Source of the DNA: an actinobacterium LLX17
Lineage (GTDB): Bacteria > Actinomycetota > Actinomycetes > Propionibacteriales > Nocardioidaceae
Direction: 5' to 3'
Length of the DNA: 64,000 nt
NCBI GenBank assembly: GCA_000471045.1
Contig: KI301992.1
Span: 231,287 to 295,286, forward strand
Under the pieces are notes generated by a model. The model had not been told where the DNA came from. It made no database searches and saw nothing but the letters and a program-made list of their open reading frames with translations. The translations under genes and the position numbers were made by a program. The number at the start of each line of letters is the position of its first letter. Within the stretch, counting starts at the first letter, position 1. Shown in pieces: positions 1 to 64,000 of the stretch.

Positions 1-1
1 G

Positions 2-559
2 GTGCTGGCCGAGCGTCTGCTCGAGCCGCTGGGCATGGACGAGACCGGCTGGGCCACGACCGCCGAGCTGCTGCCGCGGGTTCCGGCGCAGTTCTTCCCG
101 AATTTCAAGGGCCGCAGTGTGCAAGTGGCGCCCGAGGCCGACCCGTCGCTGCTCGAGCAGCCCGTCTCGCGGTCCGGGGCCACGGGACTGCTGTCGACGG
201 CCGCCGACCTCGCCCGCTTCGGGGCGTTCCTGCTCGACGAGGGACAGGGGCCGGGAGGCCGAGTGATCGGCGCTCAGGCGCTCGCCGACGCCGTGCGCGA
301 CCGACTGCCGCAGGGCGAGGCGGGGGCCATGAGCCGCGACTCCCTCTCGCCCACGCAGGGCTGGGGCCTCGGGGTCGCCGTCGACCTCGCGTCGGCGTAC
401 GACGGCGCGCACGCTGGCCGGTTCGGCTGGTACGGCGGCACCGGCACCACGATGTGGACCGATCCGGCCGCCGGCGTCAGCGGGGTGCTGCTGACGCAGA
501 ACGGCCCGCCGTCCCAGGCCCTCTCGGACCTGTTCTGGCGGGCCGTTCACGGCTCGTGA
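2..559 (+). CDS. Serine hydrolase / beta-lactamase-related protein, C-terminal part
   Basis: The reading frame is open to the left edge, so only the last 185 codons are present and the nucleophile SxxK motif lies outside the window. What remains resembles the C-terminal half of class C beta-lactamase/esterase-type serine hydrolases. It has a segment like 'LLEPLGMDETGW' followed by 'SGATGLLSTAADLARF', and near the end 'GWYGGTGTTMWTDP', which occupies the place of the third active-site motif (KTG/HxG-like GGTGT). Substrate cannot be told; the family covers D,D-peptidases, esterases and lactamases. It is convergent with pckG, whose stop lies 1 bp away. Confidence 0.75.
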   Translation: MLAERLLEPLGMDETGWATTAELLPRVPAQFFPNFKGRSVQVAPEADPSLLEQPVSRSGATGLLSTAADLARFGAFLLDEGQGPGGRVIGAQALADAVRDRLPQGEAGAMSRDSLSPTQGWGLGVAVDLASAYDGAHAGRFGWYGGTGTTMWTDPAAGVSGVLLTQNGPPSQALSDLFWRAVHGS

Positions 560-560
560 C

Positions 561-2396
561 TCAGTCGGTCGACGCCTCCAGCGCTGCCGCCACGCGGCGG
601 TGCGCCTCCCAGATCTCCTCCGGCAGGTCGGCGAACTGCTGCAGGTGCGCCTCGCGGAACCCGATCTCCTGACGCCAGCGCTCGGTGTCGATCGTCAGCA
701 CGGTGTCGAGGTCGGCCTGGTCGATCTCGAGACCGTCGAGGTTCAGCTCCTCCTGCGTCGGCAGGATGCCGACCGGCGTCTCGCGACCCTCGACCTCACC
801 GTTCTTGAGCTGCATGAGCCACAGCAGCGGCCGCAGGTTCTCGCGGTAGCCGGGCCACAGGAAGCGTCCGTCGTCGCCGCGCTGGAACCAATTGACGTGC
901 GCGAAGATCGGCTTCTCGGCGGCCTCGCCGAGGATCTTCAGCCAGTGCGCCGCGTACGGGCCCTCGGGGTAGGACATGAAGGGCCGCATCGACATGGGGT
1001 CGTAGCGCAGCTGCCCGTCGACGCCCTCGGCCGCGAACGTGGCCTCGGCGCCCAGCGTCAGGCCGTCGTACACGCCCTCGGCGACGTCGTGGATGGCGCG
1101 GATCAGCGGCTCGCGGTCGCGGGTGCGGCCACCGAAGATGATGCCGTCGATCGGCACGCCCTGCGGGTCCTCGAAGTCGCTCGCCACGTTCGGCACGTTG
1201 GCCAGCGTCGTGGTGAAACGGCTGTTCGGATGTGCCCAGGGAGCGTCGTCGCCGTCGGCCCGGTCGGCGATGCGCTCGCCCTTCCAGTCCAGCCAGCCGT
1301 CGAGGTCGGTCGGCGGCTGGGGCGACTTGCCCTCCCACCACACGTCGCCGGTCAACTCGTTGTAGGCGATGTTGGTGAAGATGGCGCCGGTGCCCGCGTC
1401 GATCGAGTGCAGGGCGCCCGGGTTGGTGGCCTCGTTGGTGTCCTTGGCGACACCGAAGACACCGTTCTCGGGGTTCAGGCCGTAGAGCTTGCCGTCCTCA
1501 CCGATCCACAGCCACGCGATGTCGTCGCCGTAGAACTCGACGTGGTACCGCTCGCCCAAGGCGTCGGGCGCCAGCGTCATGGCCAGGTTGGTCTTGCCGG
1601 AGGCGCTGGGGAAGCCGCCGCAGATGTGGTACTTGCGACCGGTCTGCTTGTCGACGATGCCCAGCAGCATGAACTGCTCGGCGAGGAACTTGCCCGACGC
1701 CCAGCCGTCGTACGCCGCCTGGCGCAGGCCGTGGGCGATCTTGCCGAGCAGCGCGTTGCCGCCGTAGGACGAGCCGAAGTGCAAGATGGTGCGCTCGTCG
1801 GCGACCGTCACGAAGTACCGCTGGTCGTCGGCCGTGCCGTGGCCCAGGTTCTCGAGGTCGCCGGTGACGTGCACGGCGCGCACGAAGCTGCTCGGGTCGG
1901 CGAGGTCGTTGATGTGGTTCACGCCGACCCGCGCCATGCGGATCATGTGCAGCACGACCGTGCGAGCGTCGGTGAGCTCGACACCGGCGGCGAAGGCCTC
2001 CAGCGGCGAGCCGGGAGGCGCCATCAGGTACGGGACCACGTACATGGTCTTGCCGGCCGAGGCGCCGCGCATCTTGTCCTCGAGCAGCGGCTTCATCTCC
2101 GAGGAGGGGCGCCAGTTGTTGTAGACGCCGGCGTCCTCGGGGTTGCTCGTCGCGACGATCGTGCGCTCCTCGGAGCGCGCCGTGTCCTTGTGGTAGCTGC
2201 GCGAGTAGTACAGGTGATCGCCAGCGGACTGCAGCTCTCCTGCGGCCACGGCCTCCTCGAGCAGGCGTGCGTCGTCGCCGGCGCTCACGACCTCGATGCG
2301 CTCGGCGCCGGTGATGCCGGCCCAGTGGCGCACGTACTCGCGCACGTGCTGATTGGTGAGTCCTGCGGCATCCAGTGCTGCCTCGACGTCTGCCAT
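561..2396 (-). CDS. pckG: Phosphoenolpyruvate carboxykinase (GTP)
   Basis: Converts oxaloacetate + GTP to PEP + GDP + CO2, the gluconeogenic entry step in the cytoplasm. The protein is 611 aa, the usual length of GTP-type PEPCK. It contains the substrate loop 'GSSYGGNALLGK', the kinase P-loop 'FPSASGKTNLAM' around residue 266, and 'GRTRDREPL' further on. I chose the ATG at 2396 (MADVEAALDAAG) over upstream ATGs because GAGAGG lies about 13 nt before it and the upstream residues do not look like the family. Oddity: the hyper-reactive Cys normally present in the P-loop (FPSACGKTN) is Ser here (residue 266). The nearby methylmalonyl-CoA pathway feeds succinyl-CoA that would eventually pass through this enzyme. 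Confidence 0.96.
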   Translation of the reverse strand: MADVEAALDAAGLTNQHVREYVRHWAGITGAERIEVVSAGDDARLLEEAVAAGELQSAGDHLYYSRSYHKDTARSEERTIVATSNPEDAGVYNNWRPSSEMKPLLEDKMRGASAGKTMYVVPYLMAPPGSPLEAFAAGVELTDARTVVLHMIRMARVGVNHINDLADPSSFVRAVHVTGDLENLGHGTADDQRYFVTVADERTILHFGSSYGGNALLGKIAHGLRQAAYDGWASGKFLAEQFMLLGIVDKQTGRKYHICGGFPSASGKTNLAMTLAPDALGERYHVEFYGDDIAWLWIGEDGKLYGLNPENGVFGVAKDTNEATNPGALHSIDAGTGAIFTNIAYNELTGDVWWEGKSPQPPTDLDGWLDWKGERIADRADGDDAPWAHPNSRFTTTLANVPNVASDFEDPQGVPIDGIIFGGRTRDREPLIRAIHDVAEGVYDGLTLGAEATFAAEGVDGQLRYDPMSMRPFMSYPEGPYAAHWLKILGEAAEKPIFAHVNWFQRGDDGRFLWPGYRENLRPLLWLMQLKNGEVEGRETPVGILPTQEELNLDGLEIDQADLDTVLTIDTERWRQEIGFREAHLQQFADLPEEIWEAHRRVAAALEASTD

Positions 2397-2507
2397 CGCC
2401 TGTGGTGTTCCTCTCGGGTCGACCGCCATCGGGCCGGGTGGCCCGGACATGGGGGCATGCTGCCACACATCTGTCCGGTCCGATCCACGGGATCGCGCCG
2501 TGAGACG

Positions 2508-3317
2508 TCAGCGGTCGCGGAACACCGCGTCGCGCTTCTCCCGGAACGCGGCAGATCCCTCGGCGAAGTCGGCGGCGTCGAGGAGGGCGGCCTGCCCCTC
2601 CCGCTCGAGGGCGAACGCACCCTCGAGCGCCCCGAGCGTGGCGGCATTGATGGCCTGCTTGGTGCGGGCGTAGGCGACCACGGGGCCGCCCGACAGGGTC
2701 GCGAGGACCTGGTCGACCTCGGCCTCGAAGGCGTCGGCGTCGTGCACCGCGGCGATCAGGCCCGCACGAGCCGCGTCGTCAGCGGGGAGCCGTTCGGCGA
2801 GCAGGGCCATGCGCATCGCCGTGGCCCGGCCGACCGAGGCCGCGACCAGCGCCGAGGCGCCACCGTCGGGCATGAGGCCGATCTTGGTGAACGCCAGCAT
2901 GAAGAACGCCTTGCTGCTGGCGATCGTCAGGTCGGCGCCCAGCGCGATCGGCACGCCCACACCGGCGCAGGCTCCCTGCACTGCCGAGACCACCGGCAGC
3001 GGGCAGTCGCGGATGGCCCGCACGAGGTCGTTGGCCGCATCGATCAGGTGGGTGTTGGCCCCGCCGCCGGGGGAGTCGTCGGCGGAGTCGCCCTGCAGGT
3101 CGGCACCCGAGCAGAACCCGCGTCCCTCGGCCCGCAGGACGACGACCGACGCCCCGGCATCGGCGGCACCGCTCACCAGCTCGGTCAGGTCGTCGACCAT
3201 GGGCACGGTCAGGGCGTTGAACGAGTCGGGACGGCGCAGCCACAGGGTCAGCACGCCACCCTCGAGGGCGGAGCCGATTTGCTCGCCGCTGCGGGGGCCG
3301 GGGGTCAGGGTGGTCAT
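2508..3317 (-). CDS. Enoyl-CoA hydratase/isomerase family protein
   Basis: A 269-aa crotonase-fold protein. It has the oxyanion-hole regions 'GRGFCSGADLQG' and 'GACAGVGVPIALGADLTIAS', the length is typical, and the C-terminal helices are intact. The likely reaction is hydration of a 2-enoyl-CoA in fatty-acid or related acyl-CoA degradation; the exact substrate cannot be read. The ATG at 3317 is preceded by AGGAG at about 8 nt. It lies alone between pckG and gpgS, all on the minus strand, with about 110 bp to pckG. Other crotonase activities (isomerase, thioesterase) are possible. Confidence 0.88.
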   Translation of the reverse strand: MTTLTPGPRSGEQIGSALEGGVLTLWLRRPDSFNALTVPMVDDLTELVSGAADAGASVVVLRAEGRGFCSGADLQGDSADDSPGGGANTHLIDAANDLVRAIRDCPLPVVSAVQGACAGVGVPIALGADLTIASSKAFFMLAFTKIGLMPDGGASALVAASVGRATAMRMALLAERLPADDAARAGLIAAVHDADAFEAEVDQVLATLSGGPVVAYARTKQAINAATLGALEGAFALEREGQAALLDAADFAEGSAAFREKRDAVFRDR

Positions 3318-3351
3318 GGGGTCTCCTGAGGAAGGGGGCGGTCAGACGAGA

Positions 3352-3389
3352 CCGGAAGTCTCTCGTGGTGACTCCGGAAGTCTCTCGTG
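3352..3389. repeat. Two direct copies of a 16-bp sequence, period 22 bp
   Basis: CCGGAAGTCTCTCGTG occurs at 3352-3367 and again at 3374-3389, just after the gpgS stop codon and upstream of the enoyl-CoA hydratase ribosome-binding site. It looks like a local tandem duplication of a gene 3' flank; no function is apparent. Confidence 0.8.
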
Positions 3390-3393
3390 AGCG

Positions 3394-4347
3394 TCAGGGT
3401 GGTGGGGGGAGGAGGCGGGTGACGACGCGGTCGTGCTGGAGGACGAGGCGGTCGGAGTCGTCGCGGACGAACCGGGTGTGCACGTCGGTCACCTCGCTGC
3501 GCCCGTCGAGGCAGAGGTCGAACGACGCCCGCACCTGCAGCGCCATGCGACCCAGGGCCACGAGGTCCTGATGGCGGTGCACCCGGCGCCCCAGGTCGAC
3601 CTGGGCCATTGCGTCGAGGCCGTACCGCTCGAGCACCGTGAGGAGCAGACCGATGTCGACGCCGTAGCCCGACACGAACGGGTGCTGGTACACGGCGGTC
3701 CGTCGCACGGCGTACTCGCCCGAGAGGGGCTGAGCGAAGCCGGCCAGCGCGGGGGCACGGTCGGCGATCTCGGGACGCGCCACCAGCTCGGTCACCCGGC
3801 CGCCGCCGGAGGGCCGCGCTGCGTCGGGCGCATCATCAGCCACGGCTCCGTCAGGCAGGAACGGTCGGTCGTAGAACGCCTTGACCAGGACGAGGTCCGG
3901 GTCCCGGAGCAACGGCGCCACCAGACCCGTCACGAACCCGTCGTGGGGCGCCTCGACGTCGGCGTCGAGGAAGACCACGACGTCGGCGTCGACGGCGTCG
4001 ATTCCTGAGCGGAGCGCACCGCCCTTGCCGTCCTGCGGCGAGTGCGTGCAGGAGACCACCCGGGCCCCCGCACGCCGGGCGACGTCGGCGGTCTGGTCGG
4101 AGGAGTGGGAGTCGACGACGACGATCTCGTCGAGCAGCGCCACCCGTTCGATCAGCCGCTCCCGCAGCCTCGTGACCACGGTGCCGACCGTCGCGGCCTC
4201 GTTGCGCGCGGGCAGCACCACGGTGATCCGCTGACCGTGCGCGAGCTCGGCGACCTCGTCCGGGCTCGGGTGCCGGTCGTCGACGGTGCGCCGCGCGAAC
4301 CAGTCGCGGACGGTGCCGGGCTGAGGGCGCGGCTCGTGCTCAGGCAA
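3394..4347 (-). CDS. gpgS: Glucosyl-3-phosphoglycerate synthase
   Basis: Transfers glucose from a nucleotide sugar to 3-phosphoglycerate, the first step to glucosylglycerate and methylglucose lipopolysaccharide-type molecules in actinobacteria. It is a GT-A (GT81/GT2-like) fold protein: 'ITVVLPARNEAATVGTVV' at the N terminus, the metal-binding 'VVFLDADVEAP', then 'GGGRVTELVARPE', 'QPLSGEYAVRR' and 'GYGVDIGLLLTV', all hallmarks of GpgS. The frame opens with TTG at 4347, which overlaps the folP2 stop by 8 bp; the next possible start is GTG at 4311. The folP2-gpgS order is the same as in Mycobacterium, which supports the assignment. Confidence 0.92.
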   Translation of the reverse strand: MPEHEPRPQPGTVRDWFARRTVDDRHPSPDEVAELAHGQRITVVLPARNEAATVGTVVTRLRERLIERVALLDEIVVVDSHSSDQTADVARRAGARVVSCTHSPQDGKGGALRSGIDAVDADVVVFLDADVEAPHDGFVTGLVAPLLRDPDLVLVKAFYDRPFLPDGAVADDAPDAARPSGGGRVTELVARPEIADRAPALAGFAQPLSGEYAVRRTAVYQHPFVSGYGVDIGLLLTVLERYGLDAMAQVDLGRRVHRHQDLVALGRMALQVRASFDLCLDGRSEVTDVHTRFVRDDSDRLVLQHDRVVTRLLPPPP

Positions 4348-5209
4348 GGCCGCGCACCGATCGGGTGGGTGGCCGCTCGCCGGCGATCGTCGCCACCATC
4401 TCGAGCACGCGACAGGTGGCCGCCACGTCGTGCGTGCGGAACATCGCGGCGCCGTCGCGCGCAGCCCAGGCGGTGGCGGCCAGCGTGCCCTCGAGCCGCT
4501 CGTCGACGGGGAGGTCGAGCGTCTCGCCGATGAAGTCCTTGCGGGACAACGCCATCAGCACGGGCCAGCCGGTGGCGACGAGGGTCGCGGTCTCACGGAC
4601 CAGGGAGAGGCTGTGCCAGGTGTTCTTGCCGAAGTCATGGGTCGGGTCGATGAGGATGCCCTCGCGCGGGACCCCGCGGGCCACCAGGTGCTCGGCCGTG
4701 GCGGTGGTGTGCCGCACGACATCGGTCACGACGTCGTCGAACTCCACGCGGTGCGGCCGCGTGCGAGGAACGGCCCCGCCGGTGTGCGAGCAGACGAAGC
4801 CGGCCCCGTACTCGGCCGCGACGTCGAGCAGGTCGGGCTCGGCGCCGGCCCAGGTGTCGTTGACGAGGTCGGCCCCGGCCTCCAGGCCCAGCCGGGCGAC
4901 CTCGGCGCGCCAGGTGTCGAGGCTGATGGCGACGTCGGGATGCTCGGCCCGCACCGACTCGATGAAGGGGATCGTGCGGCGCACCTCCTCGGCGACGTCG
5001 ACGAGGTCACCGGGCCCTGCCTTCACGCCACCCACGTCGATCACGTCGGCGCCGGCCGCCACGGCGCGCCGGACGGCCTCGAGCGCGTCACCGTCGGCGA
5101 AGGTGGCGCCGCGGTCGTAGAACGAGTCGGGCGTGCGGTTGACGATGGCCATGACGAGCGCGCGATCACGCTGCAGGTGACGACCACGGAGGATCAGGGC
5201 GGGACTCAT
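4340..5209 (-). CDS. folP2: Dihydropteroate synthase-like protein, FolP2 type
   Basis: A TIM-barrel protein of the pterin-binding family, 289 aa. It keeps 'VMAIVNRTPDSFYDRG' at the N terminus and 'LIDPTHDFGKN' later, but the folate-synthase motif DIGGESTRPG is replaced by 'DVGGVKAGPG'. That replacement is characteristic of mycobacterial FolP2, which sits beside gpgS and is reported not to act as a functional DHPS. A role in sulfa-target chemistry is therefore unlikely; its actual reaction is unknown and the link to gpgS suggests a job in that pathway. The ATG at 5209 (MSPALILRG) was preferred over an upstream in-frame ATG at 5299, which would run deep into the preceding gene. Confidence 0.85.
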   Translation of the reverse strand: MSPALILRGRHLQRDRALVMAIVNRTPDSFYDRGATFADGDALEAVRRAVAAGADVIDVGGVKAGPGDLVDVAEEVRRTIPFIESVRAEHPDVAISLDTWRAEVARLGLEAGADLVNDTWAGAEPDLLDVAAEYGAGFVCSHTGGAVPRTRPHRVEFDDVVTDVVRHTTATAEHLVARGVPREGILIDPTHDFGKNTWHSLSLVRETATLVATGWPVLMALSRKDFIGETLDLPVDERLEGTLAATAWAARDGAAMFRTHDVAATCRVLEMVATIAGERPPTRSVRGLA

Positions 5210-5228
5210 GTCGGTCGGCGGGAGCCGG

Positions 5229-6410
5229 TCAGGACTTCTCGGCCTCGGCGGCCTCGTCCGTGGTGCGTCCCTCGCGCAGGTGGTCGGCCGCCTGGGCATC
5301 CCCCGCTGGCGCGTCCGGAGAGACCTGCGCGTCGATGCGCTCGTTCAGGTACCGCAGGATCTCGGCGACGCTGGCGGCAACCGGCACGGCCAGGAAGGCG
5401 CCGGTGACGCCGAACAGCGAGCCGCCGGCCAGCACCGAGAGCAGGACCACCGCGGCGTGCAGGTTCATCGTCTTGCCCTGCAGCCACGGCGACAGCACGT
5501 TGCCCTCGAGCTGCTGGACGCCGATGACGATGAGCAGGACGATCAGCGCGTCCTGGGGCGAGTTGGTGACAAGGGTGACGAGCACCGCGAGGGCTCCTGC
5601 GACGACCGCACCGATGATCGGGATGTAGCCACCGAAGAAGGTGAGGACCGCGAGCGGCACCGCCAGCGGCACCCCGACGATGGCCAGGCCGATGCCGATG
5701 ATGACCGCGTCGATGAAGGATACGAGCGTCTGCGTGCGGATGAACCCGCCCAGCGTGCTCCACACCCGCGACAGGCCCTCGACGGTGTGCTGGCCGGCCC
5801 GGCGGCCGCCGATGGTCTGGAGCCACGGCAGCAGCTTGTGGCCGTCCTTGATGAACAGGAACGTGAGGATCAGCGTGACGACCAGGTTGAGCACGGCGGA
5901 GGCGGCGGCGTTGATGGTCGAGAACACGCCGGCGCTGATGGCCGCGGCGCTGTCCTGCAGCCGGTCCTGCAGCGCCGTGATGGCCTGGGTGATCTGCGCG
6001 TCGGAGACCTGGAACGGACCCTCGACGAGCCAGTCACGGATCTTGAGGAGGCCGCCGGAGGCCTGGTCGGCGATGTCGGGCGCCTGCCCCGCCACCTGCG
6101 GTGCCAGGGCGGCGATCACGGCGGCCAAAGTGCCGAGGAACGCCACCATGACGCCGATCGCCGCGATCGCGTCGGGCACGCCGCGGCGACGCAGCCACGC
6201 GACGGGCGGACCGAGGACCGTGGCGACGACGAGCGCGAGGGCGACGGGGTACCAGACCATCCACGTGTGGCCGACGACCCAGCCGAGGACGTACAACGCA
6301 GCGGCGATGACGACGATGCGTAGACCCCAGCGTTGCAGGCTGGCGAAACCGCGGTCGATCACGACGGCCCGGTCAGTCACACGGGTGTCCGTCTGGGGGT
6401 TGTCAGTCAC
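5229..6410 (-). CDS. AI-2E family transporter (TqsA/PerM-like) membrane protein
   Basis: A 393-aa multi-pass membrane protein of the AI-2 exporter-like/PerM superfamily. Paired hydrophobic helices lie near residues 30-95, a soluble stretch with amphipathic helices follows (about 105-165), and a second membrane block carries 'LILTFLFIKDGHKLLPWL' and 'FFGGYIPIIGAVVAG', both family signatures. The transported substrate is unknown; autoinducer export is only a family label. The GTG start at 6410 follows TAGGCT by 6 nt (leaderless). It begins the folP2-gpgS direction, with 19 bp to folP2, so the three genes may be co-transcribed. Confidence 0.9.
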   Translation of the reverse strand: MTDNPQTDTRVTDRAVVIDRGFASLQRWGLRIVVIAAALYVLGWVVGHTWMVWYPVALALVVATVLGPPVAWLRRRGVPDAIAAIGVMVAFLGTLAAVIAALAPQVAGQAPDIADQASGGLLKIRDWLVEGPFQVSDAQITQAITALQDRLQDSAAAISAGVFSTINAAASAVLNLVVTLILTFLFIKDGHKLLPWLQTIGGRRAGQHTVEGLSRVWSTLGGFIRTQTLVSFIDAVIIGIGLAIVGVPLAVPLAVLTFFGGYIPIIGAVVAGALAVLVTLVTNSPQDALIVLLIVIGVQQLEGNVLSPWLQGKTMNLHAAVVLLSVLAGGSLFGVTGAFLAVPVAASVAEILRYLNERIDAQVSPDAPAGDAQAADHLREGRTTDEAAEAEKS

Positions 6411-6419
6411 CTGAGCAGC

Positions 6420-7124
6420 CTAGTGGCCGGTCCCCACCGCCGCCGGGTCAGCCGGGAGACGCCAGTCGACCGGCTCGCCACCGCGCTCGACGAGCAGCTC
6501 GTTGGCCCGGCTGAACGGCCGGGCCCCGAAGAAGCCGCGCGAGGCCGAGAGCGGGCTGGGGTGCGGCGAGACGACGCACGGGGTGTCGCCGAGCAACGGC
6601 TGCAGTCCCTGCGCGTCACGTCCCCAGAGGATCGCGACGAGCGGTCCGCCCCGCTCGACGAGGGCCCGGATCGCCTGCTCGGTGACCTTCTCCCACCCCT
6701 TGCCGCGGTGACTGGCGGGATTGCCCGGCCGCACGGTCAGCACGCGGTTGAGCAGCAGCACCCCCTGGTCGGCCCAGGCGGTCAGGTCGCCGTGCGGAGG
6801 CGCCTCGATGCCGAGGTCGGACTCCAGCTCGGCGTAGATGTTGACCAGGCTGCGGGGGAGTGGCCGCACGTCCGGCGCGACCGAGAAGCTGAGGCCCACG
6901 GGGTGCCCCGGGGTGGGGTAGGGGTCCTGGCCCGTGATCAGGACACGGACGTCGGCGAGCGGCCGGGTGAAGGCGCGCAGCACGTGCTCGCCGGCCGGCA
7001 GGTAGGGCCGGCCCTTGGCGAGCTCGGCGCGCAGGAAGTCGCCCATCGCGGCGACGTCGTCGGCCACGGGTGCGAGGGCCTCGGCCCAGTCGGGCGCGAC
7101 GATCTCGGGCAGCGGTCGGGGCAC
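6420..7124 (-). CDS. ung: Uracil-DNA glycosylase, family 1
   Basis: Removes uracil from DNA to start base excision repair. The 234-aa protein shows the water-activating loop '[20 protein letters not shown]', the uracil-recognition segment '[10 protein letters not shown]' (Asn), and the minor-groove loop '[13 protein letters not shown]' with catalytic His. GTG at 7124 lies 6 nt from TACCCT (7131-7136, minus), a leaderless start. It is divergent from the MFS gene, with only 47 bp between start codons, so both promoters are back to back. Confidence 0.96.
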
Positions 7125-7171
7125 GCTGGCAGGGTAGCCGGGCCCGCGCGCCCCACGCGTACCCTCGTCGG

Positions 7172-8386
7172 GTGTCTGCCGTCGCCGCCTATCGGTCCTT
7201 GGTGCGCATCGTCGGACCCAGCTACTTCGTCATCGCGTTCCTCGGGCGGGTGCCGATCGCGATGAGCCAGATGGGCACGCTGCTGCTCGTCAGCTCGGCC
7301 ACCGACAGCTACGCACTGGGTGGCGCGGCGGCCGGTGCCCTCGCCGTGACGAACGCCGTGGGCTCCCCGTTCTTCGGTGGCCTGGCCGATCGCATCGGTC
7401 AGCGTCCCGTCGTGCTGACGCAGTCCCTCGCCGGTGGTGTCGGGCTGGTGGGCATCGTGCTGGTCACGCAGTCGGACGCCCCCTCGCCCTTCATCATCCT
7501 GATGGCCGCGTTCGCCGGCCTGATGTGTCCGCAGGTGGGGCCGCTGGCGCGGGTGCGCTGGTCGCCGATCCTGCACGACGAGCCGGACAAGGGCCGCCTG
7601 CTCGACGCCGCCTTCTCGTACGAGGGGGCCGCCGACGAGCTGTCGTTCGTGCTGGGTCCCGCGACGGTCGGGCTGCTCGCGGTGCTGGTCGATCCCAGCG
7701 AGGCGTTGCTCGTGGCCGCGCTCGTGCTGGCCGCGTTCGGCACCTGGTTCGCGCTGCACCCGACCGCCGAGCTGACCCGGCCGGTCCCCGGCGCGGTGCG
7801 CAGCGAGGGGCGGCTGCTGGTCGGTGCGCTGGTGGCTCTCGCCGTGGCGCAGCTGTTCATCGGCATGCTCTTCGGTGCCACGCAGACCGGGTCGACCGTG
7901 CTGGCGACCGACGCGGGCCAGCCGGGGCTCGCCGGAGTCATCCACGCGACGCTGGGCATCGGCAGCGCCATCGCCGGCCTCGCGGTCGCCGCGCTGCCCG
8001 AGCGCATCACGTATCCCCGGCGGATGCTGGTCTCGGCGCTCGGCCTGGCCGTGCTGTCGACGCCGCTCCTGCTCGTGCAGACCATCGGACAGCTCGTCGC
8101 GGTCATCGCGCTGCTGGGCTTCGCGGTGGCGCCGTACATGATCAGCAACTTCGCGATGGCGGGACAGCTCGTGGCCACCGACCGCGTCGGCACGGCGATG
8201 ACGCTGCTGGCCGGCGCGACGGGGTGCGGCTACGCGATCGGCTCCTCGGTGGCCGGCCGACTCGCCGACGGGGTGCCGGGGATCGCCCCCGACGGCGGCC
8301 ACACCCCGGCCTTCGCAGTGACGGTGGTGGCCACCTACGGCGCCCTGCTGCTGTCGGCGGGCTTTGCCGCCCGTTCGCGCCGCTGA
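7172..8386 (+). CDS. MFS transporter (exporter-like)
   Basis: A 404-aa major facilitator protein with about 12 predicted helices and the loop-2 motif '[13 protein letters not shown]'. Helices are paired around a central break near '[18 protein letters not shown]'. Substrate is unknown. I set the start at the GTG at 7172 (VSAVAAYRS) because TACCCT (7160-7165) lies 6 nt upstream, giving a leaderless transcript; the longer frame from 7070 would overlap ung and has a basic, non-membrane extension. Confidence 0.85.
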
Positions 8387-8403
8387 CCCCTCCCGAAGCG
8401 TTG

Positions 8404-8985
8404 TCAGCGGGTGAGGCGCTGCTGGAGCGCGGCGCGCGCGGCGGGCCACTCGTCGTCGAGCATCGCGAACGTGACGGTGTCGCGCCAGGAGCCGTCGCGC
8501 CGGCGCTTGTGCTTGCGCAGCACGCCCTCGCGCACGGCGCCGAGACGCTCGACCGCCGCCTGCGAGCGGGTGTTGCGGATGTCGACGTGCCACACGACGC
8601 GCACGCACCCGAGCTGGTCGAAGGCACGGGTGAGCAGCAGCAGCTTGGCCTCGGTGTTGAGACCGGAGCGCCAGAAGCGTCGCCCGAGCCACGTCCAGCC
8701 GATGGCGACCGTGCGGAGCTGGGGGTCGACGTCGTAGAACGTCGTGAGCCCGGCGACCTCACCGGTGCCGGCGACCGTCTGCACCCACACCGCTCCCGAC
8801 ATGCTGCGGTAGCGCGCGACGATGGCCGCGGCCTCGTCGAGGTCGGTGGGCCGGGCGAACGCCAACCAGTCGAAGACCTCGTCGGCGTCGGCGGCGGCCA
8901 GCAGGCCCGCGGTGTGCTGCTCGCCGAGCGGGACCAGCTCGACGTGCCGGCCCGTGAGCACCGGAGCCGCGGTCCAGTCGTTCAC
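8404..8985 (-). CDS. GNAT family N-acetyltransferase (RimJ/RimL-like)
   Basis: A 193-aa acetyltransferase. The N terminus 'LTGRHVELVPLGEQHTAGL' is typical of the RimJ/RimL branch, and the acetyl-CoA region includes 'VAIGWTWLGRRFWRSGLNTEAK' followed by 'AFDQLGCVRVVWHVD' and 'NTRSQAAVERLGAVREG'. The target (ribosomal protein N terminus or small amine) is unknown. The GTG start at 8985 overlaps the otsA stop in a GTGA tetranucleotide, so it is probably translated by coupling from otsA. Confidence 0.88.
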   Translation of the reverse strand: MNDWTAAPVLTGRHVELVPLGEQHTAGLLAAADADEVFDWLAFARPTDLDEAAAIVARYRSMSGAVWVQTVAGTGEVAGLTTFYDVDPQLRTVAIGWTWLGRRFWRSGLNTEAKLLLLTRAFDQLGCVRVVWHVDIRNTRSQAAVERLGAVREGVLRKHKRRRDGSWRDTVTFAMLDDEWPAARAALQQRLTR

Positions 8986-10412
8986 TCGACCGGTCGCGTC
9001 CGCTTCGTGTGGGTGGTGGGCTCGGCGTTGAGGTCGGACAGGAAGCCGTTGGCCCACAGGTCGATGTCGTTCTCCATGACCTGCTTGCGCAGCGACTTCA
9101 TGCGCCGCGACTGCTCCTTGGGACCGGCCTTGATGGCCTCGAGCAGGGCGGCCTTCATGCCGTTGATGTCGTACGGGTTGACCTGGTAGGCGGCCTTCAG
9201 CTCGGCCGCAGCCCCGGCGAACTCGCTGAGCACGAGCGAGCCGCGGTCGTCGTAGCGGCAGGCCACGTACTCCTTGGCGACGAGGTTCATGCCGTCGCGC
9301 AGCGGGGTGACGACCATGACGTCGGCGGCCCGGTAGAACGCCGCCATCTCCTCGCGGGGGTACGAGGCGTGCAGGTAGGTGACGGGCTGCTGGCCGATGC
9401 GGCCGACGTCGCCGTTGAGGCGTCCGACCAGGCGGTCGATGTCGTCGCGCAAGAGCTTGTACTGCTGCACGCGCTCGCGCGACGGCGTGGCCACCTGCAC
9501 GAAGACGGCGTCGTCGACGTGCACGGCGCCGTCGGTGATGAGCTCGCCGAACGCACGAATGCGCTGGCGCAGGCCCTTGGTGTAGTCGAGCCGGTCGATG
9601 CCCAGCACGAGCACCTTGGGGGAGCCGAGGCTCTCGCGGATCTCGGCGGCGCGGGCGATGACCTCGGGCCGGCGAGCCATCTCCTCGAAGCCGGCCGCGT
9701 CGATCGAGATGGGGTAGGCCCGGGCCATGACGACCCGGCCGTCGGGCAGGTAGACGGCATCGCGGTGGGTCTTGTGCCCGACGCGTTGCCTCACGAGCCG
9801 GATGAAGTTCTGGGCCGCGCCGTTCTGCTGGAAGCCCACGAGGTCGGCGCCGAGCAGGCCCTCGAGGATCTCCTTGCGCCACGGCAGCTGCTGGAAGAGC
9901 TCGGTGGGCGGGAAGGGGATGTGCAGGAAGAAGCCGATGCGCAGGTCGGGACGCAGCTCGCGCAGCATCGCGGGCACCAGCTGCAGCTGGTAGTCCTGCA
10001 CCCACACGACGGCGTCGGGCGCGGCCACCGCGGCGGCGCGCTCGGCGAACCGGCGGTTGACGCGCACGTACGTCTCCCACCACTCGCGGTGGAAGGAGGG
10101 CGGAGCGATGACGTCGTGGTAGAGCGGCCAGAGGGTGCCGTTGGAGAACCCCTCGTAGTACTCGACGACCTCGGACTCCGACAGCGGGACCGGCTCGAGC
10201 TGCAGGCCACCGTGCTCGAAGGGCTTGAGGTCCTCGTCAGGAGCGCCGTGCCAACCGATCCAGGCCCCGCCCTCGCGCCGCATGACGGGCTCGAGAGCCG
10301 TGACCAGGCCGCCGGGGGAGGTGCGCCACGTGGTGGTGCCGTCCGGAGCCACGACGCGGTCGACGGGCAACCGGTTGGCGATGACCACGAACTCTGCGGT
10401 GTTCTTCGCCAT
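8982..10412 (-). CDS. otsA: Trehalose-6-phosphate synthase (GT20)
   Basis: Makes trehalose-6-phosphate from a nucleotide glucose and glucose-6-phosphate in the cytoplasm. The protein is 476 aa. It begins 'FVVIANRLPVDR' and carries 'SPGGLVTAL', 'WVQDYQLQLVPAML', 'GFFLHIPFPPTELF', 'VLGIDRLDYTKGL' and 'PLRDGMNLVAKEYV', the set of GT20 motifs binding donor and acceptor. The start at 10412 sits 6 nt after TAGGCT (10419-10424 on minus), a leaderless start. The phosphatase partner otsB is on the other side of a shared intergenic palindrome. Confidence 0.96.
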   Translation of the reverse strand: MAKNTAEFVVIANRLPVDRVVAPDGTTTWRTSPGGLVTALEPVMRREGGAWIGWHGAPDEDLKPFEHGGLQLEPVPLSESEVVEYYEGFSNGTLWPLYHDVIAPPSFHREWWETYVRVNRRFAERAAAVAAPDAVVWVQDYQLQLVPAMLRELRPDLRIGFFLHIPFPPTELFQQLPWRKEILEGLLGADLVGFQQNGAAQNFIRLVRQRVGHKTHRDAVYLPDGRVVMARAYPISIDAAGFEEMARRPEVIARAAEIRESLGSPKVLVLGIDRLDYTKGLRQRIRAFGELITDGAVHVDDAVFVQVATPSRERVQQYKLLRDDIDRLVGRLNGDVGRIGQQPVTYLHASYPREEMAAFYRAADVMVVTPLRDGMNLVAKEYVACRYDDRGSLVLSEFAGAAAELKAAYQVNPYDINGMKAALLEAIKAGPKEQSRRMKSLRKQVMENDIDLWANGFLSDLNAEPTTHTKRTRPVE

Positions 10413-10461
10413 GACCGCAGCCTAGTGCGTCAGGCCGCCCCGGCCGTACGCGCCGCGTGGA

Positions 10462-10485
10462 ACGAATGACATGGCTGTCATTCGT
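10462..10485. promoter_or_regulatory. Perfect 24-bp palindrome, probable operator
   Basis: Arms ACGAATGACA (10462-10471) and TGTCATTCGT (10476-10485) are exact complements around a TGGC loop. The palindrome occupies the promoter region of the DUF3263 gene, whose -10 box TAGGAT begins at 10489, and lies 50 bp upstream of the divergent otsA start. Position and symmetry fit a dimeric repressor or activator site. The DUF3263 product, a small helical DNA-binding candidate, is a reasonable guess for the ligand. Confidence 0.7.
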
Positions 10486-10500
10486 CGCTAGGATGGCCCC

Positions 10501-10797
10501 ATGAGCGCTGCCCACCAGTCCCGCCACGAGGCCGGAGACGCCGCCCCGTCGCTCACCGAGCGCGACCGCGAGATCCTCGCCCTCGAGCGCCTGTGGTGGA
10601 AGTACGCCGGGGCCAAGGAGCAGGCCATCCGCGACAAGTTCGACATGTCGGCCACGCGGTACTACCAAGTCCTCAACGCCCTGATCGACCGCGAGGACGC
10701 TCTCGCCTTCGATCCCCTGCTCGTCAAGCGGCTTCGTCGCCTGCGCGCGGAGCGCGCTCGCACCCGCTCGGCCCGCAGGCTCGGCATCGACCTCTGA
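10501..10797 (+). CDS. DUF3263 domain protein
   Basis: A 98-aa basic, mostly helical protein. The core 'LTERDREILALERLWWKYAGAKEQAIRD' followed by 'FDMSATRYYQVLNALID' looks like a helix-turn-helix unit, and the tail is Arg-rich, so nucleic-acid binding is plausible. DUF3263 is an actinobacterial family; in Mycobacterium it also precedes a LytR_C (VirR-type) gene, as here. ATG at 10501 is leaderless (TAGGAT at 10489-10494, 6 nt gap). The function is not established; autoregulation through the adjacent palindrome is my inference. Confidence 0.9.
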   Translation: MSAAHQSRHEAGDAAPSLTERDREILALERLWWKYAGAKEQAIRDKFDMSATRYYQVLNALIDREDALAFDPLLVKRLRRLRAERARTRSARRLGIDL

Positions 10798-10850
10798 CGC
10801 CCGGATCGTCCAGACCCCGAACGGTCAGGCCCAGAACGGACAAGCCCAGC

Positions 10851-11408
10851 ATGAATCACCGCCGCACGGTCAGCCGCAGGGCGTTCGTTCCTCCCGTGTG
10901 GCTCGTCGGGATCACCGTCGTCGCCATCCTCGGCGGGCTGGGCTGGCTCGGCTGGTACGCGGCCGACCTCGTGCGCGACGACGACACCACCTCGGCGTCC
11001 GCCACCCCCTCGACGTCCCCGTCGGCCTCGCCCGAGCCGACTCCGACCCCTGGGTCGACCGCCGAGCCGACGCCGGAACCCACGCCTGAGCCGACGCCGG
11101 AGCCTGAGCCCACCGCGGCGCCGGTCAGTCGCACCGCGGGCGTCTCGGTGCTCAACAACACCGGCATCGGTGGCCTGGCGGCCCAGGTGGCCGGGCGCGT
11201 GCAGGACGCCGGCTGGACCGATGTGCGCACCGGCAACTGGCGCGGACAGATCCCGCAGAACACCGTGTACTACCCGCCGGGCCTCGAGGGGCCGGCCCAG
11301 ACCCTCGCCGCCGACCTCGGCATCTCGCGCGTGGCACCGGCCGTCGCGAACATGAGGGCGGACCGGTTGACGGTCATCGTCGTCGAACGGCCATCATCGT
11401 CTCCATGA
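10851..11408 (+). CDS. LytR C-terminal domain membrane protein (VirR-like)
   Basis: A 185-aa single-pass protein: a short basic N terminus, a membrane helix around residues 15-38, then a low-complexity Pro/Thr/Glu linker (about residues 45-88), then a LytR_C domain from 'GVSVLNNTGIGGLAAQVAGRVQDAGWT' to the end. The domain should lie outside the membrane. The family includes mycobacterial VirR, which affects cell-envelope integrity and vesicle release. The DUF3263-LytR_C order matches Rv0430-Rv0431. Its stop overlaps the otsB ATG by 4 bp (ATGA), so envelope protein and trehalose phosphatase are translated together. Confidence 0.88.
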   Translation: MNHRRTVSRRAFVPPVWLVGITVVAILGGLGWLGWYAADLVRDDDTTSASATPSTSPSASPEPTPTPGSTAEPTPEPTPEPTPEPEPTAAPVSRTAGVSVLNNTGIGGLAAQVAGRVQDAGWTDVRTGNWRGQIPQNTVYYPPGLEGPAQTLAADLGISRVAPAVANMRADRLTVIVVERPSSSP

Positions 11409-12214
11409 CCTCTCGCCCCGACGCTCGCGCCGCCCTCCAGGCCGCGGTCGTCGACGCCCCCGGTGCCGTGCTGCTGGCGCTGGACTTCGACGGGACCCTC
11501 GCCCCCATCGTCGACGACCCGGCGAACGCGCACGTGCACCCCGACTCGCTGACCGCCCTCGAGCGGCTCGGCGACCGTCTCGGCGGCGTCGCCATCGTGA
11601 CCGGCCGCCCGGTCGAGAAGGTGCTCGAGCTGGGCAGCTTCCGCGGTCGGCACGGACTCGCGCGCCTGGCGATCCGTGGCCAGTACGGCGCCGAGCGCTG
11701 GTCGGCGGTCGACGACGTGGTGACGACCCCCGAGGCCCCCGACGTCATCGCCCGGCTCGTGGCCGACCTGCCCGCCTGGCTGGCCGAGCGCGGACTCGAC
11801 GGAGCACGGATCGAGGACAAGGCGCTGGCCGTGGGAGTGCACACGCGCGGCGGCGCCCCGGACCTCTTCGAGCGGGTGCGCGGACCCCTCACCGAGCTCG
11901 CCCACGACCTCGGCCTCACGGTCGAGCCGGGGCGTCAGGTGATCGAGCTGCGTGCGGTCGCGACCGACAAGGGCGTGGCCCTCCGCGACCTCGTGGAGCG
12001 ACTCGACGCGAAGGTCGTCGTCTACGCCGGCGACGACCTGGGCGACGTGCCGGCCTACGACGCCGTCGACGCGCTCGAGGCCGAGGGGATCGCAGGCTTC
12101 CGGGTCTGCTCGTCCTCGCCCGAGCAGGACGCCCTGCTGGCCCGGGCCGACGTGGTGCTCGACGGGCCCGAGGGCGTGGCCGCGTGGCTCACCGAGCTCG
12201 CCGATGCCCTCTGA
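11405..12214 (+). CDS. otsB: Trehalose-6-phosphate phosphatase
   Basis: Dephosphorylates trehalose-6-phosphate to trehalose. A 269-aa HAD-superfamily enzyme with nucleophile motif 'LLALDFDGTLAPIVDDP', motif II 'VAIVTGRPVEKV', Lys in 'ELRAVATDKGVALRDL' and motif IV 'VVYAGDDLGDVPAYDAV'. It is coupled to the LytR_C gene by ATGA. Together with otsA across the shared promoter region it completes the OtsAB trehalose route. Confidence 0.95.
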   Translation: MTSRPDARAALQAAVVDAPGAVLLALDFDGTLAPIVDDPANAHVHPDSLTALERLGDRLGGVAIVTGRPVEKVLELGSFRGRHGLARLAIRGQYGAERWSAVDDVVTTPEAPDVIARLVADLPAWLAERGLDGARIEDKALAVGVHTRGGAPDLFERVRGPLTELAHDLGLTVEPGRQVIELRAVATDKGVALRDLVERLDAKVVVYAGDDLGDVPAYDAVDALEAEGIAGFRVCSSSPEQDALLARADVVLDGPEGVAAWLTELADAL

Positions 12215-12674
12215 CCGACCGTTCTCCGACCGGCTGCGGACAGCGGTCAACTGGGTGAACCTCAGCACGCCGCTCGGGCTGCTGGTCGCCCGGCTCGCCG
12301 GCGCCACCACCGTGCGCCGCGCTGACGGCGTGCGGCTGGCGACCGGGTACCGGTTCGGCTTCCCGGTCGCCTCGGCGTTCACGATCGGCGACGTCGTGCT
12401 GACCTCGCGCGACCGGGCCTGGCTCGAGGCCCGGCCAGCCCTGCTGCGCCACGAGCTGCGGCACCGCACGCAGTACGCCTGGTGCCTGGGGCCGGTGATG
12501 CTGGTGCCGTACGCCGTGGCTGTCGCGATCTCGTGGGCCGTGGCCGGTGACACCAGCTCGGCCAACCCGTTCGAGCGGCTCGCCGGGCTCCGCGACGGCG
12601 GCTATCCCGAGCCGCGTCCCCCCTCGGTCGACGCCGCTGAGCCGCGTCTACGGTGGGATGGTGGGGCGGAGTGA
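12204..12674 (+). CDS. Small membrane-associated protein with HExxH motif
   Basis: A 156-aa protein starting inside the otsB 3' end (11-bp overlap), so likely co-translated with it. The middle contains 'LLRHELRHRTQYAWCLG', whose HELRH fits the zinc-peptidase HExxH pattern, directly followed by a hydrophobic segment 'PVMLVPYAVAVAISWAVAG'. The C terminus 'NPFERLAGLRDGGYPEP' could hold a third ligand (Glu). I do not recognise a named family; a small membrane metalloprotease-like protein is an inference from the motif only. Confidence 0.75.
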   Translation: MPSDRPFSDRLRTAVNWVNLSTPLGLLVARLAGATTVRRADGVRLATGYRFGFPVASAFTIGDVVLTSRDRAWLEARPALLRHELRHRTQYAWCLGPVMLVPYAVAVAISWAVAGDTSSANPFERLAGLRDGGYPEPRPPSVDAAEPRLRWDGGAE

Positions 12675-12717
12675 GGACTGGCGAAGTGTCAGGTGCCCCG
12701 TCGGTATCGTCTTTCAT

Positions 12718-13092
12718 ATGCGAATCTGGGATCGCTGCTCGGCTAAGACTGCGGGGCAGTGTGTACTCGTTGCCTTGGTGGGCGTCGGAGTCCTATCTGC
12801 CTGCGCCACGGAGGACTGCGTGCCGCTGTCCGAAATGAACGTGGAGCATGTTTCGTCGTTGTGGGATCCGCGTTCTGCGATCAGTGATCGGGCAGGCGTG
12901 CGGTGTGCGGTGTTCGACGTGGACAATGTGGGCATCCAGATCTGCGAGTATCCCACCCGCGCGGCACTCGACGATGCCTTGAAGGATGGTGCGAACGGCG
13001 TGCCGGGCGCTTTGCTGTCACTCCGAGGACTGGACGCGGGGGTCGAGGCCGTCCGAAGCGAACTGGCTGCCGAAAAGAGCGGTTGCGATTGA
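12718..13092 (+). CDS. Small putative lipoprotein, unknown function
   Basis: 124 aa. The N terminus has a basic start, a hydrophobic stretch and the lipobox 'LSAC', with further Cys residues in the mature part (ATEDC, VRCAV, QICEY, final SGCD), which could form disulfides. ATG at 12718 follows TATCGT (12705-12710) by 7 nt, a leaderless start, and was preferred over upstream in-frame starts because it gives a clean signal peptide. The sequence is visibly less GC-rich than its surroundings. No homologue is recognised. Confidence 0.65.
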   Translation: MRIWDRCSAKTAGQCVLVALVGVGVLSACATEDCVPLSEMNVEHVSSLWDPRSAISDRAGVRCAVFDVDNVGIQICEYPTRAALDDALKDGANGVPGALLSLRGLDAGVEAVRSELAAEKSGCD

Positions 13093-13201
13093 TGGGCTTC
13101 TCTTCAACGAGGCCACGACTCGTTCAGGGATCCGCACCGTCGGTTCAGCCATGATCGACGGGGTCGGCCCGCAGAGCAACGCGCGTCGACCCCGCCGATT
13201 G

Positions 13202-13369
13202 TCAGGCCTCAGCCCCGTAGAGGCGCCAGCGACCCCCTCCTGCCGCCTCCCACACGCATCGATAGGTCGACCAGGTTCCCTCGAGGACGAAGTGGTGACC
13301 GTACTCGATGCAGGAGCCCTCGTGCGTGAAGACTCTGTCGGTGGGCTCGACCATCACGAGACCATTCAT
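13202..13369 (-). CDS. Hypothetical small protein
   Basis: A short minus-strand frame; from ATG 13369 it gives 55 aa ending 'WEAAGGGRWRLYGAEA'. It contains Cys, His and several Trp/Tyr residues ('CIEYGHHFVLEGTWSTYRCVWE') that look more like protein than shadow coding. The frame stays open upstream to 13531, but that part overlaps the SAM riboswitch on the other strand. The opposite-strand frames here show no recognisable protein. It lies in the same low-GC patch as the lipoprotein gene. Function unknown and coding status uncertain. Confidence 0.4.
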   Translation of the reverse strand: MNGLVMVEPTDRVFTHEGSCIEYGHHFVLEGTWSTYRCVWEAAGGGRWRLYGAEA

Positions 13370-13466
13370 GTACACCGGCTCAGTGCTCTTCTGGATGGAA
13401 AAGTGTGATGGTTGTCGGCATCCTGACGAGGTCCAACATGTGGACTGATTGGACACAGAGTGAGAC

Positions 13467-13473
13467 GCCTCCT
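13467..13473 (+). promoter_or_regulatory. Candidate anti-Shine-Dalgarno segment of the thrC leader
   Basis: GCCTCCT at 13467-13473 is an exact 7-nt complement of AGGAGGC at 13591-13597, the ribosome-binding site of the thrC-like gene. The two lie on either side of the SAM-I aptamer, so closing aptamer helix P1 would bring them together. Pairing is read directly; the regulatory role is inferred. Confidence 0.5.
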
Positions 13474-13487
13474 TACGCTCTAACCAC

Positions 13488-13588
13488 TCATCACGAGGGG
13501 TGGAGGGAACGGCCCGCTGAAGCCCCAGCAACCAGTCGGACTTCGACCAGGTGCTCCGTCCGTCCCGGTCTCGAACCGGGGAAGATGA
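13488..13588 (+). promoter_or_regulatory. SAM-I (S-box) riboswitch
   Basis: The leader reads like the SAM-I core. P1 arms are TCATC (13488-13492) and GATGA (13584-13588). Between them are 'GAGGGGTGGAGGGA', 'GGCCC', 'TGAAGCCCC', 'AGCAACC' and 'AGGTGCT', then a GC hairpin (13563-13580) and 'GGGGAAGATGA'. S-adenosylmethionine binding would normally shut expression down. The aptamer ends 2 nt before the ribosome-binding site of the downstream gene, so control of translation initiation is likely. Confidence 0.9.
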
Positions 13589-13602
13589 CCAGGAGGCTCG
13601 AC

Positions 13603-14877
13603 GTGACCGTCACCGAATCCGCTCCCCGCCCCACCGCCACCTTCCGCGAAGGTGCCTTCGGCCCCGCTCGCGAGCTCGTCTGCCGCGAGTGCGGCACGAC
13701 CCGTGAGCTCGGACCGCACTACGCCTGTCACGAGTGCTTCGGCCCGCTCGAGATCGGCTACGACTTCGGCACCGTGACCCGCGAGCAGATCGAGGCGGGA
13801 CCCGCCAACATCTGGCGCTACAAGGCCCTGCTGCCGGTGCCGGACGACATCGAGTCGAGCCCCAACCTCGAGCCCGGCTTCACCCGCCTGCTGGAGGCCA
13901 AGAACCTCGCCGCCCAGCTGGGTCTGACCCGCCTGTGGGTCAAGGACGACAGCACCAACCCGACCAACTCCTTCAAGGATCGTGTCGTGGCGATCGCGCT
14001 CAGCGCCGCCCGCGAGCTCGACGCGAAGGTCTTCGCCTGCCCGTCGACGGGCAACCTGGCCAACGCCGTGGCCGCAGCCGGTGCCCGCGCCGGCATCCGC
14101 ACGGTGGTGTTCATCCCCAGCAACCTCGAGACGCCCAAGCAGGTCAACTCGGCCATCTACACCGAGAACCTCGTGGCGGTCGACGGCACGTACGACGACG
14201 TCAACAAGCTCGCCAGCGAGATCGCCGGCGAGGAGGACGGCTGGGCGTTCGTCAACGTCAACGTCCGCCCCTTCTACGCCGAGGGCTCGAAGACCCTGGG
14301 CTACGAGATCGCCGAGCAGCTCGGCTGGCGCCTGCCCGACCAGATCGTCATCCCGGTGGCCTCCGGCTCGCAGCTCACCAAGGTGCACAAGGCGTTCCAG
14401 GAGCTCATCACCCTGGGCCTGGTCGAGGAGAAGCCGTACCGCATCTTCGGCGCGCAGGCCACGGGCTGCTCGCCCGTCTCGGCGGCCTTCAAGTCCGGCC
14501 ACGACGTCGTGCGTCCCGTACGGCCCGACACCATCGCCAAGTCGCTCGCCATCGGCAACCCCGCCGACGGCGTGTACGTGCTCGACATCGCCCGTCAGAC
14601 CGGCGGCACCGTCGAGGACGTCAGCGACGACGAGGTGCGCGACGCGATCGTGCTGCTGGCTCGCACCGAGGGCATCTTCACCGAGACCGCCGGCGGCACG
14701 ACCGTCGCGGTGCTGAAGAAGCTGACCGAGACCGGCCAGCTCGACCCGACGCTCGAGACCGTCGTCATCAACACCGGCCACGGGCTCAAGACGCTCGACG
14801 CCGTCACCGACCGGGTGGGCGCCCGCGCCACCATCGCGCCGACGTACGACGCGTTCGTCGCCGCCGAGATCGTCTGA
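13603..14877 (+). CDS. thrC: Threonine synthase-like PLP enzyme under SAM control
   Basis: 424 aa, fold-type II PLP enzyme of the threonine synthase family (O-phosphohomoserine to threonine). An N-terminal zinc ribbon has Cys27, Cys30, Cys42 and Cys45 ('CRECG' and 'CHECF'). The PLP lysine is Lys125 in 'NPTNSFKDRVV', with 'ACPSTGNLANAVAAAG' and 'PVASGSQLTKVHKAF' for phosphate binding. GTG 13603 is chosen because AGGAGG ends 6 nt before it; earlier ATGs lie inside the riboswitch. It is followed 14 nt later by a sulfur-carrier gene. A SAM riboswitch in front of a threonine enzyme is unexpected and raises the alternative that it makes homocysteine or another sulfur product from O-phosphohomoserine. 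The family call is firm; the substrate pair is not. Confidence 0.9.
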   Translation: MTVTESAPRPTATFREGAFGPARELVCRECGTTRELGPHYACHECFGPLEIGYDFGTVTREQIEAGPANIWRYKALLPVPDDIESSPNLEPGFTRLLEAKNLAAQLGLTRLWVKDDSTNPTNSFKDRVVAIALSAARELDAKVFACPSTGNLANAVAAAGARAGIRTVVFIPSNLETPKQVNSAIYTENLVAVDGTYDDVNKLASEIAGEEDGWAFVNVNVRPFYAEGSKTLGYEIAEQLGWRLPDQIVIPVASGSQLTKVHKAFQELITLGLVEEKPYRIFGAQATGCSPVSAAFKSGHDVVRPVRPDTIAKSLAIGNPADGVYVLDIARQTGGTVEDVSDDEVRDAIVLLARTEGIFTETAGGTTVAVLKKLTETGQLDPTLETVVINTGHGLKTLDAVTDRVGARATIAPTYDAFVAAEIV

Positions 14878-14891
14878 AACAGGAGCTCTCC

Positions 14892-15167
14892 ATGTCCGTC
14901 TCCGTCCGCATCCCCACGATCCTCCGCAGCTACACCGGCGACTCCTCGCAGGTGACCGCCGAGGGCAGCACGCTCGCCGAGGTCATCGACTCGCTCGAGG
15001 CCACGTACCCGGGCATCAAGGCCCGCGTCGTCGACGAGGAAGGCAAGCTGCGTCGCTTCGTCAACATCTACGTGGCCGAGGAGGACGTCCGGTTCTCCGA
15101 GGGCCTCGACACCACGACCCCCGACAACACCCAGATCTCGATCATCCCCGCTGTCGCCGGAGGCTGA
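14892..15167 (+). CDS. MoaD/ThiS-like ubiquitin-fold sulfur carrier protein
   Basis: 91 aa, beta-grasp protein ending in the diagnostic Gly-Gly ('IIPAVAGG'), which would be adenylated and thiocarboxylated by an E1-like enzyme to deliver sulfur. Internal 'VNIYVAEEDVRF' matches the MoaD/CysO pattern. RBS AGGAG lies just upstream, and the gene follows the thrC-like gene by 14 nt under the same SAM riboswitch. CysO-type carriers serve cysteine synthesis and HcyS-type carriers serve homocysteine synthesis; the context makes one of these likelier than molybdopterin synthesis. No activating enzyme or hydrolase is in this window. Confidence 0.9.
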   Translation: MSVSVRIPTILRSYTGDSSQVTAEGSTLAEVIDSLEATYPGIKARVVDEEGKLRRFVNIYVAEEDVRFSEGLDTTTPDNTQISIIPAVAGG

Positions 15168-15274
15168 GAGCTCACCGCAACCTCATGAGGGGCGAAGCCC
15201 CGCTGTCGCCGGAGGTTAAGAGCCTTCCGGAGCGTTCTGAGGGGCGAAGCCCTGCCGTCGCCGGAGGCTGACGA
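15146..15274. repeat. Tandem repeat, 52-bp period, covering the 3' end of the sulfur-carrier gene
   Basis: A 25-bp core around CTGTCGCCGGAGG occurs at 15146-15170 (inside the gene, encoding the last residues and stop), 15198-15222 and 15250-15274, at an exact 52-bp spacing. Each interval ends with a small hairpin GGGGC-GAA-GCCCC (15189-15201 and 15241-15253). The extra copies lie after the stop codon. It looks like repeated duplication of a gene end, possibly adding terminator-like hairpins. Confidence 0.85.
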
Positions 15275-15355
15275 CTCGCTTCTCTCGTTCGCCCTCGCGG
15301 CAGGCGCTGCGCGACTACGCTCACCTCACGGGAGAGCAGGGCGAGGGAGAGCGCA

Positions 15356-15595
15356 GTGGCGAGCGGCACGGTGGCGTGGTTCAACCCTGACAAGGGGTAC
15401 GGCTTCGTGACGCCCGACGCCGGAGGTGGCGACGCGTTCGTGCACTGGTCGGGCATCACCTCGACCGATGGCGACGGTCCCATCGGCCGGGTCCTGACCG
15501 AGGGCGACGCCGTCGACTTCCGGCTGGTCCACGGCCTGCAGGGACGTGAGGTGCGTGACGTCGTGCCCGCCCCCACGCCTGCGGCCGTGTCCTGA
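15356..15595 (+). CDS. Cold-shock domain protein
   Basis: 79 aa, single CSD fold with RNP1-like 'GTVAWFNPDKGYGFVTPD' and RNP2-like 'DAFVHWSGI'. Binds single-stranded RNA/DNA and may act as an RNA chaperone. GTG 15356 is preceded by GAGGGAG. A -10-like TACGCT at 15316-15321 would give a leader of about 30 nt. I recall a similar order (threonine synthase, MoaD-like, cold-shock protein, groEL) in Streptomyces, so the four-gene block that follows may be an insertion relative to that order. Confidence 0.92.
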   Translation: MASGTVAWFNPDKGYGFVTPDAGGGDAFVHWSGITSTDGDGPIGRVLTEGDAVDFRLVHGLQGREVRDVVPAPTPAAVS

Positions 15596-15677
15596 GCGAA
15601 TCCGCGTGATGAGCGTCTCGTGACGAACGTGTTACGTGACACTTGCGATGGCGCATAGCCGTTGCCATACTCCGAGA

Positions 15678-17486
15678 ATGTTCGTATCGGCTGCAGAGCC
15701 CGCGCCCGTCGGTGGCGCCGCGCTCGACCAGGTCTTCGGTCTGTCCATCGCGGCAGGCCTGATCTCGCTGGTCCTCCTCGTCATCGCGTGGCAGCACCGC
15801 ACGCACCGCATCGAGTGGTTCCAGAAGCTGGGGGAGTACCTGCACGGCAAGCTCGGCGAGCCAGGCTGGTCGGCCATCCCGGTGGTGTTCGTGGGCAGCT
15901 CGCTCATCGTGGCGCTGCTCGGCTTCCTCTGGGACGTCAGCCTGCACGCCGGTCGCGGCCGTGACGAGGGCCCGCTGGCCAACCCCGCCCACTACCTGAT
16001 CCTCTACGGGCTGTTCGCCCTGTTCATCGCGGGCATGAGTGCCGTCGTCTACTCGCGTGACGGGCACAAGCCGGGCATCGCCTCGGTCAAGATCACCCGT
16101 CAGTGGTACGCGCCGGTCGCCGGCATCTACATCGCCGCGTGTGGTCTCTATGCGCTCATCGGCTTCCCGCTCGACGACGTGTGGCACCGGCTGTTCGGCC
16201 AGGACGTCACCCTCTGGGGCCCCACCCACATCATGCTGATCGGCGGCGCGGGTCTGTCGACCGCCGGCCTCATCATCCTGCGTCGTGAGGCCGAGGTCTC
16301 CGACGAGCACGAGGACCGCGGCCAGATGGGGCGCTTCCTCGTCTACGGCTCGGCGTTCGGCGCCCTGCTGATCGGCCTGTCGGTCTTCCAGGCCGAGTTC
16401 GACTTCGGCATCGCCCAGTTCCGCATGGTCTTCGCGCCGATGATGATCGCTGCGGCCGCCGGCCTGACGCTGGTCGCGGCTCGGCTGTTCGTCGGTGCCG
16501 GCGCGGCCATCTATGCCGCCATCTTCTTCCTGCTGGTGCGCGGCGTCGTCGCCTTCCTGGTCGGTCCCGTGCTGGGCCAGGCCGAGCACGTCTTCCCGCT
16601 CTACCTCGGCAGCGCGATCCTCGTGGAGCTGCTGGCCCTCACGAAGCTGCGGCACCGCAGCCTGCTGTTCGGCGCCGTGGCCGGCCTGGTCATCGGCACC
16701 GTCGGCACCGTGATCGAGAAGCTCTGGAACGACCAGGTCTTCGCGTTCGACTGGACGCGCGACATGTGGCTCGAGGGCCTGCTCATGGCGGTGCCGGTGG
16801 CCATCGGTGCCGGCGCCTGCGGCGCCCTCTTCTCGCTCGGCCTGCAGGGCCGTCTGCCGGCCAACAGGATGGTCGGTCGTGTGGTCGTGACGCTGGCCAT
16901 CCTCGTCACCGCGGGCGCGGTCGCGAACGGCCTGCACGCCACGGTGCCCGATGACGCCACCGCGACGTTCGAGACGCGCGAGATGTCGACGCCGCAGGGC
17001 GACATGGTCACGGTGACAGCCGAGATCTCCGACGGCCTCATCGAGGGCGACCCGACCTGGGTCCAGATCACCGCCTGGCAGGGCGGCGGCGAGGGCATCG
17101 TCACCGACGTGCTGGAGAAGACCGGACCGAACACCTACGAGTCCACCAAGCCCGTGCCGATCGGCGGCACCTGGAAGACGCTGCTGCGCGTCCAGGACGG
17201 TCGTACCCTGACCGCCGCGCCGATCTACCTGGCGCCCGACGAGGCCATCGACGCCGCCGAGTTCAGTGCGGTCGACGGCGAGCCGGTCGAGTTCGTGCCG
17301 GAGATCGAGATCCTGCAGCGCGAGCGCGACCTCAGCGCGCCGGCCTGGCTCTGGGGCGTGGCCAACCTGGTCGTGCTGCTGTGCAGCCTCGCGGTCCTGC
17401 TCGGCGTGTGCATCTCGGTCTCGCGGGTCTCGGGTCGCATCGCCGAGCGTGAGCGGGCGGGCGACGGGGTACCCGTCAACCGATGA
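15678..17486 (+). CDS. Large multi-pass membrane protein, unknown function
   Basis: 602 aa. The N-terminal ~420 residues form roughly a dozen hydrophobic helices, several carrying conserved-looking charged or His residues ('HRTHRIEWFQ', 'LWGPTHIMLIGG'). A beta-rich soluble domain of about 130 residues follows ('GDMVTVTAEISDGLIEGDP ... IGGTWKTLLRVQDGRTL'), probably on the outer face, then a final helix near residue 560. ATG 15678 lies 6 nt after CATACT, a leaderless start. It is the first of four genes linked by 4-bp start/stop overlaps. I do not recognise the family; the external domain resembles a CopC/FixG-like beta-sandwich in character only. Confidence 0.8.
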   Translation: MFVSAAEPAPVGGAALDQVFGLSIAAGLISLVLLVIAWQHRTHRIEWFQKLGEYLHGKLGEPGWSAIPVVFVGSSLIVALLGFLWDVSLHAGRGRDEGPLANPAHYLILYGLFALFIAGMSAVVYSRDGHKPGIASVKITRQWYAPVAGIYIAACGLYALIGFPLDDVWHRLFGQDVTLWGPTHIMLIGGAGLSTAGLIILRREAEVSDEHEDRGQMGRFLVYGSAFGALLIGLSVFQAEFDFGIAQFRMVFAPMMIAAAAGLTLVAARLFVGAGAAIYAAIFFLLVRGVVAFLVGPVLGQAEHVFPLYLGSAILVELLALTKLRHRSLLFGAVAGLVIGTVGTVIEKLWNDQVFAFDWTRDMWLEGLLMAVPVAIGAGACGALFSLGLQGRLPANRMVGRVVVTLAILVTAGAVANGLHATVPDDATATFETREMSTPQGDMVTVTAEISDGLIEGDPTWVQITAWQGGGEGIVTDVLEKTGPNTYESTKPVPIGGTWKTLLRVQDGRTLTAAPIYLAPDEAIDAAEFSAVDGEPVEFVPEIEILQRERDLSAPAWLWGVANLVVLLCSLAVLLGVCISVSRVSGRIAERERAGDGVPVNR

Positions 17487-17707
17487 TCGATTCACTCGCG
17501 GCCTCGGGGGAGGTCTGGATGGCGCACCACCCGCTGGTGCTCGCCATCCCGGCCCTCGTGCCCGCCGCCGTGGTGGTCGGCGTGGTCCTCTACGTGGCCC
17601 GCAAGGACCGCGTGGCCGAGCGGGAGGAGCGCGAGCTCCTCGAGCGCGGCCTGGACACGCTGCCCGACGACCTGAAGAACGACGAGACCCACCGGGGAGA
17701 CACATGA
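17483..17707 (+). CDS. Small single-helix membrane protein
   Basis: 74 aa with one hydrophobic helix ('LAIPALVPAAVVVGVVLYVA', about residues 17-36) and a charged cytoplasmic-looking tail ending 'LKNDETHRGDT'. ATG overlaps the preceding stop in ATGA, and its own stop overlaps the next ATG the same way. It is probably an accessory subunit of the membrane system encoded around it. Confidence 0.8.
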   Translation: MIDSLAASGEVWMAHHPLVLAIPALVPAAVVVGVVLYVARKDRVAEREERELLERGLDTLPDDLKNDETHRGDT

Positions 17708-18087
17708 AAAGCACGATTGCGACGCTCGCTGCCGCCACGACCCTCCTGCTCGTCGGTTGTCAGGCCCAGGACGGTGCCGGCGGGGAGGCGTCGGAGAACT
17801 CCGCCGACTCCTCCGAGAGCGTCCGCGTCGAGATCGAGCTCGACGACTCCGGCGCCACGCCGCAGGGTGAGCGCGTCGAGGTCGCGACCGGGCAGCTGGT
17901 CGAGCTCGACGTCACCAACAACAGCAGCCAGGACGACGAGATTCACGTCCACTCCGACCCCGAGCAGAGCTTCGACGTCGCGGCCGGGTCGTCGGACATC
18001 TTCACCTTCTCGATCAACCGGCCGGGCCAGGTCGCGGTCGAGTCGCACGGCCTCGGCGTGACGATCGTGCAGCTCGTCGTCGAGTGA
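17704..18087 (+). CDS. Cupredoxin-like lipoprotein
   Basis: 127 aa. The signal peptide ends in lipobox 'LLVGC' (Cys19-20 region). The mature part is a beta-sandwich with a cupredoxin outline: 'VEVATGQLVELDVTNNSSQDDEIHVHSDPEQSFDVAAGSSDIFTFS' is quoted here only by its ends, and 'GQVAVESHGLG' sits where the metal-ligand loop would be. Two or three His are present (EIHVH, ESH), but the Cys and Met ligands of blue-copper proteins are absent. It may be a metal-binding or structural extracytoplasmic partner of the neighbouring membrane proteins. It is coupled by ATGA upstream and GTGA downstream. Confidence 0.82.
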   Translation: MKSTIATLAAATTLLLVGCQAQDGAGGEASENSADSSESVRVEIELDDSGATPQGERVEVATGQLVELDVTNNSSQDDEIHVHSDPEQSFDVAAGSSDIFTFSINRPGQVAVESHGLGVTIVQLVVE

Positions 18088-19340
18088 TACTGCCGGCGCA
18101 CGGGCTCGGCGGGGCCACCGACCTGCCGATCCCGTTCACGGCCGCCGTCATCGGCGCGTCCTGGGCGCTGACCATCTCGTTCGCGGTCTTGGCCCTCGCC
18201 TGGAAGCGACCGATGCTGCAGGCGGACGGCCCGGCCGAGGATCCACCGCCCCGGCGACCGTGGCTCGCGGTCGTGGGCCTGGTGGTCACGGGGTGGCTGC
18301 TGCTCGCGCTGTACGGAGGTCCCGAGGACGCCTCGAACGCGGGGCTGGGGTCGCTGTACGTGCTGGTCTGGGTCGGCCTGGTGCCGCTGGCGCTGCTGGC
18401 CGGCCACGTCTGGCGTGATCTCTCGCCGTGGCGCACGATCACCGCCGGCGTCCGGCGAGCCCTGGGCCGGCCGGAGGGCTTCGTCCCGTGGCCCGCGCGG
18501 CTCGGCTACTGGCCCGCGGCGATCGGGCTGCTGGCCTTCGTCTGGCTCGAGCTGGCCTCGCCCGATCCGGGCTCGGTCGAGGCCGTGCGCTGGTGGGTCG
18601 GCGCCTACATCGCGGCGATGCTGGTCGGTGGCGTCGTCTTCGGTTCAGCATGGTTCGACCGTGCCGACCCGTTCGACGTCTACAGTGCGATCGTCGCGCG
18701 GCTGTCGCCGTTCGTGCTCGACGGCCGGTGGCGCTGGCACAACCCGTTGCGCAGCCTGACACAGGTTCCCGTCGCCCCGGGGCTCGTCGCGGTGCTGGCG
18801 GTGCTGCTCGGCTCGACGGCCTTCGACTCCTTCTCGGCCTCCCCCTTCTGGCAGCGCCGCAACGCCAGCGACGTCGAGCAGACGCTCGTGCTGGTCGGGT
18901 TCTGCGTCGTGGCCGGGGTGCTGTTCGCCGGCGCCGCCGCCGCGACCGGTGGCGTGACCCGGCAGCAGCGCCGAGCCCTGCCGGGACTCATGGCGCACAC
19001 GCTGGTGCCGATCGTCATCGGCTACATCGTGGCCCACTACCTGACCTACCTCGTGGAGAAGGGCCAGGAGACGGTGCTGGCGCTCGGCGACCCGCTCGAC
19101 CGTGGGTGGCAGCCCTTCGGCGACCTCGAGCCCAGCTACTGGTTGTCGGGGCACCCCGAGCTGCTGGCGTCGATCAAGGTCACGGCAGTGGTGCTGGGCC
19201 ACGTCGTGGCGGTGCTGACCGCCCACGACAAGGCGCTCGACGTGCTGCCGCGCAGCCACCGGCTCAGCGGACAGCTCGCCATGCTGTTCGTGATGATCGC
19301 CTTCACCTTCACAGGGCTGTACCTGCTCTTCAGTGTTTGA
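18084..19340 (+). CDS. Multi-pass membrane protein, FedB/'fenitrothion hydrolase'-like family
   Basis: 418 aa, about 10-11 hydrophobic helices. The N terminus '[16 protein letters not shown]' is a hallmark, as I remember it, of proteins often labelled fenitrothion hydrolase (FedB-like) in actinobacterial genomes. That label comes from a two-component hydrolase and does not show that this protein hydrolyses anything. His/Arg/Asp residues in loops ('[12 protein letters not shown]', '[21 protein letters not shown]') are candidates for a metal or heme-like site. GTG 18084 overlaps the lipoprotein stop (GTGA). It closes the four-gene unit. Confidence 0.75.
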
Positions 19341-19341
19341 T

Positions 19342-19402
19342 CTGCCGCCCATGGCCGGTGACCCCGCCGCAGGCGGGGGTGCCGGGCCGTGGGCGGCAAG
19401 AT
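19342..19402. repeat. Dispersed repeat, copy A, within a ~60-bp imperfect palindrome
   Basis: The right half (19371-19402) matches 38391-38422 in 31 of 32 positions. The left half, beginning TGCCGCCCATGGCC, is nearly the reverse complement of GGCCGTGGGCGGCA in the right half, so the whole element can fold into one long hairpin with a GCA tip near 19369. It lies directly after the FedB-like gene and may also act as its terminator. Confidence 0.75.
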
Positions 19403-19418
19403 CGGCGCAGCACCCCCT

Positions 19419-19444
19419 TTGCACTCGGCAGGGGCGAGTGCTAA
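19419..19444 (+). promoter_or_regulatory. CIRCE element 1 (HrcA operator)
   Basis: TTGCACTC, a 9-bp spacer and GAGTGCTAA match the consensus TTAGCACTC-N9-GAGTGCTAA with one lost base in the left arm. HrcA repressor binding here would keep groEL low until heat or folding stress. Confidence 0.93.
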
Positions 19445-19453
19445 TTTCGGTGT

Positions 19454-19478
19454 TGGCACTCCTCTACGGAGAGTGCCA
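19454..19478 (+). promoter_or_regulatory. CIRCE-like element 2
   Basis: TGGCACTC, a 9-bp spacer and GAGTGCCA form a perfect 8-bp inverted repeat with the CIRCE geometry, 10 bp after element 1. The outer base pair differs from consensus (GGC/GCC for AGC/GCT) but symmetry is complete. Two HrcA sites in tandem are common before actinobacterial chaperonin genes. Confidence 0.85.
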
Positions 19479-19502
19479 GTCACCCATCGGCCGGACCGGT
19501 GA

Positions 19503-21233
<1,731 letters not shown>

Positions 21234-21266
21234 TCGGCCCGCACCACCCCTGAGCACCAGCTCGCG

Positions 21267-21298
21267 AAGGGCCCCGGACCACTCGGTCCGGGGCCCTT
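21267..21298 (+). terminator. groEL terminator hairpin
   Basis: A perfect 14-bp stem: AAGGGCCCCGGACC, loop ACTC, then its complement, 33 bp after the groEL stop. It has no long T-run, as is common in high-GC actinobacteria. Confidence 0.85.
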
Positions 21299-21320
21299 CG
21301 TCATCCACACCCAGCGGTGG

Positions 21321-21370
21321 GCGGTCAGCCAGCAACCCTTCCAGCGTGAATGGGGTTGCTGACTGACCGC
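21321..21370. repeat. 50-bp palindromic repeat, copy 1
   Basis: A 50-bp element with inverted ends GCGGTCAG / CTGACCGC and inner AGCAACC / GGTTGCT. It is 45/50 identical to a second copy at 21403. The two copies flank 32 bp of unrelated sequence after the groEL terminator. The form is that of a REP-like intergenic palindrome. Confidence 0.85.
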
Positions 21371-21402
21371 TCGCGCGGGCGGTGTGGTGCGAGTGCGGCG
21401 GG

Positions 21403-21452
21403 GCGGTGAGCCAGCAACCCTTCGCGCGTGAATGAGGTTGCTGGCTGACCGC
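21403..21452. repeat. 50-bp palindromic repeat, copy 2
   Basis: Same length and orientation as copy 1, differing at five positions; the inner AGCAACC / GGTTGCT arms are retained. It ends 26 bp before the start codon of the next gene. Confidence 0.85.
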
Positions 21453-21478
21453 CCCGGTGGGTGCGGGAGGATGTGGGC

Positions 21479-22204
21479 GTGGAGTGGACGCGCGGCGAGC
21501 TGATGACGCCCGAGCACCGGCAGCGCCTGCGCGACGCCGGCGTCGAGGCCACAGCGCTCGACGCCCGCGAGTGGCGCGCCGTCACCGCCGCCCTACCGGC
21601 GTGGTGGCACGACCTCGGCAACGCGCTCTACGCGGCCGACGGCGCCTTCGTGCCGGACGCGGTGCTCGCGACCCTGACCCACATCCCCTTCCGGGACTCA
21701 CTGGTGGTGATCGGATCGCCGATGGAGTGGTTGTCGTCGCTGCTGGTCGGCGGCGACCGCGCCATCGTCTTCATCGATGCCCGGTGCGCGCTGACCGCCG
21801 GCGACGTCTACTGCGGCGCCGACTCCCGCGTGGTGCTGCACGGCCCGATGATCGCGACCCGCCAGGCCGTCATCGACGCCCGCAACGGCGGCAGCGTCGT
21901 GGTGGAGCCCGACCAGCTTTGGGCGGCCGACGTCTACGTCGCCACCGATGACATGCACCGCCTCGCCGACCGGCGCACGGGGGAGCGGCTCAACCCCTTC
22001 GGCGCCGACATCCACATCGGTCGCCACGTCTGGCTCTGCAAGGACGCCGTGGTCACCGGCCATGTCGACATCGGCGAGGGTGCCGTGGTCGGGATGCGCA
22101 GCGTCGTGCGCGGCCAGAAGGTCCCGGCCCACACGGTCGTCGCCGGCGTGCCCGCCCGCGTCGTGCGCGAGGACGTCGACTGGAGCCTCGACGACCTGCC
22201 CTGA
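21479..22204 (+). CDS. Left-handed beta-helix (hexapeptide) acyltransferase-like protein
   Basis: 241 aa. The C-terminal half has imperfect hexapeptide repeats ('ADIHIGRHVWLCKDAVVTGHVDIGEGAVVGMRSVV') ending with 'VVAGVPARVVRED', the signature of trimeric maltose/galactoside/serine O-acetyltransferases. The N-terminal half is less typical ('GDRAIVFIDARCALTAGDVYCGADSRVVLHG') but continues the beta-helix pattern. The acceptor is unknown; a cell-surface polysaccharide role is common in this family. GTG 21479 follows GGGAGG by 8 nt and was preferred over 21461 and 21473. Confidence 0.82.
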   Translation: MEWTRGELMTPEHRQRLRDAGVEATALDAREWRAVTAALPAWWHDLGNALYAADGAFVPDAVLATLTHIPFRDSLVVIGSPMEWLSSLLVGGDRAIVFIDARCALTAGDVYCGADSRVVLHGPMIATRQAVIDARNGGSVVVEPDQLWAADVYVATDDMHRLADRRTGERLNPFGADIHIGRHVWLCKDAVVTGHVDIGEGAVVGMRSVVRGQKVPAHTVVAGVPARVVREDVDWSLDDLP

Positions 22205-22391
22205 GGGGCTCTGAACGACCGCTCGTCGCGCCGGATCGACCGCTCATCGTGCCTGCGTGGACCCCCGTCTCGCATGCTGGTCGCCGCGTGAACGGCGCGG
22301 ATGACGTTCCTACGCTCGAGGAGCCGGGTCACCCCCGGACGCAACCCCTCGGCGGGACCCGCGACCCGGGACCGCCCCGAAAGGAACGCTC
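22205..22391 (+). other. Intergenic leader of the metQNI-type operon, possibly structured
   Basis: 187 bp. A TACGCT box at 22311-22316 could be a -10. The following ~65 nt are very GC-rich, with a short hairpin CCGGG-TCACC-CCCGG (22323-22337) and 'CGCAACCCC', ending in AAAGGAACG before the ATG. I looked for SAM-I, SAM-II and SAM-IV cores and found no convincing match. Confidence 0.35.
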
Positions 22392-23300
22392 ATGTCCGAC
22401 CAGCTCGTCGACGCCCCCCGCAGCCGCAAGCCCCTGTGGATCGGCCTCGCTCTTCTCCTCATCGCCCTGCTCGTCGCCGGTGGCGCCTTTGCGCTCCGCG
22501 GCAGCGGCGACGCCATTCGCATCGGCGTCGTGGGCGCCAGCGATCCTTACTGGGAGACCTTCGAGGAGGCCGCGGCCGAGGAGGGCATCGAGGTAGACAT
22601 CGTCGACTTCACCGACTATGCCCAGCCCAACCCCGCGTTGAGCGCCGGCGAGCTCGACCTCAACCAGTTCCAGCACCTCGTCTACCTGGCCGACTACAAC
22701 GTCGCCAACGACGACGACCTCACCCCGATCGGCGCCACCGCGATCTACCCCCTGGGCCTGTACTCCACGCAGCACACCTCCGTCGAGGACATCCCGGACG
22801 GTGCGACCGTCGCCGTGCCGGACGACGCCAGCAACCAGGCCCGCGCCCTGGTCATCCTGCAGTCGGCGGGACTGATCGAGCTCAGCGACGGCGGCACGAT
22901 CTTCTCGGACCTGTCCGACATCGACACCGCCGCGTCCCGCGTGGGGGTGACGGCCCTCGCCGCCGACTTCACCGCGACGAGCCTGCAGGACGTCGCCGCT
23001 GCGGTCATCAACAACGACTTCGTCGAGAAGGCCGGCCTGGACTTCGACGACGCGATCGCGCAGGACGACCCGTCGGACCCGAACGCGCTGCCGTACGTCA
23101 ACGTCTTCGTCGCTCGCGCCGAGGACAAGGACGACGAGGACTACCGCAAGCTCGTGCAGATCTACCAGGAGACGAAGGCCGTCACCGACGGGGTCCAGGA
23201 GGTCTCGGGCGACACCGCCGTCCTGCTGAAGACGCCCGTCGACGACCTCGTCGCCGCACTGGTCGAGACCGAGCAGGTCACCCGCGACGCCTCGAAGTGA
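22392..23300 (+). CDS. metQ: MetQ/NlpA-family substrate-binding protein
   Basis: 302 aa with an N-terminal hydrophobic segment (about residues 15-35) anchoring or exporting it. There is no lipobox Cys, unusual for the family. The mature part begins 'IRIGVVGASDPYWETFEEAAAEEGIEVDIVDF' and contains 'LDLNQFQHLVYLADYN', the NlpA-family ligand pocket. By family and context it binds D/L-methionine or a related compound for import by MetNI. RBS AAAGGA precedes ATG 22392. It heads a three-gene unit; metN begins 5 nt after its stop. Confidence 0.9.
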   Translation: MSDQLVDAPRSRKPLWIGLALLLIALLVAGGAFALRGSGDAIRIGVVGASDPYWETFEEAAAEEGIEVDIVDFTDYAQPNPALSAGELDLNQFQHLVYLADYNVANDDDLTPIGATAIYPLGLYSTQHTSVEDIPDGATVAVPDDASNQARALVILQSAGLIELSDGGTIFSDLSDIDTAASRVGVTALAADFTATSLQDVAAAVINNDFVEKAGLDFDDAIAQDDPSDPNALPYVNVFVARAEDKDDEDYRKLVQIYQETKAVTDGVQEVSGDTAVLLKTPVDDLVAALVETEQVTRDASK

Positions 23301-23305
23301 CGTTG

Positions 23306-24349
23306 ATGGCCCTCATCGAGCTCGACCGCGTCTCCCTGACGTTCCCCCCGACCCGTCGCGGCGCCGACCCGGTGCACGCCGTGCGCGACGTCTCCCTGTC
23401 CATCGAGGCCGGTGAGGTGGTGGGGATCGTCGGGTACTCCGGCGCGGGCAAGTCGTCGTTGCTGCGGCTCGTGAACGCGTTGGAGCCGGCGACGTCCGGC
23501 AGCGTGCGGGTCGACGGCGTCGATCTGACGCGCCTCTCGGAGCGCCAGCTGTACGCGGTGCGCCGGGGGATCGGCATGATCTTCCAGCAGTTCAACCTGT
23601 TCAGCTCGCGCACGGTCTACGGCAACGTGGCGTATCCGCTGGAGGTCGCCGGTGTCCCGCGCTCGGAGCACCGCGCCCGCGTCTCGGAGCTGCTGCACTT
23701 CGTGGGGCTGGCCGACAAGGCGCTGGCCTACCCCGAGCAGCTGTCCGGCGGTCAGAAGCAGCGGGTCGGCATCGCCCGGGCGCTCGCAGCGCGGCCCGCG
23801 ATCCTGCTGGCCGACGAGGCCACCAGCGCCCTCGACCCCGAGACGACAGTCGACGTGCTGGACGTGCTGAAGCGGGTCAACGCTGAGCTCGGCGTCACGG
23901 TCGTCATCATCACCCACGAGATGGAGGTCGTCCGCAGCATCGCCGATCGCGTCGTCGTGATGGAGGACGGCGAGATCGTCGAGTCCGGCCCCGCCTTCAA
24001 CATCTTCGCCGCCCCCCGCCACCCCGCCACCCGGCGCTTCGTGCGCACGGTGGTCGACGACGTGCCCGAGGCGCACGTGCTCGACGGACTGCGTCGCCGT
24101 CACCCCGGCCGGCTCGTCACCCTGTCGTTCCGTGATGACGGGGCCCGCCAGTCGCAGGTCTTTGCCGAGATCGTGCGCGGCGACGTCGATCTCGAGCTGG
24201 TGCACGGCGGCCTCGAGGACGTCCGCGGCCGCAGCTTCGGCCACCTGACGCTCGAGCTGACCGGCGAGCCCGAGCGCGTCGAGGCGGTGGTGGCGCGGAT
24301 CGGCGAGCTGGTCCCCCTCACCGATCTGGGGACAGGGGCGCAGCGATGA
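23306..24349 (+). CDS. metN: Methionine ABC transporter ATP-binding protein
   Basis: 347 aa. Walker A 'GIVGYSGAGKSSLLRL', Q-loop 'IFQQFNLF', signature 'LSGGQKQR', Walker B 'ILLADEATSALD' and switch His in 'IITHEM'. The C-terminal ~90 residues form a NIL-type ligand-sensing domain, which in MetN gives trans-inhibition by methionine. ATG 23306 was chosen (MALIELDRV); a TTG directly before it is possible. Its stop overlaps the metI start by ATGA. Confidence 0.94.
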   Translation: MALIELDRVSLTFPPTRRGADPVHAVRDVSLSIEAGEVVGIVGYSGAGKSSLLRLVNALEPATSGSVRVDGVDLTRLSERQLYAVRRGIGMIFQQFNLFSSRTVYGNVAYPLEVAGVPRSEHRARVSELLHFVGLADKALAYPEQLSGGQKQRVGIARALAARPAILLADEATSALDPETTVDVLDVLKRVNAELGVTVVIITHEMEVVRSIADRVVVMEDGEIVESGPAFNIFAAPRHPATRRFVRTVVDDVPEAHVLDGLRRRHPGRLVTLSFRDDGARQSQVFAEIVRGDVDLELVHGGLEDVRGRSFGHLTLELTGEPERVEAVVARIGELVPLTDLGTGAQR

Positions 24350-25038
24350 ACAGCATCCTCGACCGGCTGCAAGAGATCTTCGCGCCCGTCATCGACCTGA
24401 GGGGCGAGTTCGCGACGGCCTTCGTCGAGACCCTCTTCCTGGCCGGCGTCGGCCTGCTGGCCGGCGGCGTACTCGGACTGATCATCGGCACGACCCTTTA
24501 CGCGACGCGTGGGGGTGGCATCGCCCCGAACCGGGTCGTGCACGTCGTGCTGAACGTGCTGGTGAACTTCTTCCGGCCCATTCCGTTCATCCTCTTGGCG
24601 GTCTCACTGCAGCCACTGTCACGCTCGATCGGTATCGAGGGCATCGGCAACGGGCACGCGATCGTCGCCATCGTCGTCGGCTCGGCGTTCGGCATCGGCC
24701 GCATCGTTGAGCAGAACCTGGTGAGCGTCGATCCCGGCGTGCTCGAGGCGGCGCGGTCGATGGGGGCGTCCCGCTGGCGCGTCGTGCGGACCGTGCTGCT
24801 GCCCGAGGCCCTCGGGCCACTGATCCTGGGCTTCACGTTCGCGCTGGTCGCGATCGTCGACATGACGGCCATCGTCGGCGTGATCGGCGCCGGCGGCCTC
24901 GGCAACGTGGCGCTGACGTTCGGCTACAAGCAGTTCGAGCCGGTCGTCACGTGGTCGGCCGTCCTGCTGGTGATCCTCATCGTGCAGGCCGGCCAGTTCG
25001 CCGGCAACGCCCTCGCCCGCCGCGTCCTGCGCCGCTGA
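24346..25038 (+). CDS. metI: Methionine ABC transporter permease
   Basis: 230 aa with five predicted helices and the EAA loop 'VDPGVLEAARSMGASRWRVVRTVLLPEALGPLILG', quoted by position about residues 123-158. It belongs to the MetI subfamily: 'RPIPFILLAVSLQPLSRSIG' and 'TAIVGVIGAGGLGNVAL'. It completes the importer with metQ and metN and is translationally coupled to metN. Confidence 0.94.
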   Translation: MNSILDRLQEIFAPVIDLRGEFATAFVETLFLAGVGLLAGGVLGLIIGTTLYATRGGGIAPNRVVHVVLNVLVNFFRPIPFILLAVSLQPLSRSIGIEGIGNGHAIVAIVVGSAFGIGRIVEQNLVSVDPGVLEAARSMGASRWRVVRTVLLPEALGPLILGFTFALVAIVDMTAIVGVIGAGGLGNVALTFGYKQFEPVVTWSAVLLVILIVQAGQFAGNALARRVLRR

Positions 25039-25069
25039 GTCGTTCTTCCGCTCATCGCCCCGAGCGCAG

Positions 25070-26911
25070 CTAGCGGTGCTCCTGGTGCTCGGGTGACACG
25101 GGCGGCGTCGACCGCGCAGACCGGCGCTGCCTCGCCAACAGCAGCCCGAGACCGATGACGAGGCCCAGGACGAGGACGCCGACCGCAACGGCCAGGAACC
25201 ATGCCGGGACGCCGGTGCCGTCAGCCAATGGCTCGGACGACGATGCTTCGTCGGGGTCGGCGGGTTCCTCGGCGTACTGCGGCTCGCCCCCAGGCTCGCC
25301 GATGACATCGATCCGCAGCGTGACGGGGACCAGGTAGCTGGTGCCCTCCGGGTCGTCCTCCAGGCCCACGACCACCGTGTAGCGTCCAGCGATCGACGCG
25401 GCCGATGGTGAGCCGCTCAGGTCGCGGTTGAGGTACGCGATGGGCGCGGTGCTGCTTCCGAGGGTCCCGCCCGCACTGCCGACGAGTGTCTGGCTCGGGG
25501 GCGCACCGGACGCGAGCGATCCGAGTCCGGCCCTCGCCCGTGCCGGGTTGACGATGGCGACGGTTCCGGTCAGGTCCTGGATGCCGATCTCGTCGGCCAG
25601 GCGTCCGGTCGAGACCGGGTACTCGACGGTCGCGACGACCTGCTGTCCCCAGTCCGCGTCGACCTGGTAGGTCAGGGCCTCGCCGGGGACGATGGTGTCG
25701 GTGTAGGTGCCGGGTTCCAGCAGGGGAGCGTCGACGAATGAGGCGCCGCCGACGGTCTCGCCGGTGACGTCGCCGGCCGGGTCTCGCCAGGTGACCGGAG
25801 TCTCGGGCTCCGGCAGATCGCTTGTTTCGAGGACGGACGGCTCCTCCACCACGCGCAGCTCCACGGGCCTGGGCTCGACGCCGTTCTGGCGCTCGACGCG
25901 GACGACCACGTCGCCGTCGGAGCAGGAGTCGGACGCGATCGCCGACGCTGTCAGCAAGGCGCCCTCGACGCGCTCGGCGGTCACGCCGTCGCCGCCGCAG
26001 CTCTGTCCCTCGGCGTTGGTCAGCTCGACCTTGAGGACGTCGTCGGCCTTCAGGTCGCTGCGCATGGTGGCGCCGACGTGGATCGTGGAGTCGGCGATCT
26101 CGCGCGCCACGCGATACGTGCGGGTCGACGCCGCGGGCAGGGAGTCCACCCAGTCGCCGGCGTGGACCTCCGGGGCGTCGCTGGGGTCCGCGGTCCCTGT
26201 CACGGGTGTACCGATCGTGGCGTAGTCGCGGGACGCCCGAGTGGCGAGCTTCTCGAGGCTGGCCGCGAGCTCCTCGGCGGAGTCCGCGTCGTAGTAGGAG
26301 CCGCCACCCTCGCGGGCGACGCACTGGAGGGAGTCGCGCGCGGCACCCGAGACATCGAGTCCGACGACGTCGATCGTGACCTCCACGCCGTTCTGGGCGA
26401 GCTCCGCCGCCACGACACAGGGATCGGGGTCGCAGGTGGGCTCGCCGTCCGAGACGAGGACGATGCTGCGCTTCCCCTCGTCCCCGAGGTCCTGGCCGGC
26501 CTCCTGGAGGGCGTACCCGGTCGGCGTGTCGCCGAGCGGCGTGTACGCGCCGATCGCCGAGCTGAGCTGGTCGCGGTTCTTCGTCTCGACGGGAACGACG
26601 AGCTGGGAGTCCGTGCAGGCCCCTGGCTCTTGACTGGATGCCACCTCGGCGCCATAGACACGAAGGCCCACCGGCTGATCCTGCGGCAGCGACGCCACGA
26701 CCTGTGTGAGCGCGGACTTGGCGGCCTCGATCCGCGTCTGACCGCTCGGCGTCGCCTCCGCCATCGAACCTGATGCGTCCAGCACGAGCACGAGTCGGCC
26801 ATCGTCGTCTCCTCCGGAGTCGCTTCCCGAGAGGGAGCCCGAGGCGGCCGTGGCCGAGGACGGCAGCAGTGTCGATGCCAGCAGCACGACCACCCAGATC
26901 AGTCTGTTCAC
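25070..26911 (-). CDS. Secreted, membrane-anchored VWA-domain protein
   Basis: 613 aa. Signal peptide ('LIWVVVLLASTLLPSSATAASG'; V13 of the longest frame taken as start, GTG 26911). A von Willebrand A domain covers about residues 35-235 with MIDAS motif 'LVLDASGSMAEA' (DxSxS), 'DTPTGYAL' (Thr) and 'SDGEPTCD' (Asp). Beta-rich domains follow, then an acidic linker and a C-terminal helix ('AWFLAVAVGVLVLGLVIGLG') with a basic tail. It probably displays a metal-dependent adhesion-type domain outside the cell. The partner is unknown. It is convergent with metI (31-bp gap). Confidence 0.87.
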   Translation of the reverse strand: MNRLIWVVVLLASTLLPSSATAASGSLSGSDSGGDDDGRLVLVLDASGSMAEATPSGQTRIEAAKSALTQVVASLPQDQPVGLRVYGAEVASSQEPGACTDSQLVVPVETKNRDQLSSAIGAYTPLGDTPTGYALQEAGQDLGDEGKRSIVLVSDGEPTCDPDPCVVAAELAQNGVEVTIDVVGLDVSGAARDSLQCVAREGGGSYYDADSAEELAASLEKLATRASRDYATIGTPVTGTADPSDAPEVHAGDWVDSLPAASTRTYRVAREIADSTIHVGATMRSDLKADDVLKVELTNAEGQSCGGDGVTAERVEGALLTASAIASDSCSDGDVVVRVERQNGVEPRPVELRVVEEPSVLETSDLPEPETPVTWRDPAGDVTGETVGGASFVDAPLLEPGTYTDTIVPGEALTYQVDADWGQQVVATVEYPVSTGRLADEIGIQDLTGTVAIVNPARARAGLGSLASGAPPSQTLVGSAGGTLGSSTAPIAYLNRDLSGSPSAASIAGRYTVVVGLEDDPEGTSYLVPVTLRIDVIGEPGGEPQYAEEPADPDEASSSEPLADGTGVPAWFLAVAVGVLVLGLVIGLGLLLARQRRSARSTPPVSPEHQEHR

Positions 26912-27024
26912 GTGTCTTCGCGCCCCCTCGCGTGGTGGTCTCGGCACCCCTGGCGAGACCGGGTCCGTGACTCACGGCGTTCGGGCCGGACACTAGCCGA
27001 AGTGGCCAGGTGGACGACGGTGGC

Positions 27025-28182
27025 TCAGATCGGGAGGCGGACGGCCTCGAGGCCGAGCAGGACGGCGCCGACGGCGGAGGACTCCGTGCCGAGGGCAGCG
27101 GGCACGACGCGGATGCGACCGACCACGTTCTCGAGCGCGTGGCGACGCAGGCCCTCGCGGACGGCGTCGAGCAGCAGGTCGCCGGCGACGCCCACCTCGC
27201 CGCCGACCACCACGGCCTCCGGGGCCAGCAGGTTCGCCACGAGGGACACGGCGTGTCCCAGGTGGCGACCGGCGTCCTCGACCAGTCGGCGCGCACCCAC
27301 GTCTCCGTCGAGTGCGCGATCGATCAGCTCGGGCACCCCGATGTCGGTCTGCACGGGTGCGTACTGCTGGATGAGCGACGAGCCCCCGACATAGGCCTCC
27401 AGGCAGCCGCGGTTGCCGCAGCGGCAGAGGGGGCCGGACTCGTCGATCGTGACGTGGCCGAGCTCGCCGGCGGTGCCCAGACCACCGCGGTAGACCCGGC
27501 CGTCGAGCACCAGGCCGCAGCCGACACCCGACGCCACCTTGATGTACGCCATCGAGTGCGTGCCGACACCGGCCCCCACCGTGAACTCGGCCAACGCGCC
27601 GAGGTTGGCGTCGTTGTCGACGATCGTGGTGACCCCGAAGGCCTCGCCGGCGACGGCCGCGGCATCGACACCGATCCAGCCGGGCAGGATCGAGCCGGCG
27701 TCGACCAGCCCCGTGGTGCCGATGGGAGCGGGCAGTCCGAGTCCCACGCCGTGCAGGCTGCGTGCGGGCCCCGGCAGGCCGTTGCTCAGCTCGGCCAGCA
27801 GCTCGAGTGCGACCCCGAGACCGTCGTCGTAGCGGTGGTCGTGGGCCAGCGGCACCTGGCGGCTGGCGAGCACCCGCCCGGACAGGTCGCCGAGCCCCAC
27901 CTGCACGTGCGAGTGACCGAAGTCGACCCCGGCGACGACGCCGGCGGTCTCGGCGAACTCGACCGTGGCGCCGCGGCGTCCGGCCCCACCCGACGTCTGC
28001 AGCACCCCGGCGGCCACGAGCGACTTGACGATGTTCGAGACCGTGGCCGGCGCAAGCTCCGTGGTGCGCGAGACCTCGGCCTGCGTGAGGGGTCCGCCGG
28101 AGCGCAGCGCACGCACGACCCGGTCGACGTTCGCGAGGCGCAGGGCCGCGGTCGAGCCGGGAGCGGCGGGGCTGACGGACAT
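27025..28182 (-). CDS. ROK-family transcriptional regulator
   Basis: 385 aa. An N-terminal winged HTH ('GGPLTQAEVSRTTELAPATVSNIVKSLVAAGVL') precedes a sugar-kinase-like ROK domain with 'GVDFGHSHVQVGLGDL', the zinc-binding 'CRCGNRGCLEAY' and 'GELGHVTID'. Members such as XylR/NagC/Mlc release DNA when they bind a sugar. It is divergent from a sugar ABC importer that it probably represses. ATG 28182 follows TAGGGT by 6 nt (leaderless). An inverted repeat in the shared intergenic region is a candidate operator. Confidence 0.93.
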   Translation of the reverse strand: MSVSPAAPGSTAALRLANVDRVVRALRSGGPLTQAEVSRTTELAPATVSNIVKSLVAAGVLQTSGGAGRRGATVEFAETAGVVAGVDFGHSHVQVGLGDLSGRVLASRQVPLAHDHRYDDGLGVALELLAELSNGLPGPARSLHGVGLGLPAPIGTTGLVDAGSILPGWIGVDAAAVAGEAFGVTTIVDNDANLGALAEFTVGAGVGTHSMAYIKVASGVGCGLVLDGRVYRGGLGTAGELGHVTIDESGPLCRCGNRGCLEAYVGGSSLIQQYAPVQTDIGVPELIDRALDGDVGARRLVEDAGRHLGHAVSLVANLLAPEAVVVGGEVGVAGDLLLDAVREGLRRHALENVVGRIRVVPAALGTESSAVGAVLLGLEAVRLPI

Positions 28183-28213
28183 GGGCACACCCTAGAGGGA
28201 CACCACGCCAATC

Positions 28214-28280
28214 GGTCAAGAGGTATGGACAAAATGCCCTGAGTGAAGGATCGGTGACTTTTCGTGTTCAAGTCTTGACC
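28214..28280. promoter_or_regulatory. Inverted repeat GGTCAAGA / TCTTGACC between ROK regulator and sugar importer
   Basis: GGTCAAGA at 28214-28221 and its exact complement TCTTGACC at 28273-28280 are separated by 51 bp, in the 166-bp gap between the divergent ROK and substrate-binding genes. Spaced half-sites would suit a looping or two-site ROK regulator. Confidence 0.45.
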
Positions 28281-28348
28281 GCAACGACGTGAGCCACGAC
28301 ACTGGCACGAAACCACGGCGCACCCGGCGCCCGACGCATGGAGGAATT

Positions 28349-29398
28349 GTGAAGACTGCCACGAGAGCCGCCGTCGGCGTGCTGGGCGCGATCATCGCGG
28401 TGACCGGCGTGACGGCCTGCGGCGCCAACGACGCCGGCGACGACGACGCCCCCCGCATCGCCCTGCTCCTGCCGGAGTCCAAGACCACGCGGTACGAGAC
28501 CTTCGACAAGCCGATCTTCGAGGACAAGGTCAAGGAGCTCTGCGACGAGTGCGTCGTCGACTACTTCAACGCCGACCAGAGCTCGAGCAAGCAGCAGCAG
28601 CAGGCCGAGTCGGCCCTGACCAACGGCGCCGACGTCCTGGTCTTCGACCCGGTCGACGGTGAGGCGGCCGCGGGCGCGGTCCGGTCCGCGCAGGAGTCCG
28701 ACATCCCGGTGGTCGCTTATGACCGCTTCATGGAGGGTGCTGACTACTACCTCTCGTTCGACAACGAGCAGGTCGGCGTCCTGCAGGGCGAGGCACTTCT
28801 CGAGGCCACCGGCGGCACGGGCAACATCCTGATGCTCAACGGCTCGCCGACCGACCCGAACGCGGCCCAGTTCAAGTCCGGTGCGCACTCGGTCCTCGAC
28901 GGCAGCGGGCTGACGATCGTCGCCGAGTACGACAACCCCGACTGGAGCCCGGACAACGCCCAGCAGTTCACCTCGAGCCAGCTGAGCAACACCCCGGCCG
29001 ACCAGATCGCCGGCGTGCTGGCGGCCAACGACGGCCAGGCCGGCGGCGTCATCGCGGCGCTGCGGTCGGCCAACGTCGCCGAGCTCCCCCCGGTCACGGG
29101 TCAGGACGCCGAGCTGGCCGCGATCCAGCGGATCGTGGCGGGCCAGCAGTACATGACCGTCTACAAGTCGATCAAGATCGAGGCCGAGAAGGCCGCCGAG
29201 CTGGCCGTCGCGCTGGTGCAGGGCGACGAGGTCACCGACACCGAGGACTTCGAGGGCGTTCCCTCGTACATCTTCGACCCGGTGATCGTCACCCAGGACA
29301 ACGTCGCCGACACCGTGGTGGCCGACGGCTTCCACAGCGTGGAGGACATCTGCACCGACGAGTACGCCGACGCGTGCTCCGCCATCGGACTGAGCTGA
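28349..29398 (+). CDS. Sugar ABC transporter substrate-binding lipoprotein (XylF-like)
   Basis: 349 aa, type I periplasmic-binding fold. Lipobox 'VTAC' after a signal peptide starting VKTATRAAV; GTG 28349 has GGAGGA just upstream. Ligand-site features include 'LLLPESKTTRYETFDKPIFED', 'NGADVLVFDPVDGEAA', 'PVVAYDRFM' and 'ANDGQAGGVIAAL', close to xylose/monosaccharide binders. It lies first in a three-gene importer operon, followed by a strong hairpin. Confidence 0.92.
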   Translation: MKTATRAAVGVLGAIIAVTGVTACGANDAGDDDAPRIALLLPESKTTRYETFDKPIFEDKVKELCDECVVDYFNADQSSSKQQQQAESALTNGADVLVFDPVDGEAAAGAVRSAQESDIPVVAYDRFMEGADYYLSFDNEQVGVLQGEALLEATGGTGNILMLNGSPTDPNAAQFKSGAHSVLDGSGLTIVAEYDNPDWSPDNAQQFTSSQLSNTPADQIAGVLAANDGQAGGVIAALRSANVAELPPVTGQDAELAAIQRIVAGQQYMTVYKSIKIEAEKAAELAVALVQGDEVTDTEDFEGVPSYIFDPVIVTQDNVADTVVADGFHSVEDICTDEYADACSAIGLS

Positions 29399-29405
29399 TG
29401 CAGCA

Positions 29406-29447
29406 CCACCGCCGGGGAGGTGCGTCCGCGCGCCTCCCCGGCGGTGG
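29406..29447 (+). terminator. Strong hairpin between binding-protein and ATPase genes
   Basis: A 15-bp perfect stem (left arm CCACCGCCGGGGAGG, 12-nt loop) 8 bp after the binding-protein stop. In many ABC importer operons such a hairpin attenuates transcription and protects the upstream mRNA, giving excess binding protein over transporter. Confidence 0.75.
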
Positions 29448-29468
29448 CATGCACCCGAAGGAGAACCC

Positions 29469-30331
<863 letters not shown>

Positions 30332-30335
<4 letters not shown>

Positions 30336-31567
30336 GCGAGCGCAGCCCGAGCGACCGCAGCGACGAGCGGCTCATCACGGCCACCTCGCCTCGCGCCGTC
30401 CTGACCGGACTCGGCCGGCGCATGCGGTCCGGCGACCTCGGCATGATGCCGGTCATCGTCGGCCTGACGATCATCTGGATCGTCTTCTACGCGCTGAACC
30501 CGCGCTTCCTGTCGTCGCGCAACCTGGTCGAGATCAGCCTCGACGCCGCCACGATCGGCATGATCTCCGTCGGCGTCGTGCTGGTGCTGCTGCTGGGCGA
30601 GATCGACCTGTCGATCGGGTCCGTCAGCGGTGTGGGCGGCGCGATCCTGGCCACGCTGCTCGTCTACCAAGGGATCTCTCTCCCGCTGGCGATCCTCATC
30701 GCCCTCGCGGCGGGTCTCGCGATCGGCACCTTCTACGGGATGCTCTACACGGTCTTCGGGGTGCCGAGCTTCGTCTTCACGTTGGCCGGACTCCTGGGAT
30801 TCCTCGGGCTGCAGCTGACGATCCTGGGCGACCGCGGCACCGTCAACCTGCCCGTCAGCTCCTGGATCGTGGAGTTCGCCAGCTTCTCGTTCCTGTCGCC
30901 GCTGGCCTCGTACGTGCTGGCCGTCGCCGCGGGACTCGTGTACCTGGCGGTCAGTCTGCGCACCGTCGCCCGCCGCAAGGCCGCGAACCTCTCGGCGCCG
31001 TCGCTCACGGGGATCGGCCTGCGCGCCGGCCTGCTGATCGTCGGGCTCGTGCTGGGCGCCTACTACCTCAACATCGACCGCGGCATCGGATACATGCCGT
31101 TGCTGTGGGTCCTGACGATCGTGGTGGTCGACCTCGCCCTGCGCCGCACCCGCTGGGGACGTCACGTCTTCGCGGTCGGTGGCAACGAGGAGGCCGCGCG
31201 CCGGGCCGGCATCCCCGTCAACCGCATCTACCTGTCGGTCTTCGCGCTCACCTCGATGTTCGCCGTGCTCGGTGGCGTGCTGGCGGCCGGTCGGCTGCAG
31301 TCGGTGTCGTTGGACTCCGGCGGCACCGACACCAACCTGATGGCGATCGCCGCGGCGGTCATCGGCGGCACGAGCCTCTTCGGTGGTCGCGGGTCGGCGT
31401 ACGCCGCCCTGTTCGGGATGCTGGTGCTGCAGTCGATCGCCAGCGGCCTGAACCTCGTGGGTGTCGAGGCCGAGGTGCGGTACATCGTGACGGGCGCGGT
31501 GCTGCTGCTCGCCGTCACGATCGACTCCCTCGCCCGCCGAGCACGGCGCAGCAGCGGCCGGGGTTAG
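30332..31567 (+). CDS. Sugar ABC transporter permease (XylH/FrcC-like)
   Basis: 411 aa, about 10-11 helices. Motifs of the BPD_transp_2 family: 'LLLGEIDLSIGSVSGVGGAI', 'FVFTLAGLLGFLG', 'GNEEAARRAGI' and 'AAVIGGTSLFGGRGS'. A central insert 'RTVARRKAANLSAPSLTGIG' fits the longer XylH branch. It forms the channel for the preceding ATPase and binding protein. Confidence 0.93.
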
Positions 31568-31584
31568 TAGGGAGCCGCGGAACG

Positions 31585-31609
31585 GAACCCCCGCCACCGT
31601 CGGGGGTTC
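31585..31609 (+). terminator. Terminator after the sugar importer
   Basis: Nine-base arms GAACCCCCG and CGGGGGTTC, 18 bp after the permease stop, followed by a short pyrimidine stretch CTCTGCTCTTTCCC. Confidence 0.8.
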
Positions 31610-31615
31610 TCTGCT

Positions 31616-31647
31616 CTTTCCCGCCCACGGCCCGGGACGCCCGCCTG
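31616..31647 (-). repeat. Dispersed repeat, copy C (inverted orientation)
   Basis: Read on the minus strand it contains CCGGGCCGTGGGCGG, flanked by GGCGGGCGT and GGAAAG. It matches copies A (19371) and B (38391) over the same 32-bp span with about four differences. It lies in the spacer before the next leaderless gene. Confidence 0.65.
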
Positions 31648-31718
31648 GCCCTGGGCGGGGGATGGGCACAGCAAGAACGGTCGGGCGCGGGCGGGTCCGG
31701 AACGGCCAGACTGGGGTC

Positions 31719-32642
31719 GTGACCGAGACCCGCCGCGACCGACTGCGCGAGCTGCTGGACGCCGCGCTGGCCGAGGAGCACGGCAGCCTCGACGCGATGG
31801 CGGGAGCGGCGTACGCGTCGCCGTTCCACTTCTCGCGGACGCTGTCGTCGGGCGCCGGCGAACCGCCGGTCGCCCTCCGCCGCCGCGTGATGCTGGAGCG
31901 GGCCGCGTGGCGGATCGCAGGCGGCACGAGCGTGACCGACGCGGCACTGGAGGCCGGGTACGACAGCGTCGACGGGTTCGCCCGCGCGTTCGCCCGTGCC
32001 TTCGGCCACCCGCCGAGCGCGACCACCCGCGGCACCGGGCATCGCCTGCCGGCGCCCAACGGCGTGCACTTCCACCCGGCGACCAACCTCTGGATCGACG
32101 CGGACCGCGGCCGCCCGACGGGCCACGAGCTCGTCGCGACGATGGTGCACCACGACGTCGCCGACACGGCCGCGCTCCTGGAGCTCGTCGCCGACGTCGA
32201 CCCGGCGGTGCTGCACGACCGCCGACATCCCGGGCACACCGTGCTGCCGTGGGACGGCCCGGAGGAGTCGGTGCTCGACCTGCTGGTGGCCACGGTGTGG
32301 ACCAAGCAGGTCTGGCTCGCGGCGATCGAGGGCACCGACCAGCCGGAGCGGGGGGCGCGAGACGTCGCCGCGCTCGCTGAGCGGCACGACGCGGTCGCCG
32401 CCCGGTGGCTCGCGATGGTGCGCCGCGCCGACGAACGCGGTGCATGGAACGACCGCGTCGTCGACGCCCTGTGCGACCCGCCGCAGAGCTTCGTGCTGGG
32501 CGGCATCGTCGCCCACGTGCTGACGTACTCCGCGCACCGACGACTGCTGGTGCGGTCGTGGCTGCGCGAGAGCGGGATCGACATCGACCCCGTCGGCCTG
32601 GGCGACCCCCTGGACTGGCTCGCGAGAAGGAGCACCCCATGA
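31719..32642 (+). CDS. AraC-type HTH protein with DinB-like C-terminal domain
   Basis: 307 aa. The first ~100 residues carry an AraC-family DNA-binding pair of HTHs ('LDAMAGAAYASPFHFSRTLS' and 'SVTDAALEAGYDSVDGFARAFARAFGHPPS'). The rest has a DinB/MDMPI-like four-helix pattern with His at 'MVHHDVADTAALLE' and 'GGIVAHVLTYSAHRR', possibly metal ligands. GTG 31719 lies 6 nt after CAGACT. It is coupled by ATGA to a DHFR-like gene, so the pair may respond to a small toxic compound; the ligand is unknown. Confidence 0.82.
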   Translation: MTETRRDRLRELLDAALAEEHGSLDAMAGAAYASPFHFSRTLSSGAGEPPVALRRRVMLERAAWRIAGGTSVTDAALEAGYDSVDGFARAFARAFGHPPSATTRGTGHRLPAPNGVHFHPATNLWIDADRGRPTGHELVATMVHHDVADTAALLELVADVDPAVLHDRRHPGHTVLPWDGPEESVLDLLVATVWTKQVWLAAIEGTDQPERGARDVAALAERHDAVAARWLAMVRRADERGAWNDRVVDALCDPPQSFVLGGIVAHVLTYSAHRRLLVRSWLRESGIDIDPVGLGDPLDWLARRSTP

Positions 32643-33208
32643 CCCGTCCCACTACGCGCACCGCCTACGTCACCGCCACGACGCTCGACGGCTTCATCGC
32701 CACTGACGACCACTCGCTCGACTGGTTGCTGTCCCGCGACATCGACCCCGCGGGCCCGTTCTCGCACGACGCCTTCATGGCCGGCGTGGGCGCGATCGTG
32801 ATGGGGCGATCCACCTTCGACTGGGTCGAGCGCCACCGCGCCGAGACCGGCGACGCGTGGTTCTACGAGCAGCCGACGTGGGTCATGACGCACCGACCGC
32901 TCGAGGTGCCCGACGGGGCCGACGTCCGGACGGCATCAGGCGACGTGACCGCGCTGCACCCAGAGCTGGTGGCCGCCGCGGCCGGTCGTGCCGTGTGGGT
33001 CGTCGGTGGCGGGGGACTGGCCGCCGACCTCGCGCGCGCGGGGTTGCTGGACGAGGTGATCGTGTCGATCGCGCCGGTGACGATCGGGTCGGGCGCGCCG
33101 CTGCTCGACGGGCACGTCGAGCTGGAGCTGGTCGACAGCGGGGTCAACGGTGAGTTCCTGTGCGCGCACTACCGGGTCGTCTCGCCAGCGGCCCGAGAGG
33201 GATCGTGA
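32639..33208 (+). CDS. Dihydrofolate reductase-like (RibD C-terminal family) protein
   Basis: 189 aa. N-terminal 'AYVTATTLDGFIATDD', the NADPH-binding 'VMGRSTFDWV', and 'VWVVGGGGLAADLARAGLLDEVIVSIAPVTIGSG', quoted by its position (about residues 119-152), define the DHFR/RibD_C superfamily. True DHFR activity is doubtful; many such proteins reduce other pterin- or flavin-like substrates. It is translationally coupled to the AraC/DinB-like gene. Confidence 0.88.
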   Translation: MTRPTTRTAYVTATTLDGFIATDDHSLDWLLSRDIDPAGPFSHDAFMAGVGAIVMGRSTFDWVERHRAETGDAWFYEQPTWVMTHRPLEVPDGADVRTASGDVTALHPELVAAAAGRAVWVVGGGGLAADLARAGLLDEVIVSIAPVTIGSGAPLLDGHVELELVDSGVNGEFLCAHYRVVSPAAREGS

Positions 33209-33239
33209 CCCGCATCACACCGCGGGCTAGACTCCGCTC

Positions 33240-34532
33240 ATGGCGCGCAGCAACGACCTGGCCGTCCCGCCGGGTGCCGACGCCGCGCAGCTCGCGCGGT
33301 ACCTGAACCGCGCGCACGACGACTTCCTCAGCACGGGCCGGGCGGACCCGGCACTGCGCGCTGTGGTGGCCGACTCCTGGCAGCGCAGCATCGACGGCGG
33401 ACTCGATCCCGAGCTGTCGCTGCCGTCGATCGTCCTCGACGATCGCGTGCTCGAGGAGATCCGCGCCGGCCACCCCCTCGCCATCGGCATGCCCGTGATC
33501 CGGCAGCTGCTGGTCGAGAGCGCCGCCGAGGCCGGACACCTCGTCGCCGTCAGCGACGCCGCGGGCCAGCTCCTGTGGGTCGAGGGGTCGCACGACCTGC
33601 GAGCGCGCGCCGAGGGCATGCACTTCGTCCCCGGGGCCGACTGGAGCGAGTCCAGCGCCGGCACCAACGCCCCCGGCACCGCCCTGGCGCTCGACCGGCC
33701 CGTGCAGATCTTCGGTCCTGAGCACCTGGCCCGGCCCGTCACGCCGTGGTCGTGCTCGGCAGCGCCGATTCACGACCCCGACACCGGTGCCGTCCTGGGC
33801 GTCCTCGACCTCACCGGCACCGCCGAGGTCGCCACGGTGCAGAGCCTCTCGCTCGTGCGGGCCACCGTCGCCGCCGTCGAGGCCGAGCTGCGCCTGCACC
33901 GTCTTCAGCCGCCGAGGGAGCGCACGACCGGCACCGTCACCGCAGGCTGGTCGATGCCGAGCCTCGACGTCCTCGGGCAGCGGGGTGCCACGTTCCGGCA
34001 CGGCGCCACCACCACGCGCCTGGGACTCCGGCACAGCGAGATGCTCGTGCTCCTGGCCGAGCACCCCGGTGGCCTACGGGCGGGGGAGCTGGCCGTCGCG
34101 CTGAGCGACGACGAGCAGGCGCCCGTCACGATCCGCGCCGAGATCTCGCGGCTGCGCCACGTGCTGGGACCCGTCCAGCTGGCCTCGCGCCCCTACCGCA
34201 TCGAGAACGCGGTGGTCACCGACATCGCCACCGTGCGGTCCGAGCTCGACGCCGGCCGCCTGCGCCGGGCCGTCGCGGCGTACCGAGGACCGGTGCTGCC
34301 GGAGTCGGCGGCCCCGGCCGTCGTGGCGCTGCGCGACGAGCTGCACCTGCGGGTGCGGTCGTGCCTGCTGGCCTCCGACGACGCCGACGCCATCTTGTCG
34401 TTCGCCGACACGCCCCACGGTCGCGACGACCTCGAGGTCTGGGAGCGCGCGCTGCAGATCCTGCCGATCACCTCGCCCCGGTACGCCCAGGTCGAGACCC
34501 ACGTGGCCCACCTCGACGACGCCTTGGGTTAG
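33240..34532 (+). CDS. GAF-domain transcriptional regulator of the aldehyde dehydrogenase locus
   Basis: 430 aa. An AcoR-like N-terminal part with '[15 protein letters not shown]' and a GAF fold ('[30 protein letters not shown]', '[14 protein letters not shown]', '[20 protein letters not shown]') precedes a winged-helix-like C-terminal region ('[28 protein letters not shown]'). There is no sigma-54 AAA domain. ATG 33240 follows TAGACT (33228-33233) by 6 nt. It lies 130 bp upstream of an acetaldehyde-type dehydrogenase that it most likely controls. Confidence 0.85.
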
Positions 34533-34662
34533 CTGTTCGCCGCCCCGATGTGGGGAGGGGGAGTGGTGCAACGTTCGGGCAACGGGTCAGCGACGAGGCT
34601 GTGAGCAGCGTCACGTCCGGCCGTCGTGCCGGCGACCGATCCACCCCTCGAAGGAGTCACCC

Positions 34663-36186
34663 ATGAGTGTGTTCGCGCCCCCCGGAACCGACGGCAGCGT
34701 CGTCACCTACAAGTCCCGCTACGACAACTGGATCGGTGGCGAGTACGTCGCCCCGGTCAAGGGTCAGTACTTCGAGAACGTCTCGCCCGTCAACGGCAAG
34801 GTCTTCTGCGAGGTCGCCCGCGGCACCGCCGAGGACATCGAGCTCGCCCTCGACGCCGCACACGCCGCCGCTCCGGCCTGGGGCAAGACCTCGGTCGCCG
34901 AGCGAGCCGTGATCCTCAACAAGATCGCCGACCGCATCGAGGAGAACCTCGAGATGCTCGCCGTCGGCGAGACGTGGGACAACGGCAAGCCGGTCCGCGA
35001 GACGATGGCGGCCGACCTGCCGCTGGCCGTCGACCACTTCCGCTACTTCGCCGGCGCGATCCGGGCCCAGGAGGGCCACCTGTCGCAGATCGACGACGAC
35101 ACCGTCGCCTACCACTTCCAGGAGCCGCTGGGCGTCGTCGGGCAGATCATCCCGTGGAACTTCCCGATCCTCATGGCCGTCTGGAAGCTGGCGCCCGCGC
35201 TGGCCGCCGGCAACGCCGTGGTGCTGAAGCCGGCCGAGCAGACGCCGGCCTCGATCATGCTGCTGATGGAGCTGCTCGCCGACATCCTGCCGCCGGGCGT
35301 GCTGAACGTGGTCAACGGGTTCGGCACCGAGGCCGGTGCACCGCTCGCCTCGAGCAACCGCATCCGCAAGATCGCCTTCACGGGTGAGACCACGACCGGC
35401 CGCCTCATCATGCAGATGGCCAGCCAGAACCTCATCCCCGTCACGCTCGAGCTCGGTGGCAAGTCGCCCAACGTGTTCTTCGAGGACGTCTCGCGCGAGG
35501 ACGACGCCTTCTACGACAAGGCGCTCGAGGGCTTCACGATGTTCGCGCTCAACCAGGGCGAGATCTGCACGTGCCCGAGCCGTGCGCTCATCCAGAACTC
35601 GATCATCGAGCAGTTCCTGCCGGCCGCGACGGAGCGCACCAAGCTCATCAAGCAGGGCAACCCGCTCGACACCGACACGATGATCGGCGCGCAGGCCAGC
35701 AACGACCAGCTCGAGAAGATCCTGAGCTACTTCGAGATCGGCGTGCAGGAGGGTGCGCGCATCATCACCGGTGGTGAGCGCGTCGACCTCGGCGGCGACC
35801 TCTCGGGCGGCTACTACGTCGCGCCGACGATCTTCCAGGGCCACAACAAGATGCGCGTGTTCCAGGAGGAGATCTTCGGTCCCGTCGTCTCGGTGACCGG
35901 GTTCGACGACTACGACGACGCGATGAGCATCGCCAACGACACGCTCTACGGCCTCGGTGCCGCGGTGTGGTCGCGCGACACGAACACGGCGTACCGCGCC
36001 GGCCGCGACATCCAGGCCGGACGGGTGTGGACGAACAACTACCACTCCTACCCGGCGCACTCGGCGTTCGGTGGCTACAAGTCCTCGGGCATCGGGCGTG
36101 AGAACCACCTGATGATGCTCGATCACTACCAGCAGACCAAGAACCTGTTGGTGAGCTACTCCAACAACGCGCAGGGCTTCTTCTGA
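34663..36186 (+). CDS. exaC: Aldehyde dehydrogenase, ExaC/acetaldehyde type
   Basis: 507 aa NAD-dependent aldehyde dehydrogenase. '[25 protein letters not shown]' spans the cofactor region, the catalytic Glu lies in '[11 protein letters not shown]', and the catalytic Cys in '[14 protein letters not shown]', the double-Cys form found in ExaC/AldA acetaldehyde dehydrogenases. Likely substrates are acetaldehyde or other short aldehydes from alcohol oxidation. It is flanked by the GAF regulator and a DUF779 gene, the conserved setting of this enzyme. RBS GAAGGAG. Confidence 0.94.
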
Positions 36187-36204
36187 GCCGACACCCCTGA
36201 GCTG

Positions 36205-36233
36205 GTGCACCCCGGCCCCCGGCCGGGGTGCAC
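36205..36233 (+). terminator. Hairpin after aldehyde dehydrogenase
   Basis: GTGCACCCCGGCC with its exact complement and a CCC loop, 18 bp after the stop, followed by CTCTTTCCCTTT. It probably ends or attenuates transcription before the DUF779 gene. Confidence 0.82.
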
Positions 36234-36271
36234 CTCTTTCCCTTTCGCCCCCACCGAATCCAGGAGCCGTG

Positions 36272-36679
36272 ATGACCGTGGACCGCATCGCCATGACCGA
36301 GAAGGCCGCCGACCTGCTGCGCGAGCTCCGCACCTCCCACGGCAAGCCGCTGATGTTCCACCAGTCCGGCGGCTGCTGCGACGGCTCAGCCCCGATGTGC
36401 TTCACGCAGGGCTTCTACATCGTGGGCCCGACCGACGTGCACCTCGGCGACCTCGACATCGGTCCCGACCCGGACGTCGATCCCGCCGGCATCGTGCCGG
36501 TGCACATCTCACGCGAGCAGTTCAACTACTGGTCGCACACCCACATCACGATCGATGTCGTGCCGGGGCGCGGCGCCGGGTTCTCGATCGAGGGCCCCAC
36601 CGGCAAGCGCTTCATCATCCGCTCGCGCATCTTCACCGAGGAGGAGAACGCGCAGCTCGCGACCGAGCCGACCCGCTGA
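36272..36679 (+). CDS. DUF779 protein
   Basis: 135 aa. Matches DUF779 by 'MFHQSGGCCDGSAPMCF', with a Cys pair and a third Cys that may bind metal, and by 'EQFNYWSHTHITIDVVPGRG'. DUF779 genes habitually follow ExaC-type aldehyde dehydrogenases; the biochemical role is unknown, perhaps maturation or protection of the enzyme. ATG 36272 has AGGAG 5 nt upstream; a GTG at 36269 is too close to it. Confidence 0.9.
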   Translation: MTVDRIAMTEKAADLLRELRTSHGKPLMFHQSGGCCDGSAPMCFTQGFYIVGPTDVHLGDLDIGPDPDVDPAGIVPVHISREQFNYWSHTHITIDVVPGRGAGFSIEGPTGKRFIIRSRIFTEEENAQLATEPTR

Positions 36680-36772
36680 GGCGGCCGGAACCCAGGCAGG
36701 CATCTGGGGGCGTCCGCCGTAACCCGCTGTTACGCTGCTGCGGATCCGGTCCTGCCGTCGTACGGTCGGGAC

Positions 36773-38392
36773 ATGTCTGGGCGAACAGGTGGGCACCTCG
36801 TGGGCGATGTCGGATACAAGCTGAAGATCCTGCGTCAGATCGGGCTGCTCAAGGTGCAGCCACCGCACCGGCTCCTGAAGGCGGGCATCAAGCTCGCCAC
36901 CTGGGGCCCCGGGTTCCCGTCCGCGGTCGGCGCTGCCGCCGCGCGGTTCCCGAAGCAGGCCGCCATCATCGACGACGCCGGCGAACTGACCTGGCAGGAG
37001 CTGTCCGACGAGGTCAACCGCGCCACCGCGGGCCTCAAGCAGCACCGCATCGGGCCCGGCGACTCGGTCGCGCTGCTGTGCCGCAACCACCGCCACATGG
37101 TCGTGGCGATGGTCGCCCTCATGCAGCTGGGCGCCAAGGTGCTGCTGCTCAACACGATGGCCAGCGCCTCGCAGCTCGGTGAGCTCACCCGGCGCGAGGG
37201 CGCCTCGGGCGTCATCGTCGACCAGGAGTTCCTGGAGGTCGCCACCGAGCTCGACCGCGACCAGATCGTGGTGGCGTGGCAGGACGACGACTCCCATGGG
37301 CTGCCGACGCTGGCCGGCCTCGCCGAGGGGCAGTCCTCCTCGGGTCACAAGAAGCCGGAGAAGTCCGGCGGCATCGTCATCTTCACGTCCGGCACCACGG
37401 GGCTGCCGAAGGGCGCCAACCGCAAGGAGCCCGAGAACCTCGACCCGCTGATGGCGTTCTTCGGGGCGATCCCGTACTCGGGCAACTCCACGGTCGTGCT
37501 GGCGGCTCCGCTGTTCCACTCGTGGGGTCTGCTCAACTTCGGCTTCGGCCTGTCGACCGCGCCCACCTACGTGCTGCGGCGCAAGTTCAAGCCCGAGCAG
37601 GTGCTGGCCGACATCGACGAGTACCGCGCCGACGTCCTGGTGGTCGTGCCGCTCATGATGCAGCGGCTCGTCGACGCTGACCCCGTGGCCATCGAGAAGA
37701 CTGACGTGTCGAGCCTGAAGATCACCGCCAGCAGCGGGTCGGCCCTCGCCGGCGACCTCGCCAACCACTTCATGGACACGTTCACCGACTCGGTCTACAA
37801 CTTCTACGGCGCCACCGAGACCGGGTGGGTCTCGATCGCCGCGCCGGAGGACCTGCGGGCCGCGCCGGGCACGGCTGGCCGCGTGCCGTGGCGCACGGTC
37901 GTCAAGATCCTCGACACGGACGGCAACGAGCTCCCGCCGGGTGAGACGGGGGTCATCTACGTCGGCAACGAGATGCAGTTCGGTGGGTACACCGACGGCA
38001 ACTCCAAGGACTTCCGCGACGGCCTGATGCACTCGGGTGACCTGGGCTACTTCGACGAGGACGGCCGTCTGTTCGTCGCGGGCCGTGACGACGACATGAT
38101 CGTCTCCGGCGGTGAGAACGTCTTCCCGCGCGAGCTCGAGGACGCGTTGATCGAGCACCCGGCCATCACCGACGTCGTGGTCACCGGCATCGAGGACAAG
38201 GACTGGGGCCAGAGCCTCGCGGCCTACGTCGTCGTCAAGGACGGTGAGTCGGTCTCGCAGGACGACGTCGTGGCGCACGCCAAGAAGCACGTGGCCCGCT
38301 TCGCCGTGCCGCGCAAGGTCAAGTTCCTCGACGAGCTGCCGCGCAACCCCACCGGCAAGGTCATGAAGCGCGAGCTCCCCGAGTTCGACTAG
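36773..38392 (+). CDS. AMP-binding acyl-CoA synthetase (FadD-type)
   Basis: 539 aa adenylate-forming enzyme. P-loop 'IVIFTSGTTGLPKGANR', A5 motif 'NFYGATETGW', A7 'HSGDLGYFDEDGRLF', A8 'GRDDDMIVSGGENVFPRELED' and the C-terminal catalytic Lys in 'NPTGKVMKREL'. It activates a carboxylic acid, probably a medium or long fatty acid, to its CoA ester. The first ~40 residues ('YKLKILRQIGLLKVQPPHRLLK') are amphipathic and may bring it to the membrane. ATG 36773 follows TACGGT by 6 nt. Confidence 0.92.
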   Translation: MSGRTGGHLVGDVGYKLKILRQIGLLKVQPPHRLLKAGIKLATWGPGFPSAVGAAAARFPKQAAIIDDAGELTWQELSDEVNRATAGLKQHRIGPGDSVALLCRNHRHMVVAMVALMQLGAKVLLLNTMASASQLGELTRREGASGVIVDQEFLEVATELDRDQIVVAWQDDDSHGLPTLAGLAEGQSSSGHKKPEKSGGIVIFTSGTTGLPKGANRKEPENLDPLMAFFGAIPYSGNSTVVLAAPLFHSWGLLNFGFGLSTAPTYVLRRKFKPEQVLADIDEYRADVLVVVPLMMQRLVDADPVAIEKTDVSSLKITASSGSALAGDLANHFMDTFTDSVYNFYGATETGWVSIAAPEDLRAAPGTAGRVPWRTVVKILDTDGNELPPGETGVIYVGNEMQFGGYTDGNSKDFRDGLMHSGDLGYFDEDGRLFVAGRDDDMIVSGGENVFPRELEDALIEHPAITDVVVTGIEDKDWGQSLAAYVVVKDGESVSQDDVVAHAKKHVARFAVPRKVKFLDELPRNPTGKVMKRELPEFD

Positions 38393-38422
38393 GCAGGGGT
38401 GCCGGGCCGTGGGCGGCAAGAT
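38391..38422 (+). repeat. Dispersed repeat, copy B
   Basis: Identical to 19371-19402 in 31 of 32 positions; the shared core includes GGGGTGCCGGGCCGTGGGCG. It begins on the stop codon of the acyl-CoA synthetase gene and ends about 30 bp before the next start. Only one half of the palindrome seen in copy A is present. Confidence 0.8.
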
Positions 38423-38449
38423 TGACGCAGCCTGTGGCAGGCTGGGTCC

Positions 38450-38830
38450 GTGAAGTTCGAGTACGCACCTGATCCCGATGGACAGCCCGATCCGGGCGAG
38501 ATCGTGTGGACGTGGGTCTCCTACGAGGACGACGTCGACCAGGGCAAGGACCGGCCCGTCCTGCTGATCGCCCGCGACGGCGACCAGCTGATCGGGCTGC
38601 CGCTGTCGAGCAAGGACCACGACCTCGACCACGACGAGGAAGCCCGCCAGGGGCGGTACTGGATGGACATCGGCTCGGGTCCGTGGGACTCGCAGGGTCG
38701 CGACAGCGAGGTGCGGCTCAACCGCATCATCCGCGTCCAGCCGGGTCGCGTGCGCCGCGAGGGCGCCGTGCTCGACCGTGAGCGCTTCGACGCCGTCGTC
38801 GCGGCGGCCCGCCAGCACCTCGGCGTATGA
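38450..38830 (+). CDS. PemK/MazF-like family protein, no adjacent antitoxin
   Basis: 126 aa. 'GEIVWTWVSYEDDVDQGKDRPVLLIARDGDQLIGLPLSSKDHD' is quoted by its ends (about residues 14-55) and follows the beta-barrel pattern of PemK/MazF-like proteins found widely in actinobacteria. 'VRLNRIIRVQPGRVRREGAVLDRERF' completes the fold. Classical MazF is an mRNA interferase; here no small antitoxin gene precedes it and whether it is toxic is unknown. GTG 38450 lies 6 nt after CAGGCT. Confidence 0.8.
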   Translation: MKFEYAPDPDGQPDPGEIVWTWVSYEDDVDQGKDRPVLLIARDGDQLIGLPLSSKDHDLDHDEEARQGRYWMDIGSGPWDSQGRDSEVRLNRIIRVQPGRVRREGAVLDRERFDAVVAAARQHLGV

Positions 38831-38854
38831 GCCCGGCCGTGGGTCTCACCCGCG

Positions 38855-39928
38855 ATGGCTGAGATCGGACGGTTCGACGGCTTCCAGCGCCGGCACCCCG
38901 TGCTCGGGCTGCCGATCGGGGTCATCTACAAGTACTTCGACGACCAGGGTCCGTACCTGGCGGCGATCATCGCGTACTACGGCTTCTTCGCGATCTTCCC
39001 GATCCTGCTGATCTCGACCTCGGTGCTGGGCTTCGTGCTGCAGGACAATCCCGAGCTGCGCGACCGTCTGCTCGACACGGCGCTGAGCCAGTTCCCGATA
39101 GTCGGCGACCAGCTGGGCCGCCCGGAGGGCCTGAAGGGCAGCGCCAGCGCCATCATCATCGGCGCCGTGACAGCCATGTACGGCGCCCTGAACCTGGGGC
39201 AGGCGCTGCAGAACGCGGCCAACACGGCGTGGGCCGTCCCGCGCAACAGTCGGGCCAACCCGTTCCTGCAGCGGTTCCGCAGCCTGATCTTCCTGGCGAT
39301 CGGCGGACTGGGGGTGCTGACGATCGCCATCGCGAGCTCGGTGCTGGCCAACACCGATGCGTTCGGCTCGAGCCTGTCCGACGACATCAACCGGGTGTTC
39401 AAGGTGCTGGGCTTCGTGCTGACGGTCGTGGTCTTCATGATGATCTACCACCTCATCAGCGGGAGCCGAGCGACCTGGCGCCGGGTGCTGCCGGGGGCCT
39501 TCGTGACGGCGCTGCTGTGGCAGACGCTGCAGCTCGCCGGCCAGGCGTACGTGTCGATGGTCATCAACCGGGCCACCTCGATGAACGCGACGTTCGCCCT
39601 CGTGCTGGGGCTCATCGGCTTCATCTTCCTGGCGGCGCTGATGGTCGTGATCGGCCTGGAGGTCAACGTCGTCGTGGCCCGCCACCTGTACCCACGGGCA
39701 CTGCTGACCCCCTTCACCGACAACGTCGTGCTGACCGAGGCCGACCAGCGGGCCTACGTCAGTTACGCCAAGATGCAACGACACAAGGGCTTCCAGGCGA
39801 TCGAGGCGACGTTCACCGAGCACGGCCTGGACCTCGAGGCAGACGTCGAGCCAGAGGACGAGGCCGGGCCCGACCGATCTGCCGACGCCGACGCCGACGG
39901 CGACCGGACGTCGGGACGCACCCACTAG
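38855..39928 (+). CDS. YihY/BrkB-family membrane protein
   Basis: 357 aa, six main helices. 'YLAAIIAYYGFFAIFPILLISTSVLGFVL' and 'LPGAFVTALLWQTLQLAGQAYVSMV' are typical of the family once called RNase BN. Often annotated as an inner-membrane or flippase-like transport protein; true function unsettled. The C terminus is soluble, acidic and ends in an Asp/Ala repeat. Confidence 0.93.
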   Translation: MAEIGRFDGFQRRHPVLGLPIGVIYKYFDDQGPYLAAIIAYYGFFAIFPILLISTSVLGFVLQDNPELRDRLLDTALSQFPIVGDQLGRPEGLKGSASAIIIGAVTAMYGALNLGQALQNAANTAWAVPRNSRANPFLQRFRSLIFLAIGGLGVLTIAIASSVLANTDAFGSSLSDDINRVFKVLGFVLTVVVFMMIYHLISGSRATWRRVLPGAFVTALLWQTLQLAGQAYVSMVINRATSMNATFALVLGLIGFIFLAALMVVIGLEVNVVVARHLYPRALLTPFTDNVVLTEADQRAYVSYAKMQRHKGFQAIEATFTEHGLDLEADVEPEDEAGPDRSADADADGDRTSGRTH

Positions 39929-39972
39929 GCTGGGGCCTCGCACGTCTGCCCGTCCCACCGAGAGGAATCCGC

Positions 39973-40365
39973 ATGCCCACCGGCAAGGTGAAGTGGTTCG
40001 ACCCCGCCAAGGGATTCGGCTTCCTGTCGTCCGACGAAGGACCCGACGTCTACGTGCACGGTGACGCGCTGCCCGAGGGCGTCGAGGCGCTCAAGGCCGG
40101 CCAGCGCGTCGAGTTCGGCATCGCCCAGGGCCGCCGCGGCGACCAGGCGCTGCAGGTCAAGCTGCTCGACCAGACCGCGTCGGTCGCACGCGGCCAGGCG
40201 CAGGCGCGCCGCAAGAGTCCCGAGGACATGGCCGTCATCGTCGAGGACCTCATCCGCATGCTCGACGACCTCGGCGAGGCCTACCGTCACGGGCGTCACC
40301 CCGAGGCGCGCAAGTCCAAGCCGATCGCCGCCGTTCTCCGCGCCCTCGCCACCGAGCTGGACTAA
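39973..40365 (+). CDS. Cold-shock domain protein with C-terminal extension
   Basis: 130 aa. The N-terminal CSD has 'GKVKWFDPAKGFGFLSSD' and 'DVYVHGDAL', followed after residue ~70 by a charged helical extension ('SPEDMAVIVEDLIRMLDDLGEAYRHG') found in a subset of actinobacterial CspB-type proteins. It likely binds RNA and a partner through the tail. -10 box TAGGCT at 39927-39932 and RBS GAGAGGA give it a normal leader of about 35 nt. Confidence 0.93.
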   Translation: MPTGKVKWFDPAKGFGFLSSDEGPDVYVHGDALPEGVEALKAGQRVEFGIAQGRRGDQALQVKLLDQTASVARGQAQARRKSPEDMAVIVEDLIRMLDDLGEAYRHGRHPEARKSKPIAAVLRALATELD

Positions 40366-40405
40366 GCGCCGCCGGCGCGGGGCTGGACTAAGCGCCTCCG
40401 GCGCG
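40356..40405. repeat. Tandem duplication of the cold-shock gene 3' end, 26-bp period
   Basis: A 24-bp sequence starting GCTGGACTAAGCGCC occurs at 40356-40379, where it encodes the last residues and stop, and again at 40382-40405 with one mismatch. Each copy includes a GCGCC-GGCGC hairpin. The pattern parallels the 52-bp repeats behind the sulfur-carrier gene. Confidence 0.85.
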
Positions 40406-40462
40406 CCCTTCGTGGCTCGCTCGTTCCTCGCTCGCACCTCAGGGAGCGGAGCGCTCGATCGG

Positions 40463-41929
40463 CTAGGCCTGCGGGTCGAGGGGGGCCGGGACCGGCGTCG
40501 TGGCGCTCTGGCGTGATGCGCGCAGCCGGGTGATGACGAACGCCAGCCAGGCCAGCATGAGCCCGGCGACCAGCAGCAGTCCCGTGTCGACCGAGGTGTC
40601 GATCGTGAAGAGCCCGATGCCGATCAGGCCTCCGGTCACCCACGACAGCTGGATGAGCGTCTCGGACCGGCCGAACATCGACGTGCGCACCCGCTCGGGG
40701 ACGTCGCGCTGGATCAGGGCGTCGAGGCTCAGCTTGCCCAGCGACTGACACAGTCCCGCCGTGAGCCCGAGCAGCATCGCGCTGCCCCAGCTGAGGAACA
40801 GCGAGACCCCGACGAGCACCACGGTGTCGAGCACCAGGACGACCACCACGATCACCTCGGGGGCCCGTGACCGCGTGAGCGACGCGAGGAGCGTGCCGAT
40901 CGTGTTGCCCGCTCCCGCCGCGCCGATCACGAGCGCAAGCAGGACCGTGGCGTTGCCGTTCCAGCCCATCGACTCCGGCGGCTCTCGCAGCACGAAGGCC
41001 ATGAAGATCGTCAGGAAGCCGGTGATCAGGCGCAGACCGGAGTTGCAGCGCAGCGCGTTGACGACGCCGCGCGGGGCCAGCACGCCCTTGACGCCGTTGG
41101 CCGCGGTGAGGTCGATCTTCTCCTCGCCTTCGCTGGAGTCGACCTTGGGCGGCAGCAGGATGGCCAAGATGGTGCCGACCACGAACAGCAGGGCGGCGAA
41201 TCGCAGGGACCAGTCGGCGCCGAAGTAGGAGGCTCCCGCCGCGAAGGGAGCGGCGATGGCCCCGGCCGCCGTGCCGGTGAGGGAGATGCGCGAGTTCGCC
41301 TTGACCAGCGTCAGCTGGTCGGGCAGCAGGCGGGGGACCGCAGCGGCCCGGGTGACGCCGTAGGCCTTCGACGAGATGAGGCAGCCCAGGGCGGCGATGA
41401 AGAACAGGGCCGACTCGTCGGCCACGGCATCGGCCAGGACCCAGCAGCAGAAGGCGCGCATCGCCAGGGTGGCGCCGATGGCCCAGCGGCGGCCGCGACG
41501 GAAGCGGTCGAGGAACGGGCCGAGCAGAGGGGCCACGAAGGCGAACGGCAGCATCGTCAGCACCAGGAACAGGGCGACCTGGCCGCTGGCCTCGTCGGAC
41601 GGCACCGTGAAGAACAGGGTGCCGGCGAGCGAGACGGCGACGGCCGCGTCGCCGGCGGTGTTGAAGGCGTGCAGCTCGAGCAGCCGCGAGAGTCCGCTCT
41701 CGCCCGCCCCCGAGGAGTGCGTGAAGCGGCGGGCCCGGACGAAGGCCCACCGGCTGCTGCCGGCGATGGCTCGACCCGTGCCCCGAGCGGCGCGGACGGC
41801 GGGGTTGCCGGGCTCGTCCGGGGCGTGATCGGCCTCAGGGTGGAGATCGGGCTGGGTCGCCGTGTCGTCCCACCCGTCGGCGCCGCTGGGGGAGCGGGTG
41901 ACGTGCTCGTCGTCGTACGGCTCTCCCAT
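40463..41929 (-). CDS. MFS transporter
   Basis: 488 aa. A ~70-residue charged N-terminal extension precedes twelve predicted helices. 'LGPFLDRFRRGRRWAIG' is the loop-2 motif. 'ALIQRDVPERVRTSMFGRSETLIQLSWVTGG' is typical of the actinobacterial branch related to mycobacterial Rv0876c, which also lies near cspB and a DUF3027 gene. Substrate unknown. ATG 41929 is taken because CAGGAT lies 6 nt before it; the longer frame from 41947 would place a start inside that promoter. Confidence 0.88.
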   Translation of the reverse strand: MGEPYDDEHVTRSPSGADGWDDTATQPDLHPEADHAPDEPGNPAVRAARGTGRAIAGSSRWAFVRARRFTHSSGAGESGLSRLLELHAFNTAGDAAVAVSLAGTLFFTVPSDEASGQVALFLVLTMLPFAFVAPLLGPFLDRFRRGRRWAIGATLAMRAFCCWVLADAVADESALFFIAALGCLISSKAYGVTRAAAVPRLLPDQLTLVKANSRISLTGTAAGAIAAPFAAGASYFGADWSLRFAALLFVVGTILAILLPPKVDSSEGEEKIDLTAANGVKGVLAPRGVVNALRCNSGLRLITGFLTIFMAFVLREPPESMGWNGNATVLLALVIGAAGAGNTIGTLLASLTRSRAPEVIVVVVLVLDTVVLVGVSLFLSWGSAMLLGLTAGLCQSLGKLSLDALIQRDVPERVRTSMFGRSETLIQLSWVTGGLIGIGLFTIDTSVDTGLLLVAGLMLAWLAFVITRLRASRQSATTPVPAPLDPQA

Positions 41930-42068
41930 GGCTCCATCCTGCCGCACCCGCCCGACACACTGGGACGACGTGCCGGGACGTCCCCAGCGCGTCGCCCCTC
42001 GTCCCCTCGCTCAGGAGCAATCTCACCCGGGTCCGGTGCGGCGCCCACGGATGAGGGACAATCGACAC

Positions 42069-42809
42069 ATGTCCGTCGAGCAGCAGCTGACCTCCGCCGT
42101 CGACCTCGCGCGCACCGCCGCGGTCGAGGCCGCCGACGCCGCTGCCGTCGGCGATCACCTGCGCGCGGAGGTCGACGCCCCGGGCCTGGTCTCGCACGTG
42201 TTTGCTGCCCAGCAGCCGGGGTACCGCGGCTGGACCTGGGTCGTCAGCCTGTCCGCGGTCGAGGCGGGCGAGCCCACGGTCAACGACGTGGTGCTGCTGC
42301 CCGGCGCCGACGCGATCGTCGCACCCGCCTGGACCCCGTACCGCGAGCGCATCCGTCCGGGCGACCTCGCTCCCGGCGACGTGCTGCCTCCCGACGAGGG
42401 CGACCTCCGACTGGTCCCGGCCTGGTCGGCCGGCGACGACGACACGCTCGACCCCGAGGATCTCGAGACCGCCCGCGACCTCGCGCTCGGGCGGGAGTGG
42501 GTGCTGTCGCTCGAGGGTCGCGAGATGGCAGCCGAGCGGTGGTACGGCGGCAACCAGGGTCCCGACGCGCCCATCGCCCAGCAGGCCTCGGGCTCGTGCC
42601 GCAGCTGCGGCTTCCTCGTCGGGCTGACCGGTCACCTGGCGGAGCGCTTCGGCGTGTGTGCCAACGGCATGGCCAACGACGACGGCCGCGTCGTCGCGCT
42701 CGACCACGGGTGTGGTGCGCACTCCGGTGTCCGCTTGGCACGGTACGCCGCTCCGCGTCCCCTGCCGCAGCCGGTGTTCGACACCCTCACCAACGACGAC
42801 CTCGGCTGA
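42069..42809 (+). CDS. DUF3027 protein
   Basis: 246 aa soluble protein. A conserved-looking core 'GYRGWTWVVSLS' and 'APAWTPYRERIRPGDLAPGDVLPP' matches DUF3027, and the C-terminal part has CxxC pairs ('SCRSCGFLV') plus 'CANGMANDDGRVVALDHGCGAHS', which could bind zinc. Function unknown. ATG 42069 follows GACAAT by 6 nt. It is divergent from the MFS gene, the arrangement known from other actinobacteria. Confidence 0.88.
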   Translation: MSVEQQLTSAVDLARTAAVEAADAAAVGDHLRAEVDAPGLVSHVFAAQQPGYRGWTWVVSLSAVEAGEPTVNDVVLLPGADAIVAPAWTPYRERIRPGDLAPGDVLPPDEGDLRLVPAWSAGDDDTLDPEDLETARDLALGREWVLSLEGREMAAERWYGGNQGPDAPIAQQASGSCRSCGFLVGLTGHLAERFGVCANGMANDDGRVVALDHGCGAHSGVRLARYAAPRPLPQPVFDTLTNDDLG

Positions 42810-42872
42810 GATCCGGGTCTCATCGGCTCCGTTCCGGTTGAGCGAAGCGCTGGGTGACCATATGGTTGCAAG

Positions 42873-44405
42873 GTGCAACTGACCGAAACGCGTCCCGAGA
42901 CACCCGAGCTGTCCCACCGGGAGATCCTCGAGATCCTGTTCGGCCTGCTCGCGGCGATGTTCACGGGCCTGATCAGCTCGACGATCGTCTCGAACGCGCT
43001 GCCGACGATCGTGGCGGACCTGCAGGGCAGTCAGACCCAGTACACGTGGGTCATCACGTCCTCGCTGCTCGCCATGACGGTCAGCACGCCGTTGTGGGGC
43101 AAGTTCTCCGACCTGTTCGACAAGAAGCTGATGATCCAGGTCGCCCTGACGATCTTCGTGCTCGCCTCGGTGCTGGCCGGTCTGTCGCAGTCGATGGAGC
43201 AGCTGATCGCGCTGCGTGCCGCGCAGGGGCTCGGCATGGGTGGCATCGTCGCCACGGGCCAGGCGCTGATCGGCTCGATCATCCCGCCGCGGCAGCGCGG
43301 TCGCTACTCCGGCTACCTCGGCGCGACCATGGCGGTGGCGACCGTGGCCGGCCCCCTGCTCGGCGGCCTGATCGTCGATGCGCCGGGCATGGGCTGGCGC
43401 TGGTGCTTCTTCGTCTGCGTACCGCTGGCGGTCGTCGCGCAGCTCGTGCTGCAGCGGTACCTGCGGCTGCCGGACCGACGCCGCCGCGTGCGCATCGACT
43501 ACCTGGGTGCCGCGCTGATCGCCCTCGCCGCCTCACTGCCGCTGGTGTGGGTGACGTTCGCCGGCGACGCCTTCCCGTGGCTCTCGTGGCAGACCGCCGC
43601 GGTGGGTGTCGCGACTGTGGTGCTGGTCGGCCTCGTCATCGTGGTCGAGCGTCGGCACGAGGAGCCGGTGCTGCCGCTTGGCGTGGTCACGGAGCGCACC
43701 ACCGCACTGGCGATCCTGGGCAGTGTCTCGGTGGGCATCGCGATGTTCGGCGGCTCGGTCTTCCTGGGTCAGTACTTCCAGGTGGCCGGTGGGCACAGCC
43801 CCACGACGGCCGGACTGCTCGGCATGCCGCTGATGATCGGCTCGTTGGTCGGCACGGTCGTGTCAGGGCGGCTGATCACCCGGTTCGGACGCTGGAAGCG
43901 ATTCCTCGTCACGGGGTCGTCGCTCATGGTGCTGGGCATGGGGCTGCTGGCGACCGTCGACCACACGACGTCGGAGTGGCACACGATGGTCTTCATGACC
44001 TTCGTCGGTCTGGGCATGGGCATGCTGCTGCAGAACTACGTGCTGGCGGTGCAGAACACCGTCGACGTGACGCAGGTCGGCTCGGCCAGCGCCACCGTCG
44101 CGTTCTTCCGCTCGCTGGGCGGCGCCGTGGGCGTCTCGGTGCTCGGTGCGATCCTCGCCGCGCAGGTGAGGGACGACGTCGCCACGAACCTCGGCCGTGA
44201 GGGCATCAGCGGCGACGGGGGCGGTGGCTCGTTGCTGGACGTCAACAACTTGCCGGCACCCGTGGCCGAGATCGTGCGAGCCGCCTACGGCGACGCGACG
44301 GGCCACATCTTCGCGGTGGCGGCGGGGGTGGCCGTCATCTCGGTGGTCGCGGCGCTCTTCATCCGTGAGATCCCGCTGCGCACCACGGTCGACAAGCGGG
44401 ACTAG
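42873..44405 (+). CDS. DHA2-family MFS drug exporter (EmrB/QacA-like)
   Basis: 510 aa, 14-helix type. 'TIVSNALPTIVADLQGS' (motif D1), 'LWGKFSDLFDKKLMIQ' (motif A), 'GLGMGGIVATGQALIGSIIPPRQRGRYSGYLG' region (motif B) and 'LGATMAVATVAGPLLGGLIVD' (motif C) mark a proton-driven multidrug antiporter. GTG 42873 follows TATGGT (42861-42866) by 6 nt. Its stop overlaps that of the convergent DUF2530 gene. Confidence 0.94.
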   Translation: MQLTETRPETPELSHREILEILFGLLAAMFTGLISSTIVSNALPTIVADLQGSQTQYTWVITSSLLAMTVSTPLWGKFSDLFDKKLMIQVALTIFVLASVLAGLSQSMEQLIALRAAQGLGMGGIVATGQALIGSIIPPRQRGRYSGYLGATMAVATVAGPLLGGLIVDAPGMGWRWCFFVCVPLAVVAQLVLQRYLRLPDRRRRVRIDYLGAALIALAASLPLVWVTFAGDAFPWLSWQTAAVGVATVVLVGLVIVVERRHEEPVLPLGVVTERTTALAILGSVSVGIAMFGGSVFLGQYFQVAGGHSPTTAGLLGMPLMIGSLVGTVVSGRLITRFGRWKRFLVTGSSLMVLGMGLLATVDHTTSEWHTMVFMTFVGLGMGMLLQNYVLAVQNTVDVTQVGSASATVAFFRSLGGAVGVSVLGAILAAQVRDDVATNLGREGISGDGGGGSLLDVNNLPAPVAEIVRAAYGDATGHIFAVAAGVAVISVVAALFIREIPLRTTVDKRD

Positions 44406-44803
44406 CTGGCGACGCGGCGGCCGGGGCGCATGCGCAAGGCGTTGCGACGGCGGCGGCAGTACTCGATGCCGATGCAGCCGAGCCCGAAGCCGGCGATCGT
44501 GGCCCAGAACCACCAGGTGCGGCCCTGCTCCTCGAGCGTGCCGATGAAGGGCAGCAGCGCCACGGCGGCGACGAGCCACAGGACCGTGCCGACGGCCATG
44601 GTGCGGACGCCGTCGACGTCCATCGGCTCGACCTCGGCCACGCGGTGCGTGGTGTTGCCGATCTCGAGCTCGGTGATCTCGGGGCGGCCGAACTCGTGGC
44701 GGCGGGCCGCGCGCTCCAGGCGCTCACGCTCGCGGTGACCCAGCTTGCGTTCGACCGTGGCAGGTCCGTCCTCGTCACGGATGGCCCACTGGTCGTCGCT
44801 CAC
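44402..44803 (-). CDS. DUF2530 membrane protein
   Basis: 133 aa with two helices ('MAVGTVLWLVAAVALLPFIG' and 'WWFWATIAGFGLGCIGIEYC') preceded by a ~65-residue charged region and followed by an Arg-rich tail. It fits DUF2530, an actinobacterial family of unknown function. GTG 44803 follows TACGCT by 6 nt. The stop codons of this gene and the MFS gene share the palindrome CTAG. Confidence 0.85.
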   Translation of the reverse strand: MSDDQWAIRDEDGPATVERKLGHRERERLERAARRHEFGRPEITELEIGNTTHRVAEVEPMDVDGVRTMAVGTVLWLVAAVALLPFIGTLEEQGRTWWFWATIAGFGLGCIGIEYCRRRRNALRMRPGRRVAS

Positions 44804-44886
44804 TCATCCAGCGTACCGGCCACCGTCAGGCCCGGCGTGCGGTCCGGGAGGGGATCCACCCCACACGCCTGTCATGCTGGGCGGCG

Positions 44887-45939
44887 ATGAATCCGCGCCA
44901 CCGTCGACTCCTGATCCCCGGGCTGCTCATGCTGCTGCTCGTGGTGGTCGTCATCGCGTCGCTCGGCGACCGCGCCGGGGCCGCCGAGCCAGGCGCGGAG
45001 TCGGAGGCTGGGGCCGAGGTCGCGTGCACGGTGACCGACGAACGCATCGACGAGCAGAGCGGGCTCGCGGTCAGCGCCGCGCACGAGGGCCTGGCGTACG
45101 TCGTCAACGACTCCGGGAGTGATCCGGCGGTCTACGCCCTGGACCTCGCGACGTGCGAGGTCGTCGGCGTCACGGTGGTGCGCGACGTCGCGTGGCGCGA
45201 CCCGGAGGCCCTGGCCCTCGACGGTGAGGGCACGCTCTGGATCGCCGACACCGGGGACAACGCCGGCGTGCGCGACGACGCGGCCCTGTACGCGCTGCCC
45301 GAGCCGGGTCGGCGGGACAGCCGGGTGACGCCGACGGTTCACCCCGTCGCGTTCGAGACCGGCCGCGAGGACGTCGAGACCCTGCTCATCGACCCCACCA
45401 CTGGCGCGACGTGGGTCGTCACCAAGGGACTCCTGGGGGGTGAGCTGCTGGCCCTGCCGGACGAGCTGCCCCAGGACCCCCGTCCCGAGGGCACCGTCTC
45501 GACGGCTACCTCCACGGGGGCCTCGATGCCGATCCTGGCCACGGACGGTGCGGTCACGCCCGACGGCCGGTACGCCGTGGTGCGGACCTACCTCGCGATG
45601 CACCTGTACGAGCTGGGCGAGGAGGTCACGAAGGTCTCCAGCACGACGCTCCCGCCGCAGGAGCAGGGCGAGACGATCGCGGTCGACCCGTCCGGCACCA
45701 GCGTGCTGGTGGGCAGCGAGGGCGTCGGCCAGCCGCTCTACCGCCTGCCCCTCGTGACGCCGGAGCCCGTCGAGCCGGCGCTCGCCCCCGAGCCGCAGGC
45801 AGCTCCCGCGTCCGACGGGTCTGCGTCAGGGGAGTCGGGGTCCTGGTGGGAGCGACCCGTCGTGTTGGCCGGACTGGCCGGCGGTGTGACGATCATCCTG
45901 GCCGGGGCGCTGGTGGCCCGTGCCCGGCGTCGTGGATGA
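44887..45939 (+). CDS. Secreted, membrane-anchored beta-propeller-like protein
   Basis: 350 aa. A signal sequence ('LLIPGLLMLLLVVVVIASLG'), a repeat-rich extracellular part ('SGLAVSAAHEGLAYVVNDSGSDPAVYALDL', 'RDPEALALDGEGTLWIADTGDN', 'LLIDPTTGATWVVTKG') that reads like propeller blades, then a Pro/Ala linker and a C-terminal helix with basic stop-transfer. No enzymatic motif is seen. CATGCT lies 8 nt before the ATG, a weak leaderless candidate. Confidence 0.8.
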   Translation: MNPRHRRLLIPGLLMLLLVVVVIASLGDRAGAAEPGAESEAGAEVACTVTDERIDEQSGLAVSAAHEGLAYVVNDSGSDPAVYALDLATCEVVGVTVVRDVAWRDPEALALDGEGTLWIADTGDNAGVRDDAALYALPEPGRRDSRVTPTVHPVAFETGREDVETLLIDPTTGATWVVTKGLLGGELLALPDELPQDPRPEGTVSTATSTGASMPILATDGAVTPDGRYAVVRTYLAMHLYELGEEVTKVSSTTLPPQEQGETIAVDPSGTSVLVGSEGVGQPLYRLPLVTPEPVEPALAPEPQAAPASDGSASGESGSWWERPVVLAGLAGGVTIILAGALVARARRRG

Positions 45940-45945
45940 TGTCCC

Positions 45946-46080
45946 AGTCCTGATTGACACAGTCCTGATTGACACAGTCCTGATTGACACAGTCCTGATT
46001 GACACAGTCCTGATTGACACAGTCCTGATTGACACAGTCCTGATTGACACAGTCCTGATTGACACAGTCCTGATTGACAC
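45946..46080. repeat. Minisatellite, nine perfect copies of a 15-bp unit
   Basis: AGTCCTGATTGACAC is repeated nine times without change (135 bp), with degenerate units after it (46081-46115: AGTCCTGACGG, GTCCTGACG, TGTCCTGAG). Each unit holds TTGACA, the sigma-70 -35 consensus, at 45954 and every 15 bp to 46074. It lies between a secreted-protein gene and the purine permease start at 46144. The perfect identity means recent expansion or ongoing slippage. Confidence 0.97.
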
Positions 46081-46143
46081 AGTCCTGACGGCACCGTCCT
46101 GACGATCCTGTCCTGAGCGACCAGCTCGCCCCCGAGGAGCAGC

Positions 46144-47583
46144 ATGGCCACCAGCATTGACTCGTACTTCCGCATCACCGAGCGCGGCTCGACCGTCGCC
46201 CGTGAGGTGCGCGGAGGTGTCGTGACCTTCCTGACGATGGCGTACATCATCGTCCTCAACCCGCTGATCCTGGGCTTTGCGCCGGACATCGACGGCAACT
46301 TCCTCGGCGGTGGGTCCGAGCCGAATCTCGCGATGATCGCGGCCGCCACGGCCTTGGTGGCCGGCGTCCTGTCGATCCTGATGGGCGTCGTCGCGAACTT
46401 CCCGCTGGCGCTGGCGGCCGGACTGGGACTCAACGCGTTCGTGGCGTTCTCGGTGGCCTCGCAGATGACGTGGGCCGACGCGATGGGCCTGGTCGTGCTC
46501 GAGGGCCTGATCATCCTGGTGCTCGTGCTGACGGGCTTCCGCAAGGCGGTCTTCGATGCCGTGCCGCGGCCGATGAAGACGGCCATCGCCGTGGGCATCG
46601 GCCTGTTCATCGCGCTGATCGGGCTGGTCGACTCCGGCTTCGTGCGGTCCACCGGCAACGACGCACCGCCGCTGGGCCTCGGTGTCGGCGGCTCGCTGGT
46701 CGGGTGGCCGGTGCTGGTGTTCTGCCTCGGTCTGCTGCTGATGATCACGCTGCACGCCCGCCGGGTGCCGGGTGCGATCCTCATCGGCATCACCGCGACG
46801 ACCGTCCTGGCGATCATCGTCGAGGCGGTCGTCGATGCAGGCCCGGGCACGGTCGACGGTGAGAGCCGCGCCGGTGGCTGGCGCCTCAACGTGCCGTCGC
46901 TGCCGGACTCGGTCATCGACCTGCCCGACTTCGGCCTGTTGGGGCAGTTCTCGCTGTTCGGGTCCTTCGAGAAGGTCGGCGTGGTGGCGGTCGTGCTGCT
47001 GGTCTTCACGCTCCTGCTGGCCGACTTCTTCGACACGATGGGCACCATGACGGCGATCGGCGCCGAGGCCGGCCTGAACGACGCCGACGGCAACCCGCCG
47101 CGCACCCAGCGGATCCTGGTGGTCGACTCGATCGCCGCCGCTGCGGGTGGTGCCGCGGGCGTCTCAAGCAACACGTCGTACATCGAGTCCGCCGCCGGTG
47201 TCGGCGACGGTGCCCGCACCGGTCTCGCCAGCGTCGTGACCGGCCTGATGTTCCTCCTGGCGACCGTCTTCACGCCGATCGTCGAGCACATCCCGAGCGA
47301 GGCCGCAGTGCCCGCGCTGGTGCTGGTCGGCTTCCTGATGATGAGCCAGGTCGGCGACATCGACTGGCGCGACGACGAGGTCGCGATCCCGGCCTTCCTC
47401 ACGATCATCCTGATGCCGTTCACGTACTCGATCGCCACCGGCATCGGGGCGGGCTTCATCGCCTTCGTCCTGCTGAAGGTGGTCAAGGGCAAGGTGCGCG
47501 AGGTTCACCCGTTGCTCGCGGTCATCGCCGTGCTGTTCGTCGTCTACTTCGCGATCGACCCGATCAGCGGCTGGCTGACCTGA
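46144..47583 (+). CDS. NCS2-family purine/xanthine-uracil permease (AzgA-like)
   Basis: 479 aa, 12-14 helices. 'VVTFLTMAYIIVLNPLIL' at the start and 'FFDTMGTMTAIGAEAGL' and 'AAAGGAAGVSSNTSYIESAAGVG' mark the AzgA-like branch that takes up adenine, guanine or hypoxanthine with protons. RBS GAGGAG is 7 nt upstream of the ATG. The array of TTGACA-containing repeats lies 64-200 bp before the start and may affect its transcription. Confidence 0.94.
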   Translation: MATSIDSYFRITERGSTVAREVRGGVVTFLTMAYIIVLNPLILGFAPDIDGNFLGGGSEPNLAMIAAATALVAGVLSILMGVVANFPLALAAGLGLNAFVAFSVASQMTWADAMGLVVLEGLIILVLVLTGFRKAVFDAVPRPMKTAIAVGIGLFIALIGLVDSGFVRSTGNDAPPLGLGVGGSLVGWPVLVFCLGLLLMITLHARRVPGAILIGITATTVLAIIVEAVVDAGPGTVDGESRAGGWRLNVPSLPDSVIDLPDFGLLGQFSLFGSFEKVGVVAVVLLVFTLLLADFFDTMGTMTAIGAEAGLNDADGNPPRTQRILVVDSIAAAAGGAAGVSSNTSYIESAAGVGDGARTGLASVVTGLMFLLATVFTPIVEHIPSEAAVPALVLVGFLMMSQVGDIDWRDDEVAIPAFLTIILMPFTYSIATGIGAGFIAFVLLKVVKGKVREVHPLLAVIAVLFVVYFAIDPISGWLT

Positions 47584-47631
47584 GCAGTGTTCGATGATGG
47601 GGGCCCGATGATCGGGGCTAGGGTCGGAGCC

Positions 47632-48150
47632 ATGGAGATCGAGATCCACGGACACCGGCCCCAGCTCGACGACGGCGCCTGGGCGGCACCCAACGCGACC
47701 TTGGTGGGTGCGGTCCACCTCGCCGCCGGCGCGAGCGTCTTCTACGGCGCCGTGCTGCGGGCCGACAACGAGCCCATCACGATCGGCCCCGACTCGAACG
47801 TGCAGGACAACTGCGTCTTCCACGTCGATGTCGGCAGCCCCGTCACGATCGGCACCGGGGTGTCGATCGGGCACGGCGCGGTGGTGCACGGCGCCACGAT
47901 CGGCGACCACACGCTGGTGGGCATGAACGCCACGGTGCTCAACGGTGCGGTGATCGGTGACGAGGTGCTGGTCGCCGCCGGCGCCCTCGTCCCCCAGGGC
48001 ATGGAGGTGCCGTCACGGGTGCTGGTGGCCGGCGTGCCCGCCAAGGTGCGACGCGACCTGACCGAGGACGAGATCGCCCACCTGCATCACAACGCGCAGG
48101 TCTACGTGGCCCACCGCGACGCCCACCGCGACGCCACCACTGCGGGCTGA
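47632..48150 (+). CDS. Gamma-carbonic anhydrase family protein
   Basis: 172 aa left-handed beta-helix protein. Hexapeptide repeats include 'SVFYGAVLRADNEPITIG', 'NVQDNCVFHVD', 'VSIGHGAVVHGATIGDHTLVGMNATV'; the His residues that bind zinc in Cam/CaiE-type enzymes are at 'CVFHVD', 'IGHGAVVHG'. It may hydrate CO2 or only bind metal. ATG 47632 follows TAGGGT (47619-47624) by 7 nt, so this start is preferred over 47587. Confidence 0.9.
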   Translation: MEIEIHGHRPQLDDGAWAAPNATLVGAVHLAAGASVFYGAVLRADNEPITIGPDSNVQDNCVFHVDVGSPVTIGTGVSIGHGAVVHGATIGDHTLVGMNATVLNGAVIGDEVLVAAGALVPQGMEVPSRVLVAGVPAKVRRDLTEDEIAHLHHNAQVYVAHRDAHRDATTAG

Positions 48151-48162
48151 CCCCCCCACCGC

Positions 48163-48229
48163 TCCGCTGAGTGTCCCGTTCTGGTGGTAGATCGGTCGAT
48201 CTGAGGACCGAAACGTGACACTCAGCGGA
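48163..48229. terminator. 67-bp palindrome between convergent genes
   Basis: Arms TCCGCTGAGTGTC (48163-48175) and its exact complement (48217-48229) enclose a second inverted repeat AGATCG-GT-CGATCT (48190-48203). It lies between the stops of the gamma-carbonic anhydrase and serC genes and can serve as a two-way terminator; it may also be a REP-like repeat. Confidence 0.7.
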
Positions 48230-48238
48230 ACGCGGCGG

Positions 48239-49378
<1,140 letters not shown>

Positions 49379-49503
49379 TCAGACGGTACGCGGCGACAGG
49401 CGATTGGTTGTGCCGTGCGACTGCCCGCGACGCGTTAGGGTGCCTCACAGGTGCGCGGCAGGAGCAGGCCGGTCGGGCACCCTGGCGTGAGCAAAGGGTG
49501 GGC

Positions 49504-51453
49504 ATGAGCGGCTGGCGGCTGGCGATCGACTTCGGCACGTCGAACTCGGCCGCCGCGATCCAGCTCGACGGGCGCGAGCCGCAGAGCGTGCGGCTCGGCG
49601 ACGGTGCCGACGTCATGCCGTCCGCCATCTTCGCCGACTCCGGTGGCATCGCGGTCGGCACCGAGGCCACGCGCCGGATGATGCTCGATCCCAGCGCCTT
49701 CGAGCGCAATCCCAAGCGCCTGATGGGCCAGCAGCTCGTGCAGCTGGGCGGCACCGACCTCGAGGTCGTCGACCTGGTCGCCGCCGTCCTGCGCACCATC
49801 GTGCAGCGCGCCGCCCGGGTGGCCGGTGGTGGTCGCCCCGACCTGCTGACGCTGACCTACCCGGCGGGCTACCAGCGGGCCCGGCGCGACCTGCTCGTCG
49901 AGGCCGCGGTGCGCGCCGGGTTCGATCGCGGCCTGGTGGGTCTGCTGCCCGAGCCCGTCGCCGCCGTCGCCCGGTACGCCCAGAATGCGCCCCTGCCGCC
50001 GGACGGCAGTCACCTCTGCGTCGTCGACGTCGGTGGTGGCACGTGCGACGTCGCCGTGCTGCGCGTCACGGGTGACTCGCTCCGCCCCTTCGAGGTGGTC
50101 TCGACGGCGGGACGCTCCGACCTCGGCGGTGGCCTCTTCGACCTGCGGCTCGAGGGACTCGTGCTCGAGTCCGTGCGGCAGGGCGACCATGCCGACGTCC
50201 TCGCGGCGCTCGAGAGCAGCGAAGGTCTGGGCGCGCGCCGGGCCCTGCGGGAGCAGGTCGCGCTGTCCAAGCACGCCCTGTCGGAGTCGGAGTCGACCAC
50301 GGTGCCGGTCGTCACGCGTGCTGGAACGGCCACGATCACCGTGACCGCCGACGAGTTCGCGGCCGCCATCGCCGACGACGTGCAGCAAATCGCCAACCTG
50401 GCGGCCGAGGCGTGCTCGCGCGCCCAGCTGGACCCCACCGAGCTCGACACGCTCTACCTCACCGGTGGGGCGTCGCTCGTGCGTCCGTTGCAGACGGCGC
50501 TCGCGCAGGTCGTCGGGCAACCGGCCGCCACGCTCGACGACCCGAAGCTGGTCACCTGCCTGGGGGCACTCTCGCCGCTCGGCCAGCGCCTGCGGGAGCC
50601 GGCCGTGCCGCCGATGCCGGCGCCCGCGCCACCGACCGAAGCCGCACCTGCGCCGGCGCCGCTGGTGGCGCCCGCGCCGAGCCCTGCGCCGAGCCCTGCC
50701 CCGGCACCGGCACCGGCTCCCGCGCCTGCGCCGATCCGTCGTGCCCCCACCGCCAGGTCCGCCCCGGCGCCGGCGGCTCGCAACACGGGAGGCTCCGGGG
50801 GCCCGGTGAAGGGCAAGCGCCGGTTGCCCCTGCTGATCGGTGCCGTCGTGCTGGGGCTCATCGTGGTGGGAGGCGGTGTAGCCGCCGCCATGACGGTCCT
50901 GCGTGGCGGGGACGATCCGGGCCCGACGGCCACGCCGGACCCCGATCGCACCACCGGCACCGTCTCGACCGACTTCGACCCCGCCTGCGGTGAGAGCCCC
51001 GACCTCACCGAGACCGAGTGCATCCTGCGGAACGACGTGCTCTCCGCCGGCTGGCCCGTCGACCCGGCGGACTGCGAGCCGATCGAGGCGGACGACGCAC
51101 AGCTCGCCATTGCCTGCCCGGCGCTCCCGGTCGAAGAGGGTGGTCTCGCTCCCGACGGGGGTGTGCGCATCTTCGGCTACGGCGACACGGCGACGATGGA
51201 TGACTCCTTCATGAGCGCCATCACGACGCTCGACCTCGACGGACCGATCAGCCTCAACGAAGGGGCAGAGGGCTGGGGGCGCTGGAACTACCAGGACGTG
51301 GAGGAGGACGCCGGCAAGGTGCTGCTGCACTACAACACCGAGCGGGCCCGGAGCTACGTGGCGTGGACCGACGAGTCGATCAACGTGGAGATGTGGGCCG
51401 GTCACGAGGGCGAGATCCTTTCCGACATGCACGACTGGTGGGCGAATGCCTGA
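49504..51453 (+). CDS. Hsp70-like ATPase with transmembrane segment and extracytoplasmic domain
   Basis: 649 aa. The first ~360 residues are an actin/Hsp70 ATPase: 'AIDFGTSNSAAAIQLDG' (phosphate 1), 'VVDVGGGTCDVAVLRV' (phosphate 2), 'LYLTGGASLVRPLQ' (adenosine). Instead of a peptide-binding domain there is a Pro/Ala-rich linker (about 364-425), a membrane helix (about 440-465) and a ~170-residue outer domain with several Cys. That layout suits a sensor linking an outside signal to a cytoplasmic ATPase. It is first in a run with two dynamin-like GTPases. I do not know its partner; DnaK-like folding activity is unlikely without the substrate domain. Confidence 0.87.
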   Translation: MSGWRLAIDFGTSNSAAAIQLDGREPQSVRLGDGADVMPSAIFADSGGIAVGTEATRRMMLDPSAFERNPKRLMGQQLVQLGGTDLEVVDLVAAVLRTIVQRAARVAGGGRPDLLTLTYPAGYQRARRDLLVEAAVRAGFDRGLVGLLPEPVAAVARYAQNAPLPPDGSHLCVVDVGGGTCDVAVLRVTGDSLRPFEVVSTAGRSDLGGGLFDLRLEGLVLESVRQGDHADVLAALESSEGLGARRALREQVALSKHALSESESTTVPVVTRAGTATITVTADEFAAAIADDVQQIANLAAEACSRAQLDPTELDTLYLTGGASLVRPLQTALAQVVGQPAATLDDPKLVTCLGALSPLGQRLREPAVPPMPAPAPPTEAAPAPAPLVAPAPSPAPSPAPAPAPAPAPAPIRRAPTARSAPAPAARNTGGSGGPVKGKRRLPLLIGAVVLGLIVVGGGVAAAMTVLRGGDDPGPTATPDPDRTTGTVSTDFDPACGESPDLTETECILRNDVLSAGWPVDPADCEPIEADDAQLAIACPALPVEEGGLAPDGGVRIFGYGDTATMDDSFMSAITTLDLDGPISLNEGAEGWGRWNYQDVEEDAGKVLLHYNTERARSYVAWTDESINVEMWAGHEGEILSDMHDWWANA

Positions 51454-51486
51454 CCGGCCGTGCGCCGGAGTCGTGGGACCCCCGCG

Positions 51487-53397
51487 ATGACGGGTCCCGG
51501 CATGACGGACGCGCCGTCTCCGCACCGGGTGCGGCTCACCGCGGCCCAGGGACGCCTCGTGCGCCGCACGGTGTCGGCGCTCAAGGGCACCGAGCTGACG
51601 CCCTTCGGCGACACGATGGTCGCGATGCTGGGTGAGCCGGTGCCGGCGGTGCCCAGCGCCGTGCTGGTCGGCGAGGTCAAGCGGGGCAAGAGCACGCTCG
51701 TTAACGCCTTGGCCGCGCGGCGCGACCTCGTGCCGGCGGGCCTCGGCGTCGTGACGTCGGGCTTCCTGCGCGTCGTGCCGACCGGGAACGACCTGGCCGA
51801 CGGGAGCGCTCGGCTGCAGCTGGCCGACGGCAGCGCCCGCGACGTCACCCCCGAGCAGGCGCGCGACGCGATCCTGACGGGCGAGACCGGTGATGAGGAC
51901 GAGTCGCCGCTGGTCGGCGTGGTGCTGGTCGCCGACTCGCCCTGGCTGCCCGGCGTGGCGCTCGTCGACACGCCCGGCATCGCCGGCATCGCCGCCGGCC
52001 ACGCCGACCTGGCGGCCGTGGCCGCTGCCTCCGGCAGCGTCCTGGTCCTGGTCACCGATGCCGGCCAGGTGCTGACGGCCTCCGAGCTGGAGTTTCTCGA
52101 GCGCATCGCGTCGCGCCTGGAGTCCGTCGTCTTCGCCGTCACGAAGATCGACCAGTACCCGGCCACGTGGCCCGAGATCGTCGCCGAGAATCGTGAGCTG
52201 CTGCGGCGTCACGCTCCCCGCTTCGCCGACGCTCCGATCTGCCCGGTGTCGGGCTCGGTCGCGCTGGAGCTGATCGGCCTGGAGGGCGACGACCACGCCG
52301 ACCTCGCTGAGTACGCGGGCCTGGGTGCCCTGGCCACGGCGGTGCAGGAGCGTGCCGTCTCGCCCGAAGGTGTCGCCCTGGCGAACGCGCTGCGGGCCGG
52401 ACTCACGGGCGTCGAACGACTCATCGAGCGGCGCGAACGCACCATCGCCACCCTGCAGTCAGGCCCCGAGCAGCTGCCGGAGCTGGACGCGCTGGTCGAG
52501 AGGTTGCGGGCGCTGCAGGAGCAGGGCGAGCGGTGGTCGCTCGACCTGCAGTCCGACTCCAGCGTGCTGCGCGCCGACGTGCTGCACCGGGCCACCCAGT
52601 CGCTGGCGATCGTCCGCCAGCAGTGGACCGAGGTGGCGCGGGAGCGTCGCCGCGAGGACCCCGACACGGTCACCGCCGAGGTCGCCGCCGCACTGTCGCT
52701 GCAGCTGCGCGCCGTCGTCACCGGCACGATCGAGGAGTTCCTCGCCGGCTTCACCCGGCAGGCCGAGGCGCTGTTCGCCTCTGTCGGACGCCGGCTCGAC
52801 GACTGCGTCCGGCTGGAGCCGGGAGTCGACGACCTGGCGCTGGCCGAGGTCGCCGAGACCGAGCTGACCGGCGGGCTCGACCCGGCGCTGGCCGGCACCG
52901 CCATGGTCGGGGCCAGCATGGGCGGGCTCCTGGCCGGCCTGATCGTGCCGGCCGTCGTCGCGCCCGTCTTCACGATCGCCGCCGGTGCGGCCTGGTACGT
53001 GGTCAACTACCGCAGCCGACGCGGGCAGAACCTGGAACGCCTCGTCACCTCGACGGTCGGCACCGGCATCACCCGGGCCGAGACCCACCTGCGCTTCGCC
53101 GTCGATCGCGCCCGCACGATCGTGCTGCGCGATGTGACGATCGCCTTCCGGCAGGAGCTCAAGGCGGCGCTGGAGGCGGCGCGCTCCGACCTCGAGGTGG
53201 CCCGTCGTGTGGCCACCGAGACCCCGGAACGGCGGCGGCAGGCGATCGCCAACGAGGAGCGCCATCTCGCGGCGCTCCGGTCGCACCGCGACGACCTGAT
53301 GGCAGCCATCACGGAGGCAGTCCGGCCTCGGCGCACGGACGCGGGAACAAAGCCCGTCCCGGCGGCCTCTGAACCGGTGACCGACACGGGCGACTGA
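51487..53397 (+). CDS. Dynamin-like GTPase A (IniA-like), membrane-associated
   Basis: 636 aa. G1 'GEVKRGKST' (residues 62-70), G3 'VDTPGIAG', G4 'TKIDQYP'. Long helical stalk with an internal hydrophobic hairpin 'MVGASMGGLLAGLIVPAVVAPVFTIAAGAAWYVVNY' near residues 475-510, then more helices. This is the plan of bacterial dynamin-like proteins such as mycobacterial IniA, which bind and reshape the inner membrane. ATG 51487 is chosen among close starts (51460, 51502); no clear RBS. It lies 33 nt after the Hsp70-like gene. Confidence 0.87.
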   Translation: MTGPGMTDAPSPHRVRLTAAQGRLVRRTVSALKGTELTPFGDTMVAMLGEPVPAVPSAVLVGEVKRGKSTLVNALAARRDLVPAGLGVVTSGFLRVVPTGNDLADGSARLQLADGSARDVTPEQARDAILTGETGDEDESPLVGVVLVADSPWLPGVALVDTPGIAGIAAGHADLAAVAAASGSVLVLVTDAGQVLTASELEFLERIASRLESVVFAVTKIDQYPATWPEIVAENRELLRRHAPRFADAPICPVSGSVALELIGLEGDDHADLAEYAGLGALATAVQERAVSPEGVALANALRAGLTGVERLIERRERTIATLQSGPEQLPELDALVERLRALQEQGERWSLDLQSDSSVLRADVLHRATQSLAIVRQQWTEVARERRREDPDTVTAEVAAALSLQLRAVVTGTIEEFLAGFTRQAEALFASVGRRLDDCVRLEPGVDDLALAEVAETELTGGLDPALAGTAMVGASMGGLLAGLIVPAVVAPVFTIAAGAAWYVVNYRSRRGQNLERLVTSTVGTGITRAETHLRFAVDRARTIVLRDVTIAFRQELKAALEAARSDLEVARRVATETPERRRQAIANEERHLAALRSHRDDLMAAITEAVRPRRTDAGTKPVPAASEPVTDTGD

Positions 53398-53411
53398 CCA
53401 GGAGCAGAACC

Positions 53412-54731
53412 ATGAGCGATCCGACCGACGACCTGCTGGGCGCGCAGGGCAAGGACGCCGATGGCGACGGCTACGAGGAGATCGTGGTCGAGTACTTCGA
53501 CGACGGGTCCTCCGTGGCGACCTACGACTTCAACGCCGACGGCGAGATCGACGGTGTCGACGTCGACACCGACGGTGACAACCAGATCGACCTGGCGGTC
53601 GTCGAGACGTCGGACGGCGAGGTGGCCGTGTTCACCGATCCGGAGTCGTCGGACGCGGAGCCCGAGATCATGTCGTTCGACGAGGCCGAGGAGCTGGCGC
53701 CGGGCCTCGTGGACCTGCTGGGCGAGGACCACGGCGAGGTCGACCTCGCCGACCTCGATCCCTCCGACCTGGAGGACAAGCCGGCGTCCAACCCGTTCGT
53801 CTTCGCTCCCGACAAGGACGAGGACGAGGACGAGGACGAGGATCGCGACCGCGACGAGGACAAGGACCGCGACGACGAGGACGACGAGGACCGCGACGAT
53901 GACGGGGACACCGAGGTCGTCGACCCCGGCAAGCACCCGCAGGGCGATCCGGACGGGACCTCCCTGGTCGGTGACCCGTTCGGTGAGGCCGACCTGTGGT
54001 TCGAGCAGGCGGTCAACGGCACCTGCGCCCCCGCCACGGTCGCGCAGATCGTCTCGGAGTACACCGGTCAGGAGTTCACCGACGAGCAGCAGTTCGTCGA
54101 CATGGCGATCGACTCCGGTGCGATGGAGGTCCTGCCGGACGGCACGACGTCGGGCATGTACGCCCACGACATCGTCACCCTGCTGAACGACTCCGGAGTC
54201 CCGGCCGACCTCGAGGACGGGCTGGGCGTCGATGACCTGAAGGGCTTCCTGGCCGACGACGTGGGTGTCGCGGTGATGGTCGACGCCGACGAGTACTGGA
54301 ACCCGATGTACGGGATGCCGGAAGAGGCCGAGGACGACATGCCCAACCACATCGTGCTGGTCACGGGTGTCGACGAGGAGGCCGGCGTGGTCTACATCAA
54401 CGACACCGGCACCCCCGACGGCGAGGCGCTGGCCGTGCCGATGGACTACTTCCTCGACGCGTGGGAGGACAGTGGTTCGCAGGCCGTCGTGTGCGACGAG
54501 CCGGCGCCGGACTCCCAGACCGTCGACATCGTCGACCCGGACGAGGACGAGTCCGACGACGATCGCGAGCGTGAGGACGACGAGCGCGACGACGAGCGCG
54601 ACCAGGGCTCGAGCGGCATGGCGGAGTCCGGTCTGGCGAAGTCCGCCACCGTCTCGCACCTGGTCGACGGCCGATGGGCGCTCCTGCCCGTGGTCCTCTC
54701 CGGTGATGCCGCTGCTGCGGCGTCGAAGTGA
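53412..54731 (+). CDS. Acidic protein with calcium-type loops and a C39/papain-like domain
   Basis: 439 aa, extremely acidic. The N-terminal ~65 residues contain EF-hand/dockerin-like loops ('DADGDGYEE', 'DFNADGEIDGVDVDTDGD'). After an Asp/Glu/Arg-rich linker (about 135-170) comes a papain-like fold with Cys205 in 'NGTCAPATVAQIVSEYTG' and His313 in 'PNHIVLVTGVD', followed by 'VYINDTGTPDG' (Asn/Asp). These match C39-like peptidases. A second acidic stretch lies near the C terminus. No signal peptide is visible, so it is probably cytoplasmic or exported without one. RBS CAGGAGCAG. It lies between the two dynamin-like genes. Confidence 0.82.
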   Translation: MSDPTDDLLGAQGKDADGDGYEEIVVEYFDDGSSVATYDFNADGEIDGVDVDTDGDNQIDLAVVETSDGEVAVFTDPESSDAEPEIMSFDEAEELAPGLVDLLGEDHGEVDLADLDPSDLEDKPASNPFVFAPDKDEDEDEDEDRDRDEDKDRDDEDDEDRDDDGDTEVVDPGKHPQGDPDGTSLVGDPFGEADLWFEQAVNGTCAPATVAQIVSEYTGQEFTDEQQFVDMAIDSGAMEVLPDGTTSGMYAHDIVTLLNDSGVPADLEDGLGVDDLKGFLADDVGVAVMVDADEYWNPMYGMPEEAEDDMPNHIVLVTGVDEEAGVVYINDTGTPDGEALAVPMDYFLDAWEDSGSQAVVCDEPAPDSQTVDIVDPDEDESDDDREREDDERDDERDQGSSGMAESGLAKSATVSHLVDGRWALLPVVLSGDAAAAASK

Positions 54732-54754
54732 CCCAGAACCTAGAGTGAGCACTG

Positions 54755-55138
54755 ATGTCTGACGAGCTGCCGATCGCCCAGGTGCCGGAGTCCACGTGGC
54801 TCCGGGTCCTGGCCCACGCCCTGGATCCCGACACCGAGGCGGGTGACGAGTCGCTCGTGCCCTCGGACGACGGGGACCCACTGGCCGATGCGTCCGGGCC
54901 ACTCGCCGACGACGTCGACCCGTGGGACGAGGACGCGGACGCGGCCGACGGGTCCGGCACGGAGACGGCCGTCGGCGACGAGTCTCACGCTGTGGGGGAC
55001 GATCTCGGCGGGTGGGGCGAGACCGTCGACGTCGATGACATCGCGATCGCCGACGGTGAGGCGGCGGTCGACAACTACACCGCCGCGCTGCCGGAGGAGC
55101 ACGACGATCGCGATGCGCCTGACGACGCCGGCTGGTGA
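54755..55138 (+). CDS. Small acidic protein, unknown function
   Basis: 127 aa. An ordered-looking N terminus ('LPIAQVPESTWLRVLAHALDPDTEAG') is followed by a mostly Asp/Glu/Gly/Ala tail with no predicted structure. It may be an adaptor or charge-rich partner of the neighbouring GTPases. The start is 23 nt after the C39-like gene and the stop 3 nt before dynamin B, so it belongs to the same operon. In position it recalls IniB of mycobacteria but does not share its Gly-rich sequence. Confidence 0.75.
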   Translation: MSDELPIAQVPESTWLRVLAHALDPDTEAGDESLVPSDDGDPLADASGPLADDVDPWDEDADAADGSGTETAVGDESHAVGDDLGGWGETVDVDDIAIADGEAAVDNYTAALPEEHDDRDAPDDAGW

Positions 55139-55141
55139 TCG

Positions 55142-56656
55142 GTGAGCAACGACGTCGTGGTGCGCCGCGTCGACCTCTTGCTGGAGGAGGCGATCCGGGT
55201 CGGGGGTCCCGAGGTGCGGGCCGTGGCTGCGGAGCGACGGGCTGCGCTGGCAGAACCGCTGCGACTGGCCGTGGTGGGACGCGTCAAGGCCGGCAAGTCG
55301 ACGTTGGTCAACGCGTTGATCGGCCGGCGCATCGCCCCGACCCGCGCAGGTGAGTGCACCCGCGTCGTCACGTGGTTCCAGTACGGGTCGCCGGACGGCT
55401 CGGCGGTCGTGCACTGCCACGACGGTCGGGAGATCCCGATCGCTCTGGTCGACGGCCGGTTGCCCGAGGAGCTGCCGGTGCGGGCCCACGAGGTGCGCCG
55501 ACTCGTGGTGCGGCTGCAGTCCGCGCAGCTGCGCGACCTGACCCTGATCGACACTCCCGGGTTGTCGTCGCTCACGGCGGAGAACGAGCAGACCACCCGC
55601 GATGCGCTGCTGGGCACCGGCGGGGGTGCGGGGCCACGGGCCGCAGACGACACCGGCGGGGGTGCGGGGCCACGGGCCGCAGACGAGACCGTCACCTTGG
55701 CGTCGCGGCACGCGAGCGGTGACGCCGATGCGGTGGTGTTCCTGTTCCGGCACGAGCAGCGGCAGGACGAGTCGGACTTCCTGCGGCAGTTCACGGCCGC
55801 GTCGGGCGAGATGAACGGTTCGGCGGTCAACGCGATCGGCGTCCTGTCGCAGGCCGATCTGCTGGCCGACGACGCCGACGGGGTGACTGACCCGATGGCG
55901 CCGGCGCGGGAGCATGCCGCGCGACTGGCGGAGTCCCGCATCGCGGAGGTCGCGGACGTCGTGGCGGTCTCGGGCCTGATGGCCGAGAGCGCGCGCACGG
56001 GTCGCATCAGGGAGCGTGACGTGGTCGATCTCGCGGCCCTGCGGGAGGTCGCTCCGGTGCGTCTGCGCACCGGCGTGGGCCTGGGCGGCGCGGTCGATCC
56101 GGAGCGCTTCCGTGCGCTCCAGGCGAGACTGGGTCCGCTGGGCGTGCTGGCGGGCCGGCATGCGGCGGCCGACGGGTCGGAGGGTTTTCTCGACTGGCTG
56201 GCGGGCACGTCGGGGGTCGACGAGCTGGAACGGGTGCTGGACGAGCACGTCCGTGCACGGGCGGCGGGACTGAAGGCCATCCGCGCGCTCGATGCGATCG
56301 AGCGGGCGGCGCGGTACACGGGACGCGACGAGGCGGTGCTCGACCTCGTCGAGCAGGCCCTGATGTCGGCCGAGCTGCAGCAGGTGCGCGAGATCCGGGC
56401 CATCGGCATGCTCCGGTCGACGCGGGTCGCGCCGGAGCTGCTGCCGGAGCTGGAGCGCCTGAGCTCCAGTGACGACCCCGCGGTGCGTCTGGGGCTGCCG
56501 CCGGACAGCGACTCGGTGACCATCGCGGCCGAGGCGCGCCGTCGCTCGGGGGAGAACCAGGCACGGGCCACGATGGCCTTCGCGCCGGGTGAGGCCGAGG
56601 CCGCCCGAGTCTTGGCACAGTCGTACCAGTACATCGCCCGCGCCGCCGAGGGGTGA
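55142..56656 (+). CDS. Dynamin-like GTPase B (IniC-like)
   Basis: 504 aa. G1 'GRVKAGKSTLVNAL' (residues 46-59), G2-like Thr in 'GECTRVVT', G3 'LIDTPGLSS'; the G4 motif is weak ('LSQADLL' in place of N/TKxD), as in many bacterial dynamin partners. The C-terminal half is helical with no hydrophobic hairpin, so it may act with dynamin A as a heteromer. Between G3 and G4 there is an in-frame double copy of GGGAGPRAADDT-like residues (55616-55687). GTG 55142 is 3 nt after the previous stop. Confidence 0.86.
   Translation: MSNDVVVRRVDLLLEEAIRVGGPEVRAVAAERRAALAEPLRLAVVGRVKAGKSTLVNALIGRRIAPTRAGECTRVVTWFQYGSPDGSAVVHCHDGREIPIALVDGRLPEELPVRAHEVRRLVVRLQSAQLRDLTLIDTPGLSSLTAENEQTTRDALLGTGGGAGPRAADDTGGGAGPRAADETVTLASRHASGDADAVVFLFRHEQRQDESDFLRQFTAASGEMNGSAVNAIGVLSQADLLADDADGVTDPMAPAREHAARLAESRIAEVADVVAVSGLMAESARTGRIRERDVVDLAALREVAPVRLRTGVGLGGAVDPERFRALQARLGPLGVLAGRHAAADGSEGFLDWLAGTSGVDELERVLDEHVRARAAGLKAIRALDAIERAARYTGRDEAVLDLVEQALMSAELQQVREIRAIGMLRSTRVAPELLPELERLSSSDDPAVRLGLPPDSDSVTIAAEARRRSGENQARATMAFAPGEAEAARVLAQSYQYIARAAEG
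55616..55687. repeat. In-frame tandem 36-bp duplication in dynamin B
   Basis: Two units, 55616-55651 and 55652-55687, differ only at the last base. Each encodes 12 residues starting TGGGAGPRAAD. The unit resembles the dispersed intergenic repeat (shared GGCGGGGGTGC, then GGGCC and GGGC at the same spacing), which in the same frame would read GGGAGPWAA. Confidence 0.85.
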
Positions 56657-56689
56657 GGTTGCCGCAGGACGCCCCTGGCAGTCCATACT

Positions 56690-56706
56690 GGTTCCCGACG
56701 GGAACC
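56690..56706. promoter_or_regulatory. Perfect 17-bp inverted repeat and candidate ECF promoter upstream of the sigma factor
   Basis: GGTTCCC (56690-56696), GAC, GGGAACC (56700-56706). A CATACT box lies immediately before it. The right arm GGGAACC resembles an ECF-type -35 (GGAAC); a possible -10 CTCGG sits 16 nt on at 56723. This would fit an operator, an autoregulated promoter, or a short terminator hairpin after dynamin B. Confidence 0.5.
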
Positions 56707-56752
56707 ATCGGCGGGTCACAGGCTCGGCAGATGAATCTGAGACGGGGGTGTC

Positions 56753-57304
56753 ATGGCGGCAGCAGGCGGTGCGGACCGAGCCCGTCACGACGAGCTCGTC
56801 GAACGTGCCCGTGCCGGTGACGCCGATGCTTTCGGGGTCCTGGTCACCGAGAGCCGCGACGTGCTGTGGTCGGTGTGCCTGCGCATCACGGGGGATCACG
56901 GTGACGCCGAGGACGCGCTGCAGGACGCACTGATCTCCGCCTGGCAGAACATCGGCTCGTTCCGGGGCGGGGCGAAGTTCAGCACGTGGTGCTACCGCAT
57001 CGCCGCCAACGCCTCGATTGCCGTGTGTCGCAAGCGTCGCACGATCTCGGTGGACGTCGCCGACATGGTCGACCTGTTCACGACGCCGGACGTGACCGGC
57101 CAGATCGACGATCGCGACGTGGTGACCGCGGCGCTGGCCGAGGTGTCGCCGGACTTCCGGGAGGCGCTGGTGCTGCGTGAGTACGGCGATCTGACCTACG
57201 AGCAGATCGCCGGCCACCAGGGCGTGCCCGTGCAGACCGTGAAGAGTCGCATCAACCGGGCCCGCCATCAGCTGGCCGACGCGGTCCGCGCGTCCACCGG
57301 CTGA
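56753..57304 (+). CDS. ECF-type RNA polymerase sigma factor
   Basis: 183 aa. Region 2 'HDELVERARAGDADAFGVLV ... GDAEDALQDALISAWQNIGSFRGGAKFSTWCYRIAAN' (about residues 12-87) and region 4 'VSPDFREALVLREYGDLTYEQIAGHQGVPVQTVKSRINRARHQL' (about residues 130-175) are both complete. No anti-sigma gene follows; the next gene is mutA. Its place after the Hsp70-dynamin cluster suggests that it controls or is controlled with it. Confidence 0.93.
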   Translation: MAAAGGADRARHDELVERARAGDADAFGVLVTESRDVLWSVCLRITGDHGDAEDALQDALISAWQNIGSFRGGAKFSTWCYRIAANASIAVCRKRRTISVDVADMVDLFTTPDVTGQIDDRDVVTAALAEVSPDFREALVLREYGDLTYEQIAGHQGVPVQTVKSRINRARHQLADAVRASTG

Positions 57305-57373
57305 GCCGCTCCTGACCCGCGGGTAGCCCGACTGGGTGCGCGCCGACGGCGGGGGCCTCGTACGATGCGGCGT

Positions 57374-59227
57374 ATGTCAGCCGATTCGCCGACGTCGCCC
57401 GTGCAGACCGAGGAGCCACCTCCGGAGGAGCCGCCCGCCGTGGCCGTGCCTCTCGCCGAGGGACTCTCCTCGACGCGTGAGGCCTGGGAGAAGGCCACCG
57501 CAGCCGTGCTCCGCAAGACGCGTCGCCTCGCCGAGGACACCTCCGACACCGACGTGTGGGACGTGCTCACGACCCGCACGCTCGACGGCATCGCGGTCAC
57601 GCCGCTCGGCACCCCGGAGCTGACCGCCGACCTGCCCTCCGCGGGTCTGCCGGGGCAGTCGCCGTTCACCCGCGGCGCCACGGCTGCCCGCGAGAACCGT
57701 GCCTGGGACGTCCGGGGCTGGTTCACCGATCCCGACGCCGAGCGCACCGCCGCCGACGTCGTCACCGACCTCGAGAACGGCGTCAACTCGCTGTGGCTCA
57801 CGGTCGGTGACGACGGCGTCCCCACCGCCTCGCTCGCGACGGTGCTGGAGCCGGTCTTCGTCGACCTGGCGCCGGTCGTCGTGCAGGACCCGCACGATCC
57901 GCTCGCTGCGGCGCAGGCTCTGGCGGCGGTGCTGGACGACAAGGCCGTGCAGGCCCACGGCGGCACCAACCTGGGCGCCGACCCGATCGGCAACGCCCTG
58001 CGTGGCCGGGGGCAGACCGACCCGGCGGTCGCCGTCGAGGTGGCTCGTCTGGCCGCGCCCCTGGGCGTGCGCGCGATCGTCGTCGACGGCACGGCCGTGC
58101 ACGACGCCGGCGCCTCCGACGTGCAGGAGCTGGCCTACCTCCTGGCGGCGGGCGCCGCGTACCTGCGGCTGCTGGTCGACGCCGGGTTCTCGGTCGACGA
58201 GGCCGCCGGGCTGCTCGAGTTCCGCATCGCCGCCACCGACGAGCAGCTGCCGACCATCGCCAAGCTGCGGGCCGCTCGCCGCACGTGGGCCCGGGTGGCC
58301 GAGCTGAGCGGCGTCGCCGAGGAGGCGCGTGGCCAGCTGCAGCACGCCGTGACGTCGCGGCCGATGATGACGACGTTCGACCCCTACGTGAACATGCTGC
58401 GCACGACCGTCGCGGCGTTCGCGGCCGGCGTCGGCGGGGCCGCGTCGGTCACGGTGCTGCCCTTTGACGAGCCGCTGGGACTGCCGGAGGCGTTCAGCCG
58501 TCGCATCGCCCGCAACACGTCGAGCCTGCTGATCAGCGAGTCGCACGTCGCCACGGTGACCGACCCTGCCGGTGGGTCGCACGTCGTGGAGCAGCTGACC
58601 GACGACCTCGCGCGTGCCGCCTGGGCCGCCTTCGGCGCTCTCGAGGAGGCCGGCGGAGTGCTCGACGCGCTGGACGACATCCGGGCCGGCATCGAGCGCA
58701 CGGTCTCCGAGCGCTCGCTCGAGATCGCGACCCGTCAGCGTCCCCTCACCGGTGTCAGCGAGTTCCCGAACCTCGAGGAGGAGCTGCCCGAGCGCCGCCC
58801 CTACGCGAGTGCCCCGGTCGTGCACCGGTACGCCCACGAGTACGAGCAGATGCGCCACGATCGTGCCGAGACGCCGGTCTTCCTCGCCACGATGGGCCCG
58901 ATCGCGGCCCACACCGCACGGGCCACGTTCGCCGCCAACCTGTTCGCCGCCGGTGGTGTCGACACCGTGGTGGCGGGCGCGACGGCGGGGGTCGACGAGG
59001 TCCTCGCGGCCTACGACGGCTCCCCGGTGGTCTGCCTGGCCGGACCCGACACCGCGTACGCCGAGTGGGGAGCTGACCTGGTGCCCGCGCTGCGCGAGGC
59101 GGGAGCACGCCACGTCATCGTGGCCGGCAAGGAGAAGGTCGCCACCGAGATCGGTGCCGACGACTCCGCCGCGATGGGCCTCGATGCCTTGGCCTTCCTG
59201 CGCCGTACCCGAGAGGAGCTGGTCTGA
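57374..59227 (+). CDS. mutA: Methylmalonyl-CoA mutase small (beta) subunit
   Basis: 617 aa. The structural partner of MutB, lacking a working B12 site. '[24 protein letters not shown]' at residues ~95-120 matches the family's TIM-barrel entry, '[35 protein letters not shown]' follows near residues 335-370, and the C-terminal flavodoxin-like domain is present but without the DxHxxG cobalamin motif. ATG 57374 follows TACGAT (57361-57366) by 7 nt, leaderless. MutB starts 1 nt after its stop. Confidence 0.95.
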
Positions 59228-59228
59228 C

Positions 59229-61415
59229 ATGGCTGGAGTTCCCAGCAGCTTCGCCGGGCTGCCGCTCGATCCTGAGCAGCAGCCGACGCCCGATCCCGAG
59301 GCGTACGCCAGGGCCACCGAGGGCAGCCAGACGTGGCCGGCGCCCGAGGGCATCGACGTGAAGGGTTTGTACACCGCCGACGACCTCGAGGGACTGGACG
59401 CCCTCGACACGTACCCGGGCCAGGCGCCGTTCCTGCGGGGCCCCTACCCGGCGATGTACACGACCCAGCCGTGGACGGTCCGCCAGTACGCGGGGTTCTC
59501 GACGGCCGAGGAGTCCAACGCCTTCTACCGCCGCAACCTCAAGGCGGGCCAGAAGGGTCTCTCGGTCGCCTTCGACCTCGCCACGCACCGCGGCTACGAC
59601 TCCGACCACCCGCGCGTCCGCGGCGACGTCGGCATGGCCGGCGTGGCGATCGACTCCATCTACGACACCCGCACGCTCTTCGACGGCATCCCGCTCGACG
59701 AGATGAGCGTGTCGATGACGATGAACGGCGCCGTGCTGCCGGTACTGGCGCTGTACATCGTGGCGGCCGAGGAGCAGGGGGTGAAGCCGGAGCAGCTCGC
59801 GGGGACCATCCAGAACGACATCCTCAAGGAGTTCATGGTCCGCAACACCTACATCTACCCGCCGGCGCCCTCGATGCGGATCATCTCCGACATCTTCGCG
59901 TACACGGCGCAGAAGATGCCGCGGTTCAACTCCATCAGCATCTCCGGCTACCACATCCAGGAGGCCGGAGCGACGAACGACCTCGAGCTGGCCTACACGC
60001 TGGCCGACGGCGTGGAGTACATCCGCTCGGGCCTCGACGTGGGACTGGAGATCGACGCGTTCGCGCCGCGGCTGAGCTTCTTCTGGGCCATCGGCATGAA
60101 CTTCTTCATGGAGGTGGCCAAGCTCCGCGCCGGCCGCGCCCTGTGGGCCCGCCTGGTCAAGGACTTCGACCCGAAGAACCCCAAGTCGCTGTCGCTGCGC
60201 ACGCACAGCCAGACGTCGGGTTGGTCGCTGACCGCGCAGGACGTCTACAACAACGTGCAGCGCACCGCGATCGAGGCGATGGCCGCGACCCAGGGCCACA
60301 CGCAGAGCCTGCACACCAACGCGCTCGACGAGGCCATCGCGCTGCCCACCGACTTCAGTGCGCGCATCGCCCGCAACACCCAGCTGCTGCTGCAGCAGGA
60401 GTCGGGCACCACGCGCAGCATCGACCCGTGGGGAGGCTCCTACTACGTCGAGAAGCTGACCCGCGAGCTGGCGAACCGTGCCTGGGCGCACATCCAGGAG
60501 GTCGAGTCCGCCGGCGGCATGGCCAAGGCGATCGAGGCCGGCATCCCCAAGATGCGCATCGAGGAGGCCGCGGCACGCACCCAGGCCCGCATCGACTCCG
60601 GTCAACAGGCCGTCATCGGCATCAACACCTACCGCCTGCGCGACGAGGACCCGCTCGACGTGCTGAAGGTCGACAACGCCGCTGTGCTGCAGGCCCAGCT
60701 GGCCAAGCTCGAGCGACTGCGCGCCGAGCGCGACGCCGACGAGGTGCAGCGCACGCTCGATGCGCTGACCGCCTCGGCCGAGCGCGGTGCCAGCCGGGAC
60801 GGCTCGCTCGACGGGAACCTGCTGGCGCTGGCCGTCGACGCCGCGCGCGCGAAGGCCACGGTCGGCGAGATCTCCGACGCCCTCGAGAAGGTCTACGGGC
60901 GCCACCAGGCGGTCATCCGTACGATCTCGGGTGTGTACCGCACCGAAGCAGGTCAGGCCGGCAACGTGCAGCGCGTCGTCGAGGCCACCGAGGCGTTCGA
61001 GGAGGCTGAGGGCCGGCGCCCCCGCATCCTCGTGGCCAAGATGGGCCAGGACGGCCACGACCGCGGCCAGAAGGTCATCGTCACGGCCTTCGCCGACATG
61101 GGCTTCGACGTCGACGTGGGCCCGCTGTTCTCGACGCCCGAGGAGGTCGCCCAGCAGGCCATCGACGCCGACGTGCACATCGTCGGTGTCTCGAGCCTGG
61201 CGGCCGGCCACCTCACGTTGCTCCCGGACCTGAAGAAGGCGCTGGAGGAGCAGGGGCGTGCCGACATCATGGTCGTGATGGGTGGCGTCATCCCGCCCGA
61301 CGACGTGCCGACGCTCAAGGAGATGGGCGCGGCCGAGGTGTTCCTGCCCGGCACGGTCATCGCCGACTCGGCGCTGTCGCTCCTCGAGAAGCTGCGCGAG
61401 CAGCTGGAGGGCTGA
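59229..61415 (+). CDS. mutB: Methylmalonyl-CoA mutase large (alpha) subunit
   Basis: 728 aa, catalytic subunit; interconverts (R)-methylmalonyl-CoA and succinyl-CoA with adenosylcobalamin. '[31 protein letters not shown]' region (about residues 73-103) and '[19 protein letters not shown]' form the substrate barrel; the B12 His is in '[14 protein letters not shown]', with '[10 protein letters not shown]' and 'VVMGGVIP' completing the cobalamin domain. It serves propionate, odd-chain fatty acid and branched amino acid breakdown. Transcribed with mutA. Confidence 0.97.
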
Positions 61416-61443
61416 GGAGGCGCGCCGGCCTGACCTGACCGGG

Positions 61444-61785
61444 TCAGGCGGCGTCGTCGCCGAACACCTTGCGCGCGATGGCCTGGACGTCGCGGTCGAG
61501 GTGCGTGAAGCGGGTCGTCATGACGTCCTCGACGCGCCTGACCTCGGCGCGGACGGCACTGAACTCGCTGGTCATCTCGTTCCGCAGGGAGCCGATCTCG
61601 CTGCGGACCGAGCCGATCTCGCTCCGCACTGAGCCGATCTCGCTGCGGACCGAGCCGATCTCGCTCCGCACTGAGCCGATCTCGGTCTGGATGATGCGGA
61701 CGAACATCGTCGACATCAGTGTGAGCATCGCGAACAGGCCGGTGCCGAGGACGCCGATCGACGTCCAGACCTGGGCTTCGTTCAT
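61444..61785 (-). CDS. Small membrane protein with heptad coiled-coil repeats
   Basis: 113 aa, minus strand. One helix near the N terminus ('VWTSIGVLGTGLFAMLTLMSTMFVRII') is followed by a 7-residue repeat EIGSVRS four times plus a variant, then 'MTSEFSAVRAEVRRVEDVMTTRFTHLDRDVQAIARKV', a long coiled coil. It probably forms a membrane-tethered oligomeric rod. ATG 61785 has GAAGGAG 8 nt upstream; the longer frame to 61968 overlaps meaB. It lies between mutB and meaB on the opposite strand, an odd interruption of the mut locus. Confidence 0.85.
   Translation of the reverse strand: MNEAQVWTSIGVLGTGLFAMLTLMSTMFVRIIQTEIGSVRSEIGSVRSEIGSVRSEIGSVRSEIGSLRNEMTSEFSAVRAEVRRVEDVMTTRFTHLDRDVQAIARKVFGDDAA
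61589..61672. repeat. 21-bp tandem repeats (two copies of a 42-bp unit) in the coiled-coil gene
   Basis: GAGCCGATCTCGCTGCGGAC-type 21-mers alternate with GAGCCGATCTCGCTCCGCAC-type ones at 61589, 61610, 61631 and 61652, i.e. two identical 42-bp units, plus a diverged fifth 21-mer. Each 21-mer encodes one heptad. Confidence 0.9.
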
Positions 61786-61897
61786 GGTCAGCACTCCTTC
61801 AGTGTGGTGGGTGTGACGGCAGATTTCCAGGGGGTTCGGACGCCGAGGGTGGAGCAGGGGGAGGGTTGTGAACAAGGGCCGACCTAGACTGCGGGGC

Positions 61898-62872
61898 GTG
61901 ATCGACGTCGAGGAGCTGGCCGCCGGTGTGCGAGAGGGACGGCGCGCTGCTGTCTCGCGAGCCATCACGTTGGTCGAGTCGAGACGCGCCGATCACCGGG
62001 CCGCAGCCCGTGAGCTGCTGGCCGACCTGACACCCGACGCCGGGGGCGCCGTGCGCATCGGCATCTCCGGTGTCCCCGGAGTGGGCAAGTCCACGACGAT
62101 CGAGTCGCTCGGCACCTACCTGACCGGGCGAGGCAAGAAGGTCGGGGTGCTGGCGGTCGACCCGTCGAGCGTGCGCACCGGTGGCTCGGTGCTGGGCGAC
62201 AAGACCCGCATGGCCGCGCTCGCGGTCGATCCGAACGCGTACATCCGGCCCTCGCCCACTGCCGGCACGCTGGGCGGCGTCGCGCGCGCCACGAGCCAGG
62301 CCATGACGATCCTCGAGGCGGCCGGCTTCGACGTCGTCCTCGTCGAGACGGTGGGAGTCGGGCAGTCCGAGATCACCGTGGCCGGCATGGTCGACACCTT
62401 CCTGTTCCTCACGCTGGCCCGGACCGGCGACCAGCTGCAGGGCATCAAGAAGGGCATCCTGGAGATCGCCGACGTCATCGCGGTCAACAAGGCCGACGGC
62501 GAGCGGGTCCGCGAGGCCGAGACGACGGCGTCCGACCTCGCCGGCGCACTGCGCCTGGTCTACGCCGGCACGGCCGACTGGGTGCCGCCGGTGCTGACCT
62601 GCTCGGGCCTGGAGGGCACCGGGATCGACACGGTCTGGAGCCGCATCGTCCGGCACCGCGAGTTCATGGGCGCCAAGGGGCTGGCCGAGAAGCGCGCCAC
62701 CCAGCAGCTGGAGTTCACCTGGGCGCTGGTGCGGGACGAGCTCGACCAACGCCTCCGCTCTCACGAGCGGGTCAAGGCGGTGCGCGGCGAGGTGCGGGCC
62801 GAGATCCTTGACGGGCGTCTGGGCGCGGCCGAGGCCGCCGACCGCATCCTCGCGGCCTACGACGAGCGCTGA
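61898..62872 (+). CDS. meaB: Methylmalonyl-CoA mutase-associated GTPase MeaB
   Basis: 324 aa G3E-family GTPase that loads and protects the cobalamin of MutAB. Walker A 'GISGVPGVGKSTTIESLG', 'AVDPSSVRTGGSVLGDKTRM', switch 'VLVETVGVGQSE' and base motif 'AVNKADG', with a C-terminal dimer arm. GTG 61898 follows TAGACT (61885-61890) by 7 nt; the longer frame starting 61868 would cross that promoter. Functionally it belongs with mutA-mutB although a minus-strand gene separates them. Confidence 0.95.
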   Translation: MIDVEELAAGVREGRRAAVSRAITLVESRRADHRAAARELLADLTPDAGGAVRIGISGVPGVGKSTTIESLGTYLTGRGKKVGVLAVDPSSVRTGGSVLGDKTRMAALAVDPNAYIRPSPTAGTLGGVARATSQAMTILEAAGFDVVLVETVGVGQSEITVAGMVDTFLFLTLARTGDQLQGIKKGILEIADVIAVNKADGERVREAETTASDLAGALRLVYAGTADWVPPVLTCSGLEGTGIDTVWSRIVRHREFMGAKGLAEKRATQQLEFTWALVRDELDQRLRSHERVKAVRGEVRAEILDGRLGAAEAADRILAAYDER

Positions 62873-62939
62873 ACTGGTCTGCGCTGGGCTGGTTCGAGCG
62901 CTGAGTCAGTCTGAGCTCACCGGCCGGAGTGCAGGGGGT

Positions 62940-62969
62940 GGGGCCCGCGCAGGGAGCGGCGCGGGCCCC
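62940..62969 (+). terminator. meaB terminator hairpin
   Basis: 11-bp perfect stem GGGGCCCGCGC with an 8-nt loop, 67 bp after the meaB stop codon. Confidence 0.75.
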
Positions 62970-63313
62970 GTGACGAGCTCGGTGTCACCGGCGCGAGGGC
63001 CGGGACTGGTCGCAGGGAGGGGCGACTCCGATGACCCGTCCTGACCAGTGAAGCATAGTTAGCCATGCCTACGAACACCTCGAGACGAAATCTTGGACGC
63101 GCGTCCGAAGGGTCTCGAAATGTGAGACGGCCTGTCGAAAGACTATGAGGGGTGTCGGACGGCTGTCCGGTCCGTGGATCCGCGTTTGTGCTGGTCACGG
63201 CCATGAATGCCACTGGGCCTGGCCACAAGTGAGTGACATTGCTCCTCACGGAGCCGACACAGGGACTAGAAGGCATAGTCCCAACGGACTACTTGGGGTT
63301 AGTCTGCTCGCAG

Positions 63314-63358
63314 CGACGCGAGGCCGACCATCTCGGGGGGATGGTCGGCCTCGCGTCG
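63314..63358 (-). terminator. Strong terminator-like hairpin for the minus-strand gene
   Basis: An 18-bp perfect stem (left arm starting CGACGCGAGGCC) with a 9-nt loop, 8 bp past the stop codon of the minus-strand gene. It may act in both directions. Confidence 0.8.
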
Positions 63359-63366
63359 GTCTCGAG

Positions 63367-63999
63367 TCACGGGTCGTCCAGTGGCGCGACCGTGCGCGGG
63401 CCTTCCGAGAGGGTCCACCCGTCGACGCGCCAGTCCGGTCCGGCCAGCGTCAGCTGCACGGTCGAGGGGACCCGCATCCGCTCCGCCTCGCCGGCCGCCG
63501 GGTTCCAGACGGGCACCGCGGCTGCCGCGTCGAAGGATGCGCGCAGCAGGACGCGCGGGCCGCTGGACACGACGTCGATCCGGACGGTCGACCACTCGGG
63601 GTCGACCCAGACCGCGCGGTCGACGTAGCCGCCATCGGTCCCGGGAGTGCCGAAGAACTGTCGGCCGGCTCCGGCGGCTCCCAGCAGGACCAGACCGGTG
63701 CCCTGGCGTGCGGCCCGGCTCTGGGGTGCCGCGACGACAGCGGCCACGCGGGTCGGGAAGGTCCGGGTGCGGGCCTGGTCGGTCAAGGCGGCGGCCGCGG
63801 CGTCGAAGTCGGTCGGTGCGTAGGCCGGGCGCGGCAGTGAGAGGCGTGAGTAGCGGACGTCGAACACGAACGACACGGCGCGGCAGCCTGCCGCTCGGGC
63901 CGCCTCCTCGCCCACCGCGGCCCGCGCCGCCGGGCTGACCTCGGTGATCACGGCCGGGCACCAGTCGACCACGCCTCCGGCCTCGGTGGTCGCCGCCGG
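63367..63999 (-). CDS. Unidentified protein, 5' end outside the window
   Basis: The frame is open to the right edge; at least 210 residues are present. An internal GTG at 63972 could be read as a start, but the preceding codons (PAATTEAGG) look like a linker, so the gene probably begins further right. The visible part reads 'DWCPAVITEVSPAARAAVGEEAARAAGCRAVSF', 'PTRVAAVVAAPQSRAARQGTGLVLLGAAGAG' and a beta-rich end 'YVDRAVWVDPEWSTVRIDVVSSGPRVLLRASFD'. The pattern of a Thr/Ala-rich linker and a beta domain suggests an exported or membrane-anchored protein of a secretion- or conjugation-related type, which I cannot confirm. Confidence 0.6.
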   Translation of the reverse strand, partial: PAATTEAGGVVDWCPAVITEVSPAARAAVGEEAARAAGCRAVSFVFDVRYSRLSLPRPAYAPTDFDAAAAALTDQARTRTFPTRVAAVVAAPQSRAARQGTGLVLLGAAGAGRQFFGTPGTDGGYVDRAVWVDPEWSTVRIDVVSSGPRVLLRASFDAAAAVPVWNPAAGEAERMRVPSTVQLTLAGPDWRVDGWTLSEGPRTVAPLDDP

Positions 64000-64000
64000 A

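Follow-up and report, generated by a model that had tools for sequence, protein, structure and literature searches.

Which cellular process is served by a gene cluster that combines an Hsp70-type ATPase with two dynamin-like GTPases, a peptidase, a small acidic protein and a sigma factor, and how is it related to the iniBAC system of mycobacteria, the operon with which tuberculosis bacteria respond to drugs? The cluster lies at 49504..57304 of the window, i.e., of the whole stretch of 64,000 nucleotides that was analyzed, in an Aeromicrobium genome consisting of a single contig of 3.0 Mb. An ORF check of the window confirmed six ORFs at these positions, termed A to F and all on the plus strand, and with them the originally stated gaps of 33 (A-B), 14 (B-C), 23 (C-D) and 3 nt (D-E), the first of which assumes a start of B at 51487, with 51460 and 51529 as alternative starts; E and F are separated by 96 nt. 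The block is flanked by housekeeping genes, on one side by serC on the minus strand (48239..49345; TIGR01366 3.5e-172) and on the other side by methylmalonyl-CoA mutase genes, with mutA encoding the small subunit (57440..59227, plus strand; PF01642 4e-106). Among the titles and abstract starts listed from one open-access library, no description of this gene set was found.

The kinship to iniBAC that had been proposed is borne out by the two GTPases. Gene B (51487..53397, plus strand, 636 aa) encodes an IniA-type dynamin-like GTPase with a Dynamin_N domain (4e-15) and intact G1, G3 and G4 motifs. Its best solved relative is IniA (6j72, 5e-17), matched over profile positions 34-597 and nearly full length. 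The membrane hairpin expected in B corresponds to a hydrophobic hairpin near 52927-53005, with a hydrophobic segment at residue 481. Gene E (55142..56656, plus strand, 504 aa) encodes an IniC-type dynamin-like GTPase as judged by its Dynamin_N match (5e-17), its tree position and its motifs. In E, G1-G3 are kept and G4 is degenerate (LSQAD), as the original prediction had it; this is, however, not peculiar to E of this block but common to the entire E/IniC family, because R, H or Q occupies the position of the G4 lysine in 76 of the 78 E proteins (of 80) for which the motif was printed. In two publications, IniA is described as performing membrane fission and vesicle release as needing both IniA and IniC (PMC11077946; PMC11832169).

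The alignment of E was scanned against named genomes, which yielded 336 relatives, and the best 80 of these 336 were kept. A tree of these best 80, calculated with a quick method without bootstrap, split the E proteins into groups of 22 and 58 with SH-aLRT values of 100 on both branches. E has relatives in the partner GTPases of loci encoding IniR and IniB, yet it belongs to a separate side of the tree. The loci of the best 80 of 336 together with the window, L033 and L035 were sorted by six-frame profile searches, with profiles seeded from some of the same loci that they sorted, into 24 loci on the ECF-sigma side and 59 loci on the iniBAC side. On the ECF-sigma side F was found in 21 of these 24 loci, A in 19, B in 21 and C in 16, with an IniR-type regulator and IniB in none. 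The loci without F are L058, L061 and L082, the latter at a contig end; those without A (L048, L053, L082, L115, L121) all lie at contig ends. In a thinned E tree of 52 rows, L061 was placed on the ECF-sigma side, on a long branch. On the iniBAC side, the same set of 59 loci contains an IniR-type gene in 49, IniB in 50, A in 49 and an ECF gene in a single case (L074), which is a weak match (7e-8). In evolutionary terms, the regulator split counts as a single deep event or a few events and does not represent many independent changes.

The IniR-type proteins shown comprise 829-876 aa and carry a LuxR-type domain at the end, and Pfam searches on two of them returned LuxR and weak STAND/AAA matches. 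They were assigned by architecture and not by comparison with mycobacterial IniR itself; the published description of IniR agrees with these matches and also places a dnaK-like gene next to iniR in M. smegmatis (PMC5760070). The block and iniBAC, the latter represented among the loci analyzed by Microbacterium, Rhodococcus, Pseudonocardia and others and in print by Mycobacterium, have in common the pair of an IniA-type and an IniC-type GTPase and the Hsp70-like gene nearby. iniBAC possesses IniB and a STAND-LuxR regulator, whereas the block has an ECF sigma factor, the C39 peptidase and D instead. The claim that the cluster goes beyond iniBAC holds for the C39-like protein and the sigma factor but not for the Hsp70-like gene, the common presence of which beside iniBAC had been missed. 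By its gene content, the block is a sister system of iniBAC that has an adjoining ECF sigma gene where iniBAC has IniR. The exchange of a sigma factor for IniR and of a C39 protein for IniB would allow predictions on IniB and on the iniBAC-linked DnaK-like proteins.

Gene A (49504..51453, plus strand, 649 aa) encodes an Hsp70-like protein (PF00012 5e-23), for which DnaK (1dkg) was the best match among solved sequences (6e-20). A shares the ATPase domain (49504-50568) and the aligned nucleotide-binding motifs with DnaK/Hsp70, but the best stretch of the Pfam match spans residues 83-351 and ends at profile position 364 of 599, and no match to the substrate-binding domain of Hsp70 was found with Pfam. 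Beyond residue 351 A differs from DnaK by a Pro/Ala-rich linker, a predicted membrane helix (50830-50886; hydrophobic segment at residue 443) and an outer domain (50935-51450), in line with the proposed replacement of the substrate domain. The outer domain contains four cysteines that are invariant with A of two Micromonosporaceae; among solved sequences it gave a single match, which is not meaningful (E 1.2), and a DcrB/Mog1/PsbP-like fold is at best a tentative candidate for it. The domain also occurs in a mycobacteria-like genome, on a receptor Ser/Thr kinase (locus L207) that was identified when the surroundings of a profile match were read; a protein search with the outer domain returned three Hsp70-type relatives only and no kinases. 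The L207 receptor kinase has the helix and the outer domain in common with A and also has a C39 gene nearby, but its cytosolic part is a kinase, which is not present in A, where the Hsp70 ATPase domain stands instead. In this locus (L207:6574-10369) and in a second mycobacteria-like locus (L124:5232-9436), one gene lies between the receptor Ser/Thr kinase and the C39 gene, and these C39 genes have a signal-peptide-like start; the end of the L124 kinase looks alike but failed the profile.

The outer domain of A is not universal on the ECF-sigma side: among 15 A proteins from this side, the helix after the ATPase domain is absent in those of L047, L052, L058, L059 and L078 and marginal in those of L035 and L049. 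Of the iniBAC-side A proteins printed, 29 of 30 contain the hydrophobic helix. A protein resembling the GrpE head and carrying a hydrophobic helix is encoded in 11 of the 24 ECF-side loci, as detected with a profile built from five of the 11. Pfam GrpE was found in all seven of these anchored proteins that were scanned, with L054, L056 and L078 below the Pfam cut-off. No GrpE-like gene was found in the Aeromicrobium block, and four Rhodococcus/Williamsia loci of the iniBAC kind encode a GrpE-like protein without helix (Pfam on two). A small leaderless protein is encoded between A and B in Isoptericola (L047:5722-6141) and in genome G049 (L035:12388-12804); that of L047, whose A is without a clear helix, is weakly DcrB-like (PF08786 0.0023, below cut-off). 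Judged by its domains, A of the block is predicted to be a membrane-spanning Hsp70-like protein and is a plausible sensor.

Gene C (53412..54731, plus strand, 439 aa) encodes an acidic protein predicted to be a C39-like cysteine peptidase (Peptidase_C39_2, PF13529 3e-7). It had been described as calcium-loop/papain-like, and both parts were recovered: DxDxDG loops were read in the sequence at 53454-53591, and the four catalytic residues Gln, Cys, His and Asp of the C39/papain-like domain (53964..54503, plus strand) do not vary among the 23 relatives that were aligned. Separate Ca-loop proteins of 157-269 aa are encoded in eight sister loci (L035, L047, L049-L052, L056, L059). Signal peptides were assessed by the maximum of hydrophobicity over 12 residues within the 35 residues after every upstream start, which is a crude measure and not a trained predictor. 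By this measure C is without a signal-peptide-like segment (maximum 0.88 across all possible starts). The same holds for 17 of 17 C39 proteins encoded near dynamin genes, with N-terminal maxima of 0.33-1.79, the upper value, reached by two Pseudonocardia C proteins, being equal to the lowest of the stand-alone C39 proteins (L128). Of the C39 proteins without a dynamin gene nearby, 13 of 14 have a signal-peptide-like segment (1.99-2.89), with L128 (1.79) as exception; two of these 14 loci (L130, L133) are cut by contig ends, beyond which a dynamin gene is possible. In mycobacterial relatives of C, 14 of 15 matches, the entry of the query itself included, also contain an Rpf-type transglycosylase and LysM, and 0 of 15 have a hydrophobic N terminus within the first 45 residues. 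This LysM/Rpf fusion is known from mycobacterial relatives alone, the gene neighbors having been read in one locus, L061 (9854-20901; Mycolicibacterium), which encodes E, B, a leaderless C39-LysM-Rpf fusion with a weak NlpC/P60 match and an Hsp70-like protein, with neither a sigma nor an IniR-type match. None of 148 genomes from one mycobacteria-like genus contained the mycobacterial type of C, a count that is uninformative without a positive.

The block may well be an envelope-stress membrane-fission (vesicle-shedding) machine, sister to iniBAC and predicted to carry a leaderless wall-acting peptidase outside, a reading to which we assign an even chance. The outer domain of A would sense damage of the envelope, and the Hsp70 ATPase cycle of A, for which sister loci provide the anchored GrpE as a helper, would control when the two GTPases assemble at the membrane. 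The pair of B and E would then pinch off membrane, by which the acidic Ca-loop peptidase C might pass to the wall, fold and act once outside, and loosen the wall so that vesicles can escape or damage be repaired. Expression of the block would be raised by the sigma factor F. The missing leader of C could also mean that the protein is cytosolic. The main rival explanation, which we regard as unlikely, builds on such a location: a breach of the membrane would admit calcium, the presumably low-affinity DxDxDG loops of C would bind it, the C39 domain would be switched on in a calpain-like manner and the GTPases would reseal the membrane. The IniA/IniC type of the GTPase pair, the lack of a signal-peptide-like segment and the DxDxDG loops, in C as well as in the separate Ca-loop proteins of the eight sister loci, are all consistent with this intracellular repair; the LysM and Rpf-type transglycosylase domains of the mycobacterial C relatives, which act on peptidoglycan outside, argue against it.

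A far-reaching version of the membrane-fission reading, which is tentative and which we consider unlikely, would be a new export route. Here the receptor, having an Hsp70 ATPase where the kinase was and the anchored GrpE as exchange factor, would sense the envelope and energize the two dynamins, which would release, in buds of membrane, leaderless cell-wall hydrolases that fold with calcium; a dedicated sigma factor would control the route.

The new features of the system are the Hsp70 ATPase with a receptor-kinase outer domain, the anchored GrpE and the leaderless partner related to wall enzymes. One conserved locus of a non-pathogen brings together two dynamins, a leaderless peptidase with wall hydrolases among its relatives and an Hsp70 ATPase that is predicted to span the membrane, and sister loci add an anchored GrpE. 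The system would bear on the role of Hsp70-like partners and regulators for bacterial dynamins and on the exit of leaderless proteins from Gram-positive cells.

Gene F (56753..57304, plus strand, 183 aa), 3' of E, encodes the expected sigma factor and comprises regions 2 and 4 only (Sigma70_r2 2.5e-16, r4_2 4e-13), i.e., it is an ECF sigma factor. An anti-sigma gene adjoining an ECF sigma gene is common, though not universal; no anti-sigma match was found among ten genes scanned. Judged by eye, no ECF-type motif is common to the aligned upstream regions of A (four Aeromicrobium loci), F (five) and mutA, which gives no support to the originally proposed switching-on of the operon by F. By eye, too, these alignments show conserved elements, TAGGGT 5' of A and CATACT 5' of F; a palindrome that precedes F in the window is not conserved in relatives. 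Depending on the family, F follows the module on the same strand, is convergent to it or lies upstream in divergent orientation, so its linkage to the module has outlived rearrangement. Gene D (54755..55138, plus strand) encodes a small acidic protein of 127 aa with an N-terminal W..AL..ALD motif and without a Pfam match; it is kept in four other Aeromicrobium loci and in L035, and matches elsewhere are weaker.

Co-occurrence across genomes supports the original view of the cluster as one conserved unit. Three further genomes of the genus have the complete order A-B-C-D-E-F between serC and mutA; a fourth has it as well, except that its contig starts inside A. The nearest named loci with the block, L044 and L046, come from Aeromicrobium, and the genome of the window is assigned to this genus (Nocardioidaceae) on that basis. 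Within Aeromicrobium, the block constitutes an insertion between serC and mutA. By gaps taken by hand from coordinates, the two genes are less than 600 bp from each other and on the same contig in 31 of 41 genus genomes, and lie 1.5-3.7 kb apart in three (G011, G019, G022), and the block separates them in four; the remaining three could not be judged (G003 without a match, G016 and G030 with the genes on different contigs, G030 holding the block). An E of the block kind is present in 5 of 37 genus genomes, its own included, and four other congeners (G009, G014, G027, G031) have iniBAC-like sets elsewhere. Outside the genus, other families have the gene set in rearranged order: the ECF-side kind was found in Nocardioidaceae, Promicromonosporaceae, Micromonosporaceae, Pseudonocardiaceae, Nakamurellaceae and Microbacteriaceae, and also in Acidimicrobiales, Solirubrobacterales and one Mycolicibacterium. 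As judged from gene content, A to F form a conserved actinobacterial module whose members are kept across families while gene order changes, and the module is rare in genus and class. The C39 domain was rejected as a marker of the system: it was matched in 10 of 246 class genomes, nine times partially, with a full-length match of C in its own genome alone, and 14 of 15 C39 places examined (15 of 26 outside its own genome) were without a GTPase match. At L135:7741-14909, a divergent set combines an ECF-like sigma gene and a leaderless C39 protein with a further pair of dynamin-like GTPases and two unknown genes.

In Streptomyces, the paired bacterial dynamins DynA and DynB are linked to division and septum stabilization. 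By analogy, the GTPase pair of the block could act in division or septum stabilization with stress control being secondary; this is improbable, as no cell-division gene was called beside the block, the nearest solved relative of B is IniA, and E is present in so few of the 37 genus genomes and therefore dispensable. LeoABC is matched distantly by both GTPases, the E match being short (28-77 in LeoA), but its gene partners differ from those of the block and the weak matches come from the GTPases only. An anti-phage system, in which membrane sensing would trigger a dynamin-driven membrane change, is rejected as very improbable, the phage resistance suggested originally having found no support: the patchy occurrence as an insert, the weak LeoA/LeoBC matches in PADLOC-DB (B 3e-12, E 4e-7) and the match of A to a candidate family there (0.0047) would fit it, but C, D and F gave no PADLOC-DB match at E 0.01, the flanks are housekeeping genes and the 36 plasmid records matching E, mostly from Rhodococcus (16) and Prescottella (12), are all below 60% identity, for which reason plasmid carriage was rejected as well.

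A feature of E that had been overlooked is an in-frame insert of 25 residues (55619..55693, plus strand), which is absent from five aligned relatives and contains a dispersed GC-rich repeat of ~36 nt in two copies. This repeat is often in tandem, and a further copy lies at 19372 of the window. Its core occurs at 37 places in the genome; of 35 copies whose placement was determined, 23 lie outside called genes, nine are in sense phase 0, one in sense phase 2 and two are antisense. The nine phase-0 copies lie, as assigned by eye, in six genes, i.e., E, an aminotransferase, the end of RimM, an ACT-domain protein, a helicase and one other. The repeat core was found in 12 of 41 genus genomes, and the reversed control gave one match across all 41.
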